The notes under the pieces were generated by a model, which did no database searches, had not been told where the DNA came from, and saw nothing but the letters and a program-made list of their open reading frames with translations. A stretch of DNA of 45,315 nucleotides from Elusimicrobiota bacterium (GTDB taxonomy: Bacteria; Elusimicrobiota; Elusimicrobia; UBA1565; UBA9628), in the NCBI GenBank assembly GCA_023249675.1, contig JAHFCE010000025.1:1-45315 (forward strand), written 5' to 3'. This document shows positions 1 through 45,315 of the stretch, piece after piece. The position numbers and the translations under genes were made by a program. Numbering within the stretch: the first letter of the stretch is position 1; the number at the start of each line of letters is the position of its first letter.

Positions 1-387
1 AACGGCCTGCGCCTGACCGGACAGCGCCGCCTGATCCTCGATCAATTCCTCAAGACCGACCATCACCTCAGTCAAGATGAGATCTACCTCGCCCTGCGCT
101 CGCACGGCATGGGCCGCGCCACGGTGTTCCGCACGCTTAAAATGCTTCAAGAATGCGGCCTGATCTCCCCGGTGGTCGGCCGCGACGGAACCGCGCGCTT
201 CGAGGTCGAACTTGATCGTCCTCACCATGACCACCTGATCTGCATCACCTGCGGACGCATTCAAGAAGTGCGCTGGCCCTCCCTCGAGAAAATCCAGGAC
301 GACGCCTGCCGCAAGGCCGGCTTCGTGCCGAAATGGCACCGGCACGAGGTGTTCGGCCTGTGCAAAGACTGCGCCAAAAAGCTATAA
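1..387 (+). CDS. Fur-family metal-dependent transcriptional regulator (5' end missing)
   Basis: The reading frame is open from the first base of the window, so the true start lies upstream and about 128 codons are visible. The visible N-terminal part is the winged helix-turn-helix typical of Fur proteins (LRLTGQRRLIL, then TVFRTLKML, the recognition-helix region). The C-terminal part carries the metal-binding and dimerisation signature: a PHHDHLIC histidine cluster, a CITC pair and a second CKDC pair, the two CxxC motifs that hold structural zinc. The family represses iron, zinc, manganese or peroxide-response genes, and the sequence does not show which metal this member senses. The next gene (ASCH protein) begins 10 bp downstream but has its own promoter-like hexamer. 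The family is certain, the subtype is not. Confidence 0.93.
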   Translation, partial: NGLRLTGQRRLILDQFLKTDHHLSQDEIYLALRSHGMGRATVFRTLKMLQECGLISPVVGRDGTARFEVELDRPHHDHLICITCGRIQEVRWPSLEKIQDDACRKAGFVPKWHRHEVFGLCKDCAKKL

Positions 388-388
388 T
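383..388 (+). promoter_or_regulatory. TATAAT -10 hexamer overlapping the end of the fur gene
   Basis: A perfect TATAAT lies over the fur stop codon and ends 8 nt before the GTG start of the ASCH gene. No good -35 element is visible at the usual spacing. If used, transcription would begin at or within 2 nt of the GTG and give a leaderless mRNA. The same arrangement recurs at several operon heads in this window. Confidence 0.4.
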
Positions 389-396
389 CCTCGACG

Positions 397-762
397 GTGA
401 AGCGTTTCCGTTTCGGTTGGTACGGCGACGGGGGCCTGGGCGAGAAGATGATCCAGGCCATCATGGCGGGCCGCAAAACGGCCACCGCCTGCCCGGCGTA
501 TGATCCCGAGGACTCCGATCTCGCAATCGGCGACGAGCTTGAGCTCGTCGACAAGCACGGCAACGTGCGCGCGCAACTCGTCGTGACGCTCGTCGAGCTG
601 CGCGCGTTCGGCAGCTTCAACGAAGATCTCGCCCAGCGCGAGGGCGTGACCTTGGCCGAGCTGAAGGAAAAGATGCATTTCGCAAACGGCCGCCATATCC
701 GCGAGGACGAGGAAATGCGCGTGGTGCATTTCCGCGTCGTGCAGAGCAAGATCAAGATTTAA
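397..762 (+). CDS. ASCH-domain protein
   Basis: A 121-residue protein starting at GTG. It has the features of small ASCH-domain proteins: an N-terminal RFGWYGDG segment, a GRKTAT motif near residue 28, and a beta-barrel core with LAIGDELELVD, VTLVELRAFGSF and a terminal EEMRVVHFRVV strand. ASCH domains share the PUA-like fold and are thought to bind RNA; some members hydrolyse N4-acetylcytidine, but that activity cannot be read from this sequence. The stop codon directly abuts the miaB start with no gap, so the two are probably co-translated, which fits an RNA-related role next to two tRNA-modification genes. Family call fairly sure, biochemical role unknown. Confidence 0.8.
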   Translation: MKRFRFGWYGDGGLGEKMIQAIMAGRKTATACPAYDPEDSDLAIGDELELVDKHGNVRAQLVVTLVELRAFGSFNEDLAQREGVTLAELKEKMHFANGRHIREDEEMRVVHFRVVQSKIKI

Positions 763-2067
763 ATGCGCCTGCACGTCGTCACCTTCGGCTGCCAGATGTC
801 CGTCGCGGACGGCGAGGAGTTGGCGGCGCCGCTGCAAGGCCGAGGCTTCACCGCGGTCGCGGAGCCGGAGACCGCGGACGCGATCATCCTCAACACCTGC
901 ACCGTGCGCCAGCACGCGGAAGACAAGGCTCTGTCCCTGATCGGCCGACTGCGCGGATGGAAGGAGAAGGACCCCGAGCGCGTGCTGATCGTGGCGGGCT
1001 GCGCGGCCGAGCGGCTCGGTCCCTGGATTTCAAAACGCTTCCCATATGTGGACCTCGTGGTCGGCGCCAAGTCCATCGAGGACTATCCGAAGATCGTCGA
1101 GGAAGCGCTCGGCGCGCGCTTCGACGCGCTGGCCGAGACAGGTCAGACCTTCAAGGGAGAGAGTCGGAGCGTCGATCATCCAACGGGGTGGATGTCGCCC
1201 TTCTCCGCTTTCGTCACGATCATGCGCGGGTGCAACTACTCCTGTTCCTACTGCATCGTTCCGGCCGTGCGCGGACGCGAACTGTACCGGTCCTGGGAAA
1301 CAATCCTGGCGGAGGTGAGCGCGAAAACGGCGCTTGGGGTCAAAGAGATCACCTTGCTGGGACAGACCGTCAATAGCTGGCACGCTCTGGACGGGAAACG
1401 GCAGGTCCGCTTCCCGGAACTGCTGACTCGACTCGGGAAGATCGACTCGTTGGAGCGGCTCCGGTTCGAAAGCCCTCATCCCCACTTCGTGGATGATGAC
1501 TTGATCCAAGCGATGGCAACGACAAAAAATGTCTGCGAGCAGCTCCATCTTCCGATTCAGTCCGGCTCGGATCGCCTCCTGAAGATCATGCGGAGAAATT
1601 ACGACTCCGAGGGGATCATCGAGAAAACAAACCGCCTGCGAGCCGCCATTCCTCGCGTTGAAGTGTCCACGGACATTATCGTAGGATTTCCCTCGGAGAC
1701 CGACGACGACTTCACGCGCACGCTCGACCTCGTACGGCGCCTGCGGCCTTCGTGGTCGTACACGTTTAAGTACTCGCCCCGCGAGGGGACCGAGTCGGCG
1801 GGGATGGAAGACGATGTTCCCGACGAGGTGAAGGAAGAGCGCCTGCGGCGGCTCAACGAACTGTGCGACGCCCTGACCGAGGACGCGCTGTCGAAGCGGA
1901 TCGGGAAGGTCGTCGAGGTGCTCGATGAGCAGGGCGGTTTCGGCCGCACGCGAGACGGATTTAAGGTCGCATGGCGGGAACCCGGACCCCCGGGACGCAC
2001 GGTCAAGGTCCGGATCACCGGGACGAGCAAGCGCGTTTTGAAGGGGGAAAGAGATGAGCGAGCATAA
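763..2067 (+). CDS. miaB: tRNA-2-methylthio-N6-dimethylallyladenosine synthase (MiaB)
   Basis: A 434-residue radical-SAM methylthiotransferase acting on i6A37 of tRNAs that read UNN codons, adding a 2-methylthio group. The N-terminal UPF0004 domain supplies the auxiliary 4Fe-4S cysteines C10, C46 (NTCTVR) and C80 (AGCAAE). The radical-SAM triad is C157, C161 and C164 in RGCNYSCSYC. A TRAM domain occupies roughly the last 65 residues. Length and all six cluster cysteines match MiaB or its close relative MtaB/RimO; MiaB is favoured because miaA, which makes the i6A substrate, is two genes downstream. The start abuts the ASCH stop, and the last 14 bp overlap the PilZ gene, whose Shine-Dalgarno (AAGGGGGAAAGAG) sits inside miaB. 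Confidence 0.9.
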   Translation: MRLHVVTFGCQMSVADGEELAAPLQGRGFTAVAEPETADAIILNTCTVRQHAEDKALSLIGRLRGWKEKDPERVLIVAGCAAERLGPWISKRFPYVDLVVGAKSIEDYPKIVEEALGARFDALAETGQTFKGESRSVDHPTGWMSPFSAFVTIMRGCNYSCSYCIVPAVRGRELYRSWETILAEVSAKTALGVKEITLLGQTVNSWHALDGKRQVRFPELLTRLGKIDSLERLRFESPHPHFVDDDLIQAMATTKNVCEQLHLPIQSGSDRLLKIMRRNYDSEGIIEKTNRLRAAIPRVEVSTDIIVGFPSETDDDFTRTLDLVRRLRPSWSYTFKYSPREGTESAGMEDDVPDEVKEERLRRLNELCDALTEDALSKRIGKVVEVLDEQGGFGRTRDGFKVAWREPGPPGRTVKVRITGTSKRVLKGERDERA

Positions 2068-2521
2068 GAAGACCGGAGCCGAACGCCGCAAACACCGCCG
2101 GTTCAGCATCGTCGAAGGGATGGTCGAGCCGATCACGCTCGAGCTCGAGGGCCAAGACGACGTGATGCGCAAGCAGCCCGCCATCATGACCGACCTGTCC
2201 GCCGGCGGCATCTCGCTTCTGATGTTCGTCGAGCCGCCGCACACGAAGAGCTTCGCCATGACGCTCTCTATTCCCGGGCTCGAGGACGCCGCGATCGAGG
2301 CCTCGGTCGTTCGCGTCCACCAGAAGGGCGAGACCTACAGCGTCGGCCTCGCCTTCAAGAAGATTTCGCGCGACGCGCAGAAATCCATCGAGAAGATGGC
2401 CGAGGACAGCGCCGACTGCCAGACCCGCACTTCGCTCGGACTGCCCGATGCCTGCGGCTCCGACTGCCCGTTTCACTCGCTGTTCTCAGGCAAGTCCAAG
2501 GCGTCGCGCAAGGCGAAGTAG
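2054..2521 (+). CDS. PilZ-domain protein with C-terminal Cys/His cluster
   Basis: A 155-residue cytoplasmic protein. Residues about 11-105 form a PilZ domain: the arginine-rich RRKHRR segment and a DLSAGG motif at 47-52 correspond to the RxxxR and (D/N)xSxxG signatures of cyclic-di-GMP binding, followed by beta-barrel strands ending in SVGLAFKKI. After the domain is a helix and a short tail with C122, C134, C138 and H141 (ACGSDCPFH), spaced like a metal site, then a basic end. The gene sits between miaB and miaA, overlapping miaB by 14 bp and ending 5 bp before miaA. What it regulates is unknown. The pilT gene elsewhere in the window makes a pilus link conceivable but unproven. Confidence 0.85.
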   Translation: MSEHKKTGAERRKHRRFSIVEGMVEPITLELEGQDDVMRKQPAIMTDLSAGGISLLMFVEPPHTKSFAMTLSIPGLEDAAIEASVVRVHQKGETYSVGLAFKKISRDAQKSIEKMAEDSADCQTRTSLGLPDACGSDCPFHSLFSGKSKASRKAK

Positions 2522-2526
2522 ACCTC

Positions 2527-3450
2527 TTGATCGTATTGGCCGGTCCGACGGCCTCCGGCAAGACTGATCTCTCCGTTGCCCTGGCTGAAATAATCGGCGC
2601 CGAGATCGTCTCCGCCGACTCGCGCCAAGTGTATCGCCGGCTCGACGCCGGCACGGCCAAACCCTCCGCCTCGTTGCGCGCACGCGCGCGCCACTGGATG
2701 ATCGACTGCGCGGATCCTTCAGAAGCCTTCGATGCCGCCCGTTGGGCGAAGGAGGCCTCGGCCGCAACCCGCGACATCCGCGCGCGCGGGAAAATCCCGC
2801 TCGTCTGCGGCGGCACCGGACTGTACCTGCGCGCCCTGCTCGACGGGCTCTCGCCGCTGCCGCCGCGCGACGAGACCCTACGCGCACGCCTCACCGCCGA
2901 AGCCGACTCCCTCGGCCGCAATACGCTGCACGCGCGCCTAGCCGCCGCCGACCCCGAGGCCGCCGCCGGCATTGCGCCCGCGAATCTCCAGCGCGTCCTG
3001 CGCGCCCTCGAGGTGCTCGAGCTCACGGGCAAGCCGATCTCCACGTCTTGGCGCGAGGGCCGAAACGGCGGCATAAGAGCCTCTCTAACGCTGCGCCTCG
3101 AACTCCCGCCGCCCCTGTCGCGCGAACGCATCGAGGCGCGCGCGCGCGAAATGTGGCCGAACATGCTCGCCGAGGTCCGCGCGCTCGTGCCGAGCGCCTA
3201 CCGCGGCGACGAGCCGGGCTTCACGAGCCTCGGCTACCGCGAGGCGCTCGCCTGCGCTCGGGGGGAGACGACCTCGGCCGACGGACTCGCGGAGCTGATC
3301 CGCGCCACCGCCGCCTACGCCAAGCGCCAGCGCACCTGGTTTAAACATCAGCTCGACGCCGAGACCCTGGACGCCGCCGCCGGCGCTCCCACTCTGCTGA
3401 GGCGCGCCCTTGAACTCTGGGAGGAAGCCCGTGAAAACAACGCCGCTTAA
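2527..3450 (+). CDS. miaA: tRNA dimethylallyltransferase (MiaA)
   Basis: A 307-residue enzyme that transfers the dimethylallyl group from DMAPP to A37 of UNN-decoding tRNAs, the step before MiaB. Visible motifs are the P-loop GPTASGKT at residues 6-13, SADSRQVYR with the catalytic-region Asp, DAGTAKP, and CGGTGLYLRALL. A Tyr-Arg-rich insert and C-terminal TWFKHQ complete the family pattern, and the length is normal. The start is TTG, 5 bp after the PilZ stop; no better codon lies in frame without losing the P-loop. The 3' end overlaps the next gene, whose Shine-Dalgarno (GGGAGGAAG) lies within miaA. Confidence 0.95.
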   Translation: MIVLAGPTASGKTDLSVALAEIIGAEIVSADSRQVYRRLDAGTAKPSASLRARARHWMIDCADPSEAFDAARWAKEASAATRDIRARGKIPLVCGGTGLYLRALLDGLSPLPPRDETLRARLTAEADSLGRNTLHARLAAADPEAAAGIAPANLQRVLRALEVLELTGKPISTSWREGRNGGIRASLTLRLELPPPLSRERIEARAREMWPNMLAEVRALVPSAYRGDEPGFTSLGYREALACARGETTSADGLAELIRATAAYAKRQRTWFKHQLDAETLDAAAGAPTLLRRALELWEEARENNAA

Positions 3451-4975
3451 ATCCGAAAAACAACAGCCGCCCTCCGCGACGCCCTACCTGCTCGCAAGCC
3501 TCCTCTTCTCCGGCGCCGCGTGCCTCGTGCTCGAGCTGGCGGGCGCGCGCCTCATCGCCCCGTTTTATGGATCCTCGATCTACACCTGGTCGGCCACGAT
3601 CACGGTGACCATGGTGGCCCTCGCCCTCGGCTACGCCTGGGGCGGCCGCCAGGCCGACCGCCAGCCCTACCTGGTCCTGTTCGCGCGCCTGCTCACCGCC
3701 GCGGGCCTGACCGTCGCCGCGGTGCCGTGGCTGCGCGCCCCCGTGCTGCGCGCGAGCCTGCCCCTCGGCGTGCAGGCCGGCGCGTTCGCGAGCGCGGCCG
3801 CGCTTCTCGGCCCTGCGCTCACTTTGCTCGGCGCGTTGGGACCGCTCGCCGTCAGGCTCACAGCCACGGGGGCCGCCGATTCCGGACGAAAGTCCGGCGA
3901 CGCCTGGGCGGTCTCCACTGCGGGAAGCGTCCTTGGAGCAGTGCTGACCGGCTTCGTCTTGATCCCACATGTGCCGATCTCTAAAATATTATTGGGCACC
4001 GCCTTGCTTCTCCTGCTCCTGGGAGCGATCGGCTCCTGGCTGGCCCAGCGCGCGATCCCGCTCGGCCAGTTGGCGGCGTGCGCCGCCTGCCTCGCGCTCG
4101 CGCTGAGGACTGCGCCAAAGCCGCAGATCGCCCGATCAGCGCGTGAATCGGCCTACGGCCGGATCGTCGTGCTCGACACCCCCTCCAAGCGTTATCTCCT
4201 CGTCAACGGCACGAGCCAGTCCGTGATGGAGCGCCCTGAAGGGGAGAGCGATTCGCAGTACGTCCGCGCCTTCGAATGGTCGCGCGCGCTGCGCCCGGGC
4301 GCCCGGCGAGCTCTCGTCATCGGCCTTGGCGCGGGCCTCCTGCCGAAGGCGCTCGAGCGCCGCGGCCTGACCGCGGACGTCTTCGAAATCGACCCCGAAA
4401 TCGCCGCGACCGCCCGCCGCGATTTCGGCTACGAACCGCGCGGCCGTGTCGTCATCGGCGACGGCCGCGCCTCGTTCGAGGCCGGCCTCGGACCCTGGGA
4501 CCTCGCCTTCCTCGACGCGTTCGGCTCCGAGTCGCCGCCCTCGCAGCTCTTCACGGCCGAGGCGTTCGCGCGAGTGCGCGACTCCCTGTCCCCGGGCGGA
4601 GTGTTCGCGGTGAACCTCGTCAGCGCGGTCGCCCCGCCCGATGACCGCCCGTGGAAAGCCGTGTACCGCACTTTGTCCGCGTCGTTTCCGTACGTCCGCG
4701 CGTTCGTCGCCAGCGACCCCAGCGAGGGCCTCGCCAACATCCTGCTCTTCGCATCCACGAGCCCCCTTGAGGCAGGACCTCCCGCGGCTCCCGTACGATC
4801 ATCCCGCGAAGTCGCGCTGATGCTCAGCCGCGAACTGAGTCCGACTCCGCATGACCTCGCGCCCGTTCCCATCCTCACCGACGATTACGCGCCGCTCGAC
4901 GCCTTGATGGCCGCAACCGCCCGCCGCTGGCGCCGCCTTCTTCAACAGGCGATGCCCGAGGTCCTGCTCGACTGA
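3431..4975 (+). CDS. Membrane-anchored spermidine-synthase-like protein
   Basis: About 514 residues. The N-terminal part (about 20-225) is very hydrophobic with roughly six to seven membrane segments, starting LLASLLFSGAACLVLELAG, a pattern known from 'fused MFS/spermidine synthase' proteins. The C-terminal part is a Rossmann-fold aminopropyl/methyltransferase-like domain: VIGLGAGLL near residue 298, FEIDPEIA, IGDGRASFE, and DLAFLDAFGSE followed by FTAEAF, the order seen in polyamine aminopropyltransferases. GTG at 3431 was chosen over an in-frame TTG at 3410 because GGGAGGAAG precedes it at good distance. It overlaps miaA by 20 bp. Whether it makes spermidine is unknown, as many such fusions have no tested substrate. 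Confidence 0.82.
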   Translation: MKTTPLKSEKQQPPSATPYLLASLLFSGAACLVLELAGARLIAPFYGSSIYTWSATITVTMVALALGYAWGGRQADRQPYLVLFARLLTAAGLTVAAVPWLRAPVLRASLPLGVQAGAFASAAALLGPALTLLGALGPLAVRLTATGAADSGRKSGDAWAVSTAGSVLGAVLTGFVLIPHVPISKILLGTALLLLLLGAIGSWLAQRAIPLGQLAACAACLALALRTAPKPQIARSARESAYGRIVVLDTPSKRYLLVNGTSQSVMERPEGESDSQYVRAFEWSRALRPGARRALVIGLGAGLLPKALERRGLTADVFEIDPEIAATARRDFGYEPRGRVVIGDGRASFEAGLGPWDLAFLDAFGSESPPSQLFTAEAFARVRDSLSPGGVFAVNLVSAVAPPDDRPWKAVYRTLSASFPYVRAFVASDPSEGLANILLFASTSPLEAGPPAAPVRSSREVALMLSRELSPTPHDLAPVPILTDDYAPLDALMAATARRWRRLLQQAMPEVLLD

Positions 4976-6249
4976 AGCCGCGCTCGACCCGCGCGCCTAT
5001 CGAGCGCGCCGTCCTCATTGGCGTCGGACCGAAGTCGCAGACGGACGTCATCCGTTCAAGCCTCGATGAGCTCAAACGCCTCGTTGAAACGGCGGGCGCC
5101 CTCGTCGTCGGCGAGACCACGCAGGCGCTCGCGCGTTTCAATCCGTCAACGCTCATTGGAGAAGGGAAGGTCGCGGAAATCGTAGGCCTGTGCGCAGGTC
5201 TGCGCGCGGGCATGGTGATTTTTGATCTTGAATTAAGTCCGGGCCAGCAAAAAAATCTCGAGAAGGCCCTGCCGAAAATAAAGATCGTCGACCGCACGCG
5301 CCTGATTCTGGACATCTTCGCCCAGCGCGCGCGCACGAGCGAGGGAAGCCTGCAGGTCGAGTTAGCACAGCTGTCCTACATGCTTCCACGCCTGACGGGC
5401 GCCTGGCGCGCGTTCTCCCAGCAGGCCGGCGGCATCGGCACGCGCGGCCCCGGCGAGCGCAAGCTCGAGTACGAGCGGCGCCACATTCAGTACCGCATCA
5501 AGCATCTGCGCGCGGAACTTGCGCGCGTGCGCGCCTCCCGCCGCCTGCGCCGTTCGCTGCGCGCCAGCGTGCCCGTGCCCCAGGTCGCGCTCGTCGGCTA
5601 CACGAACGTGGGCAAGTCCACCTTGCTCAACGCCCTGACGGGCGTTCCATCTGCCTACGCGGACGACAAGCTCTTCGCCACGCTTGATCCGACCGCGCGC
5701 CGCGTGCGCCTGCCGAGCGGCGGATGGGCCATCGTGACCGACACGGTCGGGTTCATTCAGCGCCTGCCCACCTCTCTGATCGCCGCGTTCCGCTCAACGC
5801 TCGAAGAAGTCGAGGCCGCCGACTGCCTGCTTCTGCTCCATGACGCATCCTCGCCTGAGCTCGAGGGTCAGCACGCCTCGGTCAAGCTCACGCTTGAGGA
5901 ACTCGCAACGGGCGGCATCCCGCAAGTCGAGGCTCTCAATAAATCCGACCGGCTGGATGCCGCTTCGCGCAACGATCTCTCCCGGCGTCATCCCGACACG
6001 ACATTGATCTCCGCCGCCTCCGGCAACGGCATCCCCGCCATGCTTGCTCGTGTCGAGGAGGCGTTATCAAAGAGGTGGCTGCTGCGCGAGATCGACGCGC
6101 CCGCAGCCTCGGCCGGATCTTGGACGGCGCGTTTATACGAGTCCGCGCAGATTCTCGACCGCAGGGTCGTCGGGGACAAAATCCGGTTCCGTCTGCGCGT
6201 CACCGCGGAAAATTGGCGAAGATTGCAGAGTCTCCTAGTCGAATGCTAG
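4972..6249 (+). CDS. hflX: GTPase HflX (apparent CTG start)
   Basis: A ribosome-associated GTPase that splits stalled 70S ribosomes under stress. The frame encodes the complete HflX N-terminal domain (RAVLIGVGPKSQ ... FNPSTLIGEGKV ... VIFDLELSPGQQ), the glycine-rich GGIGTRGPGERKLE segment near residue 153, then the G domain with G1 GYTNVGKST near 209, G3 DTVGF and G4 NKSD. The first ATG in frame (5212) would remove about 80 conserved residues. Upstream of it the only NTG codon giving full length is CTG at 4972, whose last two bases begin the TGA stop of the preceding gene, with GAGGT 9 nt upstream. From that codon the protein is 425 residues, the usual HflX length. The gene identity is very sure; the start is inferred. 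Confidence 0.9.
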   Translation: MKPRSTRAPIERAVLIGVGPKSQTDVIRSSLDELKRLVETAGALVVGETTQALARFNPSTLIGEGKVAEIVGLCAGLRAGMVIFDLELSPGQQKNLEKALPKIKIVDRTRLILDIFAQRARTSEGSLQVELAQLSYMLPRLTGAWRAFSQQAGGIGTRGPGERKLEYERRHIQYRIKHLRAELARVRASRRLRRSLRASVPVPQVALVGYTNVGKSTLLNALTGVPSAYADDKLFATLDPTARRVRLPSGGWAIVTDTVGFIQRLPTSLIAAFRSTLEEVEAADCLLLLHDASSPELEGQHASVKLTLEELATGGIPQVEALNKSDRLDAASRNDLSRRHPDTTLISAASGNGIPAMLARVEEALSKRWLLREIDAPAASAGSWTARLYESAQILDRRVVGDKIRFRLRVTAENWRRLQSLLVEC

Positions 6250-6253
6250 GATA

Positions 6254-6871
6254 ATGCTGAAAATCATGGGCGATTTCCGCGTCGCCGGCCTGCTGGCCTT
6301 CGGCTACCTCGCCGGCGGCATTCCCACGGGCTACCTTGTCGTCAAGCGCCTCAAAGGCTACGACATCCGCACCAAGGGCTCGGGCAACCCCGGCACCGCG
6401 AACGTGTATCGAAACGCGGGCGCCGTCGCCGGCGCCATCACTCTCGCCGTCGACGCGCTGAAGGGCTACGCGCCCGTGTGCCTGTCGCTCGCGCTCGACC
6501 CACGGCATCCGGAACTGGCCATCGCCGTGGGCGCTGCCGCCGTCATCGGCCACAACTGGACGCCGCTGCTGGGCTTCAAGGGCGGCAAGGGCGTGGCCAC
6601 CTCGGCGGGCGTCTTCGCAGCACTTCTGCCCCTTCCGATGGCGCTGACGGTCGGAGTGTTCGCGCTCGCCGTCAAGCTCTCTGGGCACATCTCCGTCGGT
6701 TCGATGACCGCGGCCGTCGCCTTGCCCATCGCCGCCGTTGCCTGCGGCGCACAGACGGCCTACGGCGTCGCCGCCGCATGTTCGGGCGCGCTCATCATCT
6801 ACAAACACATTCCCAACCTCAAACGTCTTTTGGAAAACAAGGAACTCGGCATCCATGGCCCCTCGGCATAA
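6254..6871 (+). CDS. plsY: Glycerol-3-phosphate acyltransferase PlsY
   Basis: A 205-residue integral membrane enzyme that acylates sn-glycerol-3-phosphate from acyl-phosphate, the first committed step of phospholipid synthesis. Hallmark motifs are GGIPTGYLV, SGNPGTANVYR and the long GHNWTPLLGFKGGKGVATS block; five hydrophobic segments are visible. The start at 6254 is 4 bp after the hflX stop; a second in-frame ATG at 6266 is also possible. The 3' end overlaps gpsA by 17 bp, which couples the enzyme to the one that supplies its glycerol-3-phosphate. Confidence 0.95.
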   Translation: MLKIMGDFRVAGLLAFGYLAGGIPTGYLVVKRLKGYDIRTKGSGNPGTANVYRNAGAVAGAITLAVDALKGYAPVCLSLALDPRHPELAIAVGAAAVIGHNWTPLLGFKGGKGVATSAGVFAALLPLPMALTVGVFALAVKLSGHISVGSMTAAVALPIAAVACGAQTAYGVAAACSGALIIYKHIPNLKRLLENKELGIHGPSA

Positions 6872-7841
6872 GATCACCGTGCTCGGAGGCGGTCTGTGGG
6901 GATGCGTCCTCGCCCAGCACCTGGCCAACAAAGGAGCGCGGGTACGGCTGTGGGAATTCGTTCCGGCGCTGGCTGAGTCGTTGAAAACAACGCGTCGTCA
7001 TGCGCACATCCCCGGCTTTCGTTTGGACAGCGCCATCAAGGTCACCCACGATTTAGTCGAGGCGTGTCAAGACGTTGATGTTTTGTTGTTTGTGCTCCCT
7101 TCACGGGCTCTCGCGGCGACGGCGAAAAATATTCGCAAGCTCGTCGCTTTGAAAAAAACAGCCGTCGCGGTGAACGCGTCCAAGGGCGTCGAACCCGGTA
7201 CGTTGGCCACGATGGGGGACGTGATCGCCCGCGAGATCCCATCGCTCCGCGGAAAAGTTTGGACCTTGACCGGCCCGAGCTTCGCCCGGGAGGTGGCGCG
7301 CGGCGTGCCGACCGGCCTTTTGCTCGGCGGCCCGTCAGGATCTCGTGCGAAGGCACTCGTATCAATATTCGACGGCGGCGCGCTGAACGTGACGCATTGG
7401 CCGGACCGGACCGGCGTCGAGCTGGGCGGTTCCTTGAAGAATGCGATCGCGATCGGCGCGGGCATATTAGACGGACTGGGCACGGGAGCCAACACCAAGG
7501 CGGCTTTGCTCGTGCAGGGACTCGCCGAGATGTCGCGCCTCATCCGCGCGCGCGGGGGACGCGCCGACACGATTTATGGGCTCGCGGGCTTGGGCGACTT
7601 GATCGCGACCGGGACCTCCCCCGAGTCGCGAAACCGGAGCTTCGGTGAAAAATTGGGGGGAGGCCTCACGCCCCGCCGCGCATTGACGCAAATTCCGACC
7701 GTGGTGGAAGGCATCGAGGCCGCCGCCGGCGCGCGCGCGCTGTGCCGGCGCCTGAAAGTCAAGGCGCCTTTGCTCGAGGCGGTCTGGCGCGCGACGCGCG
7801 GCGCGAGCGCTCGCGGCGTGCTGAAGTCCTTGGGATTTTAA
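6855..7841 (+). CDS. gpsA: Glycerol-3-phosphate dehydrogenase [NAD(P)+]
   Basis: A 328-residue cytosolic enzyme reducing dihydroxyacetone phosphate to sn-glycerol-3-phosphate, the substrate of the adjacent PlsY. Evidence includes the N-terminal nucleotide-binding TVLGGGLWG, the family block GPSFAREVA, LGGSLKNAIAIGAGILDG with the catalytic-lysine region, and YGLAGLGDLIATGTS with SRNRSFG. The frame is open further upstream, but ATG 6855 gives the normal length and places the Rossmann motif at the N-terminus. It overlaps plsY by 17 bp. Some stretches look less G+C-rich than neighbouring genes, but the protein is intact. Confidence 0.95.
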   Translation: MAPRHKITVLGGGLWGCVLAQHLANKGARVRLWEFVPALAESLKTTRRHAHIPGFRLDSAIKVTHDLVEACQDVDVLLFVLPSRALAATAKNIRKLVALKKTAVAVNASKGVEPGTLATMGDVIAREIPSLRGKVWTLTGPSFAREVARGVPTGLLLGGPSGSRAKALVSIFDGGALNVTHWPDRTGVELGGSLKNAIAIGAGILDGLGTGANTKAALLVQGLAEMSRLIRARGGRADTIYGLAGLGDLIATGTSPESRNRSFGEKLGGGLTPRRALTQIPTVVEGIEAAAGARALCRRLKVKAPLLEAVWRATRGASARGVLKSLGF

Positions 7842-7857
7842 CAGCGGAGAGAACGAT

Positions 7858-8424
7858 ATGGCCAAAAGCGAAAAGGGCGGCGGCAACGGGGAGAGGGAAG
7901 TCCGCATCTACTCGCTTGCGACCACGGTCAACGAATGCATCATCTTCCTTGAAGAATTGACGGGCAGCCGCCTCCTGCCGATCTGGATCGGCATCACCGA
8001 GGGCCAGGCGATCGCGATCCGCTTCTCTGGAATCGTCCTGCCGCGCCCGCTGACGCACGACCTGCTGTTGGCCGCCATCCAAGAGTTCGGCTTCGAGGTC
8101 AAGAAAATCGTCGTCAGCGACATCAAGGAAAACACGTTCTACGCGAAAGTGTGCGCCTCCGATGGGAAAAAGACGGTCTCCCTCGACAGCCGCCCGTCCG
8201 ACGCGATCGCAATCGCGGTGCGCGCCGGCTGCCCGATCATGGTGCACGAGAGCGTCTTCGCGCGCTGCCAGACGCTGCATAAACCCATCTCCGAAGACGA
8301 GGTCTCCAAGTTCAAGGAGGACCTCAAGAGCCTCAAGCCCGAGGATATCTTCAAGGATCTCAAGAAGAAGCCGGAAGGTGGCGAGCCGCCGCCCTCAGGC
8401 AAGGAAGGGGGAGACGCCAAATGA
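7858..8424 (+). CDS. Bifunctional nuclease (BFN/DUF151) family protein
   Basis: A 188-residue protein. Residues about 12-140 form a BFN domain: FLEELTGSRLLPIWIGITEGQAI, LTHDLLLAAIQEFG, FYAKVCASDGKKTVSLDSRPSDAIAIAVR and PIMVHESVF are typical of the family. A charged lysine/glutamate-rich tail follows. Some plant members have RNase and DNase activity, but bacterial members are largely untested. The start has a GGAGAG Shine-Dalgarno. Its stop overlaps the start of the HU/IHF gene (ATGA), so a nucleic-acid-linked role in this small cluster is plausible but inferred. Confidence 0.9.
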   Translation: MAKSEKGGGNGEREVRIYSLATTVNECIIFLEELTGSRLLPIWIGITEGQAIAIRFSGIVLPRPLTHDLLLAAIQEFGFEVKKIVVSDIKENTFYAKVCASDGKKTVSLDSRPSDAIAIAVRAGCPIMVHESVFARCQTLHKPISEDEVSKFKEDLKSLKPEDIFKDLKKKPEGGEPPPSGKEGGDAK

Positions 8425-8681
8425 ATCGACTCGACATCATCAAAGCCGTCGCGAAAGTCCTGACCACCAAGGGCGAGGCCGCCCTCGCGGTTGAGACGAC
8501 CTTCGAGACCATCCGCGCTTCGCTCAATCGGAGCGACAAGGTCGTGATCTCAAACTTCGGGACTTTCCGCGTGAAGACCCGCCAGCCGAGAAGTGGCCGC
8601 AACCCGAAGACCGGAGAGCAGGTCAGCGTCCCGGCGCGCCGCGGCGTGCGCTTCAAGGCCTCAAAGAACCTGTTGGAGTAG
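8421..8681 (+). CDS. HU/IHF-family DNA-binding protein
   Basis: An 86-residue nucleoid protein that bends DNA as a dimer. The N-terminal helices (LDIIKAVAKVL), the DKVVISNFGTFRV strand and the DNA-inserting arm with GRNPKTGE are all present, followed by VRFKASKNL. Length is normal for HU or an IHF subunit, and the sequence does not distinguish them. The ATG overlaps the upstream stop by 4 bp, and a MerR-type gene begins 4 bp after the stop, a pairing known for ihfA-like genes. Confidence 0.95.
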   Translation: MNRLDIIKAVAKVLTTKGEAALAVETTFETIRASLNRSDKVVISNFGTFRVKTRQPRSGRNPKTGEQVSVPARRGVRFKASKNLLE

Positions 8682-8685
8682 GCGC

Positions 8686-9057
8686 GTGGAGCTGCCGTTC
8701 CTTCCCGACCGCGATTTCTTCACGATGCGCGAGGCCTCGCGCCTCGCGCAGGTGCCGCCGCACACTTTGCGGTACTGGGAAGGCCGTTTCGGACTATTAA
8801 GGCCGGCCCGCAGGGCCGGCGGGCACCGACGATACTCGCGCGCCGACCTGGAACTGATCCTCGAGATCAAGGACCTGCTCCAGCGCCGCAAAATGACCGT
8901 GGCCGGCGCGCGCCGCGCCCTGATCGACCGGCGTCGAGGAAAGACCCCATTCGACTCGCCCCTGACCGGCCACGCGCCCGGCGACAGCGCCCAGGCAAAG
9001 CTCCTGCGCGAGGTCCGCAAAGAGCTCAAGGCGATTCTTGAAGAGATGGGCCGCTGA
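8686..9057 (+). CDS. MerR-family transcriptional regulator
   Basis: A 123-residue protein starting at GTG, 4 bp after the HU/IHF gene. Residues about 11-80 form the winged helix of MerR proteins: FFTMREASRLAQV, HTLRYWEGRFGLLRP and GHRRYSRADLELI, followed by KDLLQRRKMTVAGARRAL. A short polar tail replaces any ligand-binding domain, and there is no metal-binding cysteine cluster. This compact form resembles the MerR-like proteins often encoded beside ihfA. The RPARRAGG stretch is encoded by a G+C-rich inverted repeat near 8801-8822. Target genes are unknown. Confidence 0.88.
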   Translation: MELPFLPDRDFFTMREASRLAQVPPHTLRYWEGRFGLLRPARRAGGHRRYSRADLELILEIKDLLQRRKMTVAGARRALIDRRRGKTPFDSPLTGHAPGDSAQAKLLREVRKELKAILEEMGR

Positions 9058-9068
9058 CCACACGTCTT

Positions 9069-9659
9069 ATGACCGCAGGTCAGGCAGCGCAAAATGTGAT
9101 TTTCTTTGGGCTGCCTGTCGCGATCTATGCCATCGTACGCTGGCGTTCAGGCCTGGCATTTTCTGAAATAAGAAGTCGATTGGGATTGGAGTTGGGCGAT
9201 AGCCGTTCGTATCTGGCTGCCCTTGCGATCACAATACCCACAACTCTCCTGACAATCTGGATCTCCCAGTGGACGAGTGGGTTCAAGGGCTCGACCATTG
9301 GCCCATTTGTCGGCGCACCCCCAACGCAAGCGATTATCGCGAGCTCATTCACTTATGGTTTCTTGGCCACCGGGTTTCCAGAAGAACTGTTGTTTCGAGG
9401 ACTCATCGCAGGCGCATTGTTCCGACGGAGCGCCTTCTGGAAGGCGAATCTGATGCAATCACTCGTTTTTACGATCCCGCATCTTCTTATTCTCTTCGTC
9501 GTACCCCGCCTTTGGCCGTTGGTGGTGTGTCTTCCGATGGGGCTCGGGCTCGCTTCTGGCTGGCTGCGCCGAACTTCAGGAAGTATTTGGCCGGGCGTTA
9601 TTCTGCATGCAGTTCCCAACATCGCGGGGGCTCTTTGGGTCGTCAATTGGAGTCAGTAA
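9069..9659 (+). CDS. CPBP-family intramembrane metalloprotease
   Basis: A 196-residue multi-pass membrane protein. The three CPBP (Abi/Rce1-like) signatures are present: PEELLFRG with the EExxxR core, SLVFTIPHL with FxxxH, and GVILHAVPN with HxxxN, each within or next to a hydrophobic segment. Members cleave or process prenylated or other membrane substrates, and some give self-immunity to bacteriocins; the substrate here is unknown. Codon third positions are visibly more A/T-rich than in the upstream genes, which suggests a different history, possibly transfer. The start is 11 bp after the merR stop. A hairpin at 9676-9697 follows the gene. Confidence 0.88.
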   Translation: MTAGQAAQNVIFFGLPVAIYAIVRWRSGLAFSEIRSRLGLELGDSRSYLAALAITIPTTLLTIWISQWTSGFKGSTIGPFVGAPPTQAIIASSFTYGFLATGFPEELLFRGLIAGALFRRSAFWKANLMQSLVFTIPHLLILFVVPRLWPLVVCLPMGLGLASGWLRRTSGSIWPGVILHAVPNIAGALWVVNWSQ

Positions 9660-9675
9660 TCAGGTTCCCATCGTG

Positions 9676-9697
9676 CGACTATCCTCAAGGATAGTCG
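9676..9697 (+). repeat. Short perfect hairpin downstream of the CPBP gene
   Basis: Arms CGACTATCC and GGATAGTCG (9 bp, perfect) enclose the tetraloop TCAA. It begins 17 bp after the CPBP stop. There is no U-run, so it may be a weak terminator or a 3'-end stabiliser. Confidence 0.5.
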
Positions 9698-9730
9698 ACG
9701 GTCACTCGTTGCCCAACACGGAGGTCAGCG

Positions 9731-9750
9731 AACTTGGTACGTACCAAGTT
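9731..9750. repeat. Perfect 20-bp palindrome upstream of the tRNA-Pro pair
   Basis: The sequence AACTTGGTAC-GTACCAAGTT is a perfect 10+10 bp palindrome without a loop, the form expected for a dimeric regulator's operator rather than an RNA hairpin. It lies 37 bp upstream of the predicted -35 for the tRNA-Pro genes and 71 bp after the CPBP stop. Confidence 0.5.
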
Positions 9751-9786
9751 GGGGGATAACTCGTAGCAGGGCCGGCAGGAAACCAG

Positions 9787-9815
9787 TTGCGCCAAGATGG
9801 ACAAAGAATTAAAAT
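9787..9815 (+). promoter_or_regulatory. Predicted promoter of the tRNA-Pro genes
   Basis: TTGCGC (-35) and TAAAAT (-10) are separated by 17 bp in the only A+T-rich part of this intergenic region. Transcription would begin about 45 nt upstream of the first tRNA-Pro. Confidence 0.5.
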
Positions 9816-9866
9816 AACCCGACGAGCGTTGAAGGGCGGTCTTTGGCCGCATGTCGCGCCCGCGGT

Positions 9867-9938
9867 CGGGGACTGGCTCAATGGTAGAGCGCTCCCTTGG
9901 GGTGGGAGAGGCTACAGGTTCGATTCCTGTGTCCCCGA
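9867..9938 (+). tRNA. tRNA-Pro (GGG anticodon)
   Basis: A full cloverleaf can be drawn. The acceptor is CGGGGAC/GTCCCCG with the C1-G72 pair typical of tRNA-Pro; the D arm is GCTC/GAGC; the anticodon stem CTCCC/GGGAG has loop TTGGGGT (anticodon at 9899-9901); the T arm ACAGG/CCTGT has loop TTCGATT. The discriminator is A and CCA is not encoded (CCG follows). Oddly, the acceptor helix continues outward as a perfect inverted repeat (9854-9873 with 9931-9950). Confidence 0.92.
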
Positions 9939-9966
9939 CCGCGGGCGCGAATTCGTTGCTCAATAT

Positions 9967-10042
9967 CGGGGTATAGCTCAATTGGCAGAGCGCTTGGTTC
10001 GGGACCAAGAGGTTCTCAGTTCAAGCCTGAGTACCCCGACCA
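9967..10042 (+). tRNA. tRNA-Pro (CGG anticodon)
   Basis: Acceptor CGGGGTA/TACCCCG, D arm GCTC/GAGC, anticodon stem CTTGG/CCAAG with loop TTCGGGA (anticodon CGG at 10000-10002), T arm CTCAG/CTGAG with loop TTCAAGC. The discriminator is A, and here the CCA end is encoded (10040-10042), unlike the tRNA-Pro 28 bp upstream. The two genes are presumably one transcript and end at the hairpin at 10064. Confidence 0.93.
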
Positions 10043-10063
10043 CTTTGTCGCACGCAGAATAGA

Positions 10064-10106
10064 CGCCGGCGGGCCCCGAGGCCCGGCCGGCGCCGTTTTT
10101 ATTTTG
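10064..10106 (+). terminator. Intrinsic terminator after the tRNA-Pro pair
   Basis: The G+C-rich arms CGCCGGCGGGCC and GGCCCGGCCGGCG pair with one bulged base around a CCGA loop. GCCG and a TTTTTATTTT run follow. Confidence 0.8.
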
Positions 10107-10138
10107 CCCCTTGCGCACGCCCTTGACAAATATTTAGA

Positions 10139-10423
10139 ATGTCAACCAACGACCCCTTGACGCGTCGACACCTCACGGTGAGAGGACGAGTGCAGGGGGT
10201 CGGCTTTCGGTGCTTCGCCCAAGAGACGGCCGAATCGCTCGGCCTGACCGGCTGGGTGCGCAACCGGGAGGACGGGGCGGTCGAAGCGGAAGCTCAGGGA
10301 ACGGTCGAGGTGATCGACGAATTCGTCGAACGCCTCAAAACAGTCCATCCCGTGGCGAGGGTCGACTTGATCGAGACAAGGTCGGTCGCCGTGCGCAGCG
10401 AAACATCTTTCAGGATCATCTAA
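10139..10423 (+). CDS. Acylphosphatase
   Basis: A 94-residue enzyme hydrolysing carboxyl-phosphate bonds. The signature GRVQGVGFR with the catalytic Arg is at residues 16-24, and the second motif GWVRNREDG carries the catalytic Asn. Length and the ferredoxin-like order of strands are normal. It starts 39 bp after the terminator of the tRNA-Pro genes, in an A+T-rich patch containing TTGACA (10123-10128), although no well-spaced -10 could be assigned. The sigma-factor gene begins within about 25 bp of its stop. Confidence 0.93.
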   Translation: MSTNDPLTRRHLTVRGRVQGVGFRCFAQETAESLGLTGWVRNREDGAVEAEAQGTVEVIDEFVERLKTVHPVARVDLIETRSVAVRSETSFRII

Positions 10424-10445
10424 AAGGGATTACACCGGGGGCTTT

Positions 10446-11477
10446 ATCGAACCTTCAACGGATACGACGAGCCAGTACTTCAAAGGCATCCAAAAGCTGG
10501 CGCTCGTCACGCGCGAGGAGATGCACGAGCTGTGGAAGAAAGCCAAGAGGGGCGACCGTGTCTCCAAACAGCGCATCATGGAGGCGAACCTGCGCCTCGT
10601 AGTACCCATCGCCAAGAAGTACCACCGCCAGGGCATCGACTTCATGGACCTCGTCGAGGAGGGCAACCTCGGCCTGATGCATTCGATCGACAAGTTTGAG
10701 CCCTCGAAGGGCTATCGCTTCTCGACCTACTCCTCTTATTGGATCGAGCAGTCCATCCGCCGCGCGGTCGAGGAGACGAGCAAGACCATCCGCATCCCGC
10801 CGCACGCGTGGGAGGCCCTGCGCAAGTGGCTGAAGATGTGGGAGAAGATGCACGTCAAGCTCGGCCGCGATCCGTCCTTAGCCGAGATGGCGCGCGCGAT
10901 GCACTGGACCGCGCGCCAGGTGCGCGGCGTGCTCGACGCGGCCGAGGCCGCCAAGGGCATGGGCTCCTTCGACGCCCCGATCGACTCGGGCGACGACAAC
11001 ATCACGGTCGAGGACATGATCGCCGAGACCACGGCACAGTCTCCCGAGAACCTGATCGGCGTACTGAAGCTTCACGATGAGCTGCACCAGGCCCTGCGCG
11101 AGATCGGCGAGCGCGAGCGGATGATTCTTGAATTTCGCCACGGCCTCACCGGCCAGACGCCCATGACGCTCGAGGAGGTGGGCAAGCGCCTGCGCCTGTC
11201 TCGCGAGCGCATCCGCCAGATCGAGGAGCGCGCGCTCCTGCGCCTGCGCCGCGTGGCCAACCGCATGGGCCTCATCGAAGTGGACGAGGGCGGCCGCCGC
11301 GGACCAACGAACCTCCAGCCCGGCTTCTCCTCACCCAAACTCAAGACCGACATCCTGGGCCAGACCATCCCGGCTGGACGCAAGACCGCTCCATCGGCTC
11401 CGCAGACGATGCGGCGCCAGCCGCGCAAGCTCGTCTTCCTGGCTTCCGTCAAGGGCAAGAAAAAGAAGAAGAGATGA
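10446..11477 (+). CDS. RNA polymerase sigma-70 family factor (group-2-like), start uncertain
   Basis: The frame shows sigma regions in order: a region 1.2-like DTTSQYFKGIQ, region 2 (ANLRLVVPIAKKY, DLVEEGNLGLMHSIDKFEP, RFSTYSSYWIEQSIRRA), region 3, and region 4.2 (TLEEVGKRLRLSRERIRQIEERALLRLRR). Region 1.1 is absent and the promoter-reading part of region 2.4 differs from housekeeping RpoD, so a group 2 (RpoS-like) factor is likely. The first ATG (10521) would remove the region 1.2 segment. No ATG, GTG or TTG occurs between the frame's entry and 10521; ATC at 10446, 5 nt after GGGGG, is the best non-standard guess. A roughly 80-residue tail ends in KGKKKKKR. The stop overlaps the apt start (ATGA). 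Confidence 0.85.
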   Translation: MEPSTDTTSQYFKGIQKLALVTREEMHELWKKAKRGDRVSKQRIMEANLRLVVPIAKKYHRQGIDFMDLVEEGNLGLMHSIDKFEPSKGYRFSTYSSYWIEQSIRRAVEETSKTIRIPPHAWEALRKWLKMWEKMHVKLGRDPSLAEMARAMHWTARQVRGVLDAAEAAKGMGSFDAPIDSGDDNITVEDMIAETTAQSPENLIGVLKLHDELHQALREIGERERMILEFRHGLTGQTPMTLEEVGKRLRLSRERIRQIEERALLRLRRVANRMGLIEVDEGGRRGPTNLQPGFSSPKLKTDILGQTIPAGRKTAPSAPQTMRRQPRKLVFLASVKGKKKKKR

Positions 11478-11995
11478 ACATAAAAGATCTCAAAGCGCTG
11501 ATCCAGGACGTCCCCGATTTTCCAAAGAAGGGCATCGTCTTCAAGGACATCACCCCGCTACTGGCCGATCCCAAGGGCTTTGCCGCCGTGATCGAAGGCC
11601 TGATCGCCCCGTTCCAGCAGATGGGCATCCAGATCGTGGCGGGCGTGGAGTCGCGCGGGTTCCTGTTGGCGCCGGCGATGGCCGCACGCCTAGGGGCGGG
11701 CATCGTCCCGCTGCGCAAGAAAGGAAAACTCCCGCGCAAGGTCCATTCCGCAAGCTACGACCTCGAGTACGGCACGGACTCGATCGAGGCCCATGCCGAC
11801 GCCTTTCCCAGGAACAGCCGGGTCCTGCTGGTGGACGACGTTCTGGCCACGGGCGGGACCGCCGCGGCCGCCACCTCTTTAATCAAGGCCCTGGGCGGCC
11901 AGCTGGTCGGCAGCGCCTTCCTGATCGAGCTCGCCTTCCTCAATGGCCGCAAGAAGCTGGCCGGCCAGAATATCCACTCCCTGCTGACTTACTGA
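11474..11995 (+). CDS. apt: Adenine phosphoribosyltransferase
   Basis: A 173-residue purine-salvage enzyme converting adenine and PRPP to AMP. Family motifs are DFPKKGIVFKDITPLL at the N-terminus, AGVESRGFLLAP, VPLRKKGKLP in the flexible loop, and the PRPP-binding VLLVDDVLATGGT. Length is normal. Its ATG overlaps the sigma-factor stop by 4 bp. A nucleoside kinase and a YfiH-type enzyme elsewhere in the window add to a nucleoside-salvage capacity. Confidence 0.96.
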   Translation: MNIKDLKALIQDVPDFPKKGIVFKDITPLLADPKGFAAVIEGLIAPFQQMGIQIVAGVESRGFLLAPAMAARLGAGIVPLRKKGKLPRKVHSASYDLEYGTDSIEAHADAFPRNSRVLLVDDVLATGGTAAAATSLIKALGGQLVGSAFLIELAFLNGRKKLAGQNIHSLLTY

Positions 11996-12012
11996 ACGCG
12001 GGGTTTATAAGC

Positions 12013-12018
12013 TATTAT
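12013..12018 (+). promoter_or_regulatory. -10 hexamer upstream of tRNA-Arg
   Basis: TATTAT lies 24 nt before the tRNA-Arg 5' end in a short A+T-rich spot. The best -35 candidate, TTACTG at 11989-11994 (18-bp spacing), is poor. Confidence 0.35.
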
Positions 12019-12042
12019 GGCTATCCCGTACAGGGGTCTAAT

Positions 12043-12114
12043 GCCTCGATAGCTCAATGGATAGAGCTACTCCGTCCTAAGGAGAAGATGGGGGTTCGAT
12101 TCCCTCTCGGGGCA
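12043..12114 (+). tRNA. tRNA-Arg (CCT anticodon)
   Basis: The acceptor GCCTCGA/TCGGGGC has one G-U pair, the D arm is GCTC/GAGC, the anticodon loop GTCCTAA has anticodon CCT at 12076-12078, and the T arm GGGGG/CCCTC has loop TTCGATT. The outermost anticodon-stem pair is an A-A mismatch. The discriminator is A and CCA is not encoded. The 3' half is copied twice in the next 90 bp, once inverted and once direct. Confidence 0.88.
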
Positions 12115-12203
12115 AGATTTTGGGTGGGAATCGAACACCCATCTTCGATATGAAAGATAAGGTGCCGCAGGCACCGTGGGGGTTCGATTCCCTCTCGGGG
12201 CAA
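12084..12203 (+). repeat. Copies of the tRNA-Arg 3' half: one inverted, one direct
   Basis: Bases 12089-12115 (T arm through acceptor and AA) recur exactly at 12177-12203, 88 bp downstream. Between them, 12126-12146 is the reverse complement of 12084-12104 at 20 of 21 positions. A small hairpin, GGTGCC-GCA-GGCACC, lies at 12161-12175. The pattern resembles the scar of an element that used the tRNA 3' end as attachment site, or a rearranged duplicate; no integrase remains in the window. Confidence 0.75.
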
Positions 12204-12231
12204 ACGCTCTCACTCAAGGATTAAACTTCCC

Positions 12232-12900
12232 ATGTCGACCGAAAAGCACTGGACGAGCAAGCAGTCCGTCAAGCATGATGAGGTGCGCGATTTCTTCGCT
12301 CAGGGCCTCGATCTGGCCCTGTTGCATCGGCGCGAGGTCGTGATAGGGGCCGCGGGTGTAGCCGTCCTCGGCGCGCTGATCGGCCTTTACGTCTACTCGC
12401 GCGCCGCCAAAGAGAATGAGGCCTGGGACAAGCTGGCGATGGCCGAAGCCTATTCCTATTATGGGCGCCCTCAGGAAGCCGCCGTCGCGCTCGCCGAAGT
12501 GACCGCGCAGAACGCCAGCCCCACCGCCGCCGGCCTTGCCGGCCTGATGCAAAGCGAGCTGAAGCAGTCGAAAGGGGAGCACGACATGGCCCTGGCTTCC
12601 CTTACGCATGCCGCCGAGATAGCGCCCGAGCCACTCAAACCGTTCGCCTTGGCCGAAAAAGTCACCGCCCTGGAGGCCGCCGGAAAGCCCGCCGAGTGCG
12701 TCGCCGCAGCGCAGTCTTTCCTGGACGCGAATGCCGACCATTTCCTCGGCCCTCAGGTGTGCGAGGTCATGGCGCGCTGCCAGCTGGCGGCCGGACAGGC
12801 TGACGCCGCGCGCGCCACTTGGCAGAAAATCTCGCTCCAGTATCCCGACACGCCTTGGGCGGCGCGCGCGAACGCCCGGCTTCAACCGCCTACTCAATAA
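12232..12900 (+). CDS. YfgM-like membrane-anchored TPR protein
   Basis: A 222-residue protein. After a short cytoplasmic segment, residues about 37-55 (VVIGAAGVAVLGALIGLYVY) form a single membrane anchor. The rest is helical with TPR-like pairs: AWDKLAMAEAYSYYGRPQEAAVALAEV, LAGLMQSELKQSKGEHDMALASLTHAAEIAPE and AAGQADAARATWQKISLQYPDTPWA. This layout matches YfgM/ancillary SecYEG translocon-type proteins (TPR_21 family), which link the translocon to periplasmic chaperones; the function here is inferred from architecture only. A hairpin at 12919-12946 follows. Confidence 0.7.
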   Translation: MSTEKHWTSKQSVKHDEVRDFFAQGLDLALLHRREVVIGAAGVAVLGALIGLYVYSRAAKENEAWDKLAMAEAYSYYGRPQEAAVALAEVTAQNASPTAAGLAGLMQSELKQSKGEHDMALASLTHAAEIAPEPLKPFALAEKVTALEAAGKPAECVAAAQSFLDANADHFLGPQVCEVMARCQLAAGQADAARATWQKISLQYPDTPWAARANARLQPPTQ

Positions 12901-12918
12901 CACTCGATGGTAAAGATT

Positions 12919-12946
12919 GGACCGCGAGGCCCCATAGGCCGGGTCC
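12919..12946 (+). terminator. Possible terminator hairpin after the YfgM-like gene
   Basis: The outer arms GGACC/GGTCC and inner arms GGCC/GGCC form a stem downstream of the stop, but there is no U-run. It may stabilise the 3' end rather than terminate. Confidence 0.35.
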
Positions 12947-12966
12947 GTTCAGTGCGTGATAAACAG

Positions 12967-12996
12967 TTGACAAAGCCAAAAGGCCTTTGCTAGATT
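12967..12996 (+). promoter_or_regulatory. Strong sigma-70-type promoter for the first barrel gene
   Basis: A perfect TTGACA (12967-12972) and TAGATT (12991-12996) are 18 bp apart, with a TGC extension before the -10. Predicted transcription starts near 13003 and leaves a leader of about 130 nt before the ATG at 13132. Confidence 0.8.
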
Positions 12997-13045
12997 CGGT
13001 CCGTTGCATTCGCAAGGAGCCGCAAGAACTGGCGCTCCTGTCGTA

Positions 13046-13104
13046 CGTAGGCCCCGTCAAAGGCGGGGTATGACGTGAGTATCCCCGCTGAAACGGGGCT
13101 TACG
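13046..13104 (+). promoter_or_regulatory. Structured 5' leader with alternative helices
   Basis: Two local hairpins can form: GCCCCG/CGGGGT (13051-13069) and CCCCG/CGGGG (13083-13098). Alternatively, 13046-13057 (CGTAGGCCCCGT) pairs with 13093-13104 (ACGGGGCTTACG) over 12 bp including one G-U, which would destroy both local hairpins. The Shine-Dalgarno (AAGAGAGG) lies 9 nt further on, so the switch could affect ribosome access. No known riboswitch class is recognised. Confidence 0.45.
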
Positions 13105-13131
13105 ATACAAACAAGAGAGGATAAAAGAGCA

Positions 13132-14547
13132 ATGAAAAAGCTCCTGGGAATGACGTTAGCCCTGGCCATGTTCGTGCCGGCCGGTGCGAATGCTGAGTTG
13201 TTGAAGAACTTCAAGGTCGGCGGTCAGCTGGACATCCAGACGACCTCCGCCCGCAACGTCACGGACTTCGTGACGCGTCCCAACCACGCTGGCGGCGGCT
13301 CAGGCCCCGGCGCCGCAGCCGCATCGAACAACGACCGCATCGGCACGGCGACGACCCGTGTAATCCTCAAGATGGACTGGGACCTGCTCGATGACGTGCA
13401 CTCCCGCACGACCCTCGTCAAGGGGGCGTGGAACAACGTCGCTCGTACCTACGGTGCGGCCTCGCAGAGTCTCACCACCATCGAGGGCGCGGTGTTCGTT
13501 GAGGAAGCCAATGTCAAGATCGACAAGGTGTTCGGCGCCCTGGACGTGACGGCCGGCCGTCAGTTCTACGGTGAAGAGGGCGACCTCGTCATCTATTTCG
13601 GACCGCGCGACAATTACGGTCTGAGCATCAGCGCGCTCGACGTCTTCCGGGCGGACTGGAACGGCGAGCACATGGCGGTCACCGGCATCGCCGGCAAGAT
13701 CGCCGACGTCGTCGCTGTCGGTACCACCGGCGGCGCGGCGACCGACCTGCGCGGCGTCACTGTCTCCTGCAAGATGCATGAGATGGTCAAGCCGAGCTTC
13801 TACGTCTACAACCAGGTGACTCATCGGGCCTCAGCTGTCGCTGCGCTCAAAAACGACAACCTGTGGGTTGCCGGAGTGAAGGCGAAGATCGCCACGGGCG
13901 GACTGTCCGCCAGTGTGGAGCTCGCGAAGAACTTCGGGGAGAACCGGCCGCTGGCGGGCGCGGCGGACCCGACCTCCGGAAACTACAAGGGTTACGCGAT
14001 CCAGGCCAAGGCGGGCTATAAGCTCGACTTGTCCAATGTCGGCACGGTCAACCCGTGGGGTGAGTTCGGCCTCGGCACCGGCGATGCCAACTTCAACGCC
14101 TACGGCAACAACACCTTCACGGCGATCGCCACGGACTATCGCCCGGGTGGGATCTACGGCCGCTTCGACCAAGGCGCGGCCGTTGTGGGCGCTTCCGCTC
14201 TCGGCGCGGCAGGTGTTGCCGGCGCGTCGAACGGTCTGGCCAATCGCATCATCTGGGGTCTCGGCGTCAAGGGTACCCCGACCGCACTCAACAAGCTGAC
14301 CGCGGGCCTGGCGTTCTATCGTTACGCCTACCACCGCGTGGCACCAAGCGCCGCCGGTACCAAGTCGTCGCGCAACATCGGCGCGGAAGTCAATGTCACA
14401 GGCGAGTGGAAGCACTCGGAGAACGTGTCCTTTAAGGCCACGGCCGCCTCGTTCAAGCCCGGCGCGTCCATAGCGGACCTCAAGGGCGCCAACGCACCGC
14501 TCAACCCGGCCGTCATGCTGGCCGGCGACGTCTGCATCAAGTTCTAA
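13132..14547 (+). CDS. Outer-membrane porin-like beta-barrel protein
   Basis: A 471-residue exported protein. The signal peptide MKKLLGMTLALAMFVPAGANA is followed by long alternating-polarity strands typical of outer-membrane barrels (FKVGGQLDIQTTSA, TRVILKMDWDLL, ALDVTAGRQFYGEEGDLVIYFGPRDNYGLS). The chain ends in CIKF with a terminal Phe, as expected for recognition by the BAM machinery. No specific porin family was recognised. Strong promoter, long leader, AAGAGAGG ribosome site and a dedicated terminator suggest an abundant product. The in-frame GTG at 13075 would put the signal peptide internally and was rejected. Confidence 0.8.
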   Translation: MKKLLGMTLALAMFVPAGANAELLKNFKVGGQLDIQTTSARNVTDFVTRPNHAGGGSGPGAAAASNNDRIGTATTRVILKMDWDLLDDVHSRTTLVKGAWNNVARTYGAASQSLTTIEGAVFVEEANVKIDKVFGALDVTAGRQFYGEEGDLVIYFGPRDNYGLSISALDVFRADWNGEHMAVTGIAGKIADVVAVGTTGGAATDLRGVTVSCKMHEMVKPSFYVYNQVTHRASAVAALKNDNLWVAGVKAKIATGGLSASVELAKNFGENRPLAGAADPTSGNYKGYAIQAKAGYKLDLSNVGTVNPWGEFGLGTGDANFNAYGNNTFTAIATDYRPGGIYGRFDQGAAVVGASALGAAGVAGASNGLANRIIWGLGVKGTPTALNKLTAGLAFYRYAYHRVAPSAAGTKSSRNIGAEVNVTGEWKHSENVSFKATAASFKPGASIADLKGANAPLNPAVMLAGDVCIKF

Positions 14548-14575
14548 GGATCACTTCCTAAAAGAACCGTAAAAG

Positions 14576-14613
14576 ACCCCCCGGCCTAAACGGCCGGGGG
14601 GTTCTTTTTTTTT
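14576..14613 (+). terminator. Intrinsic terminator after the first barrel gene
   Basis: An 11-bp perfect stem, ACCCCCCGGCC/GGCCGGGGGGT, with loop TAAAC is followed by a TTCTTTTTTTTT run. Confidence 0.93.
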
Positions 14614-14621
14614 GCTAGGAT
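14613..14621 (+). promoter_or_regulatory. Extended -10 (TGC-TAGGAT) just before the second barrel gene
   Basis: TGCTAGGAT follows the U-run of the upstream terminator and ends 8 nt before the ATG at 14630. No -35 is visible. It would give a leaderless or nearly leaderless mRNA. Confidence 0.45.
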
Positions 14622-14629
14622 TGCGAACG

Positions 14630-16006
14630 ATGCGATCGAGCTCACTTTTGCTCGCCATTCTCCTGGCCTCCGGATTCTCCGCCGCCCGCGCGGCGAGCCT
14701 GGACGTGACCGCCGCCTACAAAATGAAGGCGGTCTCCTACTCCAATCTCCATTACAACACGAGCGACAAGAACAGCCACGCGTTCATCGCCAATGACGCG
14801 CGCCTGGGCATCGCGGTACGCCATATCCCGCTTGAATCGCGCGGGGGGGAAGACGTCACGATGGATCTAGGCGTCATCCTGCATGCCGTCGGCGTGTCCG
14901 GCTCGACCGTCTCCGTCGCGTCGCCGTTCGATCGCGTCGCCTCCTATTACCCCAACGCCGACCTGACGCCATTCATCGAGAACGCCTACTTGCGCGTGCA
15001 CCGGCTCTGGGGCTACGCCTGGGAAGCGACGTTCGGCCGCCAGAGCTACCGCCAAGGCTCCGGCCTTCTGCTCGATGACGACGGCGCGGGCCTGACGGGT
15101 GCCAGCGCCCGCGGCGAGTTGCCGTGGTGGGGGATGAAGTGGGAAGGATTCATCTTCAACGACCGAAACCCGCTGAACACCTCGGCGCCGAACAGCCTCG
15201 ACCTGGCCGGCCTGTCCGCGGATCTGCCTGGCGAGGGCGTCTGGCAGCTGAACCAGCTCTTGGAGCGCGACCGCGCCCAGCAGACCGTCTACGGCTGCAG
15301 CTACCCGGGCAACCCCCAAGCCAACGGCTGCCTCGTGTCGAAAGCGGTACGCAGCTTCACCAGTCTGCGCTATCAGATCAGCTACGGGCCGGTGGTGTTC
15401 GAGGGCGAGGCCGCGATCCAGAAAGGCTATGCGACCCCCACCGGCCTTTCACCCTCAGGCAACCACATCACCTACAACGGCAACGCCGAGGTCGTGCGCA
15501 TGAAATGGAAGCAGACTCTATGGAAGACCGGCGAGGGCATCGCCCGGGCCTCGCTTGCGCGCGGCACCGGAGACGACCCCAGCACGCCGACCACGGACGA
15601 GGCGTTCTTCCCGAGCCGCGGCCACCGCCACAACGGCCTCGAGCGCGCGGGCTTCGGCGAACTCTTCGCCGCGACCGCCTACGACGCGTTCGGGGGGAAC
15701 TACTCCACGACCACCAAAAGCGGCCTGCGCAACGGCGCAAGCGGCCTGGTGGTGGTCGGCGCCGGCTACACGCCGCCCGCCTACAAGGGTCTCGCCCTCG
15801 ACATCGACTTCTACCTGTACCAGGCCGAACGAATCTCCTCCGGCTCCCGCACCTTGGGCACGGAGTGGGACCTGCGCGTGCGCTACCCCATTCGCGACCA
15901 GCTGAACATCGCCGCGAGCATGGCCTATTTCCGCGCCGGCAAGTTCACAGACCCGGGCCGCTCAATCGCCCGCAAGTACTCGTTCGAAGTCTCCGGCCGC
16001 TTCTAA
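14630..16006 (+). CDS. Outer-membrane beta-barrel protein (porin-like)
   Basis: A 458-residue exported protein with signal peptide MRSSSLLLAILLASGFSAARA. The mature part consists of predicted antiparallel strands with aromatic girdles (LRVHRLWGYAWEATFGRQSYRQGSG, WWGMKWEGFIFNDR, SLRYQISYGPVVFEGEAAI) and ends in FEVSGRF with the terminal Phe expected of BAM substrates. The overall look is similar to alginate-export or substrate-specific porins, but no family is claimed. Loop cysteines occur in YGCSYPG and NGCLVS. It is separated from the first barrel gene by a strong terminator, so it has its own promoter. Confidence 0.78.
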   Translation: MRSSSLLLAILLASGFSAARAASLDVTAAYKMKAVSYSNLHYNTSDKNSHAFIANDARLGIAVRHIPLESRGGEDVTMDLGVILHAVGVSGSTVSVASPFDRVASYYPNADLTPFIENAYLRVHRLWGYAWEATFGRQSYRQGSGLLLDDDGAGLTGASARGELPWWGMKWEGFIFNDRNPLNTSAPNSLDLAGLSADLPGEGVWQLNQLLERDRAQQTVYGCSYPGNPQANGCLVSKAVRSFTSLRYQISYGPVVFEGEAAIQKGYATPTGLSPSGNHITYNGNAEVVRMKWKQTLWKTGEGIARASLARGTGDDPSTPTTDEAFFPSRGHRHNGLERAGFGELFAATAYDAFGGNYSTTTKSGLRNGASGLVVVGAGYTPPAYKGLALDIDFYLYQAERISSGSRTLGTEWDLRVRYPIRDQLNIAASMAYFRAGKFTDPGRSIARKYSFEVSGRF

Positions 16007-16022
16007 AACCCCTCGACGCCCC

Positions 16023-16051
16023 TTGACGGAACCCATAGCTGAACCTATACT
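16023..16051 (+). promoter_or_regulatory. Promoter of the toxin-antitoxin operon (leaderless type)
   Basis: TTGACG (16023-16028) and TATACT (16046-16051) are separated by exactly 17 bp. The -10 ends 7 nt before the antitoxin ATG at 16059, so the predicted transcription start falls on or next to the start codon. No Shine-Dalgarno is present. Confidence 0.75.
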
Positions 16052-16058
16052 TAGATAT

Positions 16059-16334
16059 ATGGATAAGATCATCCCCATCAGCGAGTTCCAAGTCCGGGCC
16101 AAGAAGTGGGTGGACCAGGTGCGCGAGACCGACCAACCCGTGATCATCACCCAGCGCGGCAAGCCTGCCGCCGTACTTGTCAGCTGCGATGACTTCGAGG
16201 GCCTGCAGGCGACGCGTGATGAGATGTCTTATCCTGATTGGAAAAAACGGCTCGCCCGCGCCGAACAGGAATCCGCCGCCGGCAAAGGAATGACACTGGA
16301 CGAGTACTTCCGCAAACGCGCCGCCAAGAAGTGA
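16059..16334 (+). CDS. Phd/YefM-family antitoxin
   Basis: A 91-residue protein. The N-terminal part is the Phd/YefM DNA-binding fold: IIPISEFQVRAKKWVDQVRETDQPVIITQRGKPAAVLVS, followed by a helical toxin-neutralising tail ending in KGMTLDEYFRKRAAKK. Its stop overlaps the toxin start (GTGA), the classic order of antitoxin before toxin. An in-frame TTG at 16023 was rejected because it lies inside the -35 element. Such antitoxins repress their own promoter together with the toxin. Confidence 0.88.
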   Translation: MDKIIPISEFQVRAKKWVDQVRETDQPVIITQRGKPAAVLVSCDDFEGLQATRDEMSYPDWKKRLARAEQESAAGKGMTLDEYFRKRAAKK

Positions 16335-16567
16335 AGGTCATCTTTCTGCCGCAGGCGCAGGCCGACCTGGACGAAATCAAGGAGCCGTTGCTGTCTGAAA
16401 TCCGAAAGCGCCTGGCGGCACTCGGCTCTTATCCATCCCTGGGAGCTCCTCTCTTCAGCCCTCTCGCCGGCTACCGCGCGACCATAGTCGGGTACTTTCG
16501 GGTCGTCTACAAGCAGACACCCCGCGCGGTCGAGGTCTGCTATATCCGCGATTGCCGCCGCTCCTGA
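16331..16567 (+). CDS. ParE/RelE-superfamily toxin
   Basis: A 78-residue protein starting at GTG inside the GTGA overlap with the antitoxin. The chain MKVIFLPQAQADLDEI, RLAALGSYPSLG, LAGYRATIVGYFRVVYK and AVEVCYIRDCRR follows the ParE/RelE fold (two helices, then a beta sheet with an R-Y-RVVY core). Whether it cleaves mRNA or poisons gyrase cannot be told. The downstream 250 bp are noncoding. Confidence 0.85.
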   Translation: MKVIFLPQAQADLDEIKEPLLSEIRKRLAALGSYPSLGAPLFSPLAGYRATIVGYFRVVYKQTPRAVEVCYIRDCRRS

Positions 16568-16646
16568 TACTCCCACCCTGGGCGTAGGGGGGCGGCTGGG
16601 GAGAGGGGGACGGAATCGGGCATTCCCAATCGAAGATTCCCGGAAG

Positions 16647-16780
16647 TTATCCCCACGGCCATCCACCGCTCATTGTCCTTACTCAGTCGTATGTGACATA
16701 TAACTAACTATTAAGACATGCATATTGTCTTGTAATGACAACCATGGGGCTCTATTACACCTATTAACGACTTATCCACA
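16647..16780 (+). other. Intergenic region with DnaA-box-like sites
   Basis: TTATCCCCA (16647-16655) and a perfect TTATCCACA (16772-16780) lie in the same orientation around an A+T-rich stretch (about 16690-16750) that also holds ATTGTCTTGTAATGACAAC, a short imperfect inverted repeat. No replication initiator gene with a known motif is adjacent. It could be a DnaA-responsive control region for the downstream gene, an old plasmid origin or chance. Confidence 0.3.
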
Positions 16781-16820
16781 ACTGGTAGACCTTTTTACTG
16801 ACATATGCAATAATAAGGCC

Positions 16821-17327
16821 ATGAACCCCCACCGCGTCAGACTCAAGCTGCCCAACGGAGCCGAACTCGAGGCTGAAGGCGACGCGCAGTTCGTGCGGCA
16901 GGAACGCGAGGAGTTCGTGCTGCGCCAGACCCCCCTCGGCGCTGTGGCCGCCGAGTTCCCACAACGGGAGCCGCGGGTCGAATGGAGCGCGGTGGTGGAA
17001 GCCCGAAACGGGGGTCTGACCTTGCGCGGCAAGATCTCAGGCGGCGACAAGGCGGGCAAGGACGCCTGCCTGGTGCTCCTGATGGCCTCAGAAAGGCTCC
17101 TCAGCCAGCCCAAACCCACGGCAACCATGGTCGCCAAGTGGCTGCGCGCCTCGGGGTATCCGATCGGGCGCATGGATCGCACGCTCCAAGACGCGATCTC
17201 CCAAGGCGAACTGCTCTCCTCCGGCTCGCGCCGGTCCCGGCGCTACGAACTCACAGCCACAGGCAAGATCAAGGCCCTCCTGTTCGCCGAACAATTGACG
17301 GCAACCGTACTCGGCAAACGACCCTGA
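16821..17327 (+). CDS. Uncharacterised protein with winged-helix-like C-terminal half
   Basis: A 168-residue protein of unknown function. The start at 16821 has AAGG 3 nt upstream and begins MNPHRVRLKLPNGAELEAEGDAQFV, a beta-rich N-terminal segment. The second half (about 85-160) is helical, reads MVAKWLRASGYPIGRMDRTLQDAISQGELLSSGSRRSRRYELTATGKIKALL in outline, and looks like a winged helix ending in an ELTATGK wing, suggesting nucleic-acid binding. The gene is isolated: upstream are DnaA-box-like sites and a toxin-antitoxin pair, downstream a repeat-rich noncoding stretch. This setting looks like accessory DNA. Confidence 0.6.
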   Translation: MNPHRVRLKLPNGAELEAEGDAQFVRQEREEFVLRQTPLGAVAAEFPQREPRVEWSAVVEARNGGLTLRGKISGGDKAGKDACLVLLMASERLLSQPKPTATMVAKWLRASGYPIGRMDRTLQDAISQGELLSSGSRRSRRYELTATGKIKALLFAEQLTATVLGKRP

Positions 17328-17657
17328 GCGGAGGGTTCCTTTGGGGGAATTAAAAACCGACCAAACGATTCAGGCCGAACCCTTCGGACATATTACTATT
17401 GATAATATTTATTATGTTACATATAGTGGTGGTCCGGGCAATTATGACCGCACGATAATCGGACAGAACTTCGCAGTATTTACCTAGCATGAATAAAGCT
17501 ATTTTGTTCTAAGCGGCACTGTTTGTGAGATATTCTAAATAAGCAGTCGAAATCCCCCTGGGCGTTCGTAAAAAATTGGCTCGAGTTCGGCAAGGCCGGC
17601 CCAGAAATAGGCCGCCGGTTGGCAAAAGTAGGAAGGAATCTAAGAAGTATCGCTAGG

Positions 17658-17850
17658 CCAAAAAAACCATCACCGGGACCCTAAAAGTTGGCAAGTTTTC
17701 GAGCAGTTGGAAGGCCAAAATCGACCCCCTCCGAAAAAACCACAAAAGGGCGGGGTTCCCGCGAACCAAAAAAATAACCGGACTATCTCGAGATTGCGGG
17801 ACGCCCAAAAACACCATGAACTGGGATGCCTCCAAAGTTGGCAAGTTTCG
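17658..17850 (+). repeat. Two direct copies of a ~45-bp degenerate repeat
   Basis: 17658-17701 and 17805-17850 share the order CCAAAAA-CCAT-GGGA, then the identical 15-mer AAAGTTGGCAAGTTT (17684-17698 and 17834-17848), then CG. The identical cores are exactly 150 bp apart. Confidence 0.75.
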
Positions 17851-17913
17851 GCGAATCGAGCCAGCGCCGAAAAGACTACGGAAGGAAAAAAGCGTCTGGG
17901 GAGGGCGCCCCCG

Positions 17914-18017
17914 AAAAACCATCAAAGGGGCGTTGATTGGGAAGTGGTTGGCGGGATTTCAGAAAAGACCTAACGACGCAGCTCAAGAGCGGGAGCTCGG
18001 AGCCTTTGATGGTTTTT
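17914..18017. repeat. 15-bp perfect inverted repeat
   Basis: AAAAACCATCAAAGG (17914-17928) is the exact reverse complement of CCTTTGATGGTTTTT (18003-18017). The right arm also matches, inverted, the AAAAAAACCATC at 17660-17671, so it could bound an element of about 360 bp. Confidence 0.7.
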
Positions 18018-18060
18018 TTGAATTTACGCGGCGGGACGGACCAGGGGGGGCAGAGAGACC

Positions 18061-19257
18061 TTACAGTTCCCCCCTCGTCAGGTCCCTATCAGTCTCCCGC
18101 CTGCGGACCAAGCGCGCCTTCCCCCCATCCACGAGGGCTTCAGCGGCGCGAGGACGCGAGTTGTACTGGCTGCTCATGGCGAAGCCGTAAGCGCCGGCCT
18201 TGAGCACGGCGAGAAGGTCCCCCCGCTCCAGGGGCGGCAGCAGCCTTCGGCGCGCAAGGAAGTCTCCCGACTCGCAGACGGGCCCCACGACGTCCGCCAT
18301 GGTCTTCTTTCCGCGGCGCGGAGCGACAACCTCCATGGGGTGCCAGGCGCCGTACAGCGCGGGCCGCGGAAGGTCCGTCATGGCGCCGTCAACGACGACG
18401 AAGCGCCGCTTCGAGGTCTGCTTGCGGTACAGGACCTTTGTGAGCAGCAGCCCCGCGTCGGCGACAAGAGAGCGTCCCGGCTCGATGAGAAGCTCGAGCT
18501 CCGGCTGCTCCGCGAAGGCTTCTTCCAATGTCTTCACGAGCGCCTCCGGCTCGAGCGGCGTCTCGTCTTTGTAGCGGATGCCGAAGCCTCCCCCCATATC
18601 CGCGAAGCCAAGCGCTATGCCGCCCCTCTTGAGGCTCTTCGCCAGGGCCGCCACGGCGACGGCGGCGCGCCGGTAAGGCGCTGCGGAGGTGATCTGCGAG
18701 CCGATGTGGCACTGGACGCCCGTCACGCGCAGGCGGTGATCCCGGGCCGCACGGCGGTACAAAGCGCGGGCTTCCGCGATCTCCACGCCAAATTTATTGT
18801 CTGCGCGTCCCGTGGCGATGTGCGGGTGCGTCCTGGCGTCGATATCGGGGTTCAGGCGAACCGAGACCGGCGCGCGCAGGCCGAGCCGGCCCGCGACGCG
18901 CGCCAGAGCGTCCAACTCGTCTGAGGACTCGACGTTGAAGGCTTTCACGCCGGCACGCAGGCCGGCGGCCATCTCTTCCTCGCTCTTTCCGACACCCGAG
19001 AACACGATGCGCGCAGGAGCAAAGCCGGCCGCGCAGGCGCGCCTCAGCTCCCCGCCGGAGACGATGTCCGCGCCCGCGCCTTCACGCGCGAGCACGGCCG
19101 CGACGGCGCGGCAAGAGTTGGCTTTCAGCGCGTAACAGACAAGCGCGGGACGCGTAAAAGACTCGCGCCAAATACGATAGTGCTCGCGCACGATGTCCGC
19201 GGAGTACACGTACAACGGCGTGCCGTAGCGGCGCGCCAGCGCCGCGAGGAGACTCAC
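18061..19257 (-). CDS. lysA: Diaminopimelate decarboxylase
   Basis: A 398-residue PLP enzyme making L-lysine from meso-diaminopimelate, the last step of the pathway that also contains dapB in this window. The PLP lysine is K45 in CYALKANS; also visible are ADIVSGGELRRA, VQCHIGSQI, GGGFGIRY, EPGRSLVADAG, and the substrate/PLP cysteine region VCESGDFL with the final AGAYGFAMSSQYNSRPR. The frame is open further upstream, but GTG at 19257, overlapping the TPR-gene stop as GTGA, gives the normal length. It is the last gene of the long minus-strand run. Confidence 0.95.
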   Translation of the reverse strand: MSLLAALARRYGTPLYVYSADIVREHYRIWRESFTRPALVCYALKANSCRAVAAVLAREGAGADIVSGGELRRACAAGFAPARIVFSGVGKSEEEMAAGLRAGVKAFNVESSDELDALARVAGRLGLRAPVSVRLNPDIDARTHPHIATGRADNKFGVEIAEARALYRRAARDHRLRVTGVQCHIGSQITSAAPYRRAAVAVAALAKSLKRGGIALGFADMGGGFGIRYKDETPLEPEALVKTLEEAFAEQPELELLIEPGRSLVADAGLLLTKVLYRKQTSKRRFVVVDGAMTDLPRPALYGAWHPMEVVAPRRGKKTMADVVGPVCESGDFLARRRLLPPLERGDLLAVLKAGAYGFAMSSQYNSRPRAAEALVDGGKARLVRRRETDRDLTRGEL

Positions 19258-20171
19258 TTCTTCCGGACCGCCGTTTTCTTCGCCGCTTTCTCCGCCGCGA
19301 CGGCGGCCGCCTTCTCGGCCCTCTTGGCGGCGTTTGCGCGCCTCGTCGCTTCCCTCAGAGCCGCCGCGGCCTTGACGTCGCCCGGCGCCGCCTTCAGGAC
19401 CGCCTCCCACGCCACGCGCGCCTCTTCCCACTTGCCGAGCTTCTGAGCGGCCATGGCAAGGCCCGTCGGAGCGCGCTGAGGCTCAAGGCCGGCCAAGGAT
19501 CCGACGCCGACTGCGACAAAGTGGTCGTAGGCCTCCTGGAACTTCTCCGCATCGAGAGCGATCTGCCCAAGATAGAATTCCGCTCGCCGCCCATAGTCGC
19601 CGCCGCCGGTCTTCAGCACGGCGAAAGAACCCGCGGCGCGGTCGATGAACTTGCCTCCCCACAGGCTCAGGCCAAGGTTCTCCTCGATGATCGGGTCCGC
19701 GGGATCGGCGAATTTCAAGCGCTCGTACTCGCCGATGGCATCGTTGAACAGGCCCATTCGGTAATCGAGCTTGGCCGTCAACAGGCGGACTTCCTTGTCC
19801 TCGGGGTAGTGGCGCAGGAAGCGCTTGTACTCGGTCAGCGCAAACGCGTAGAGGCCCTCTTCCTGGTACATGATGCCGAGACAATAGAAAAGGCGCGGAT
19901 CGAGCGCGCCGAGATCGCGCGCCTCCTCGAGGTCGCTGATCGCCTCAACGTACGAATCCTTTCCCTTCTCGAACTTAAGCGTGCCGAGCTCAACGAGCGC
20001 CGCGATGTCCTGAGGGTTCGCCCTGAGCCGCTCTTGCGCCGCCGCTATCCGTGAGGCCACCTGCGGCGGCGCCAAGAAATCCGCGCGCCGACGAGGCAGC
20101 GGTTTTTGGCGCAGCATGAACGACAGCACGGCAAACAGCACGATGACGGAGACCGCGGCCGCGACGGACAC
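19254..20171 (-). CDS. Membrane-anchored TPR protein
   Basis: About 305 residues from GTG 20171. An N-terminal hydrophobic segment (VAAAVSVIVLFAVLSFML) anchors it, followed by TPR-like helical pairs: NPQDIAALVELGTLKFEKGKDSYVEAI, LFYCLGIMYQEEGLYAFALTEYKRFLRHYPED, LDYRMGLFNDAIGEYERLKFADP, AEFYLGQIALDAEKFQEAYDHFVAV and KWEEARVAWEAVLKAAPGD. The tail is Ala/Lys-rich (AEKAAKKTAVRKK). The frame continues upstream with a plausible basic segment (RLRPVKSPW) to the rpsA stop without ATG, GTG or TTG, so the start may lie at CTG 20228. It lies between rpsA and lysA. Function unknown. Confidence 0.75.
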   Translation of the reverse strand: MSVAAAVSVIVLFAVLSFMLRQKPLPRRRADFLAPPQVASRIAAAQERLRANPQDIAALVELGTLKFEKGKDSYVEAISDLEEARDLGALDPRLFYCLGIMYQEEGLYAFALTEYKRFLRHYPEDKEVRLLTAKLDYRMGLFNDAIGEYERLKFADPADPIIEENLGLSLWGGKFIDRAAGSFAVLKTGGGDYGRRAEFYLGQIALDAEKFQEAYDHFVAVGVGSLAGLEPQRAPTGLAMAAQKLGKWEEARVAWEAVLKAAPGDVKAAAALREATRRANAAKRAEKAAAVAAEKAAKKTAVRKK

Positions 20172-20251
20172 GGCCCGGACGCTGAACCAGCGACCGGCAA
20201 AAGCCCAGGGGCTCTTGACCGGCCTCAGGCGAACGTCGTCCGCGGCGGGAT

Positions 20252-21463
20252 TTATGAGTCGTCCTCCGGTGAGAGTATCTGACCCAGGGTCAAGGGTGGC
20301 GGCACCTTCATGTATTGCGCGACGCGCTTTCGATCTTTGATTTCATTGAAGCGGGCCAAGGAGACGCGCACTTCAAACGACTGCGAGTCGATGCCAGTGA
20401 CAAGCCCGGTGACCGTGTCGCCAAGCTTGTAGATCACATCCGCATCGCACTCTGCGGCAGGCGCGAAGGCAATCGTCTTCGGGTCGATCTGGAAGCGTAC
20501 GCCGTGGGCGCCGACTTCCGTGACCTTGCCTGTCACCGTAGACTTCGGCGCAAAGCGCTTGCGCAGCGCGTCCGAAGGGTTCGCCTGGAGCTGCTTGATG
20601 CCAAGCAACACCGGACCCTCGGCCGTCGAAGGCTTGGAGAGCACCTTGACCTTCAGTTTTTGGCCGCGCTCGAAGGCGCCGGACTTTAGAGGACCCCAAG
20701 CCATGTCGGCCGGTTTCACGGTGCCTTCAAGACCGCCGATGTCGATCAGCAGCCCTTCGGGTGATAGGCGCACGATGCGCCCGATGCGGATCTCGCCGCC
20801 GCGCAACTCTTCCAGGATCTTGACCTTGCGCTTGCCCGCCTCGTCCTCAAGAACGGCCTTGCGCGAGAGCACAAGCTGGCGCTTGGACACGTTGACCTCA
20901 ATGACGAGACAACGCACTCCGGTGCCGATCATCTTCTCCGGCTGGCGTACGGGACGCAGGTCCGCGAGGGACGCCGGCAGGAAGGCCGAGACGCCCTGCA
21001 CATCGACGATGAAGCCCCCCTTGACGGCGGACTTTACGATGCCGCGCACGCGCTGCTTTTGCGCATGAGCCTTGATCGCCAGCTCCCAGCCGAGCTCGGT
21101 CTTCGCCTTCACATGGGACAAGACGATATGCCCGGCCTTGTTGCGGCCGCCGACCTTAATGACAGGCACGCGCTGACCAACCTGAGGGGGCGGCGACTTG
21201 GGCGCAGCCAAATCCAGGACGAACTCGACGAGCGGCACCGTGCCCTCGTTCTTCTCACCCACGTCGACGAGCACCGAGTCCTTGGTCACCGTGATGATCT
21301 TGACCCAGGCGACCTTGCGGTCCGCGAGCTTCTCCACCGTGGCGGACTGCTGAGCGAGCAGGGACTCCATCGTCTCGGTCCCGCCGTCCTCCTGCTCGGC
21401 GGCGTCACCCTCTTCAGGCTCCGCGGCTTCCCAGGCTTTTGCGTTCAAGTTCGGATTATCCAT
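20252..21463 (-). CDS. rpsA: 30S ribosomal protein S1 (four S1 domains)
   Basis: A 403-residue RNA-binding protein. After an acidic N-terminal segment of about 35 residues, four S1/OB-fold repeats are visible: around 48-118 (VTKDSVLVDVGEKNEGTVP), 134-201 (VKGGFIVDVQGVSAFLPASL), 223-293 (SPEGLLIDIGGLEGTVKPADM) and 309-380 (VTEVGAHGVRFQID). Four-domain S1 is common outside Proteobacteria, where six is usual. The ATG is preceded by a perfect AGGAGG. It follows cmk and plsC, the known cmk-plsC-rpsA order, supporting the S1 name. Confidence 0.9.
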   Translation of the reverse strand: MDNPNLNAKAWEAAEPEEGDAAEQEDGGTETMESLLAQQSATVEKLADRKVAWVKIITVTKDSVLVDVGEKNEGTVPLVEFVLDLAAPKSPPPQVGQRVPVIKVGGRNKAGHIVLSHVKAKTELGWELAIKAHAQKQRVRGIVKSAVKGGFIVDVQGVSAFLPASLADLRPVRQPEKMIGTGVRCLVIEVNVSKRQLVLSRKAVLEDEAGKRKVKILEELRGGEIRIGRIVRLSPEGLLIDIGGLEGTVKPADMAWGPLKSGAFERGQKLKVKVLSKPSTAEGPVLLGIKQLQANPSDALRKRFAPKSTVTGKVTEVGAHGVRFQIDPKTIAFAPAAECDADVIYKLGDTVTGLVTGIDSQSFEVRVSLARFNEIKDRKRVAQYMKVPPPLTLGQILSPEDDS

Positions 21464-21495
21464 AAAACTTCCTCCTCAGTCGATCCTGTAAACCC

Positions 21496-22092
21496 TCAAA
21501 GGGAATAAATCACTTCCATTAATGTTTTCGCGTACGCGAGGCCGGTCTCCCGGTCCTCCGATCGCGGCGGGGCCAGCGGAGGGCCGATGCGCACCTCGAG
21601 CGGACGGCGTCGCGGGAATTCGGCCGTGCCCAACACCCGCACCGGAACGACGGGCGCGCACGCCCGGAACGACAGAAACGCCACGCCAGCCTTCGGCGCG
21701 CGCTTCTCTCCGGGCTTGACGCGCGTGCCCTCCGGGTAGATCGCCAAGCAGCCGCCCTTCTCCAGCACACCGAGCGCTGAGCGCATCGCCGAGGTCGCAT
21801 CGCCCTGACGGTCGAGCGGGAACGAACCGGAAGCCCGCAGCCACCAGCCGAGGATCGGCTTCTCGAAGAGTTCCTTCTTGCCGATTCCGAACGGGCGTCG
21901 CCGGGCTGAGACAGCCACCGCCATCAGCGGCGGATCGATGATGCTCACGTGATTGCAGGCCACGATCACCGGACCGATCAGGGGCACGTTCTCGAGACCC
22001 GAGACCTTCATGCCCCAGATCGCGGTGAAGAGTCCGCGCATCACGGCTTCGGAACAAACCCGCATCGGGAAGTTGGCGTCGGCGGGATTCAT
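21496..22092 (-). CDS. plsC: 1-acyl-sn-glycerol-3-phosphate acyltransferase
   Basis: A 198-residue membrane-associated acyltransferase making phosphatidic acid from lysophosphatidic acid, the step after PlsY. The catalytic NHxxxxD motif is NHVSIID near residue 47, and the glycerol-phosphate-binding motif is YPEGTR near 119; KAGVAFLS and VVPVRVLG complete the family pattern. The ATG overlaps the cmk stop (ATGA), and the stop lies about 32 bp before rpsA. Confidence 0.93.
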   Translation of the reverse strand: MNPADANFPMRVCSEAVMRGLFTAIWGMKVSGLENVPLIGPVIVACNHVSIIDPPLMAVAVSARRRPFGIGKKELFEKPILGWWLRASGSFPLDRQGDATSAMRSALGVLEKGGCLAIYPEGTRVKPGEKRAPKAGVAFLSFRACAPVVPVRVLGTAEFPRRRPLEVRIGPPLAPPRSEDRETGLAYAKTLMEVIYSL

Positions 22093-22820
22093 TGGACATC
22101 GCCCCCGCGCCTCGCGTCGCGGCGAATGCGGCGCAGGATCTTGTCCGCGACCTGGCGCAAGGTCAAGCTCGTCGAGTCGATGAGGAGCGCGTCGGGAGCC
22201 TGCTTGAGCGGGTTGATCTCGCGTTTGAGGTCGTTGAGGTCGCGCTTGAGGATCGCCGCGAGGATTTTGTCGCGGTCCGCCTCCTGGTCCGCCGCCTTAA
22301 GCTGGCGGTACCGGCGGTCGGCACGCTCCTCGGGACTCGCGTCCAGATAAATCTTCACATCGGCGTCGGGAAACACGTTGGTCGTGATGTCTCGGCCTTC
22401 CATCACGATGCCGCCCGCTTCGCGGGCCTTATTGACGCCGAGCTCACGTTGAAGCTTCGACAAGAACCTGCGCACGCCCGGATTGCCCGCGACAAGCGAG
22501 GAATTCACGCTGACGCGTTCTTCCCGGATCTGCATCGTCACGCCGCTGCCGTCGATAAAGGTCTTCAGGGTCGTGCCGCCATCCTCGACCGGCTTGAACT
22601 CCCAGGAAAGGCTCTTCGCGAGCGCGAGCACGGCGGCGTGGTCGTTGAGGTCGAGACCACGCTCGAGGCCCTTCCAGGTCAGCGCGCGGTACATCTCGCC
22701 GGTATTGATGAATTTATAGCCGAGCGACTTCGCGACGAGGCCGCCAACCGTGGACTTGCCCACCCCGGCCGGGCCGTCTATCGCGATAACAAGACCCTGA
22801 CCCGGCTTATGCTTGGTCAC
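22089..22820 (-). CDS. cmk: Cytidylate kinase
   Basis: A 243-residue enzyme phosphorylating CMP and dCMP. Evidence: P-loop IDGPAGVGKST near residue 14, KFINTGEMYRALTW for the nucleotide-binding region, REERVSVNSS, VMEGRDITTNVFPDADVKIYL, and the lid RADRRYRQL. Length is slightly above the usual 220-230. The start (ATG 22820) overlaps the hisC stop, and the end overlaps plsC, so the four genes are translationally coupled. Confidence 0.95.
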   Translation of the reverse strand: MTKHKPGQGLVIAIDGPAGVGKSTVGGLVAKSLGYKFINTGEMYRALTWKGLERGLDLNDHAAVLALAKSLSWEFKPVEDGGTTLKTFIDGSGVTMQIREERVSVNSSLVAGNPGVRRFLSKLQRELGVNKAREAGGIVMEGRDITTNVFPDADVKIYLDASPEERADRRYRQLKAADQEADRDKILAAILKRDLNDLKREINPLKQAPDALLIDSTSLTLRQVADKILRRIRRDARRGGDVQ

Positions 22821-23923
22821 GCCCCCACCTTATTTCCGAGGACTCTCTTCAGCGCGGCGAACAGCGTCTTGTTCTGGACCGCAGTCCCGATCGAGACACG
22901 GATGTGGTTCGGCAGTCCGTACTCCTCGAGCGGGCGCACGATGACGCCCTGACGCAGCATCGCCTTGAACAGTTCGCGGCCCGGCAGCGGGCAGCGCACG
23001 AAGACAAAGTTAGTGGCCGACTCGCCGACACCGAAGCCCATCTCGCCGAGAGCGCGCGCAACGACGGCCCGCTGGGCGTCGTTGACGGTCACCGCGCGCT
23101 TGACGAAGGCCGCGTCCTTGAGCGCCGACAGGCAGGCGCGCTGGGCCGGAAGGTTCACGTTGAACGGCATCCGAATGCGGTCAAGCCAGCCGATCAGCTC
23201 GGGGTCGGCCACACCGTAGCCGACGCGCAGGCCGGCGAGACCGTAGGCCTTCGAAAAGGTGCGCATCACGACGAGGTTGTCGTGCGCGCGTACAAGCTCG
23301 GGGAGGCTCTTCGGGTAGCCGGGGACGGCCGCGGCATACTGGAAGTAGGCCTCATCGACGACCACAAGAGCCGTCTTCGGCACGGCGGCGAGCATCGCAG
23401 CCACTTCCTCCTGCGTGTTGTAGGTGCCCGTCGGATTGTTCGGGTTGGCGATAAAAATCAATCGCGTGCGCGGGCTCGCCGCCGAGGCCATCAGCGCCAA
23501 GTCGTGGGTCCAGTCCGTCATCGGCACCTCGATGACGCGCGCGCCCATCATCGCAGCCTGCTGTTTGAAACGAATGAATCCGTACTGGGAAACCACCACC
23601 TCGTCTTCGGGATCAAGGAACGCCTCGCACAGCAGGCGGATGACCTCGTCCGAGCCGTTGCCGACGATAATCGACTCGGGCTCGACCTGGTGGAAATGGG
23701 CGAGGGCCGCGCGTAGCTCGGGGCTCGCGCCCTCGGGATATAAACCGCAGGACTTCTCAGCCTTGCGGTAGGCGGCCATCGCCTGCGGCGAGGGGCCGAG
23801 CGGATTCTCGTTTGAGGCGAGCTTGACCACCGACTTGAGGCCGAGCTCGCGCTGAACCGAGGCGATGGACTTGCCGGGCTGGTACGGAAACACCTCGCGC
23901 AAGGCGCGGCGGGGCGCAATCAT
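22817..23923 (-). CDS. hisC: Histidinol-phosphate aminotransferase
   Basis: A 368-residue class I/II PLP aminotransferase. Motifs: KLASNENPLGPSP near residue 34, NPNNPTGT near 160, VVDEAYFQYA, and the PLP lysine K225 in RTFSKAYGLAGLRVGYG; NHIRVSIGT near the end fits HisC. ATG at 23923 lies in an ATGA overlap with yfiH and places the family start correctly; the longer open frame was rejected. No other his gene is present, so it could equally serve phenylalanine/tyrosine synthesis as HisC-like enzymes sometimes do. Confidence 0.92.
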   Translation of the reverse strand: MIAPRRALREVFPYQPGKSIASVQRELGLKSVVKLASNENPLGPSPQAMAAYRKAEKSCGLYPEGASPELRAALAHFHQVEPESIIVGNGSDEVIRLLCEAFLDPEDEVVVSQYGFIRFKQQAAMMGARVIEVPMTDWTHDLALMASAASPRTRLIFIANPNNPTGTYNTQEEVAAMLAAVPKTALVVVDEAYFQYAAAVPGYPKSLPELVRAHDNLVVMRTFSKAYGLAGLRVGYGVADPELIGWLDRIRMPFNVNLPAQRACLSALKDAAFVKRAVTVNDAQRAVVARALGEMGFGVGESATNFVFVRCPLPGRELFKAMLRQGVIVRPLEEYGLPNHIRVSIGTAVQNKTLFAALKRVLGNKVGA

Positions 23924-24642
23924 GGTCGCCTCGGAACGCGGTCCAGCGACAAAAGTGCCAGCATTCGCCCATCCTGTTTGTCTCGGCGCAGCGAGTGGAA
24001 CGCCTCCGCGTGAGAGAGCGTGCACGGCGCCGCGGGCCCGATCCCACGAGCAGAAACGCCCGCGGCCTCGAGCTGGCGGCGCGCCTCGGCGTCAAGATCG
24101 AGATGCAGGCCGTCCTCACGGCGCGAAAAAGAAGAAGACGGGAAACGGCTCTCGAGCTCCGGCCCAACCTTATAAGCGTCAACGCCGATGTGCGGTCCGA
24201 AGGCGACCTGCAGGCGCTGTGCCTCGGCGCCGCGCTTGACGAGCGCCTCGACGGCCTTGGCGGGCATGCCCGCGGCCATACCGCGCCAGCCGGCGTGGAA
24301 TACCCCGGCGTATTGCCCATCGTCCGTCCAGAGATACAGCGGCATGCAGTCGGCCGTGTAAACGGCGACGCAAAGGCCCTCATCGCCCGGGCCAAGAACC
24401 CAGCCGTCTCCTTCCAAACCCTGGGCCGAATGGGCCGCGCGATGGACGGCAACGCCATGAACTTGTTTAAGAACCACCGGCTCCGGCAAGCCCAATAGAG
24501 CCGCAGCGGCCGCGCGCTTGGACGCATCCTTCATGTTGCCCCATCGCCGCGTCGTGAACCCGTGGCGCAGGCCGAGCGCGTTCAGGCGCGGCTCAAGGAA
24601 AAAGCCGTCCTTTTCGACCCACTCTTGGATTGCCGTGATCAC
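23920..24642 (-). CDS. YfiH/laccase-domain purine nucleoside phosphorylase family protein
   Basis: A 240-residue protein of the multi-copper polyphenol oxidase-like (YfiH, DUF152) family, members of which act as purine nucleoside phosphorylases/adenosine deaminases. The metal site residues are visible in VVLKQVHG, YTADCMPLYLW and FHAGWRG, with APCTLSH-type His/Cys near the C-terminus. The start is GTG, 3 bp after the kinase stop. The neighbouring nucleoside kinase supports a nucleoside-metabolism role, which remains inference. Confidence 0.88.
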   Translation of the reverse strand: MITAIQEWVEKDGFFLEPRLNALGLRHGFTTRRWGNMKDASKRAAAAALLGLPEPVVLKQVHGVAVHRAAHSAQGLEGDGWVLGPGDEGLCVAVYTADCMPLYLWTDDGQYAGVFHAGWRGMAAGMPAKAVEALVKRGAEAQRLQVAFGPHIGVDAYKVGPELESRFPSSSFSRREDGLHLDLDAEARRQLEAAGVSARGIGPAAPCTLSHAEAFHSLRRDKQDGRMLALLSLDRVPRRP

Positions 24643-24645
24643 AGC

Positions 24646-25362
24646 TTAGACGGAAGCATGATCCGGCGCGATAGATTTGGCCTTCATCTGCGGCATGCGG
24701 CGCAGCGGGCGCACCCATTTTGTGAAGCTCGATGGCTTGAGCGAGTACTCGTGCACCATGCGCACGACCTCGCTGACAGGCTGGAACGTCTCCCATTTGA
24801 TGCGCAGAACCCGCACGCCCGCCTGCTCCATCTCACCGATGAACTGGTCGTAGTTGTTCTTGAGCATGCGCAGGTAATCGAGGCTGACCGCGGACTCCAT
24901 CATGCGGCCGCGCGAATTGATGCGCGCAATAGCGGTCTCGGGGCTGCAGTCGAGATAGATCATGATCTGCGGAAACACCAGCTCGCGCAGGACCATGTTG
25001 TCGAAAAGGTCCAGGTAGGTGTTGTAATCCATGTCGGTGATGATCTTGTCGGGGTGCTGATTGAGCATGCGCGCGAAGATCGTGTCTTCCCAGATCGTGC
25101 GGTCCTGCACGACGCCGCGAATTTTGCCGAGGCTGATGCGGGTGACGAACTCCCGATGCTGCCGAAAACGGTGGTTCAGCAACCACACCTGCATCATGGT
25201 GCCGTAAGTTTTCATGTCCCCGTAAAAGGGCTCGAGATAGGGATTGCCGTCCACTTCCTCGAGGATGGCCTCGAAGTTCATCGCATTGGCAAGGTCCTGC
25301 GTCAGCGTGGACTTGCCGACTCCGATAGTTCCAGCGATTCCGATGTAGCCTTCAGCGAACAT
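24646..25362 (-). CDS. Deoxynucleoside kinase (dCK/dGK family)
   Basis: A 238-residue salvage enzyme phosphorylating deoxynucleosides. The P-loop GTIGVGKST sits at residues 11-19, followed by the substrate-site EEVDGNPYLEPFY, the catalytic DRTIWEDTIFA (the family's DRS/ED motif) and the lid arginines near INSRGR. The exact nucleoside preference cannot be read. The start has a good GGAGG site 10 nt upstream. A 33-bp-armed hairpin lies between pilT and this gene and may separate the two transcripts. Confidence 0.9.
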   Translation of the reverse strand: MFAEGYIGIAGTIGVGKSTLTQDLANAMNFEAILEEVDGNPYLEPFYGDMKTYGTMMQVWLLNHRFRQHREFVTRISLGKIRGVVQDRTIWEDTIFARMLNQHPDKIITDMDYNTYLDLFDNMVLRELVFPQIMIYLDCSPETAIARINSRGRMMESAVSLDYLRMLKNNYDQFIGEMEQAGVRVLRIKWETFQPVSEVVRMVHEYSLKPSSFTKWVRPLRRMPQMKAKSIAPDHASV

Positions 25363-25403
25363 GGTGAAAACCTCCTAAATTTGCCTTCGGTTCTTCGGTC
25401 TTC

Positions 25404-25483
25404 GGTGTCAGGCCTATAGTTACTTCAATTGTTTGATGGGTTGATTCCACTCAAGCAATTGAAGTAACTATAGGCCTGACACC
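25404..25483. repeat. Long hairpin: 33-bp arms with a 14-nt loop
   Basis: Arms 25404-25436 and 25451-25483 pair over 33 positions with a single G-U. The outer 28 bp (GGTGTCAGGCCTATAGTTAC onward) are perfect. The loop is TGGGTTGATTCCAC. It begins 7 bp after the pilT stop and ends about 41 bp before the kinase start on the minus strand. No U-run follows, so it is probably a mobile palindrome of REP/MITE type rather than an ordinary terminator; either use is inference. Confidence 0.9.
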
Positions 25484-25490
25484 ATTTCCT

Positions 25491-26564
25491 TTACTTGATT
25501 TCCTGCTCAATGCCCCGAAGCGCCAACTTCAGATCGTCCGGGCTCGACGCCGCGGACAGGACCTCGGCTTCGGTTGCGAGACCGTCCTTGAACAGCTTGA
25601 CGAGCGACTGGTTGAACGTGAGCATCCCGTAGAATTGCCCCTTCTGCAGGGCCGCGATGATCTCGATGGATTTGTTGTCCTCGATCTGTTTGCGCACGTG
25701 AGGCGTGTTGATCAGTATCTCGACTGACGGCACGCGTCCGCCCTTCGTGGACGCAAGCAGGCGCTGGCTGACAATCGCACGCAGGCTTTCTGCGAGCTGA
25801 ACTCGGATCAGCGGCTGCTGGTGAGGCGCAAAAAGGTCCACGATGCGGCCGATGGTCTGGATCGCGTCTGTCGTGTGCAAAGTCGCAAACACAAGGTGAC
25901 CTGTGAGCGCTGCCGTCAGCGCCGCCTGGGTCGTCTCCAAATCCCGCATCTCGCCGATCAAGATCACGTCCGGGTCCTGGCGCAGCGCCATCTTGAGGCC
26001 TTCGGCGTAGGTCTGAGTGTCCTCGCCGATCTCGCGCTGACTGATGATCGCCTTCTTGTCTTTGTGCACGAACTCGATCGGATCCTCGATCGTGATGATG
26101 TGCTCGGCACGGCTCTCATTGATGTAGTCGATCATCGCAGCCAAGGTCGAGGACTTGCCCGCGCCCGTAATGCCGGTGACAAGCACCAGGCCGCGGTTGT
26201 TGTCGGATATCTTCTTGAGCGTGGCGACCGGCAGGCGCAGCTCCTGCAGCGTTGGAATCTGGGTCGCGATTAAGCGCACCGCAAGGCAAAGGCGCTGGCG
26301 CTGCTTATAGGCGTTGATGCGGAAGCGCGCGACCTCTCCGGCCTGGAACGAGAAATCGCACTCGCCCCGTTCCTCGAATATCTTGCGCGCGCGCGCAGGC
26401 GCCACCTGATTGAACATCGCCTCGACCAGCGAATCCGGAATCACATCGGGCGCCGCTTGGACAAGTTCTCCATCAATGCGGAGGTACGCGGGACCGCCGG
26501 CCCGAACATGAAGATCGGAACCGTGCTTATTGACGAGGATTTGGAGCATGTCTTGCAAAGTCAC
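25491..26564 (-). CDS. pilT: Type IV pilus retraction ATPase (PilT-type)
   Basis: A 357-residue hexameric motor ATPase that depolymerises type IV pili. Motifs in order: N-terminal GSDLHVRAGGPAYLRIDG, Walker A GITGAGKSS at 131-139, Asp box ITIEDPIEFVH, Walker B DPDVILIGEMRD and His box TGHLVFATLHTTDA. The usual AIRNLIRE element is altered (PHVRKQIEDNKS), which may point to a PilU-like or divergent PilT. The GTG start overlaps the ftsZ stop (GTGA); an ATG 15 nt further in is the alternative. Confidence 0.92.
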   Translation of the reverse strand: MTLQDMLQILVNKHGSDLHVRAGGPAYLRIDGELVQAAPDVIPDSLVEAMFNQVAPARARKIFEERGECDFSFQAGEVARFRINAYKQRQRLCLAVRLIATQIPTLQELRLPVATLKKISDNNRGLVLVTGITGAGKSSTLAAMIDYINESRAEHIITIEDPIEFVHKDKKAIISQREIGEDTQTYAEGLKMALRQDPDVILIGEMRDLETTQAALTAALTGHLVFATLHTTDAIQTIGRIVDLFAPHQQPLIRVQLAESLRAIVSQRLLASTKGGRVPSVEILINTPHVRKQIEDNKSIEIIAALQKGQFYGMLTFNQSLVKLFKDGLATEAEVLSAASSPDDLKLALRGIEQEIK

Positions 26565-27694
26565 CTGAGTTTCCTCACTTTCATGCGGAGGTAGGCGGGC
26601 TTGGTCCAGCGGTCGGTCTCATTGAGATTCTTGAGCAGCTGGGCGTCGGAGATTTCTTCGAAGCCCCGCTCGGGCCGCGCACTCGACGAGACGCGTCCGG
26701 CGGCGGCGCGCAGCGTCCCGCGCGAGCGCTTCGATGGAAAGCCCGTCGCGATTACGGTCACGCGGATCGCATCGCCGAGCGACTCGTTGTACACGTTGCC
26801 CATCTTAAAATTCACTTCGGGACTCGCCGTGCCCTGGATCGTCGCCACGATCTCCTCAATCTCGGAGGTCTTCAGCGTGGCCTGGCATCCGGCAATATTG
26901 ACGATGAGGCCCTTCGCGCCATCGATGACGACGTTCTCAAGCAATGGCGAACGCGTCGCTTCATGCGCAGCGCTGAGAGCGCGACCGGGACCCGACGCCT
27001 CTCCGATGCCGATCAGCGCGTCGCCCGCGTCCTTCATGACGGCACGCAGGTCGTTCATGTCAAGATTGATGAGGCCGGGAACGGTAATCAGGTCCGAGAT
27101 GGACTGAACCGACTTGCGCAAGATATCATCGGCAACGCGGAAAGCCTGATCGTGGTTGGTTTCTGGATCGATCACGTCGAAAAGGCGCTGATTCGGAATC
27201 ACGAGCAAAGTATCCACCGATTGGCGCATCTCCTGAATGCCCTGCTCGGCAATCGCCGCGCGGCGCAGGCCCTCAAAGTCAAACGGGCGCGTGACGATAC
27301 CCACGGTGAGAGCCCCGAGCTCCTTGGCCAGGCGCGCGACGACAGGCCCGCCACCGGTGCCGGTGCCGCCGCCCATGCCGGTGGTCACGAACACCAAGTC
27401 CGCGCCCTGAAGGACTTCACGCAATTGGCCTTCGCTCTCGAGCGCCGCCGCGCGGCCCTTCGCCGCGTCGCCGCCAACGCCAAGGCCGCGGGCCGTCTGC
27501 TCGCCGAGCTGGATGCAGACATGGGCCTGGCATTTACGCAAGACCTGCGAGTCGGAATTCGCGGCCGCGAGCTCGACGCCGGCCAGGCCCGCCTCAACCA
27601 TCCGGTTGATCGCGTTGCAGCCCGCGCCGCCAACGCCGACAACCTTGATGACGGTGCGCTTCTCGTCGAAGTCCTCGGCCAGCTGGATGCGCAC
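26561..27694 (-). CDS. ftsZ: Cell division protein FtsZ
   Basis: A 377-residue tubulin-like GTPase forming the cytokinetic ring. Visible: [15 protein letters not shown] near residue 18, NSDSQVL, tubulin signature GGGTGTG at 108-114, the T7 synergy loop NLDMND at 210-215, and IVNIAGC in the C-terminal domain. The linker is short and basic, and the end [12 protein letters not shown] resembles the conserved tail that binds FtsA. GTG at 27694 shares a base with the ftsA stop (TAGTG); the longer frame was rejected. Confidence 0.96.
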
Positions 27695-28950
27695 TAGAAG
27701 AGCTCCTGGAGCACGGCGGAGATCCTGCGCATCCACAGCGGCTTCTGCCTCTTAATCAAGCGGCCTTCGGTCGCGCCCCAACGAGGTGCTGCGCCGTACA
27801 GCAGCAGCCCGAGCGCAGTCGAGTAGACGGGAGACAGCCACTTCTCCTCCTCGGTCTGGACCATATCGGGATGCGGCATGCCCAGACGTACCGGCACGCC
27901 TAGAATCTGCTGTGCGGCTACGGCCGTTCCGCGCATGAGCGAGCCGCCGCCGGTGAGGATCGCACCCCCGGGGGCGATGACGTCGGCGTAGGATGAGTTC
28001 TGCAGATCCTCAGCGACGACCGAGAAAATCTCCTCAACCCGCGGCAGAATGATGCCCATCATCGTGCTGGTTTTGATGCGCAGCGGCGTGCGGCCATCGA
28101 TGCCGTGGCAGTCCACGTCGTTATCGCCGTTCAAGAGCGAAGGATGCGCGATGCCGTGCTCGATCTTGATGCGGTCCGCGGTCGCAATCGAGGTCTTGAG
28201 CCCGATGGCGAGATCTCGCGTGATGAAATCGGAGCCGATCGGAATTTCTTTCGAGTATTTGATCGAGCCCTCGCAGTACACGCCGATCGAGAGGGACTGG
28301 CCGCCGAGATCGATCAGCACCGAGCCCAGTTCCTTCTCCTCGGGAGTGACCAGCAGTTCGCCGGCAGCGAGCAGGCCGTACACAGGCTCAACGACCTGGA
28401 AGCCCGCTTGGCTGACCGTCTTCATGATGTTGTTGAGGTGCGCGCTTGAGGCGGTCACGATGTGCACGTCCACTTCCAAAAGCGACGCCTCCATGCCGAC
28501 CGGATGGGGTACGCCGCGCTGACGGTCGAGGGAAAAGCCCTGAGGCACGACGTGCAGGATCTCGCGGTCGGAGGAGAGCGGGATGGCCTTAGCGCTCCCG
28601 ACGACGGAGTCCACATCGGCCGCCGTGATCTCGCGATCGGTGCGAGCGATGTTGAACGCGCCGCGATTGTTGAAGGACTGGAGATGGCTGCCGCGCACGC
28701 CAAGCCAGACCTGAGAAACGGTGGCGCCGACGGCCGCTTCGGCTTCCTCGACGGCGCGCGTCGCCGCGGACGCCGCCTCGAGAATATTGATGACGACCCC
28801 GCCCTTCACGCCGCGGCACACGACGCTCGCGCCTCCCAGCACCTTCACCGTGCCGGTCGCCGCGTCAGGCGCGCCGATTAGGCAGGTGATACGGCCGCTG
28901 CCGACGTCGAGACCCGCTACGAGTTCCTGCTTTGTCTTCCTTTTCATCAT
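27694..28950 (-). CDS. ftsA: Cell division protein FtsA
   Basis: A 418-residue actin-like ATPase that tethers FtsZ to the membrane. The phosphate-1 motif AGLDVGSGRITCLIG is at the N-terminus, LIDLGGQSLSIGVY is phosphate-2, and APGGAILTGGGSLMRG is the adenosine motif. The region around 85-165 (the 1C domain) is intact. The C-terminus ends MRRISAVLQELF, an amphipathic helix expected for membrane anchoring. Its ATG overlaps the ftsQ stop by 4 bp. Confidence 0.95.
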   Translation of the reverse strand: MMKRKTKQELVAGLDVGSGRITCLIGAPDAATGTVKVLGGASVVCRGVKGGVVINILEAASAATRAVEEAEAAVGATVSQVWLGVRGSHLQSFNNRGAFNIARTDREITAADVDSVVGSAKAIPLSSDREILHVVPQGFSLDRQRGVPHPVGMEASLLEVDVHIVTASSAHLNNIMKTVSQAGFQVVEPVYGLLAAGELLVTPEEKELGSVLIDLGGQSLSIGVYCEGSIKYSKEIPIGSDFITRDLAIGLKTSIATADRIKIEHGIAHPSLLNGDNDVDCHGIDGRTPLRIKTSTMMGIILPRVEEIFSVVAEDLQNSSYADVIAPGGAILTGGGSLMRGTAVAAQQILGVPVRLGMPHPDMVQTEEEKWLSPVYSTALGLLLYGAAPRWGATEGRLIKRQKPLWMRRISAVLQELF

Positions 28951-29765
28951 CTCAGTTTTCCCTGGTAAGGCTTCAGCAGAACTTTCCCATCCTCAAACCA
29001 GCGCAGGTCCGCGGAGAAAGCGCCCGGCTCCTTGGTGCGAGCGTCGGCCACCGCTTGCGTCAGACGCGCGAGTTTCTCCCGCGTCCACTCAAGCCGCCCC
29101 CACTGAACCTTCGTTCCATCGATCAGATTTGCTTCCCAGCCGTTCTCGGGCGAGCCGTACGACATCCCCTTCAACGCCGCCGGAAAAGAGCCCGCGGCCG
29201 CGAACAGCGGCCACTCGCGCGCGAGCGCCAACAATTCGCCGGCACTAGCACCCGCGACCTCGACCGAGGGCCCCGTCATGTTAAAAACACCTTCGGGCGC
29301 TGCGAACACAACCCCGTCAGCGCCGAGAAAGCCGGCGGGTTTACCCCCTCGCGTCGCAGCCGCGACCGCGCGGCGGACGATGAGCGTCAAAGTCGCCGTC
29401 TTTTCCGTCCAATTGCGACGAACGCGAATATCCGATATCGCCGCAAACCGCGCCTTGAGCGCCTCGGCCTTGTCGCCGGCCGTGCCGGGAACCGAGTTAG
29501 CCGCGGCCTGCGCGCGCGCGCGCAAGGGCTCGGGACCCTCAACGATGACAACGGCCGCGCCATAAGGCGTGGAAGCTCGGCTCCCATAAACTCCGTTAGG
29601 AAAGAGGCCCGCACCAAACTCAGACGCAAGCTTGTGAACGGTGACGAAGGCGACGGCGCCAAGGACAAGGACAACGGCAAATGCCGCAAGCACGCGGACG
29701 CGGCGGACTCTGTCCTTGGGACGGGCGACGACGCGGAAGCGGCGGCGGGGCGGTAAATTATTCAC
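28947..29765 (-). CDS. ftsQ: FtsQ/DivIB-type cell division protein
   Basis: A 272-residue bitopic membrane protein. The short basic cytoplasmic part (NNLPPRRRFRVVARPKDRVRRVRV) is followed by one membrane segment (LAAFAVVLVLGAVAFVTV) and a periplasmic region with a POTRA-like part (ALKARFAAISDIRVRRNWTEKTATLTLIVRR) and a beta-rich second part. Sequence similarity to FtsQ is weak, as usual, but position between murB and ftsA is decisive. The GTG start overlaps murB by 8 bp. Confidence 0.85.
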   Translation of the reverse strand: MNNLPPRRRFRVVARPKDRVRRVRVLAAFAVVLVLGAVAFVTVHKLASEFGAGLFPNGVYGSRASTPYGAAVVIVEGPEPLRARAQAAANSVPGTAGDKAEALKARFAAISDIRVRRNWTEKTATLTLIVRRAVAAATRGGKPAGFLGADGVVFAAPEGVFNMTGPSVEVAGASAGELLALAREWPLFAAAGSFPAALKGMSYGSPENGWEANLIDGTKVQWGRLEWTREKLARLTQAVADARTKEPGAFSADLRWFEDGKVLLKPYQGKLR

Positions 29766-30699
29766 CGACGACCCTCATCTCGAGCTCGAGCTGCACGCCG
29801 CTGGCCGCGCGAACCCGCTCCGAGATGAGGTCGACGAGAGCGAGGACATCGGAGGCCTTAGCCCCGGCGAAGTTCTCGATGAAATTCGCATGCATCGGCG
29901 AGACGCGCGCGCCGCCAAGGGCATAGCCTTTCAAGCCCGATTGCTCGATCATCCGTGCTGCGAAACGACCAGGTGGATTTTTAAAAGTGGATCCCACGTT
30001 AAAGGTATGGATGGGCTGGGTCTGAAAACGCTTCTGCTGCTGACGGGCGACGGCGGCCATTATATCAGCTTTGACCCCGCGCTTCAACCGAAGCAGGGCC
30101 GAGACAATGAGCGCTGTCCCAATATTGCTCGAACGATAACCGAAGCGGAGGCTGGAGCGCGCGATCACGCTTAACTGTCCCGCGAGATCAAGCGTCTCGA
30201 CCTCGTCCACGAACGGCCCGATTTCCCCTTCGCGCGTGCCCGCGTTCATGACGATCGCGCCACCAAGCGCTCCGGGCACGCCCACGATCGGCTCGAGTCC
30301 CGACAATCCTTTCTCCGCGCAGCTCACAACCAGCTGCGGCACGCGCACCGCCGCCCCCGCGCGAACAAGGGTCGGCCCGAGAAACTCGATCCTCTCAAAA
30401 TCGCCGCCGAGCGCCAGCGTGAGGCCGCGCACGCCGCCGTCGCGGACAAGCAGGTTCGAACCCCAGCCGAGAAAAAAGACAGGCGCTCCCGCCGAACGCG
30501 CGATCCGCAGCGATGCGGCGGCTTGCCCGGGAGTCCTCGCGGTCACAAAAGCGTCCGCCGGCCCGCCGATCTTGAAACTGGTATGACGCGCGAGCGGCTC
30601 ATCGCGAAGAGGCGACAGGCCCGCGCGCTCCAGCTCCTCGATCCAGTTCACGCTCCGCTTCGCTGCGCGTGACTTTCTTTCATATTCGATTTTTACCAT
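29758..30699 (-). CDS. murB: UDP-N-acetylenolpyruvoylglucosamine reductase
   Basis: A 313-residue FAD enzyme making UDP-MurNAc for peptidoglycan. Motifs: HTSFKIGGPADAFV, FAD-binding LGWGSNLLVRDGG, VGVPGALGGAIVMNAGTREGE, FGYRSSNI, VGSTFKNPPG with the catalytic Ser/Lys region, and the final GGARVSPMHANFIEN. It heads the minus-strand division cluster. murC, usually upstream, is absent here and the next gene diverges. GGAGG lies 10 nt before the ATG. Confidence 0.95.
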   Translation of the reverse strand: MVKIEYERKSRAAKRSVNWIEELERAGLSPLRDEPLARHTSFKIGGPADAFVTARTPGQAAASLRIARSAGAPVFFLGWGSNLLVRDGGVRGLTLALGGDFERIEFLGPTLVRAGAAVRVPQLVVSCAEKGLSGLEPIVGVPGALGGAIVMNAGTREGEIGPFVDEVETLDLAGQLSVIARSSLRFGYRSSNIGTALIVSALLRLKRGVKADIMAAVARQQQKRFQTQPIHTFNVGSTFKNPPGRFAARMIEQSGLKGYALGGARVSPMHANFIENFAGAKASDVLALVDLISERVRAASGVQLELEMRVVGE

Positions 30700-30703
30700 T
30701 TAA

Positions 30704-30712
30704 TGCTATCCT
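30704..30712 (+). promoter_or_regulatory. Extended -10 (TGC-TATCCT) before the rhomboid-like gene
   Basis: The sequence ends 6 nt before the ATG at 30719, and no ribosome-binding site is present on this strand (the nearby CCTCC belongs to the divergent murB's GGAGG). A leaderless mRNA is predicted. The murB and rhomboid-like starts are only 19 bp apart. Confidence 0.4.
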
Positions 30713-30718
30713 CCGACC

Positions 30719-31345
30719 ATGGACGGAGCGTGGGTCGACCGCCTAGAACGCCGATTTGGATTATTCGCCGTTCCCGGACTACCCGGCCTCCTGACCGCGA
30801 TGACCGCAGCGGCAGCACTCTTCGCCGCCTCCAAACCCGAATTCGTCTCGGCCCTCGCCCTCAATCCCAACGCGCTGCTTCGCGGCCAGATTTGGCGCGT
30901 CGTCACGTTCCTCATCGTCCCGCCCGAGTCGAGCCTCCTCTGGATGCTGCTGTGGCTTGCAATGATCTTCGCCGTCTTGAGCGCGCTCGAGGCGGCCTGG
31001 GGCGAGTTCAAGCTCACCGTGTTCATCGCGGTCGGCGCGCTGATGTCGACGGCGGCCGCGCTCCTGACCGGCGCGTCCGGCGACAACGGCCCCGTACATC
31101 TGGCCAACTTCCTCGCGTTCGCGCGCTTAGCGCCCGACCGGGAGGTGCTCGTGATGTTCATCCTCCCGGTCAAGCTCCGTTGGGTCGCCGCGGCGGCCGC
31201 AGCACTCACCGCGATCCAGCTTCTCGGCGGCGACAACGCCGCGCGCGCGCGCCTCTTCGCCGGCCTGTCCGCCTACCTCCTTTATTTCGGTCCGGGCCAT
31301 TGGCAGGACATCAAGTTCGCCTGGCGCCGCCGGGGACTGCGCTGA
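30719..31345 (+). CDS. Rhomboid-like multi-pass membrane protein, probably without protease residues
   Basis: A 208-residue protein with about five to six hydrophobic segments (LTAMTAAAALFAAS, LLWMLLWLAMIFAVLSAL, LTVFIAVGALMSTAAALL and others). The IWRVVTFLIVPP motif after the first segment and the general layout resemble rhomboid family proteins. A GASG sequence occurs but in a loop, and the catalytic His of the last segment is not seen (AYLLYFGP instead), so it looks like an inactive relative. The stop overlaps the CTG start of the glycosidase-like gene, which suggests linked function. Confidence 0.65.
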   Translation: MDGAWVDRLERRFGLFAVPGLPGLLTAMTAAAALFAASKPEFVSALALNPNALLRGQIWRVVTFLIVPPESSLLWMLLWLAMIFAVLSALEAAWGEFKLTVFIAVGALMSTAAALLTGASGDNGPVHLANFLAFARLAPDREVLVMFILPVKLRWVAAAAAALTAIQLLGGDNAARARLFAGLSAYLLYFGPGHWQDIKFAWRRRGLR

Positions 31346-32880
31346 AAGTTCTGTTCCTGACGCTGCTGCTCGCGGCTCCGGCGAGCGCTGCGTCGGTCAA
31401 ACTGTTCGCGTTCGACGCGAAGGGCGGCGCGCTCGATGCGCAAGGCCTGGCGAGACGACTGGCGCGCGCCGACGAAAAGCCTCCCGATCTTGGAAAACTC
31501 CCGCTCTGGGCCGTTTCGGTCGACGGCAAGACCGCGCCGCAGCGCCTGAGGCTCTCCCAACAAGATAAGCTCGTCCTGGGCAGCTGGAACACCGCCGAAC
31601 ACGTCCGCCTCGAGCTCGTCTGGCCGGTCGAAGAGGACGGCTACAACGCGGTCGGCGCCGACAAAGGCGGCCTGGGCTTCGGCGATGGGGAGCTCGTTTT
31701 CCTCGATGAGGAAATTGCCGTCACGCAGTACGCGCGCTTCAAGGAATCCTGGAAGCGCCGTCTGAGCGACTGGCAGCCTCTCTATAAACCTGGGAAGAAA
31801 GCCAAGGAGCTCGCCGCGGCGGCCGCGGCCGCGATGGCCGAGGCCGCCAGCCAGAAGGAAACTCCCGCCCGCGTCAAAGCGTATCAACAGTCGCTGCAGG
31901 CGACCGCTCTCGCCTGGGAAAAGACGCTGTTCGAGCACGGCCTCCAGCACGCGCTCGACAAACGCCGCGGGCCCGGCCTGCGCTTCGGGCTGACCCTCGA
32001 TGAAAGCCTGCTCAAGCGTCTCGACGACCTGGACTGGATCGCCGAGGCCGCGCGCCGCTCCGGCGCTAACTGGGTGCGCCTCGTGTTCCGCGCCAACGCC
32101 GCCGACTTCCTTTACTCCTCACCGCGCTCCTTCAACGAATACGACGGCGTGATCGAGGAGCTCGCGCGCAACAAGATCAAGGTCATGGGCTGCGTGCTCG
32201 ACGCCACGCAGTGGCCCAAGACTTTGACGCCCACGCTGTACGCCGAACGCGTGAAGAACCTCGTGCTCCACTACCGCGGGAAGATCGCAAGCTGGGAGGT
32301 CGGCACCGAACTCAACGGCGATTGGCTCGGCGGCGCCAGCACTCCGTTTGCCCCCGAACAGGTCTCCCGCATCTACGCGGCGGGCGTCGACAAGGTCAAG
32401 GAACTCGACCCCGCGCTGGAAACGGTCGCCACGCTCTACGCGTGGGAAGAGACCGCCCCCGACCGCGAACACGCGCTGTCGGGCTGGCTTGCGGCGGCGG
32501 TCAAGCGCGGCTTCGGCCGCGGCCTCGACGTCGTCGGCCTCAGCATTCAGCCCGAGGACAATCCACTCGGCATGGGACTTGAGCGCGCCTTCGATGCCGC
32601 GGCCGAAGCCTTGCCCCGACAGAAGCTGCTGGTCTCAAGCCTCGGCTATGTGGAACAAGAGGAGCTCAAAGGCTACTGGTGGCTAGCACCCGATGACGTG
32701 GACGGCGCGCGCAAAGACATCGCGCTTCTCTACGCCACGGCCTCCTGCGCCATGCCGCGATCGCTGTGCGGCGGCTTCTGGTGGCAGACGCTCGATCAGA
32801 TGCTCCCCCCCGGGCGCCGCAAGGCGACCGACCTGTACAAAGTGTGGCGGCACACGCTCGATCAGCTCGGCCGGCGCTAA
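31342..32880 (+). CDS. Exported clan-A glycosidase-like protein (apparent CTG start)
   Basis: About 512 residues. Starting at CTG 31342 the protein begins with a signal peptide (LKVLFLTLLLAAPASA, cleavage after ASA). The N-terminal 230 residues hold a small beta domain and a long Ala/Glu-rich helical stretch (KELAAAAAAAMAEAASQKE). Residues about 235-500 look like a TIM barrel: SGANWVRLVFRANAADF, NKIKVMGCVLDATQWP, ASWEVGTELNG with candidate acid/base E323, VVGLSIQPED, and VSSLGYVEQEE with candidate nucleophile near E438. No ATG, GTG or TTG exists near the signal peptide. Substrate unknown; active-site roles are inference. Confidence 0.72.
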   Translation: MKVLFLTLLLAAPASAASVKLFAFDAKGGALDAQGLARRLARADEKPPDLGKLPLWAVSVDGKTAPQRLRLSQQDKLVLGSWNTAEHVRLELVWPVEEDGYNAVGADKGGLGFGDGELVFLDEEIAVTQYARFKESWKRRLSDWQPLYKPGKKAKELAAAAAAAMAEAASQKETPARVKAYQQSLQATALAWEKTLFEHGLQHALDKRRGPGLRFGLTLDESLLKRLDDLDWIAEAARRSGANWVRLVFRANAADFLYSSPRSFNEYDGVIEELARNKIKVMGCVLDATQWPKTLTPTLYAERVKNLVLHYRGKIASWEVGTELNGDWLGGASTPFAPEQVSRIYAAGVDKVKELDPALETVATLYAWEETAPDREHALSGWLAAAVKRGFGRGLDVVGLSIQPEDNPLGMGLERAFDAAAEALPRQKLLVSSLGYVEQEELKGYWWLAPDDVDGARKDIALLYATASCAMPRSLCGGFWWQTLDQMLPPGRRKATDLYKVWRHTLDQLGRR

Positions 32881-32919
32881 GGAGGAAAACCTATTCACAT
32901 CTAGTCCCCTGTTTCTAGG

Positions 32920-32925
32920 TATAAT
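32920..32925 (+). promoter_or_regulatory. -10 hexamer of the tRNA-Lys/tRNA-Glu transcript
   Basis: A perfect TATAAT lies 10 nt before the tRNA-Lys 5' end. The -35 is poor (TTCACA at 32894-32899, 20 bp away). Confidence 0.6.
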
Positions 32926-32935
32926 GCTCCTTTGC

Positions 32936-33007
32936 GAGCCGGTAGCTCAGGGGTAGAGCATGTGCCTTTTAAGCATGGGGTCGTGGGTTCGATTCCCACC
33001 CGGCTCA
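32936..33007 (+). tRNA. tRNA-Lys (TTT anticodon)
   Basis: Acceptor GAGCCGG/CCGGCTC, D arm GCTC/GAGC, anticodon loop CTTTTAA with anticodon TTT at 32968-32970, and T arm GTGGG/CCCAC with loop TTCGATT. The anticodon stem has two wobble pairs. The discriminator is A, and CCA is not encoded. Confidence 0.92.
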
Positions 33008-33024
33008 CAGTTTTTCGTTTTTTC

Positions 33025-33096
33025 GCCTCCTTCGTCTAACGGTTAGGACGCGGCCCTTTCAAGGCTGAAACACGAGTTCGATTCTCGTAGGGGGCA
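33025..33096 (+). tRNA. tRNA-Glu (TTC anticodon)
   Basis: The acceptor GCCTCCT/AGGGGGC has one G-U pair. The anticodon stem CGGCC/GGCTG has loop CTTTCAA (anticodon TTC), and the T arm ACGAG/CTCGT has loop TTCGATT. The discriminator is A and CCA is not encoded. It follows tRNA-Lys by 17 bp. Confidence 0.9.
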
Positions 33097-33120
33097 AGCT
33101 CTAAAAAGGCGTATTTATCG

Positions 33121-33155
33121 ACGGGGACGGCCGTGAGGCTGTCCCCGTTTTCATT
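33121..33155 (+). terminator. Intrinsic terminator of the tRNA-Lys/tRNA-Glu transcript
   Basis: ACGGGGACGGCC and GGCTGTCCCCGT pair over 12 bp (one G-U) around the loop GTGA, followed by TTTTCATTT. It touches the stop of the convergent gene. Confidence 0.8.
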
Positions 33156-34773
33156 TGCGCCCGTGCTTGCGGTTCGAGACGGCCATCCCTTGGGCTGACA
33201 CCGGCTTCCGGTAGAACAGCATGGGATCTTCGTTCGGATGGCTGTTGAGGAAGAGGAAGGAAACCTTGAAGCCGTACTTGGCGCTGAGAATGGGCGCCTG
33301 CGCTTCAAGGAACTCCTTGAGTTCCCTTTGGTTCTCGTTTTGCCAGACCAGCTCGCCGCGTTGGGCGGCCTGAGCGTCGCGGCCGCCCACATCGAATGAG
33401 AACACGACCTCAAGCGGAGCGCCGATCATCTTTTCGATCTCGGCCTGGTGTTTCTTGTAGATGTCCAGCTTATAAATAACTTTTTCGTCCAAAACGTCTT
33501 GATGCGGAATCTGGACGCGGGCCGACTTGGCCTCCACGAGAATGACCTGCCCTTTGGGCGAACGCACCACGGCGTCAAGCTCAGTGATGTACTTGCCGTC
33601 CGCGCCGAACATGTCGCGGCCACTCTGCATGACGACATAGCCGCGCTGGTCGTAGTACTCGAGCGTCGTAAGTTCATGGAGGACGCCGACGTAGCGGCTG
33701 TACATCACGCCTTCCTGAATCTTCTGGACGCCTCCCGTGTCTCCCTTGTACTTCTCGATGAGGCGATTGTAGTCGGCGCGGACTTCGGCGATGTCCTTGG
33801 CCGTCGGCGCCAGTTCGTCGACGTAGGCGAAACGGATGCGGTCGCCGAACTTTCTCTTGAACTCGGCCTCCCTCTGCTTCAAGTGATCCTTGATCTGCTG
33901 GTAGCCGCGCGTGTCGAAGCCCAGCACGACCTCATCCAGCCGACCCAGAGCCGCTTCGGCGTCCGCGCCCGGAGCGAAGTGCCGTTCGGCGGTCTTTAGG
34001 TAACTATCCACGCGGCGGATGCCCTCTGAAATCTCGGAAGCCGCCTTCTGCGGACCGGCCGGCGCCGGATGGAAGTAGACCTGGTGCGTATGCACGGCGA
34101 TCCGGCGATCGCCGTCATCGAGCACGCCGTCGACGAAGGTCAAAGTCCCCTCAAGGTGGGTATTGGCGTCGGCGACCTTGCGGTCCTTCGCGATCGCCTC
34201 AAGAGTGAGGAGCTTCACGCGGACATCGGCGATCGTCCCATCCATAACGTCGAGGCTTTCCTGCAGGCCCATGCGCGGCGAAAGCCGCGCAACCAGGCGC
34301 CGGATCTCCTTGTAGGTGGCGGCAGCACGGTCCATGATCCAGACGCCCTCGTCATTCTTGATGAAAACGGGGGCCGAGCGCCCGAAGCGACCGGCGACGG
34401 AAGAGGCGCTCCGGTCCGAGCCGCCCTGTCTCGCGCGCCCGGAATAAAGGACATCGATGCCTTCCTTGCCCGCCATGCCGGATGGATCGGCAGCGACGGC
34501 CGCGACGATCTCGCTTGTCTGCGCGCCAAGAGACTGGACGCTCATCCCGCCGCCCGCCGGAATTGAAGTCAGCAATTCCGGAACGCTCAGCGGGACCTGC
34601 GGCGATACGCCTTGATTCGTCAGGCTCGGAAGCTCCGCCAGCTGCGGCCCCGCCATGCCGCCGGACAGCGTGACGGTCGGGATCAGCGAGGCCGGCGTGA
34701 TCTTCGCCGCGAAACTCGACGCCGAGAGGCTCAGCGTCAGCGCGAGCAACGACACACGGGGTCTATGGGCCAT
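33151..34773 (-). CDS. Exported protein with a C-terminal PD-(D/E)XK nuclease-like domain
   Basis: A 540-residue protein. ATG 34773 gives a signal peptide (VSLLALTLSLSASSFAA after a basic start); the frame is open further upstream, but that part is not protein-like. Residues about 20-110 are low-complexity, and about 150-350 are helical (KIQEGVMYSRYVGVLHELTTLEYYD). Residues about 355-500 show the restriction-enzyme-like core: GYVVMQSGRDMFG, ITELDAVVRS with candidate D near 399, and VILVEAKSARV with ExK near 413-415. An exported nuclease of this fold is unusual. The function is unknown; a DNA-processing or envelope role is speculative. Confidence 0.7.
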   Translation of the reverse strand: MAHRPRVSLLALTLSLSASSFAAKITPASLIPTVTLSGGMAGPQLAELPSLTNQGVSPQVPLSVPELLTSIPAGGGMSVQSLGAQTSEIVAAVAADPSGMAGKEGIDVLYSGRARQGGSDRSASSVAGRFGRSAPVFIKNDEGVWIMDRAAATYKEIRRLVARLSPRMGLQESLDVMDGTIADVRVKLLTLEAIAKDRKVADANTHLEGTLTFVDGVLDDGDRRIAVHTHQVYFHPAPAGPQKAASEISEGIRRVDSYLKTAERHFAPGADAEAALGRLDEVVLGFDTRGYQQIKDHLKQREAEFKRKFGDRIRFAYVDELAPTAKDIAEVRADYNRLIEKYKGDTGGVQKIQEGVMYSRYVGVLHELTTLEYYDQRGYVVMQSGRDMFGADGKYITELDAVVRSPKGQVILVEAKSARVQIPHQDVLDEKVIYKLDIYKKHQAEIEKMIGAPLEVVFSFDVGGRDAQAAQRGELVWQNENQRELKEFLEAQAPILSAKYGFKVSFLFLNSHPNEDPMLFYRKPVSAQGMAVSNRKHGRK

Positions 34774-34779
34774 CGCGCC

Positions 34780-34785
34780 ATTGTA
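34780..34785 (-). promoter_or_regulatory. -10 hexamer just before the nuclease-like gene
   Basis: TACAAT on the minus strand ends 6 nt before the ATG at 34773. No -35 or ribosome-binding site is seen. The spacing matches other leaderless-type starts in this window. Confidence 0.35.
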
Positions 34786-34914
34786 GCCGATCGCTGAAAC
34801 ACAGGAGTTGGGCCCTTTGGGTGCCGACGGCCAGGCGTTGGGCCCAGCCGATCCCGGGCCGAAGGGCTCTGTCGCCCGGCCGCATTCCCTGACACAATAA
34901 GTCGACAAACCGCG

Positions 34915-36060
34915 ATGAAAGAAATAAACCCTGTTGTGTGCCTGCTGGGAGCCGCTCTCCTGCTCCTCCTGTCGCCGGCAAGGACCTTGTTTGCGGCGAA
35001 CCTCGATCCCGTTCACAAGAAAGAGCAGATTGAACGCGAATTAAAATACCTGCGTTTAGACCGGAACGCCGCTCTCACGAAAGAGTTGGAAGAACTCAAT
35101 GGGTCCTGGGCCGATTACCTTCACCCCTTTGAAACCCCGGAAAGGCGCGGACAGCTGGAGCGGCAGATCAGAACGGAAATCCCGCAGAAGATCGCCGCCC
35201 TGGAAAGCGAGCTAGCCGAGCTTGTTCGTCATGCGACCGTCCACCGCATCACGACACAGGGGCTATCTGAGACTGACCTTTCTTCTGTGCAAGGAAGCAG
35301 CGCATATTTTTTTCACAACGACCGCGTTTACCTGTTTGACGGCGATGCGGCGTTCGAAGCCTGGTTCTCGGAAAATCATATTCCTCCCTCGGAACGGGTC
35401 GACTACTACGCCAGCAAAGACCCGACGCTCAGGCGCTGTCTTGCAAATCCCGGGGTTTTCCCCGACAACTTTATTTCCGTTCAATACAAATCCCAGGGGA
35501 AATACCCGAATATTTGGGGCACCTATGCGAAAAGCCCTGTCCAATACTCGCTGAGAAAGACCAGCGAAGGGCGGATTCATATCATCATGAAGCTTTATTT
35601 GAAGTATTCAGGCCCTGAGGAGGAGCGGGGCGAGACCTTGGGGCAAATGAAGGATGTCTTCTCCTGCGTCGAAGATGTCTATGCGCGCAGCGGACTACAG
35701 CTCAATCTATTTTACAACGACGGGAGTTCTTATGGCGTCACCCCCTTGGAGAGCGACCACATCATTACACTCGAAAATGGGGAGGTGATTCGAGGGTATT
35801 ACGAGCTATGGGCCATGAAAAAAGTAGGGGATCATGGGGTAAAACTCACACCCGCAAAGCTGTGCACTCAAACGACTCACGAGATCAGCCACCTTCTTGG
35901 ACTCGACGACCTCTATCCCGATCCCGCTTACCCGACCCGCCCGGTGGGGCCGCCCGATGCGATCAATTACTGCACCTACAGCTCCACGCCCCTAGTCTAT
36001 AAGATTTATCCCGAGGACATGAAAATTATTGTCTCCCCGCTTTGCGGCAGCGCATTCTAG
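34915..36060 (+). CDS. Exported metzincin-like zinc metalloprotease
   Basis: A 381-residue protein with an N-terminal signal sequence (VVCLLGAALLLLLSPARTLFA), then a charged, probably coiled-coil segment (KKEQIERELKYLRLDRNAALTKELEELN). The zinc motif HEISHLLGLDD (H322, E323, H326, with the third ligand position D332) has the HExxHxxGxxD form of metzincins, where Asp may replace the third His. No Met-turn is obvious (INYCTYSS lies where it is expected). Four cysteines near the end could form disulfides. The gene is clearly less G+C-rich than its neighbours, which suggests acquisition. Substrate unknown. Confidence 0.8.
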   Translation: MKEINPVVCLLGAALLLLLSPARTLFAANLDPVHKKEQIERELKYLRLDRNAALTKELEELNGSWADYLHPFETPERRGQLERQIRTEIPQKIAALESELAELVRHATVHRITTQGLSETDLSSVQGSSAYFFHNDRVYLFDGDAAFEAWFSENHIPPSERVDYYASKDPTLRRCLANPGVFPDNFISVQYKSQGKYPNIWGTYAKSPVQYSLRKTSEGRIHIIMKLYLKYSGPEEERGETLGQMKDVFSCVEDVYARSGLQLNLFYNDGSSYGVTPLESDHIITLENGEVIRGYYELWAMKKVGDHGVKLTPAKLCTQTTHEISHLLGLDDLYPDPAYPTRPVGPPDAINYCTYSSTPLVYKIYPEDMKIIVSPLCGSAF

Positions 36061-36071
36061 CCCAAGAATCC

Positions 36072-36077
36072 TATAAT
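36072..36077 (+). promoter_or_regulatory. TATAAT -10 hexamer before dapB
   Basis: A perfect TATAAT ends 9 nt before the dapB ATG; no -35 is evident. The predicted leader is 0-3 nt. Confidence 0.45.
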
Positions 36078-36086
36078 GCCGGGTAT

Positions 36087-36779
36087 ATGCCCACCCCCCT
36101 GAAGATCGCGGTCTGCGGCGCCTCGGGACGCACGGGGTCTCGCGTCGCGGCGCTCGCCGCCGTGGATCCGCGCTTCCATCTGCTGGCGCGCATCGAGCGC
36201 GCGCAGGCGTCCGCATTCGAGGATGAAGTCGGCGCCTGCGGCGCGGTGATCGACTTCACCACACCCGAGTCCTGCGTGAAGTTCGCCGCCTCGTGCGGAC
36301 GCGCGAAAGTCCCCTTCGTGACCGGGACCACGGGCCTCACCGACGTTCAGCGCGCCCAGGTCGCCGCCGCCGCGCGCAAGACCGCCGTGTTCATGGCCCC
36401 CAATTTCAGCCGCGGCGTGACCTCGCTTTTGCATCTCGCCGAGGTCGCCGCGCGACATCTTGCCGAGTATGACGCCGCGATCCTCGAGACGCATCACAAG
36501 ACGAAGAAGGACGCGCCCTCGGGGACGGCCCTGCGCCTGGCGCAGGCGGTCAGCGCGGGCCGCCGCAGCGATAAGACCGTGCCGACGTCCTCGATCCGCA
36601 TCGGCGATGTCATCGGCGATCATAGCCTCGTTTTAGCCGGGCCCTTCGAGCGCCTCACGCTCTCGCACTGCGCGCAGTCGCGCGACGCGTTCGCGCTCGG
36701 CGCGCTTGAAGCGGCACTCTGGACCGCGCGCAAGCGCCCGGGGCTCTACGACATGCTCGACCTGATGGGACTGCGGTGA
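36087..36779 (+). CDS. dapB: 4-hydroxy-tetrahydrodipicolinate reductase
   Basis: A 230-residue NAD(P)H enzyme of the diaminopimelate/lysine pathway, which also includes lysA in this window. The nucleotide motif is GASGRTGS near the N-terminus; DFTTPES, VTGTTGL, MAPNFSRGV and the catalytic ETHHKTKKDAPSGTA block follow in order. It is slightly shorter than typical (about 240-270). ATG 36087 gives the correct N-terminus; the frame's earlier ATG-like start lies inside the upstream gene. The stop overlaps the next gene (GTGA). Confidence 0.95.
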   Translation: MPTPLKIAVCGASGRTGSRVAALAAVDPRFHLLARIERAQASAFEDEVGACGAVIDFTTPESCVKFAASCGRAKVPFVTGTTGLTDVQRAQVAAAARKTAVFMAPNFSRGVTSLLHLAEVAARHLAEYDAAILETHHKTKKDAPSGTALRLAQAVSAGRRSDKTVPTSSIRIGDVIGDHSLVLAGPFERLTLSHCAQSRDAFALGALEAALWTARKRPGLYDMLDLMGLR

Positions 36780-37051
36780 GAACGCCCAAGCTCTGGAAGT
36801 CTTGGGTCGCCCTCTTCGCGGAGGAAAGTCCCGAGGAGCCGCGCTTCGATCCGGTCCATCTCGCCGTCGTTCTTGTCGTCTGCCAAGCCGCCGTCGGCGC
36901 CTTGTTCTGGCTCCTGTGGACCGCGATGGTCTATGAGGGCGGTTTCTGCGCCGGCGAGGGCTGGTTCGGCAACGCCCTCGCGCTGATCATCCTCGCCGTG
37001 ATCGTCGAAGCCCTGCGGCGTGCGGACCGCCGCGCGCGCAAAGCGAAGTGA
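36776..37051 (+). CDS. Small membrane protein of unknown function
   Basis: A 91-residue protein, GTG start in a GTGA overlap with dapB. Two hydrophobic segments are seen (VHLAVVLVVCQAAVGALFWLLW and ALALIILAVIVEAL) separated by a short loop with GGFCAGEGWFGN. The C-terminus is basic (RRADRRARKAK). No family was recognised. It sits between dapB and folK with overlaps on both sides, so it is co-translated. Confidence 0.75.
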   Translation: MRTPKLWKSWVALFAEESPEEPRFDPVHLAVVLVVCQAAVGALFWLLWTAMVYEGGFCAGEGWFGNALALIILAVIVEALRRADRRARKAK

Positions 37052-37545
37052 AGTCTCGCCGCGCCTTGCTGCTGCTCGGCGCGAATCTCGGCAACAGAAC
37101 CTCGGCCTTACGCCGTGCCGTTGCGGGCCTCAACCGCCTCGAAGGCTGCCGCGTGCTCAAAACCTCGCGCCGGTATGAAACCGCACCGGTCGGTCCCAGC
37201 GACAAACCTTACTTGAATCAAGCCGTCGAGATCTCAACCGATCGCACCGCGATCGGCCTGCTCATCGAGGCCAAACGCCTCGAGGCCGCCGCCGGCCGTC
37301 GGCCCGGCATCCGCTGGGGCGCCCGCGCGCTCGACGTCGACATCCTCGCCCTGGGTAATGAACGCGTGCGCACGTCCTGGTTGAGCCTCCCGCATCCGGC
37401 GACGGCTGGCCGGGCCTTCGCCTTGGCGCCGCTGGCCGACATCGCCCCCGCCTTCAAGCCCGGCGGCCGCCGCACGGTGCGCTCCTTGCTCGCGGCTATG
37501 AAGCCGGACCCGCGAATTGTTAAACTGTGGCGAAATGGCCGATAA
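37048..37545 (+). CDS. folK: 2-amino-4-hydroxy-6-hydroxymethyldihydropteridine pyrophosphokinase
   Basis: A 165-residue folate-pathway enzyme adding pyrophosphate from ATP to the pterin alcohol. Motifs: LLLGANLGNR at the N-terminus, TSRRYETAPVG, YLNQAVEI, and the signature RWGARALDVDILALG with the metal-binding Asp pair, then LPHPATAGRAF. Length is normal. The GTG start overlaps the upstream stop (GTGA), and the end overlaps panB by 11 bp. Confidence 0.95.
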   Translation: MKSRRALLLLGANLGNRTSALRRAVAGLNRLEGCRVLKTSRRYETAPVGPSDKPYLNQAVEISTDRTAIGLLIEAKRLEAAAGRRPGIRWGARALDVDILALGNERVRTSWLSLPHPATAGRAFALAPLADIAPAFKPGGRRTVRSLLAAMKPDPRIVKLWRNGR

Positions 37546-38371
37546 GACCCCGCCTGCCGACCCCAAAGCCGTCACGGTCAGCACGTTGCTCGACCTCAAG
37601 CGCAAGGGCGTCAAGATCGCGATGCTCACGGCCTACGATTGTCCGACCGCGCGGCTGGCCGAAGAGGCGGGCGTGGACGTGATCCTCGTCGGCGACTCGG
37701 TCGGCATGACGAAACTGGGCTACGAGAGCACTTTGCCCGTCACGATCGAGGAGATGCTCCACCATACGAAGGCGGTCAAGCGCGGCGTCTCTCGCGCCCT
37801 GCTTGTGACCGACATGCCTTACCTCAGCTACGAGGTCGATCTGAAAGAGGCCATGCGCAACGCCGGCCGCCTCTTGAAGGAAGGCGGCGCGCACGCGGTC
37901 AAGGTCGAGGGCGGCAGAGAAGTCGCCGCGACGATCAAGGAGTTCCTCAAGATCAACGTTCCCGTGTTCGGACATCTCGGCCTCACGCCGCAGGCGGTCA
38001 ATCGCCTCGGCGGCTACAAGGTCCAGGGCCGCCGTCCCGAGGACGCCGAGAAGATCCTGACCGAAGCGCGCATTCTCGAGGGCGCGGGATGCTGCGCCGT
38101 CGTGCTTGAGTGCGTGCCGGCAAGCCTCGCGAAGGAAATCACCAAGCGCCTGCAGATCCCCACGATCGGCATCGGCGCGGGCCCGCACTGCGACGGGCAG
38201 GTGCTGGTCAGCGACGACATACTGGGCCTCTCCGCGGCGGGCCCCACCAAGTTCGTCAAACGCTACGCCGACCTGCGCGCGCAGTCGCTCAAGGCGATCG
38301 GCGACTACTGCCGCGAAGTCCGCGACGGGTCGTTTCCCGGCCCCGAGCATTCGTTCACCTCCCAGCGATGA
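37535..38371 (+). CDS. panB: 3-methyl-2-oxobutanoate hydroxymethyltransferase
   Basis: A 278-residue enzyme making ketopantoate in pantothenate/CoA synthesis. Signature parts: MLTAYDCPTARLAEEAG, ILVGDSVGMTKLGYEST, HHTKAV, VTDMPYLSY, VKVEGGRE, PVFGHLGLTPQAVN and IGIGAGPHCDGQVLVSDD. ATG 37535 was preferred to an in-frame TTG at 37517. It overlaps folK by 11 bp and the hydrolase by 4 bp (ATGA). panC is two genes downstream; panE and panD are not in the window. Confidence 0.96.
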   Translation: MADKTPPADPKAVTVSTLLDLKRKGVKIAMLTAYDCPTARLAEEAGVDVILVGDSVGMTKLGYESTLPVTIEEMLHHTKAVKRGVSRALLVTDMPYLSYEVDLKEAMRNAGRLLKEGGAHAVKVEGGREVAATIKEFLKINVPVFGHLGLTPQAVNRLGGYKVQGRRPEDAEKILTEARILEGAGCCAVVLECVPASLAKEITKRLQIPTIGIGAGPHCDGQVLVSDDILGLSAAGPTKFVKRYADLRAQSLKAIGDYCREVRDGSFPGPEHSFTSQR

Positions 38372-39246
38372 TTTGGCTGGCCGCAGCGCTCGCCCTCGCC
38401 GCGGCCGTGTACGGCCTTTGCTGGTGGGGCGCGGGCATCATCCTGCATCCACCGGGGATGTCGCCGATGGAGATCTTCCCCGAGCAGTTCGGCCTGCGCT
38501 ACGAGAAGATCGCGTTCAAGACGCGCGACGGCCTCGAGCTCAAGGGCTGGTTCATCCCCTCGATGACCGGAGATACGCGCACCGTTCTGATGTGCCACGG
38601 CTGGGGCGATAACAAAGGAGAACTGCTCCAACAAACCTATTTTCTCAATGCAAGCGGCGGCTTCAACCTGATGTACTTCGACTTCCGCTCGCACGGCGAG
38701 AGCGAAGGCGAGATCACGACGATCGGCGGCCTCGAGACGATCGACTTCGACGCGGCCGTGGACTGGCTTGAGACGAACCGCCCGGAGCAGGCCCGCAGCG
38801 TCGGCGTGTTCGGTCTGTCCATGGGCGCGGCCGTGACCGTCGCCGCGATGCCGAAGCACCCGGATCTACGCTGTGCGGTCGTTGAGAGCCCGTTCTCCGA
38901 TTACCGCACCGTCATCAAGCGCTGGGCCTGGAACCACTTCAAGGTCCCCTATTATCCGCTCGTGGCCCTGACCTTGCTCATCCTGCGCTCGCGCGTGAAA
39001 GATCCCGAAATCGACTCGTTCAACCCGGTCGAGGCCGCGCCGCATATCTCGCCACGTCCGCTGTTCGTCATCGGCGGCGTCAACGACCGCCTGATGACCC
39101 CCGAGGACGTGAAGAAGGTCTTCGCGGCCACGCGCGAGCCCAAGCAGCTCTGGATGGTCCCCGGCGCCCAGCACGCGGGGTGCCGCGAAGCCGCGGGCCT
39201 CGAGTACGAGACCCGCGTCATCGGCTTCTTCTCCAGGAACCTGTGA
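38368..39246 (+). CDS. Alpha/beta hydrolase, membrane-anchored
   Basis: A 292-residue protein beginning with a membrane or signal-anchor segment (WLAAALALAAAVYGLCWWGAGIIL). The serine hydrolase core follows: MCHGWGDNKGE for the oxyanion region, the nucleophile elbow FGLSMGAA, Asp in GGVNDRLMTPED and His in GAQHAG, in family order. The substrate is unknown; related proteins are annotated as BAAT/peptidase S9-like or YqkD-type hydrolases. It lies between panB and panC with 4-bp and 2-bp spacing, so it is expressed with pantothenate genes, but a role in that pathway is not implied. Confidence 0.85.
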   Translation: MIWLAAALALAAAVYGLCWWGAGIILHPPGMSPMEIFPEQFGLRYEKIAFKTRDGLELKGWFIPSMTGDTRTVLMCHGWGDNKGELLQQTYFLNASGGFNLMYFDFRSHGESEGEITTIGGLETIDFDAAVDWLETNRPEQARSVGVFGLSMGAAVTVAAMPKHPDLRCAVVESPFSDYRTVIKRWAWNHFKVPYYPLVALTLLILRSRVKDPEIDSFNPVEAAPHISPRPLFVIGGVNDRLMTPEDVKKVFAATREPKQLWMVPGAQHAGCREAAGLEYETRVIGFFSRNL

Positions 39247-39248
39247 CC

Positions 39249-40049
39249 ATGATTCCGGTCGTCCGCACCAAGAAAGCGCTCGCGCGTCTCGTGACGCGTT
39301 GGCGAGAAAACCGCCTGTCCATCGGCTTCGTGCCCACGATGGGTGCTTTGCACGCGGGTCACGCAGCGCTCGTGCGCCGAGCCGCCGCCGAGAACGACCG
39401 CGTTCTCGTGTCTCTCTTCGTGAATCCGCTGCAGTTCGGCCCCCACGAGGACTACAACCGCTATCCTCGCGCGCTGCCCGCCGACCACCGGCTCGCGGCC
39501 GCCGCGGGAGCCGCCGCCGTCTACGCCCCATCGGCGGAGGAGATGTACCCGAAAGGTTTCCACACTCATGTCGAGGTCGAGGGGCTCTCGGACCTCTACT
39601 GCGGGAAATACCGCCCCGGACATTTTCGCGGCGTGGCCACGGTCGTGCTGAAACTGTTCAATCAGGTCCACCCCGACCGGGCCTACTTCGGCGAAAAGGA
39701 CTGGCAGCAGGTCCGCATACTCGAGGACATGATCCGCGACCTTGACGTCAATGTGACTCTTGTGCGCGTGGGAATCGTGCGCGAGAAGGACGGCCTCGCC
39801 CTGTCAAGCCGCAACGCCTCTCTGTCCCCCGCCGAACGCCGCGCCGCTCCCGCCCTGCGCCGCGCCCTAGAGGCGGGCCGCCGGGAAGCCCAGCGGCCCC
39901 ATGCGCGGGCGCGGACGATCGCCGCCGCGGTGCGCCGCGCGCTATCGGGAACCAGCCTGAAAGCACAATACGCGGCCGTCTGGAAAGGCCGACTGCTGGC
40001 CGCCGCCACTTTGGGGCGCACCCGTCTGATTGACAACCTTCCGATCTAA
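39249..40049 (+). CDS. panC: Pantothenate synthetase (pantoate-beta-alanine ligase)
   Basis: A 266-residue ATP-dependent ligase. Motifs: FVPTMGALHAGHAAL with the nucleotide-binding HxGH, VNPLQFGPHEDYNRYPR, GKYRPGHFRGVATVV, YFGEKDWQQV and LALSSRNASLS. ATG 39249, 2 bp after the hydrolase stop, gives the standard N-terminus. The C-terminal domain is Arg/Ala-rich but intact. The -35 of the next operon lies in its last codons. Confidence 0.96.
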   Translation: MIPVVRTKKALARLVTRWRENRLSIGFVPTMGALHAGHAALVRRAAAENDRVLVSLFVNPLQFGPHEDYNRYPRALPADHRLAAAAGAAAVYAPSAEEMYPKGFHTHVEVEGLSDLYCGKYRPGHFRGVATVVLKLFNQVHPDRAYFGEKDWQQVRILEDMIRDLDVNVTLVRVGIVREKDGLALSSRNASLSPAERRAAPALRRALEAGRREAQRPHARARTIAAAVRRALSGTSLKAQYAAVWKGRLLAAATLGRTRLIDNLPI

Positions 40050-40058
40050 AGTTACGAT
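40030..40058 (+). promoter_or_regulatory. Promoter of the HAMP-helical-PDZ operon (leaderless type)
   Basis: A perfect TTGACA (40030-40035) is followed after 17 bp by TACGAT (40053-40058). The -10 ends 6 nt before the GTG start at 40065, so transcription should begin on or next to the start codon. No Shine-Dalgarno is present. Confidence 0.75.
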
Positions 40059-40064
40059 AACCCG

Positions 40065-40610
40065 GTGAAGCCCTCCTATAAGAGGCGGCAATACTGGGTC
40101 GACGCCCCCCTCCAGCTCCAAATGGTCGGTTTCGTCGTCCTGTTGGTTTCCGCGAGCTTGCTCTTGACCGCGTTCTCCGTGTTCCGCGGCATCCAGGAAG
40201 CCTCGGCCTCCTCCCGCCAGATCTTCCACTCCCTCGAGTGGATCAAAGGCGCCCTGCGCGCCCCGTTGCTGCTCGCGTCCGCGATCTCTCTTCTGGCCGG
40301 CGGCCTCGTCACTTTGTTCTGGTCGCACCGCTTCGCGGGCCCCCTGCGCGTGATCTCCGCCGGCGTCGCCCGCGTGCGCCACGGAAATTTTTCCGTGCCC
40401 GTGCGCGTCCGCGCCACGGACGCGCATCAAGAGTTCGTCCGCGAGTTCCAACTCATGCAGGACGAACTGCGCAAGATGATCTCGGCCGATCGCGCGCACG
40501 TGGCCGAGGCCGTCGCCCTGCTCGAAGAGTCCGAGAGGCGCAAGCCCTCAGACGACATCGGCAAGGCCCTCGATCACTTGCGCCAAGCCTGCGCGAAGTA
40601 CCACCTCTGA
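40065..40610 (+). CDS. Orphan HAMP-domain membrane protein
   Basis: A 181-residue protein, GTG start. Two membrane segments (LQMVGFVVLLVSASLLLTAF and PLLLASAISLLAGGLVTLF) flank a short periplasmic part, followed by a HAMP-like linker (HRFAGPLRVISAGVARVRHGNFSVPVRVRATD, then helix EFVREFQLMQDELRKM) and a charged helical end. No kinase, cyclase or methyl-accepting domain follows, so it would have to act through a partner. Two exported proteins are encoded immediately downstream. Role unknown; envelope sensing is inferred. Confidence 0.75.
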   Translation: MKPSYKRRQYWVDAPLQLQMVGFVVLLVSASLLLTAFSVFRGIQEASASSRQIFHSLEWIKGALRAPLLLASAISLLAGGLVTLFWSHRFAGPLRVISAGVARVRHGNFSVPVRVRATDAHQEFVREFQLMQDELRKMISADRAHVAEAVALLEESERRKPSDDIGKALDHLRQACAKYHL

Positions 40611-42853
40611 TGCGAGCCGCGCTCCTCGCGGCTCTCTTCATCATATCCCCCGTCTTCGCCGCCGACGCTCCAGCGCCAAGCCCGGCCCTCGCCCTCCTCA
40701 ATGACAGCTTCGGCGAGCCCGGTGTTGAAACGCTCGCCGCGCGCGGGATCATCGTGCTGCAGGGCAAGCGCGGCGCGCGCCGCCTGGCCGCCGTCCACTG
40801 GAAGGCGCTGGGCACGCTCGCGCACGCGGCGTCATCCTGCTTGGCTCTGAGCGCCGCCGCCGACGCGCTCGGGCATGAACCAGCGCCGGCGGCTCCTGTT
40901 TTGGACCTTTCCGCCTGCCGCGCCTTGCCGGCGGACGGCCTCATGACGCCGTCCCTGCACGCGCTCGCCGCAGCGCTTGAGGCCGGGCACGAGGAGCGCT
41001 GGGCCCTGCATCTCGCCAGCGCTTCGCCCTCCGAAGCGCCCGGACAAGCGAACCTCTTCGACACCGCCTGGGGCAGAGATCTCACAGCGCGCCGCCATGC
41101 CGACGCCCTCGAAAACACGGCGCCGCTCGTCAAGCCGATGTTCGACGACCTTCTCGCGGGTCCGCGTCCAGACAAGGGGGCCGCGGCGCTCTTCGCCGCC
41201 GAAGCCTCCGCCCGAGGCGCCGCCTCTTCTGAGACCCTCCTTGTCGATGACGCCGCGCGCGGGACGCTGTCCGAGGAACTGCGCGAGCGACTGCGCCGCA
41301 CCCTCTCTCATGAGCGCCGCCGCTGGGCGGCGGCGACGGCGAGCGCCGCCGCCGCCGAACTTCTCGGTAAAACCTCCGTGAAGCGCGAGCTCGAGGACCT
41401 GCGCGGTGCGGCCAAAGCCCTCTCCTCCCGTCCCAATCTTCCCGCCGCGCTCGAGGCAGCCCTCAGCCGCGCGGGCTCCACCTCGGACGGAGCCCGCCTG
41501 AGATCAGCCGGCCTGCATCTTCAGGAACCCGTGCGTCTCGGCCAGCACGAGCTCGGCGATGAGGCGATCGTCTCCGGCGCATACTGGGTCGACGGCCTCA
41601 AGGAAAACGACGCGGTCGAAGTCGAGGAAACGATCGTCCTTGAAACCGAGCGGGGGTTCTCCTCCACGGAAACCCACGCCCATAAGCGCCGCAACGGCGG
41701 ACCCTACCCTTTCTCACGCGCCGTCAAGATCGACGAGACCCGCTCTTTTGCGGTCCGTTCTTTGGTTTCAGCGGGAGGTTTCCTCGTCGCCGAACGCGTC
41801 GAAGTGCCGCTCGCCCGCGATTTTGAGTTGGCGCTCGTCAAAGAGTCCGCGGCCGCGAGCCTGCGTGCCGGCTGCCGCCTCACGGACGCCGAAGCCGCCT
41901 ACCAAGCGCTCGAGACGCTCGTCGAAGAGCCCGCCAAGGTCAAACCGCAATACAAGGACCTGGGCCGGCGCGCGCGCAAGGCGCGAGAAGCCTCGAGGTC
42001 CGACGCCGAAACCCTGATGAAGCTCGAGGAAGCCATCGCCGCGGCCCGCGCCGACTCCGCTCCCCAGCTGTGCCGCGACGAGACCGGCCGCGTGGACGAA
42101 GCCCTCAAGCTCGCCAAGCGCCTGCCTCCCGGCTGCGACCGCGACCTTCCCGAACTGCACGCCCTGCGCGCGACGATCACGAGGCGCGCCGCCGATCAGC
42201 GCTGGTTCCTAAAGGCGTCCTCCGAAGCGCGCTCCAAGCGCAAGTCCTGCGATCTCGACGCCGCCCGCGCGCGCTGGTCTGAGGCCCTCGCCTCGCTTGA
42301 CGCCGATCCTGGCGCGCGCTGCGGCCGCGCCGCAGAAGAAGAAGTCCAAGTCAAGGCCGATGTCGCCGAGCTCGTCCGCAAGATCGCGTGGCGAGAAGAA
42401 CTCGATCAGTCCCTCACTCAGGCCGAGGCCGAAACCGCACCAGCGCGCCGCCTCGACATCCTGCGCCCGGTGACGTCCCGGCTCGGCGCCCTGAACGAGA
42501 ATTGCTTCAAGGTCGAGTCCCGCCGCGCGTCCTCTCTGTCCGTGGCGGCCGCGAAAACCTTAACCGCCCCGGCGGACAACGAACTGGCGCGCCGCCTTCC
42601 GCCCGAAAACGCCCTGGCCTCCGCCGTCGCCGAGGTCCGGGCTGAGCGCGCACGACGCCTCGAGGCCGCCGGCGCCGCGGAAAAAGCGGTCCTGGAACCG
42701 GCCGCGGCCCCCGCCGCGGAGGCTGCGAAGGCGGCCGCACCCCCTGTGGTCACCTCTGTCGCACCCGCTGCCCCGCTCACATCGGCTCCGAGAAAGCCGG
42801 CAAAGCGCCCGCAGCGCAAGACGAAGAAGGCAAAGGAAGCCGCGGCTCGATGA
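40610..42853 (+). CDS. Large exported helical protein of unknown function
   Basis: A 747-residue protein with signal peptide MRAALLAALFIISPVFA, ATG overlapping the upstream stop (TGATG). The first half is Ala/Leu-rich. A beta-like patch near 325-400 (AYWVDGLKENDAVEVEETIVLETERG) precedes helical repeats that look TPR-like and carry regularly placed cysteines (RAGCRLTDAEAAYQAL, LCRDETGRVDEALKLAKRLPPGC, KSCDLDAARARWSEAL, GARCGR, NENCFK), suggesting disulfide-stapled helices in the periplasm. The end is Pro/Ala-rich then Lys-rich. No family recognised. Confidence 0.65.
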   Translation: MRAALLAALFIISPVFAADAPAPSPALALLNDSFGEPGVETLAARGIIVLQGKRGARRLAAVHWKALGTLAHAASSCLALSAAADALGHEPAPAAPVLDLSACRALPADGLMTPSLHALAAALEAGHEERWALHLASASPSEAPGQANLFDTAWGRDLTARRHADALENTAPLVKPMFDDLLAGPRPDKGAAALFAAEASARGAASSETLLVDDAARGTLSEELRERLRRTLSHERRRWAAATASAAAAELLGKTSVKRELEDLRGAAKALSSRPNLPAALEAALSRAGSTSDGARLRSAGLHLQEPVRLGQHELGDEAIVSGAYWVDGLKENDAVEVEETIVLETERGFSSTETHAHKRRNGGPYPFSRAVKIDETRSFAVRSLVSAGGFLVAERVEVPLARDFELALVKESAAASLRAGCRLTDAEAAYQALETLVEEPAKVKPQYKDLGRRARKAREASRSDAETLMKLEEAIAAARADSAPQLCRDETGRVDEALKLAKRLPPGCDRDLPELHALRATITRRAADQRWFLKASSEARSKRKSCDLDAARARWSEALASLDADPGARCGRAAEEEVQVKADVAELVRKIAWREELDQSLTQAEAETAPARRLDILRPVTSRLGALNENCFKVESRRASSLSVAAAKTLTAPADNELARRLPPENALASAVAEVRAERARRLEAAGAAEKAVLEPAAAPAAEAAKAAAPPVVTSVAPAAPLTSAPRKPAKRPQRKTKKAKEAAAR

Positions 42854-44163
42854 AGCGCCTCTTCGCCCTCATCCTGATCGCCTCCTGCGCGTTTGCGGCG
42901 AACGCCGCACGCACGGGCGCCAAGAGGCCCGCGCGTAAATCGGCCACAAAAACGCAGTCCCCGAAGGCGCCGACGGCGGCCACCGCGACGCCGCCTTTAG
43001 CCGCCTCCCCCGAATCCCTCGATGAGATCGCGCTGTTCGGCCTGGGCGCCGGACTCACCGCCCAAGACGACGGCCTCGTCGTCGCCTCCGTGCGGCCCGG
43101 CTCGCGCGCGGACTCGGCCGGACTCAGGGCCGGGGACCGCCTCCTGCGCGTGGACGGAACCGTCTCGTCGCGCGCCGCCGTCGCGGCCCAGTTGCGCGCC
43201 TGGACGCCCGGCACGCGCCTAGCGCTCGTCGTCCGCCGCGGCCTCGAGATTCATCCTCTGGAGACCGCCCCGGTTCCTCCCGCCCGCGACTACGCGCGCG
43301 GCGGCCGCGATATGTCCGAACACGAGAAAGTCCTCGCCGCCGAACGCTCGGCTCAGGCCGTCTCAGAAGGCCGCGCCGCCGTCAAAGCCTCCGGCCCGCT
43401 GAGCGTCGCGATCCGCGCCGACCAAAACCTGTGGACGCGCTTTCCCAAGGGCCTGCCCACCGGCCTCAAGAAAGGCGACGAAATCACCGCCGAGGCCGCG
43501 ACCGGCCTGACCGTGGACGCCACGCTCGACTTCCTGGCCGTACCCCCCGGCTCCAAGCTGCGCGCGCGCGTCCTCGACGCCGTGGACGACGGCCAGACGC
43601 GCACGCTGCGCCTGGCCTTCTATGCCCTCGATCTCAACGGCGGCGGCACCTACACCACGCTCGGAGCCGCCACCGCCGTCTCCGGCGACCAGCGCATGGC
43701 CCGCGTGATCGCAGGCGGCACTTTCGTCGCGGCCGCCCCGCTTCCCGACGCCAAGCGCCGCGCACCCGTACCGGCGCTCGACGCGGACGCGCGCTTGCGC
43801 GTGCGTCTCCTCGAGCCTCTTGTCATCGATGAGCCGCCATCCTACTGGCGCGCGGGCCCCGGCCTGTGGGTCAAGACCGTCGAGGACGAGGGCCGCCGCC
43901 TCTTTGAGGTCACTCACGTGATCGCCGGACGTTCCGCCGAGACCGCGGGCCTGAAGGTCGGCGAGCGCCTCGACGCAATCGGCGGACGCTCCAGCGAAAA
44001 GATGGACTTCGCCGAAGCCATCGACCGCCTCTACGGCGCGCCGGGCTCGGACATCGAGGTTTCCGTCATTCGCGGCAAGAGCCAGACGCTCAAGCTCACG
44101 CGCGGCCTGCGCTGGTCCAACGGCAAGTCCGAACCGCTGCCAATCGCCTACACCGCGCAGTAA
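42850..44163 (+). CDS. Exported protein with two PDZ-like domains
   Basis: A 437-residue protein overlapping the upstream gene by 4 bp (ATGA). A signal peptide (MKRLFALILIASCAFAANA) and a Lys/Thr/Ala/Pro linker precede a first PDZ-like domain (LVVASVRPGSRADSAGLRAGDRLLRVDG, about 75-135). A central beta-rich part (about 175-300, PLSVAIRADQNLWTR to VIAGGTFVAAAP) follows, and a second PDZ-like domain ends the protein (VTHVIAGRSAETAGLKVGERLDAIGG, about 350-430). No protease triad is present. PDZ domains bind C-termini of partner proteins, so it may be a scaffold for the upstream exported protein. Confidence 0.78.
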   Translation: MKRLFALILIASCAFAANAARTGAKRPARKSATKTQSPKAPTAATATPPLAASPESLDEIALFGLGAGLTAQDDGLVVASVRPGSRADSAGLRAGDRLLRVDGTVSSRAAVAAQLRAWTPGTRLALVVRRGLEIHPLETAPVPPARDYARGGRDMSEHEKVLAAERSAQAVSEGRAAVKASGPLSVAIRADQNLWTRFPKGLPTGLKKGDEITAEAATGLTVDATLDFLAVPPGSKLRARVLDAVDDGQTRTLRLAFYALDLNGGGTYTTLGAATAVSGDQRMARVIAGGTFVAAAPLPDAKRRAPVPALDADARLRVRLLEPLVIDEPPSYWRAGPGLWVKTVEDEGRRLFEVTHVIAGRSAETAGLKVGERLDAIGGRSSEKMDFAEAIDRLYGAPGSDIEVSVIRGKSQTLKLTRGLRWSNGKSEPLPIAYTAQ

Positions 44164-44181
44164 TGAAGCCCCCTCAGCCCG

Positions 44182-44436
44182 TCATTCGTAAACGTTACTG
44201 CGATGCCCGACCGTCAGAATTAGGATCAGCACTTCTAATTTTCTGATCTTGTAGAGAATGCGCCAGTCACCGACCCGGTAAGACCAACGATCGCTGAGAA
44301 GCCCGGTCAGACGCTTGCCGAGTTCCGGATGCTCGGAAAGTCGAAGTATGGATTTGCCGACCCTTTCCTTGACCACGCGATCCAGCTTACCTATGCGATG
44401 AGCCGCTTCCTGGGTATACAGGATGCGATAGGTCAT
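44182..44436 (-). CDS. RelE-family toxin
   Basis: An 84-residue protein. TYRILYTQEAAHRIGKLDRVVKERVGKSILRL, then GKRLTGLLSDRWSYRVGDWRILYKI and LILTVGHRSNVYE follow the RelE fold, including the basic/aromatic RVGDWRILY core and terminal HR-Y residues associated with mRNA cleavage on the ribosome. It overlaps the antitoxin stop by 4 bp (ATGA). The gene is less G+C-rich than neighbours, as is common for such modules. Confidence 0.9.
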   Translation of the reverse strand: MTYRILYTQEAAHRIGKLDRVVKERVGKSILRLSEHPELGKRLTGLLSDRWSYRVGDWRILYKIRKLEVLILILTVGHRSNVYE

Positions 44437-44681
44437 TTAAAAATGTCTTCGTGCTCGACAAGGCGTTCAGCGTTCTCATCCTCTTCGGCCTTCAGGAGAG
44501 AGAGCATAAGCTTCTTGTCCGCAAGCACCTCGAGCGTTTCTAACTCTTCAGGGGACACCAGAACTGCGGACGCCGCACCGTTTCGGGTGATGATAATTCG
44601 GCCACGCTTCTTTTTGCCCAAAGATGCGATCATCTCGGGCAAGTGCGCGCGCACATAGGAAACAGGAGCTATTTTAGTCAT
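44433..44681 (-). CDS. Phd/YefM-family antitoxin
   Basis: An 82-residue protein. KIAPVSYVRAHLPEMIASLGKKKRGRIIITRNGAASAVLVSPEELETLEVL is the DNA-binding fold, followed by a helical acidic tail (KAEEDENAERLVEHEDIF) that would wrap the toxin. ATG 44681 is favoured over the longer frame because it gives the family N-terminus and lies downstream of the promoter/operator at 44701-44720. Confidence 0.9.
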   Translation of the reverse strand: MTKIAPVSYVRAHLPEMIASLGKKKRGRIIITRNGAASAVLVSPEELETLEVLADKKLMLSLLKAEEDENAERLVEHEDIFK

Positions 44682-44700
44682 TGCTTGGCCCTCTGCCCCT

Positions 44701-44720
44701 ATTGTACATGATTCTGTACA
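44701..44720 (-). promoter_or_regulatory. Promoter -10 and TGTACA-N6-TGTACA operator of the TA pair
   Basis: On the minus strand TACAAT (44706-44701) is the likely -10. It overlaps one of two TGTACA hexamers (44703-44708 and 44715-44720) spaced by 6 bp. The larger unit is an inverted repeat with one mismatch. Binding of the antitoxin-toxin complex here would block transcription. Confidence 0.55.
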
Positions 44721-44789
44721 TTCATGCCAGGTCCACACACATCAGACGATTGAGGGGGTCAAAAAGTTGCACGTCCGACGCAACGACAG

Positions 44790-45315
44790 CTACTGGCCGG
44801 CTCCGAGCGTGGCGAGAAGCTTCTTCGCGTCGGCGAGGTTGTCGGGGTACTCAGCGGGATCGGCCGGCTCCTTGATCGCCTCGACCGCCTTGAGCGTCGC
44901 GACGGCCTCGGCCTTGCGCTTCAAGCGCAGGTAGGCCTCGGCCAGCGGCTGATAATTGGCCGAGTGGGTCGGCGATAGCTTCACCGCGAGCTCGAACTCA
45001 GCGAGGGCCTTCTGCTTGTCGCCGCCCGCGAAGCCCGGAACTTGCCAGAAAATCTCGGCCAGGACGTGATGCGCTCCGCCGTGATGGGGGTCAAGGGCAA
45101 TCGTCTCCGCCATCTCGCGCTTGATCGTCTTGAGCGTGAACAAGGCCTTCATGAGGCCCTTCGTCTCGGCCCAACGGCCAAGCGCCACGCCGAACCAGAA
45201 GTGAGCCTCCGCGGTTTGAGACGAGAGCGCGACCGACTGTTCGCAGTCGCGTTTGGCCGACTCGTACTCGGCCAGCTTGGCGGACTTTTTTTTGAGGGTC
45301 TCGCCGCGACGAACT
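44790..45315 (-). CDS. TPR-repeat protein, N-terminal part beyond the window
   Basis: The frame is open to the window edge, so about 174 C-terminal residues are visible and the start lies beyond. Helical repeat pairs with TPR character are seen: CEQSVALSSQTAEAHFWFGVALGRWAETKG, ETIALDPHHGGAHHVLAEIFWQVPGFAGGDKQKALAEFELAVKLSPTHSANYQPLAEAYLRLKRKAEAVATL. The AHFWFGVALGRW form resembles small TPR proteins with several periplasmic or cytosolic repeats in many diderm bacteria. No signal sequence can be judged. Function unknown. Confidence 0.75.
   Translation of the reverse strand, partial: VRRGETLKKKSAKLAEYESAKRDCEQSVALSSQTAEAHFWFGVALGRWAETKGLMKALFTLKTIKREMAETIALDPHHGGAHHVLAEIFWQVPGFAGGDKQKALAEFELAVKLSPTHSANYQPLAEAYLRLKRKAEAVATLKAVEAIKEPADPAEYPDNLADAKKLLATLGAGQ

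Follow-up and report, generated by a model that had tools for sequence, protein, structure and literature searches.

Three overlapping genes behind panC in an Elusimicrobiota order comprise an always-linked pair for exported proteins and a separable gene for a small HAMP protein

Three overlapping genes behind panC in the genome of an uncultured Elusimicrobiota bacterium, here called g1, g2, and g3, raise the question of whether they specify a single envelope system. The window, i.e., the whole stretch of DNA that was analyzed (45,315 nucleotides), belongs to a 2.6-Mb assembly that is 98.6% complete, and the locus is on contig C16. All three genes are on the plus strand: g1 (positions 40065 to 40610) starts with GTG and encodes 181 amino acids, g2 (40610 to 42853) starts with ATG, encodes 747 amino acids, and overlaps g1 by 1 nucleotide, and g3 (42850 to 44163) starts with ATG, encodes 437 amino acids, and overlaps g2 by 4 nucleotides (ATGA). 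They form the tail of a conserved vitamin B5/lysine cluster, dapB-folK-panB-hydrolase-panC. In the window, this context, which lies outside the module, is a head-to-tail run on the plus strand (36087 to 40049) consisting of dapB (36087 to 36779), orf91, folK, panB, an alpha/beta hydrolase gene, and panC (39249 to 40049), all assigned by Pfam with the sole exception of orf91. Downstream of g3, a TPR gene on the opposite strand is found in most relatives. The initial annotation had read g1, g2, and g3 as one trans-envelope sensing or scaffold system; it did not mention the panB/panC operon, the fact that the -35 box falls inside panC, or the Ig-like domain of g2 and the VirB10-like barrel of g3 that are described below.

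Co-occurrence in relatives, which the initial annotation itself had set as the test, was counted across 56 genomes of the order, nearly all of the searched genomes being assemblies of varying completeness. Orthologues of g1, g2, and g3 were found in 33, 28, and 28 genomes, respectively. g2 and g3 occurred together in 26 genomes, and the existence of one without the other was rejected, given that the four discordant genomes all end at a contig edge at this point. The g2-g3 order and the ATGA overlap are constant in all loci read. All three genes stand in one row in 20 genomes, g1 is present without g2-g3 and with other genes directly downstream in 13, and g2-g3 is present without a g1 orthologue in 8; throughout family f2, g2-g3 directly follows panC and no g1 orthologue is found. 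Fisher tests over the 56 genomes, which are descriptive and ignore shared ancestry, gave p=4e-11 for g2 with g3 and p=0.28 (not significant) for g1 with g2-g3. These counts and tests identify g2-g3 as an obligately linked unit and g1 as separable. Thus, the test split the original proposal: g2 and g3 never part, but g1 occurs separately, and the reading of all three as a single system is not supported. The two units also differ in range, with g2-g3 confined to one order and the g1 family spread across the phylum. Candidate g2 relatives elsewhere in the phylum were rejected: a profile search of 341 genomes gave this order only, and a 39% match in genome G115 was to the low-complexity tail.

The promoter that the initial annotation placed ahead of the three genes, described as their own and of the leaderless type, was found again and extends into panC. 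This predicted sigma-70-type promoter, TTGACA-17-TACGAT (40030 to 40058, plus strand), is conserved in relatives and consists of a -35 box, TTGACA (40030 to 40035), a 17-bp spacer, and a -10 box, TACGAT (40053 to 40058), followed by 6 nucleotides to the GTG of g1. It is the top one of three promoter-like sites in 9.5 kb, where 0.5 would be expected. The -35 box lies within the last codons of panC and encodes the conserved C terminus of PanC, (L)IDN, so that conservation of the hexamer alone proves nothing. Of 32 orthologous g1 genes, 22 are preceded by the hexamer block (at most about 1 in 50 when each sequence is shuffled), and in most of these the -10 box, as TACGAT, TACTAT, TAGGAT, or TAGCAT, lies at a similar distance. 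In the source genome, 7 copies of the pattern are followed by a start codon, versus 0 for the reversed control, and the hexamer pair is absent at all examined loci of a pfkA-linked g1 paralogue.

A clean natural experiment is provided by the genus labeled g3 (L108, L169-L172, and L107), in which panB and panC are gone from the operon and dapB, folK, and the hydrolase gene are kept. The residual panC codons, (M/T)IDNTSLSC*, still carry TTGACA and TAGGAT, with the former panC stop codon sitting in the -10 box, and in two members of the genus IDN has become FDN or IDM, which alters the old coding sense but leaves both hexamers unchanged. The promoter block also remains attached to g1 in G161, where a 242-amino-acid gene on the opposite strand is inserted after panC, and in G197, where a gene for a 203-amino-acid exported protein is inserted after the hydrolase gene; in L084 and L086, the block is lost and g1 is coupled to the hydrolase gene instead. 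The promoter as a mere echo of conserved PanC codons was therefore rejected, and we take it to be real because the -10 box is kept at its distance and the block survives both the loss of panB-panC and the insertions. Given the spacing between the -10 box and the GTG, the transcript is predicted to start at or next to this codon and to be leaderless or near-leaderless. TANNNT boxes near the start codons of leaderless transcripts have been described in Deinococcus-Thermus (PMC12340547). The promoter of g1 resembles these in placing its TAnnnT box within a few bases of the start codon, whereas its full -35 TTGACA, its occurrence in Elusimicrobiota, and its embedding in an upstream coding sequence set it apart.

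The individual proteins largely match what had been said of them: a two-pass membrane HAMP protein without an output domain (g1), a 747-residue exported protein with cysteines in helical repeats (g2), and an exported protein with two PDZ-like domains (g3), all three predicted to be located in the envelope from the transmembrane (TM) segments of g1 and the export signals of g2 and g3. The two TM segments of g1 (about residues 18 to 42 and 63 to 86) are followed directly by a divergent HAMP domain and a short helical tail, and no other domain was found. The net charges of +3/0/+4 fit, under the positive-inside rule, a predicted N-in/C-in topology with both ends cytoplasmic. The periplasmic loop is about 20 residues long, with no sensor domain of its own, and no C-terminal output domain of the kind found in MCPs, histidine kinases, or cyclases is present before the protein ends at residue 181. 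Against HAMP PF00672, the window protein scores 18.1 bits, below the Pfam cutoff of 25, and it was not reported in a genome-wide HAMP search at E<=0.001. At the family level, 31 of 36 members match at E<=0.01 (best, 1.3e-10), and the family profile finds the TM-HAMP part of HtrII as its best match among solved structures (E=1.4e-9), along with the HAMP structures of NarQ and CpxA. Judged by these profile comparisons, the HAMP domain of g1 is real but divergent and is clear at the family level. Like HtrII (sensory rhodopsin II transducer), g1 has two TM helices, a short loop, and then HAMP; unlike HtrII, which runs on into a signaling domain, it stops about 60 residues past the HAMP core.

Relatives of the pfkA-linked g1 paralogue, mostly open frames of about 140 to 230 codons, were found in 110 of the 150 phylum genomes searched, in several copies in some. 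Small HAMP proteins without an output domain are therefore common across the phylum and nothing special to this locus. In the source genome, this paralogue lies in the cluster dnaE-receiver-exported protein-pfkA-HAMP-TolC-like-patatin-like-dapF-dapA (neighbors named by eye from their sequences), which is conserved in L097 (paralogue at 6961 to 7536), L098-L100, and L102-L105. A third type of small HAMP gene, in L101 (6070 to 6648), overlaps a 123-amino-acid response regulator gene and is preceded, at a distance of seven bases from its start codon, by a TATAAT box of its own. g1 (40596 to 40607) and most paralogues end in an aromatic-x-hydrophobic motif (YHL, YQL, FKL, or FKV) that resembles a PDZ ligand and is predicted to be cytoplasmic. 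This Y/F-x-L/V terminus was set aside as a ligand of the g3 PDZ domains, given its predicted cytoplasmic location and its conservation in genomes and paralogues without g3.

All g2 and g3 structures discussed here are predictions. The g2 model (mean pLDDT, 86) consists of a signal peptide, a helical region (residues 25 to 290), an Ig-like domain (294 to 402), a helical repeat (404 to 650), and a basic Ala/Pro tail that is disordered in the model. Six cysteines (C422, C488, C509, C547, C571, and C632) are invariant in all 28 g2 sequences, which are 25 to 80% identical to the window protein, and all six are located at or beside helix turns in the model. Two more, C77 and C103, are either both present or both absent, being found in the same 9 of the 28 sequences, and all eight cysteines are C-terminal to the signal peptide. 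The invariant positions at helix turns and the jointly gained or lost pair strongly suggest that the cysteines form disulfides. A search for VKOR, considered as a sign of disulfide formation, found it in no more than 5 of the 53 genomes searched and not in the source genome, and this line of argument was dropped. Residues 294 to 402 form an Ig-like beta-sandwich (Z 12.0; 2.0 A over 99 residues with 5x7g) similar in fold to Ig/FN3-type domains such as RbmA and the N-domain of cycloisomaltooligosaccharide glucanotransferase. Unlike those proteins, g2 has no catalytic module attached, and identity to them is about 8%, i.e., no sequence similarity. The structure-match list (VIA) is filled by this domain and hardly covers the helical parts, whose TPR-like helix pattern, in one helical half, was seen by eye only. 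No family match was found for g2 in Pfam or NCBIfam, nor was a Pfam TPR match found in the window protein, with one weak match in 1 of the 28 members; sequence-based matches to solved families were at chance level, and whole-model Foldseek matches (AlkC and others) had TM-scores below 0.25 and were not meaningful.

g3 (model mean pLDDT, 82) begins with a signal peptide and a linker rich in Ala, Pro, and Lys, followed by a first PDZ domain (about residues 64 to 140), a beta-domain like the VirB10 C-terminal domain (185 to 331), and a second PDZ domain (332 to 425). The two PDZ stretches are supported by a PDZ_6 match (E=7e-17) and a match to the CtpA PDZ fold, and the g3 proteins of family f2 carry a further PDZ domain at the C terminus. 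The middle domain has no family match in Pfam, and candidate sequence matches to solved families were discarded as chance level. Thus, that the locus matches no described system, as initially stated, still holds for g2 and for the middle of g3. The C-terminal tail of g2 (42800 to 42850) and the N-terminal linker of g3 (42910 to 42945) carry similar basic Ala/Pro/Lys motifs (KPAKRPQRK and AKRPARK) that are kept within the genus and not in family f2.

The explanation that we favor, with somewhat less than even confidence, is that two modules, g1 and g2-g3, share one promoter and that g2-g3 is a periplasmic scaffold/adaptor pair. g1 would belong, as one copy, to the family of small HAMP proteins of the inner membrane that spans the phylum, and it would most likely work as a HAMP dimer that relays or anchors, with input and output borrowed from partner proteins; it shares the promoter with g2-g3, but what it relays or anchors is, we infer, probably something else. 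g2 and g3 would be an inseparable, translationally coupled exported pair, with g2 most likely serving as a rigid, disulfide-braced helical platform with an Ig-like domain and g3 as a PDZ-barrel-PDZ adaptor whose PDZ grooves may bind the ends or strands of envelope proteins. Co-expression of g1 with g2-g3 from the promoter within the 3'-terminal part of panC would be independent of the pantothenate genes. g2 and g3 are made together, are exported, and consist of binding modules without recognized catalytic domains; scaffold or adaptor is their most likely role, and presumably they bind each other and their clients, forming a periplasmic complex that itself lacks protease or other enzymatic activity. 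The g2-g3 pair is new. It is an envelope module specific to one lineage, its two genes are always linked, and it unites known folds in combinations found nowhere else here (PDZ/VirB10-like barrel/PDZ, and an Ig-like domain with cysteine-clasped helices); few members of the phylum have been cultured. If the adaptor role is correct, the pair would show a protease-free use of PDZ domains in the periplasm.

A related explanation is that g2-g3 delivers substrates to a periplasmic protease whose gene lies elsewhere. In Escherichia coli, the TPR lipoprotein NlpI is paired with the PDZ protease Prc. The closest structural matches of the second PDZ domain of g3 are the PDZ domains of CtpA (Z 13.8; 1.5 A over 84 residues) and Prc, including CtpA-LbcA and Prc-adaptor complexes, and g2-g3 likewise combines a TPR-like helical protein with a PDZ partner. 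In Pseudomonas aeruginosa, the TPR lipoprotein LbcA works with the PDZ protease CtpA (PMC11021448, PMC8764530). However, g3 lacks a protease domain of the S41 or HtrA type, matching only the PDZ regions of protease models, and g2, unlike LbcA and NlpI, has no lipobox or other lipoprotein signal and instead has an Ig-like domain and conserved cysteines. The absence of a protease gene from the conserved neighborhood and of a Pfam TPR match from g2 also argues against this possibility, which we consider rather unlikely.

Also unlikely is a trans-envelope sensor built of three parts, with g2 as the periplasmic receptor, g3 as the PDZ adaptor, and g1 as the HAMP transmitter to a cytoplasmic partner. 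The genes overlap, share a promoter here, and stand in a row in 20 genomes, and g1, having only a short loop and no periplasmic sensor domain, needs a partner. Against this stand the 13 genomes in which other genes directly follow g1, the arrangement in family f2, the nonsignificant association of g1 with g2-g3, and the g1 paralogues across the phylum without g2-g3. Where all three genes coexist, a receptor-adaptor-transmitter chain is possible and nothing found requires it; as a single sensing machine, g1-g2-g3 is not supported.

The middle domain of g3 suggests another arrangement, namely, a structural complex close to the outer membrane in which g3 forms a ring via this domain, the PDZ domains serve as arms, and g2 is stacked on top. 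VirB10 C-terminal domains form rings, and the fold of g3 residues 185 to 331 matches them (Z 12.4; 3.4 A; 125 residues; 10% identity with 6gyb), together with several further type IV secretion system entries. However, Pfam TrbI (PF03743) matched none of 20 g3 sequences, and hhalign of the middle domain against TrbI proteins of the same order gave a probability of 0.6%. In the model, g3 also lacks an inner-membrane anchor and antenna helices, any helix between residues 185 and 331 being shorter than four residues. Thus, the resemblance to VirB10/TrbI is one of fold, unaccompanied by sequence-profile similarity; the domain was seen only in g3, where it is single copy, PDZ flanked, and outside secretion clusters, and the same fold could serve another purpose. 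We regard such a ring as improbable, and its extension to a new class of trans-periplasmic assembly, with an antenna-less, VirB10-like, PDZ-armed ring, a six-Cys helical brace, and HAMP coupling in part of the lineage, as more improbable still.

Small TrbI (VirB10 C-terminal) proteins of about 225 to 285 codons are encoded in 14 of 53 genomes of the order (L135-L146). Just upstream of the dapB operon in the window, a gene (34915 to 36060) encodes an exported 381-amino-acid protein with a HEISH metalloprotease-like motif. Finally, a ParE/RelE-type toxin and a Phd/YefM antitoxin are encoded on the minus strand (44182 to 44681) between g3 and the convergent TPR gene; in most relatives, g3 directly adjoins the TPR gene without this pair, and a toxin 77% identical to that of the window is present in L107.
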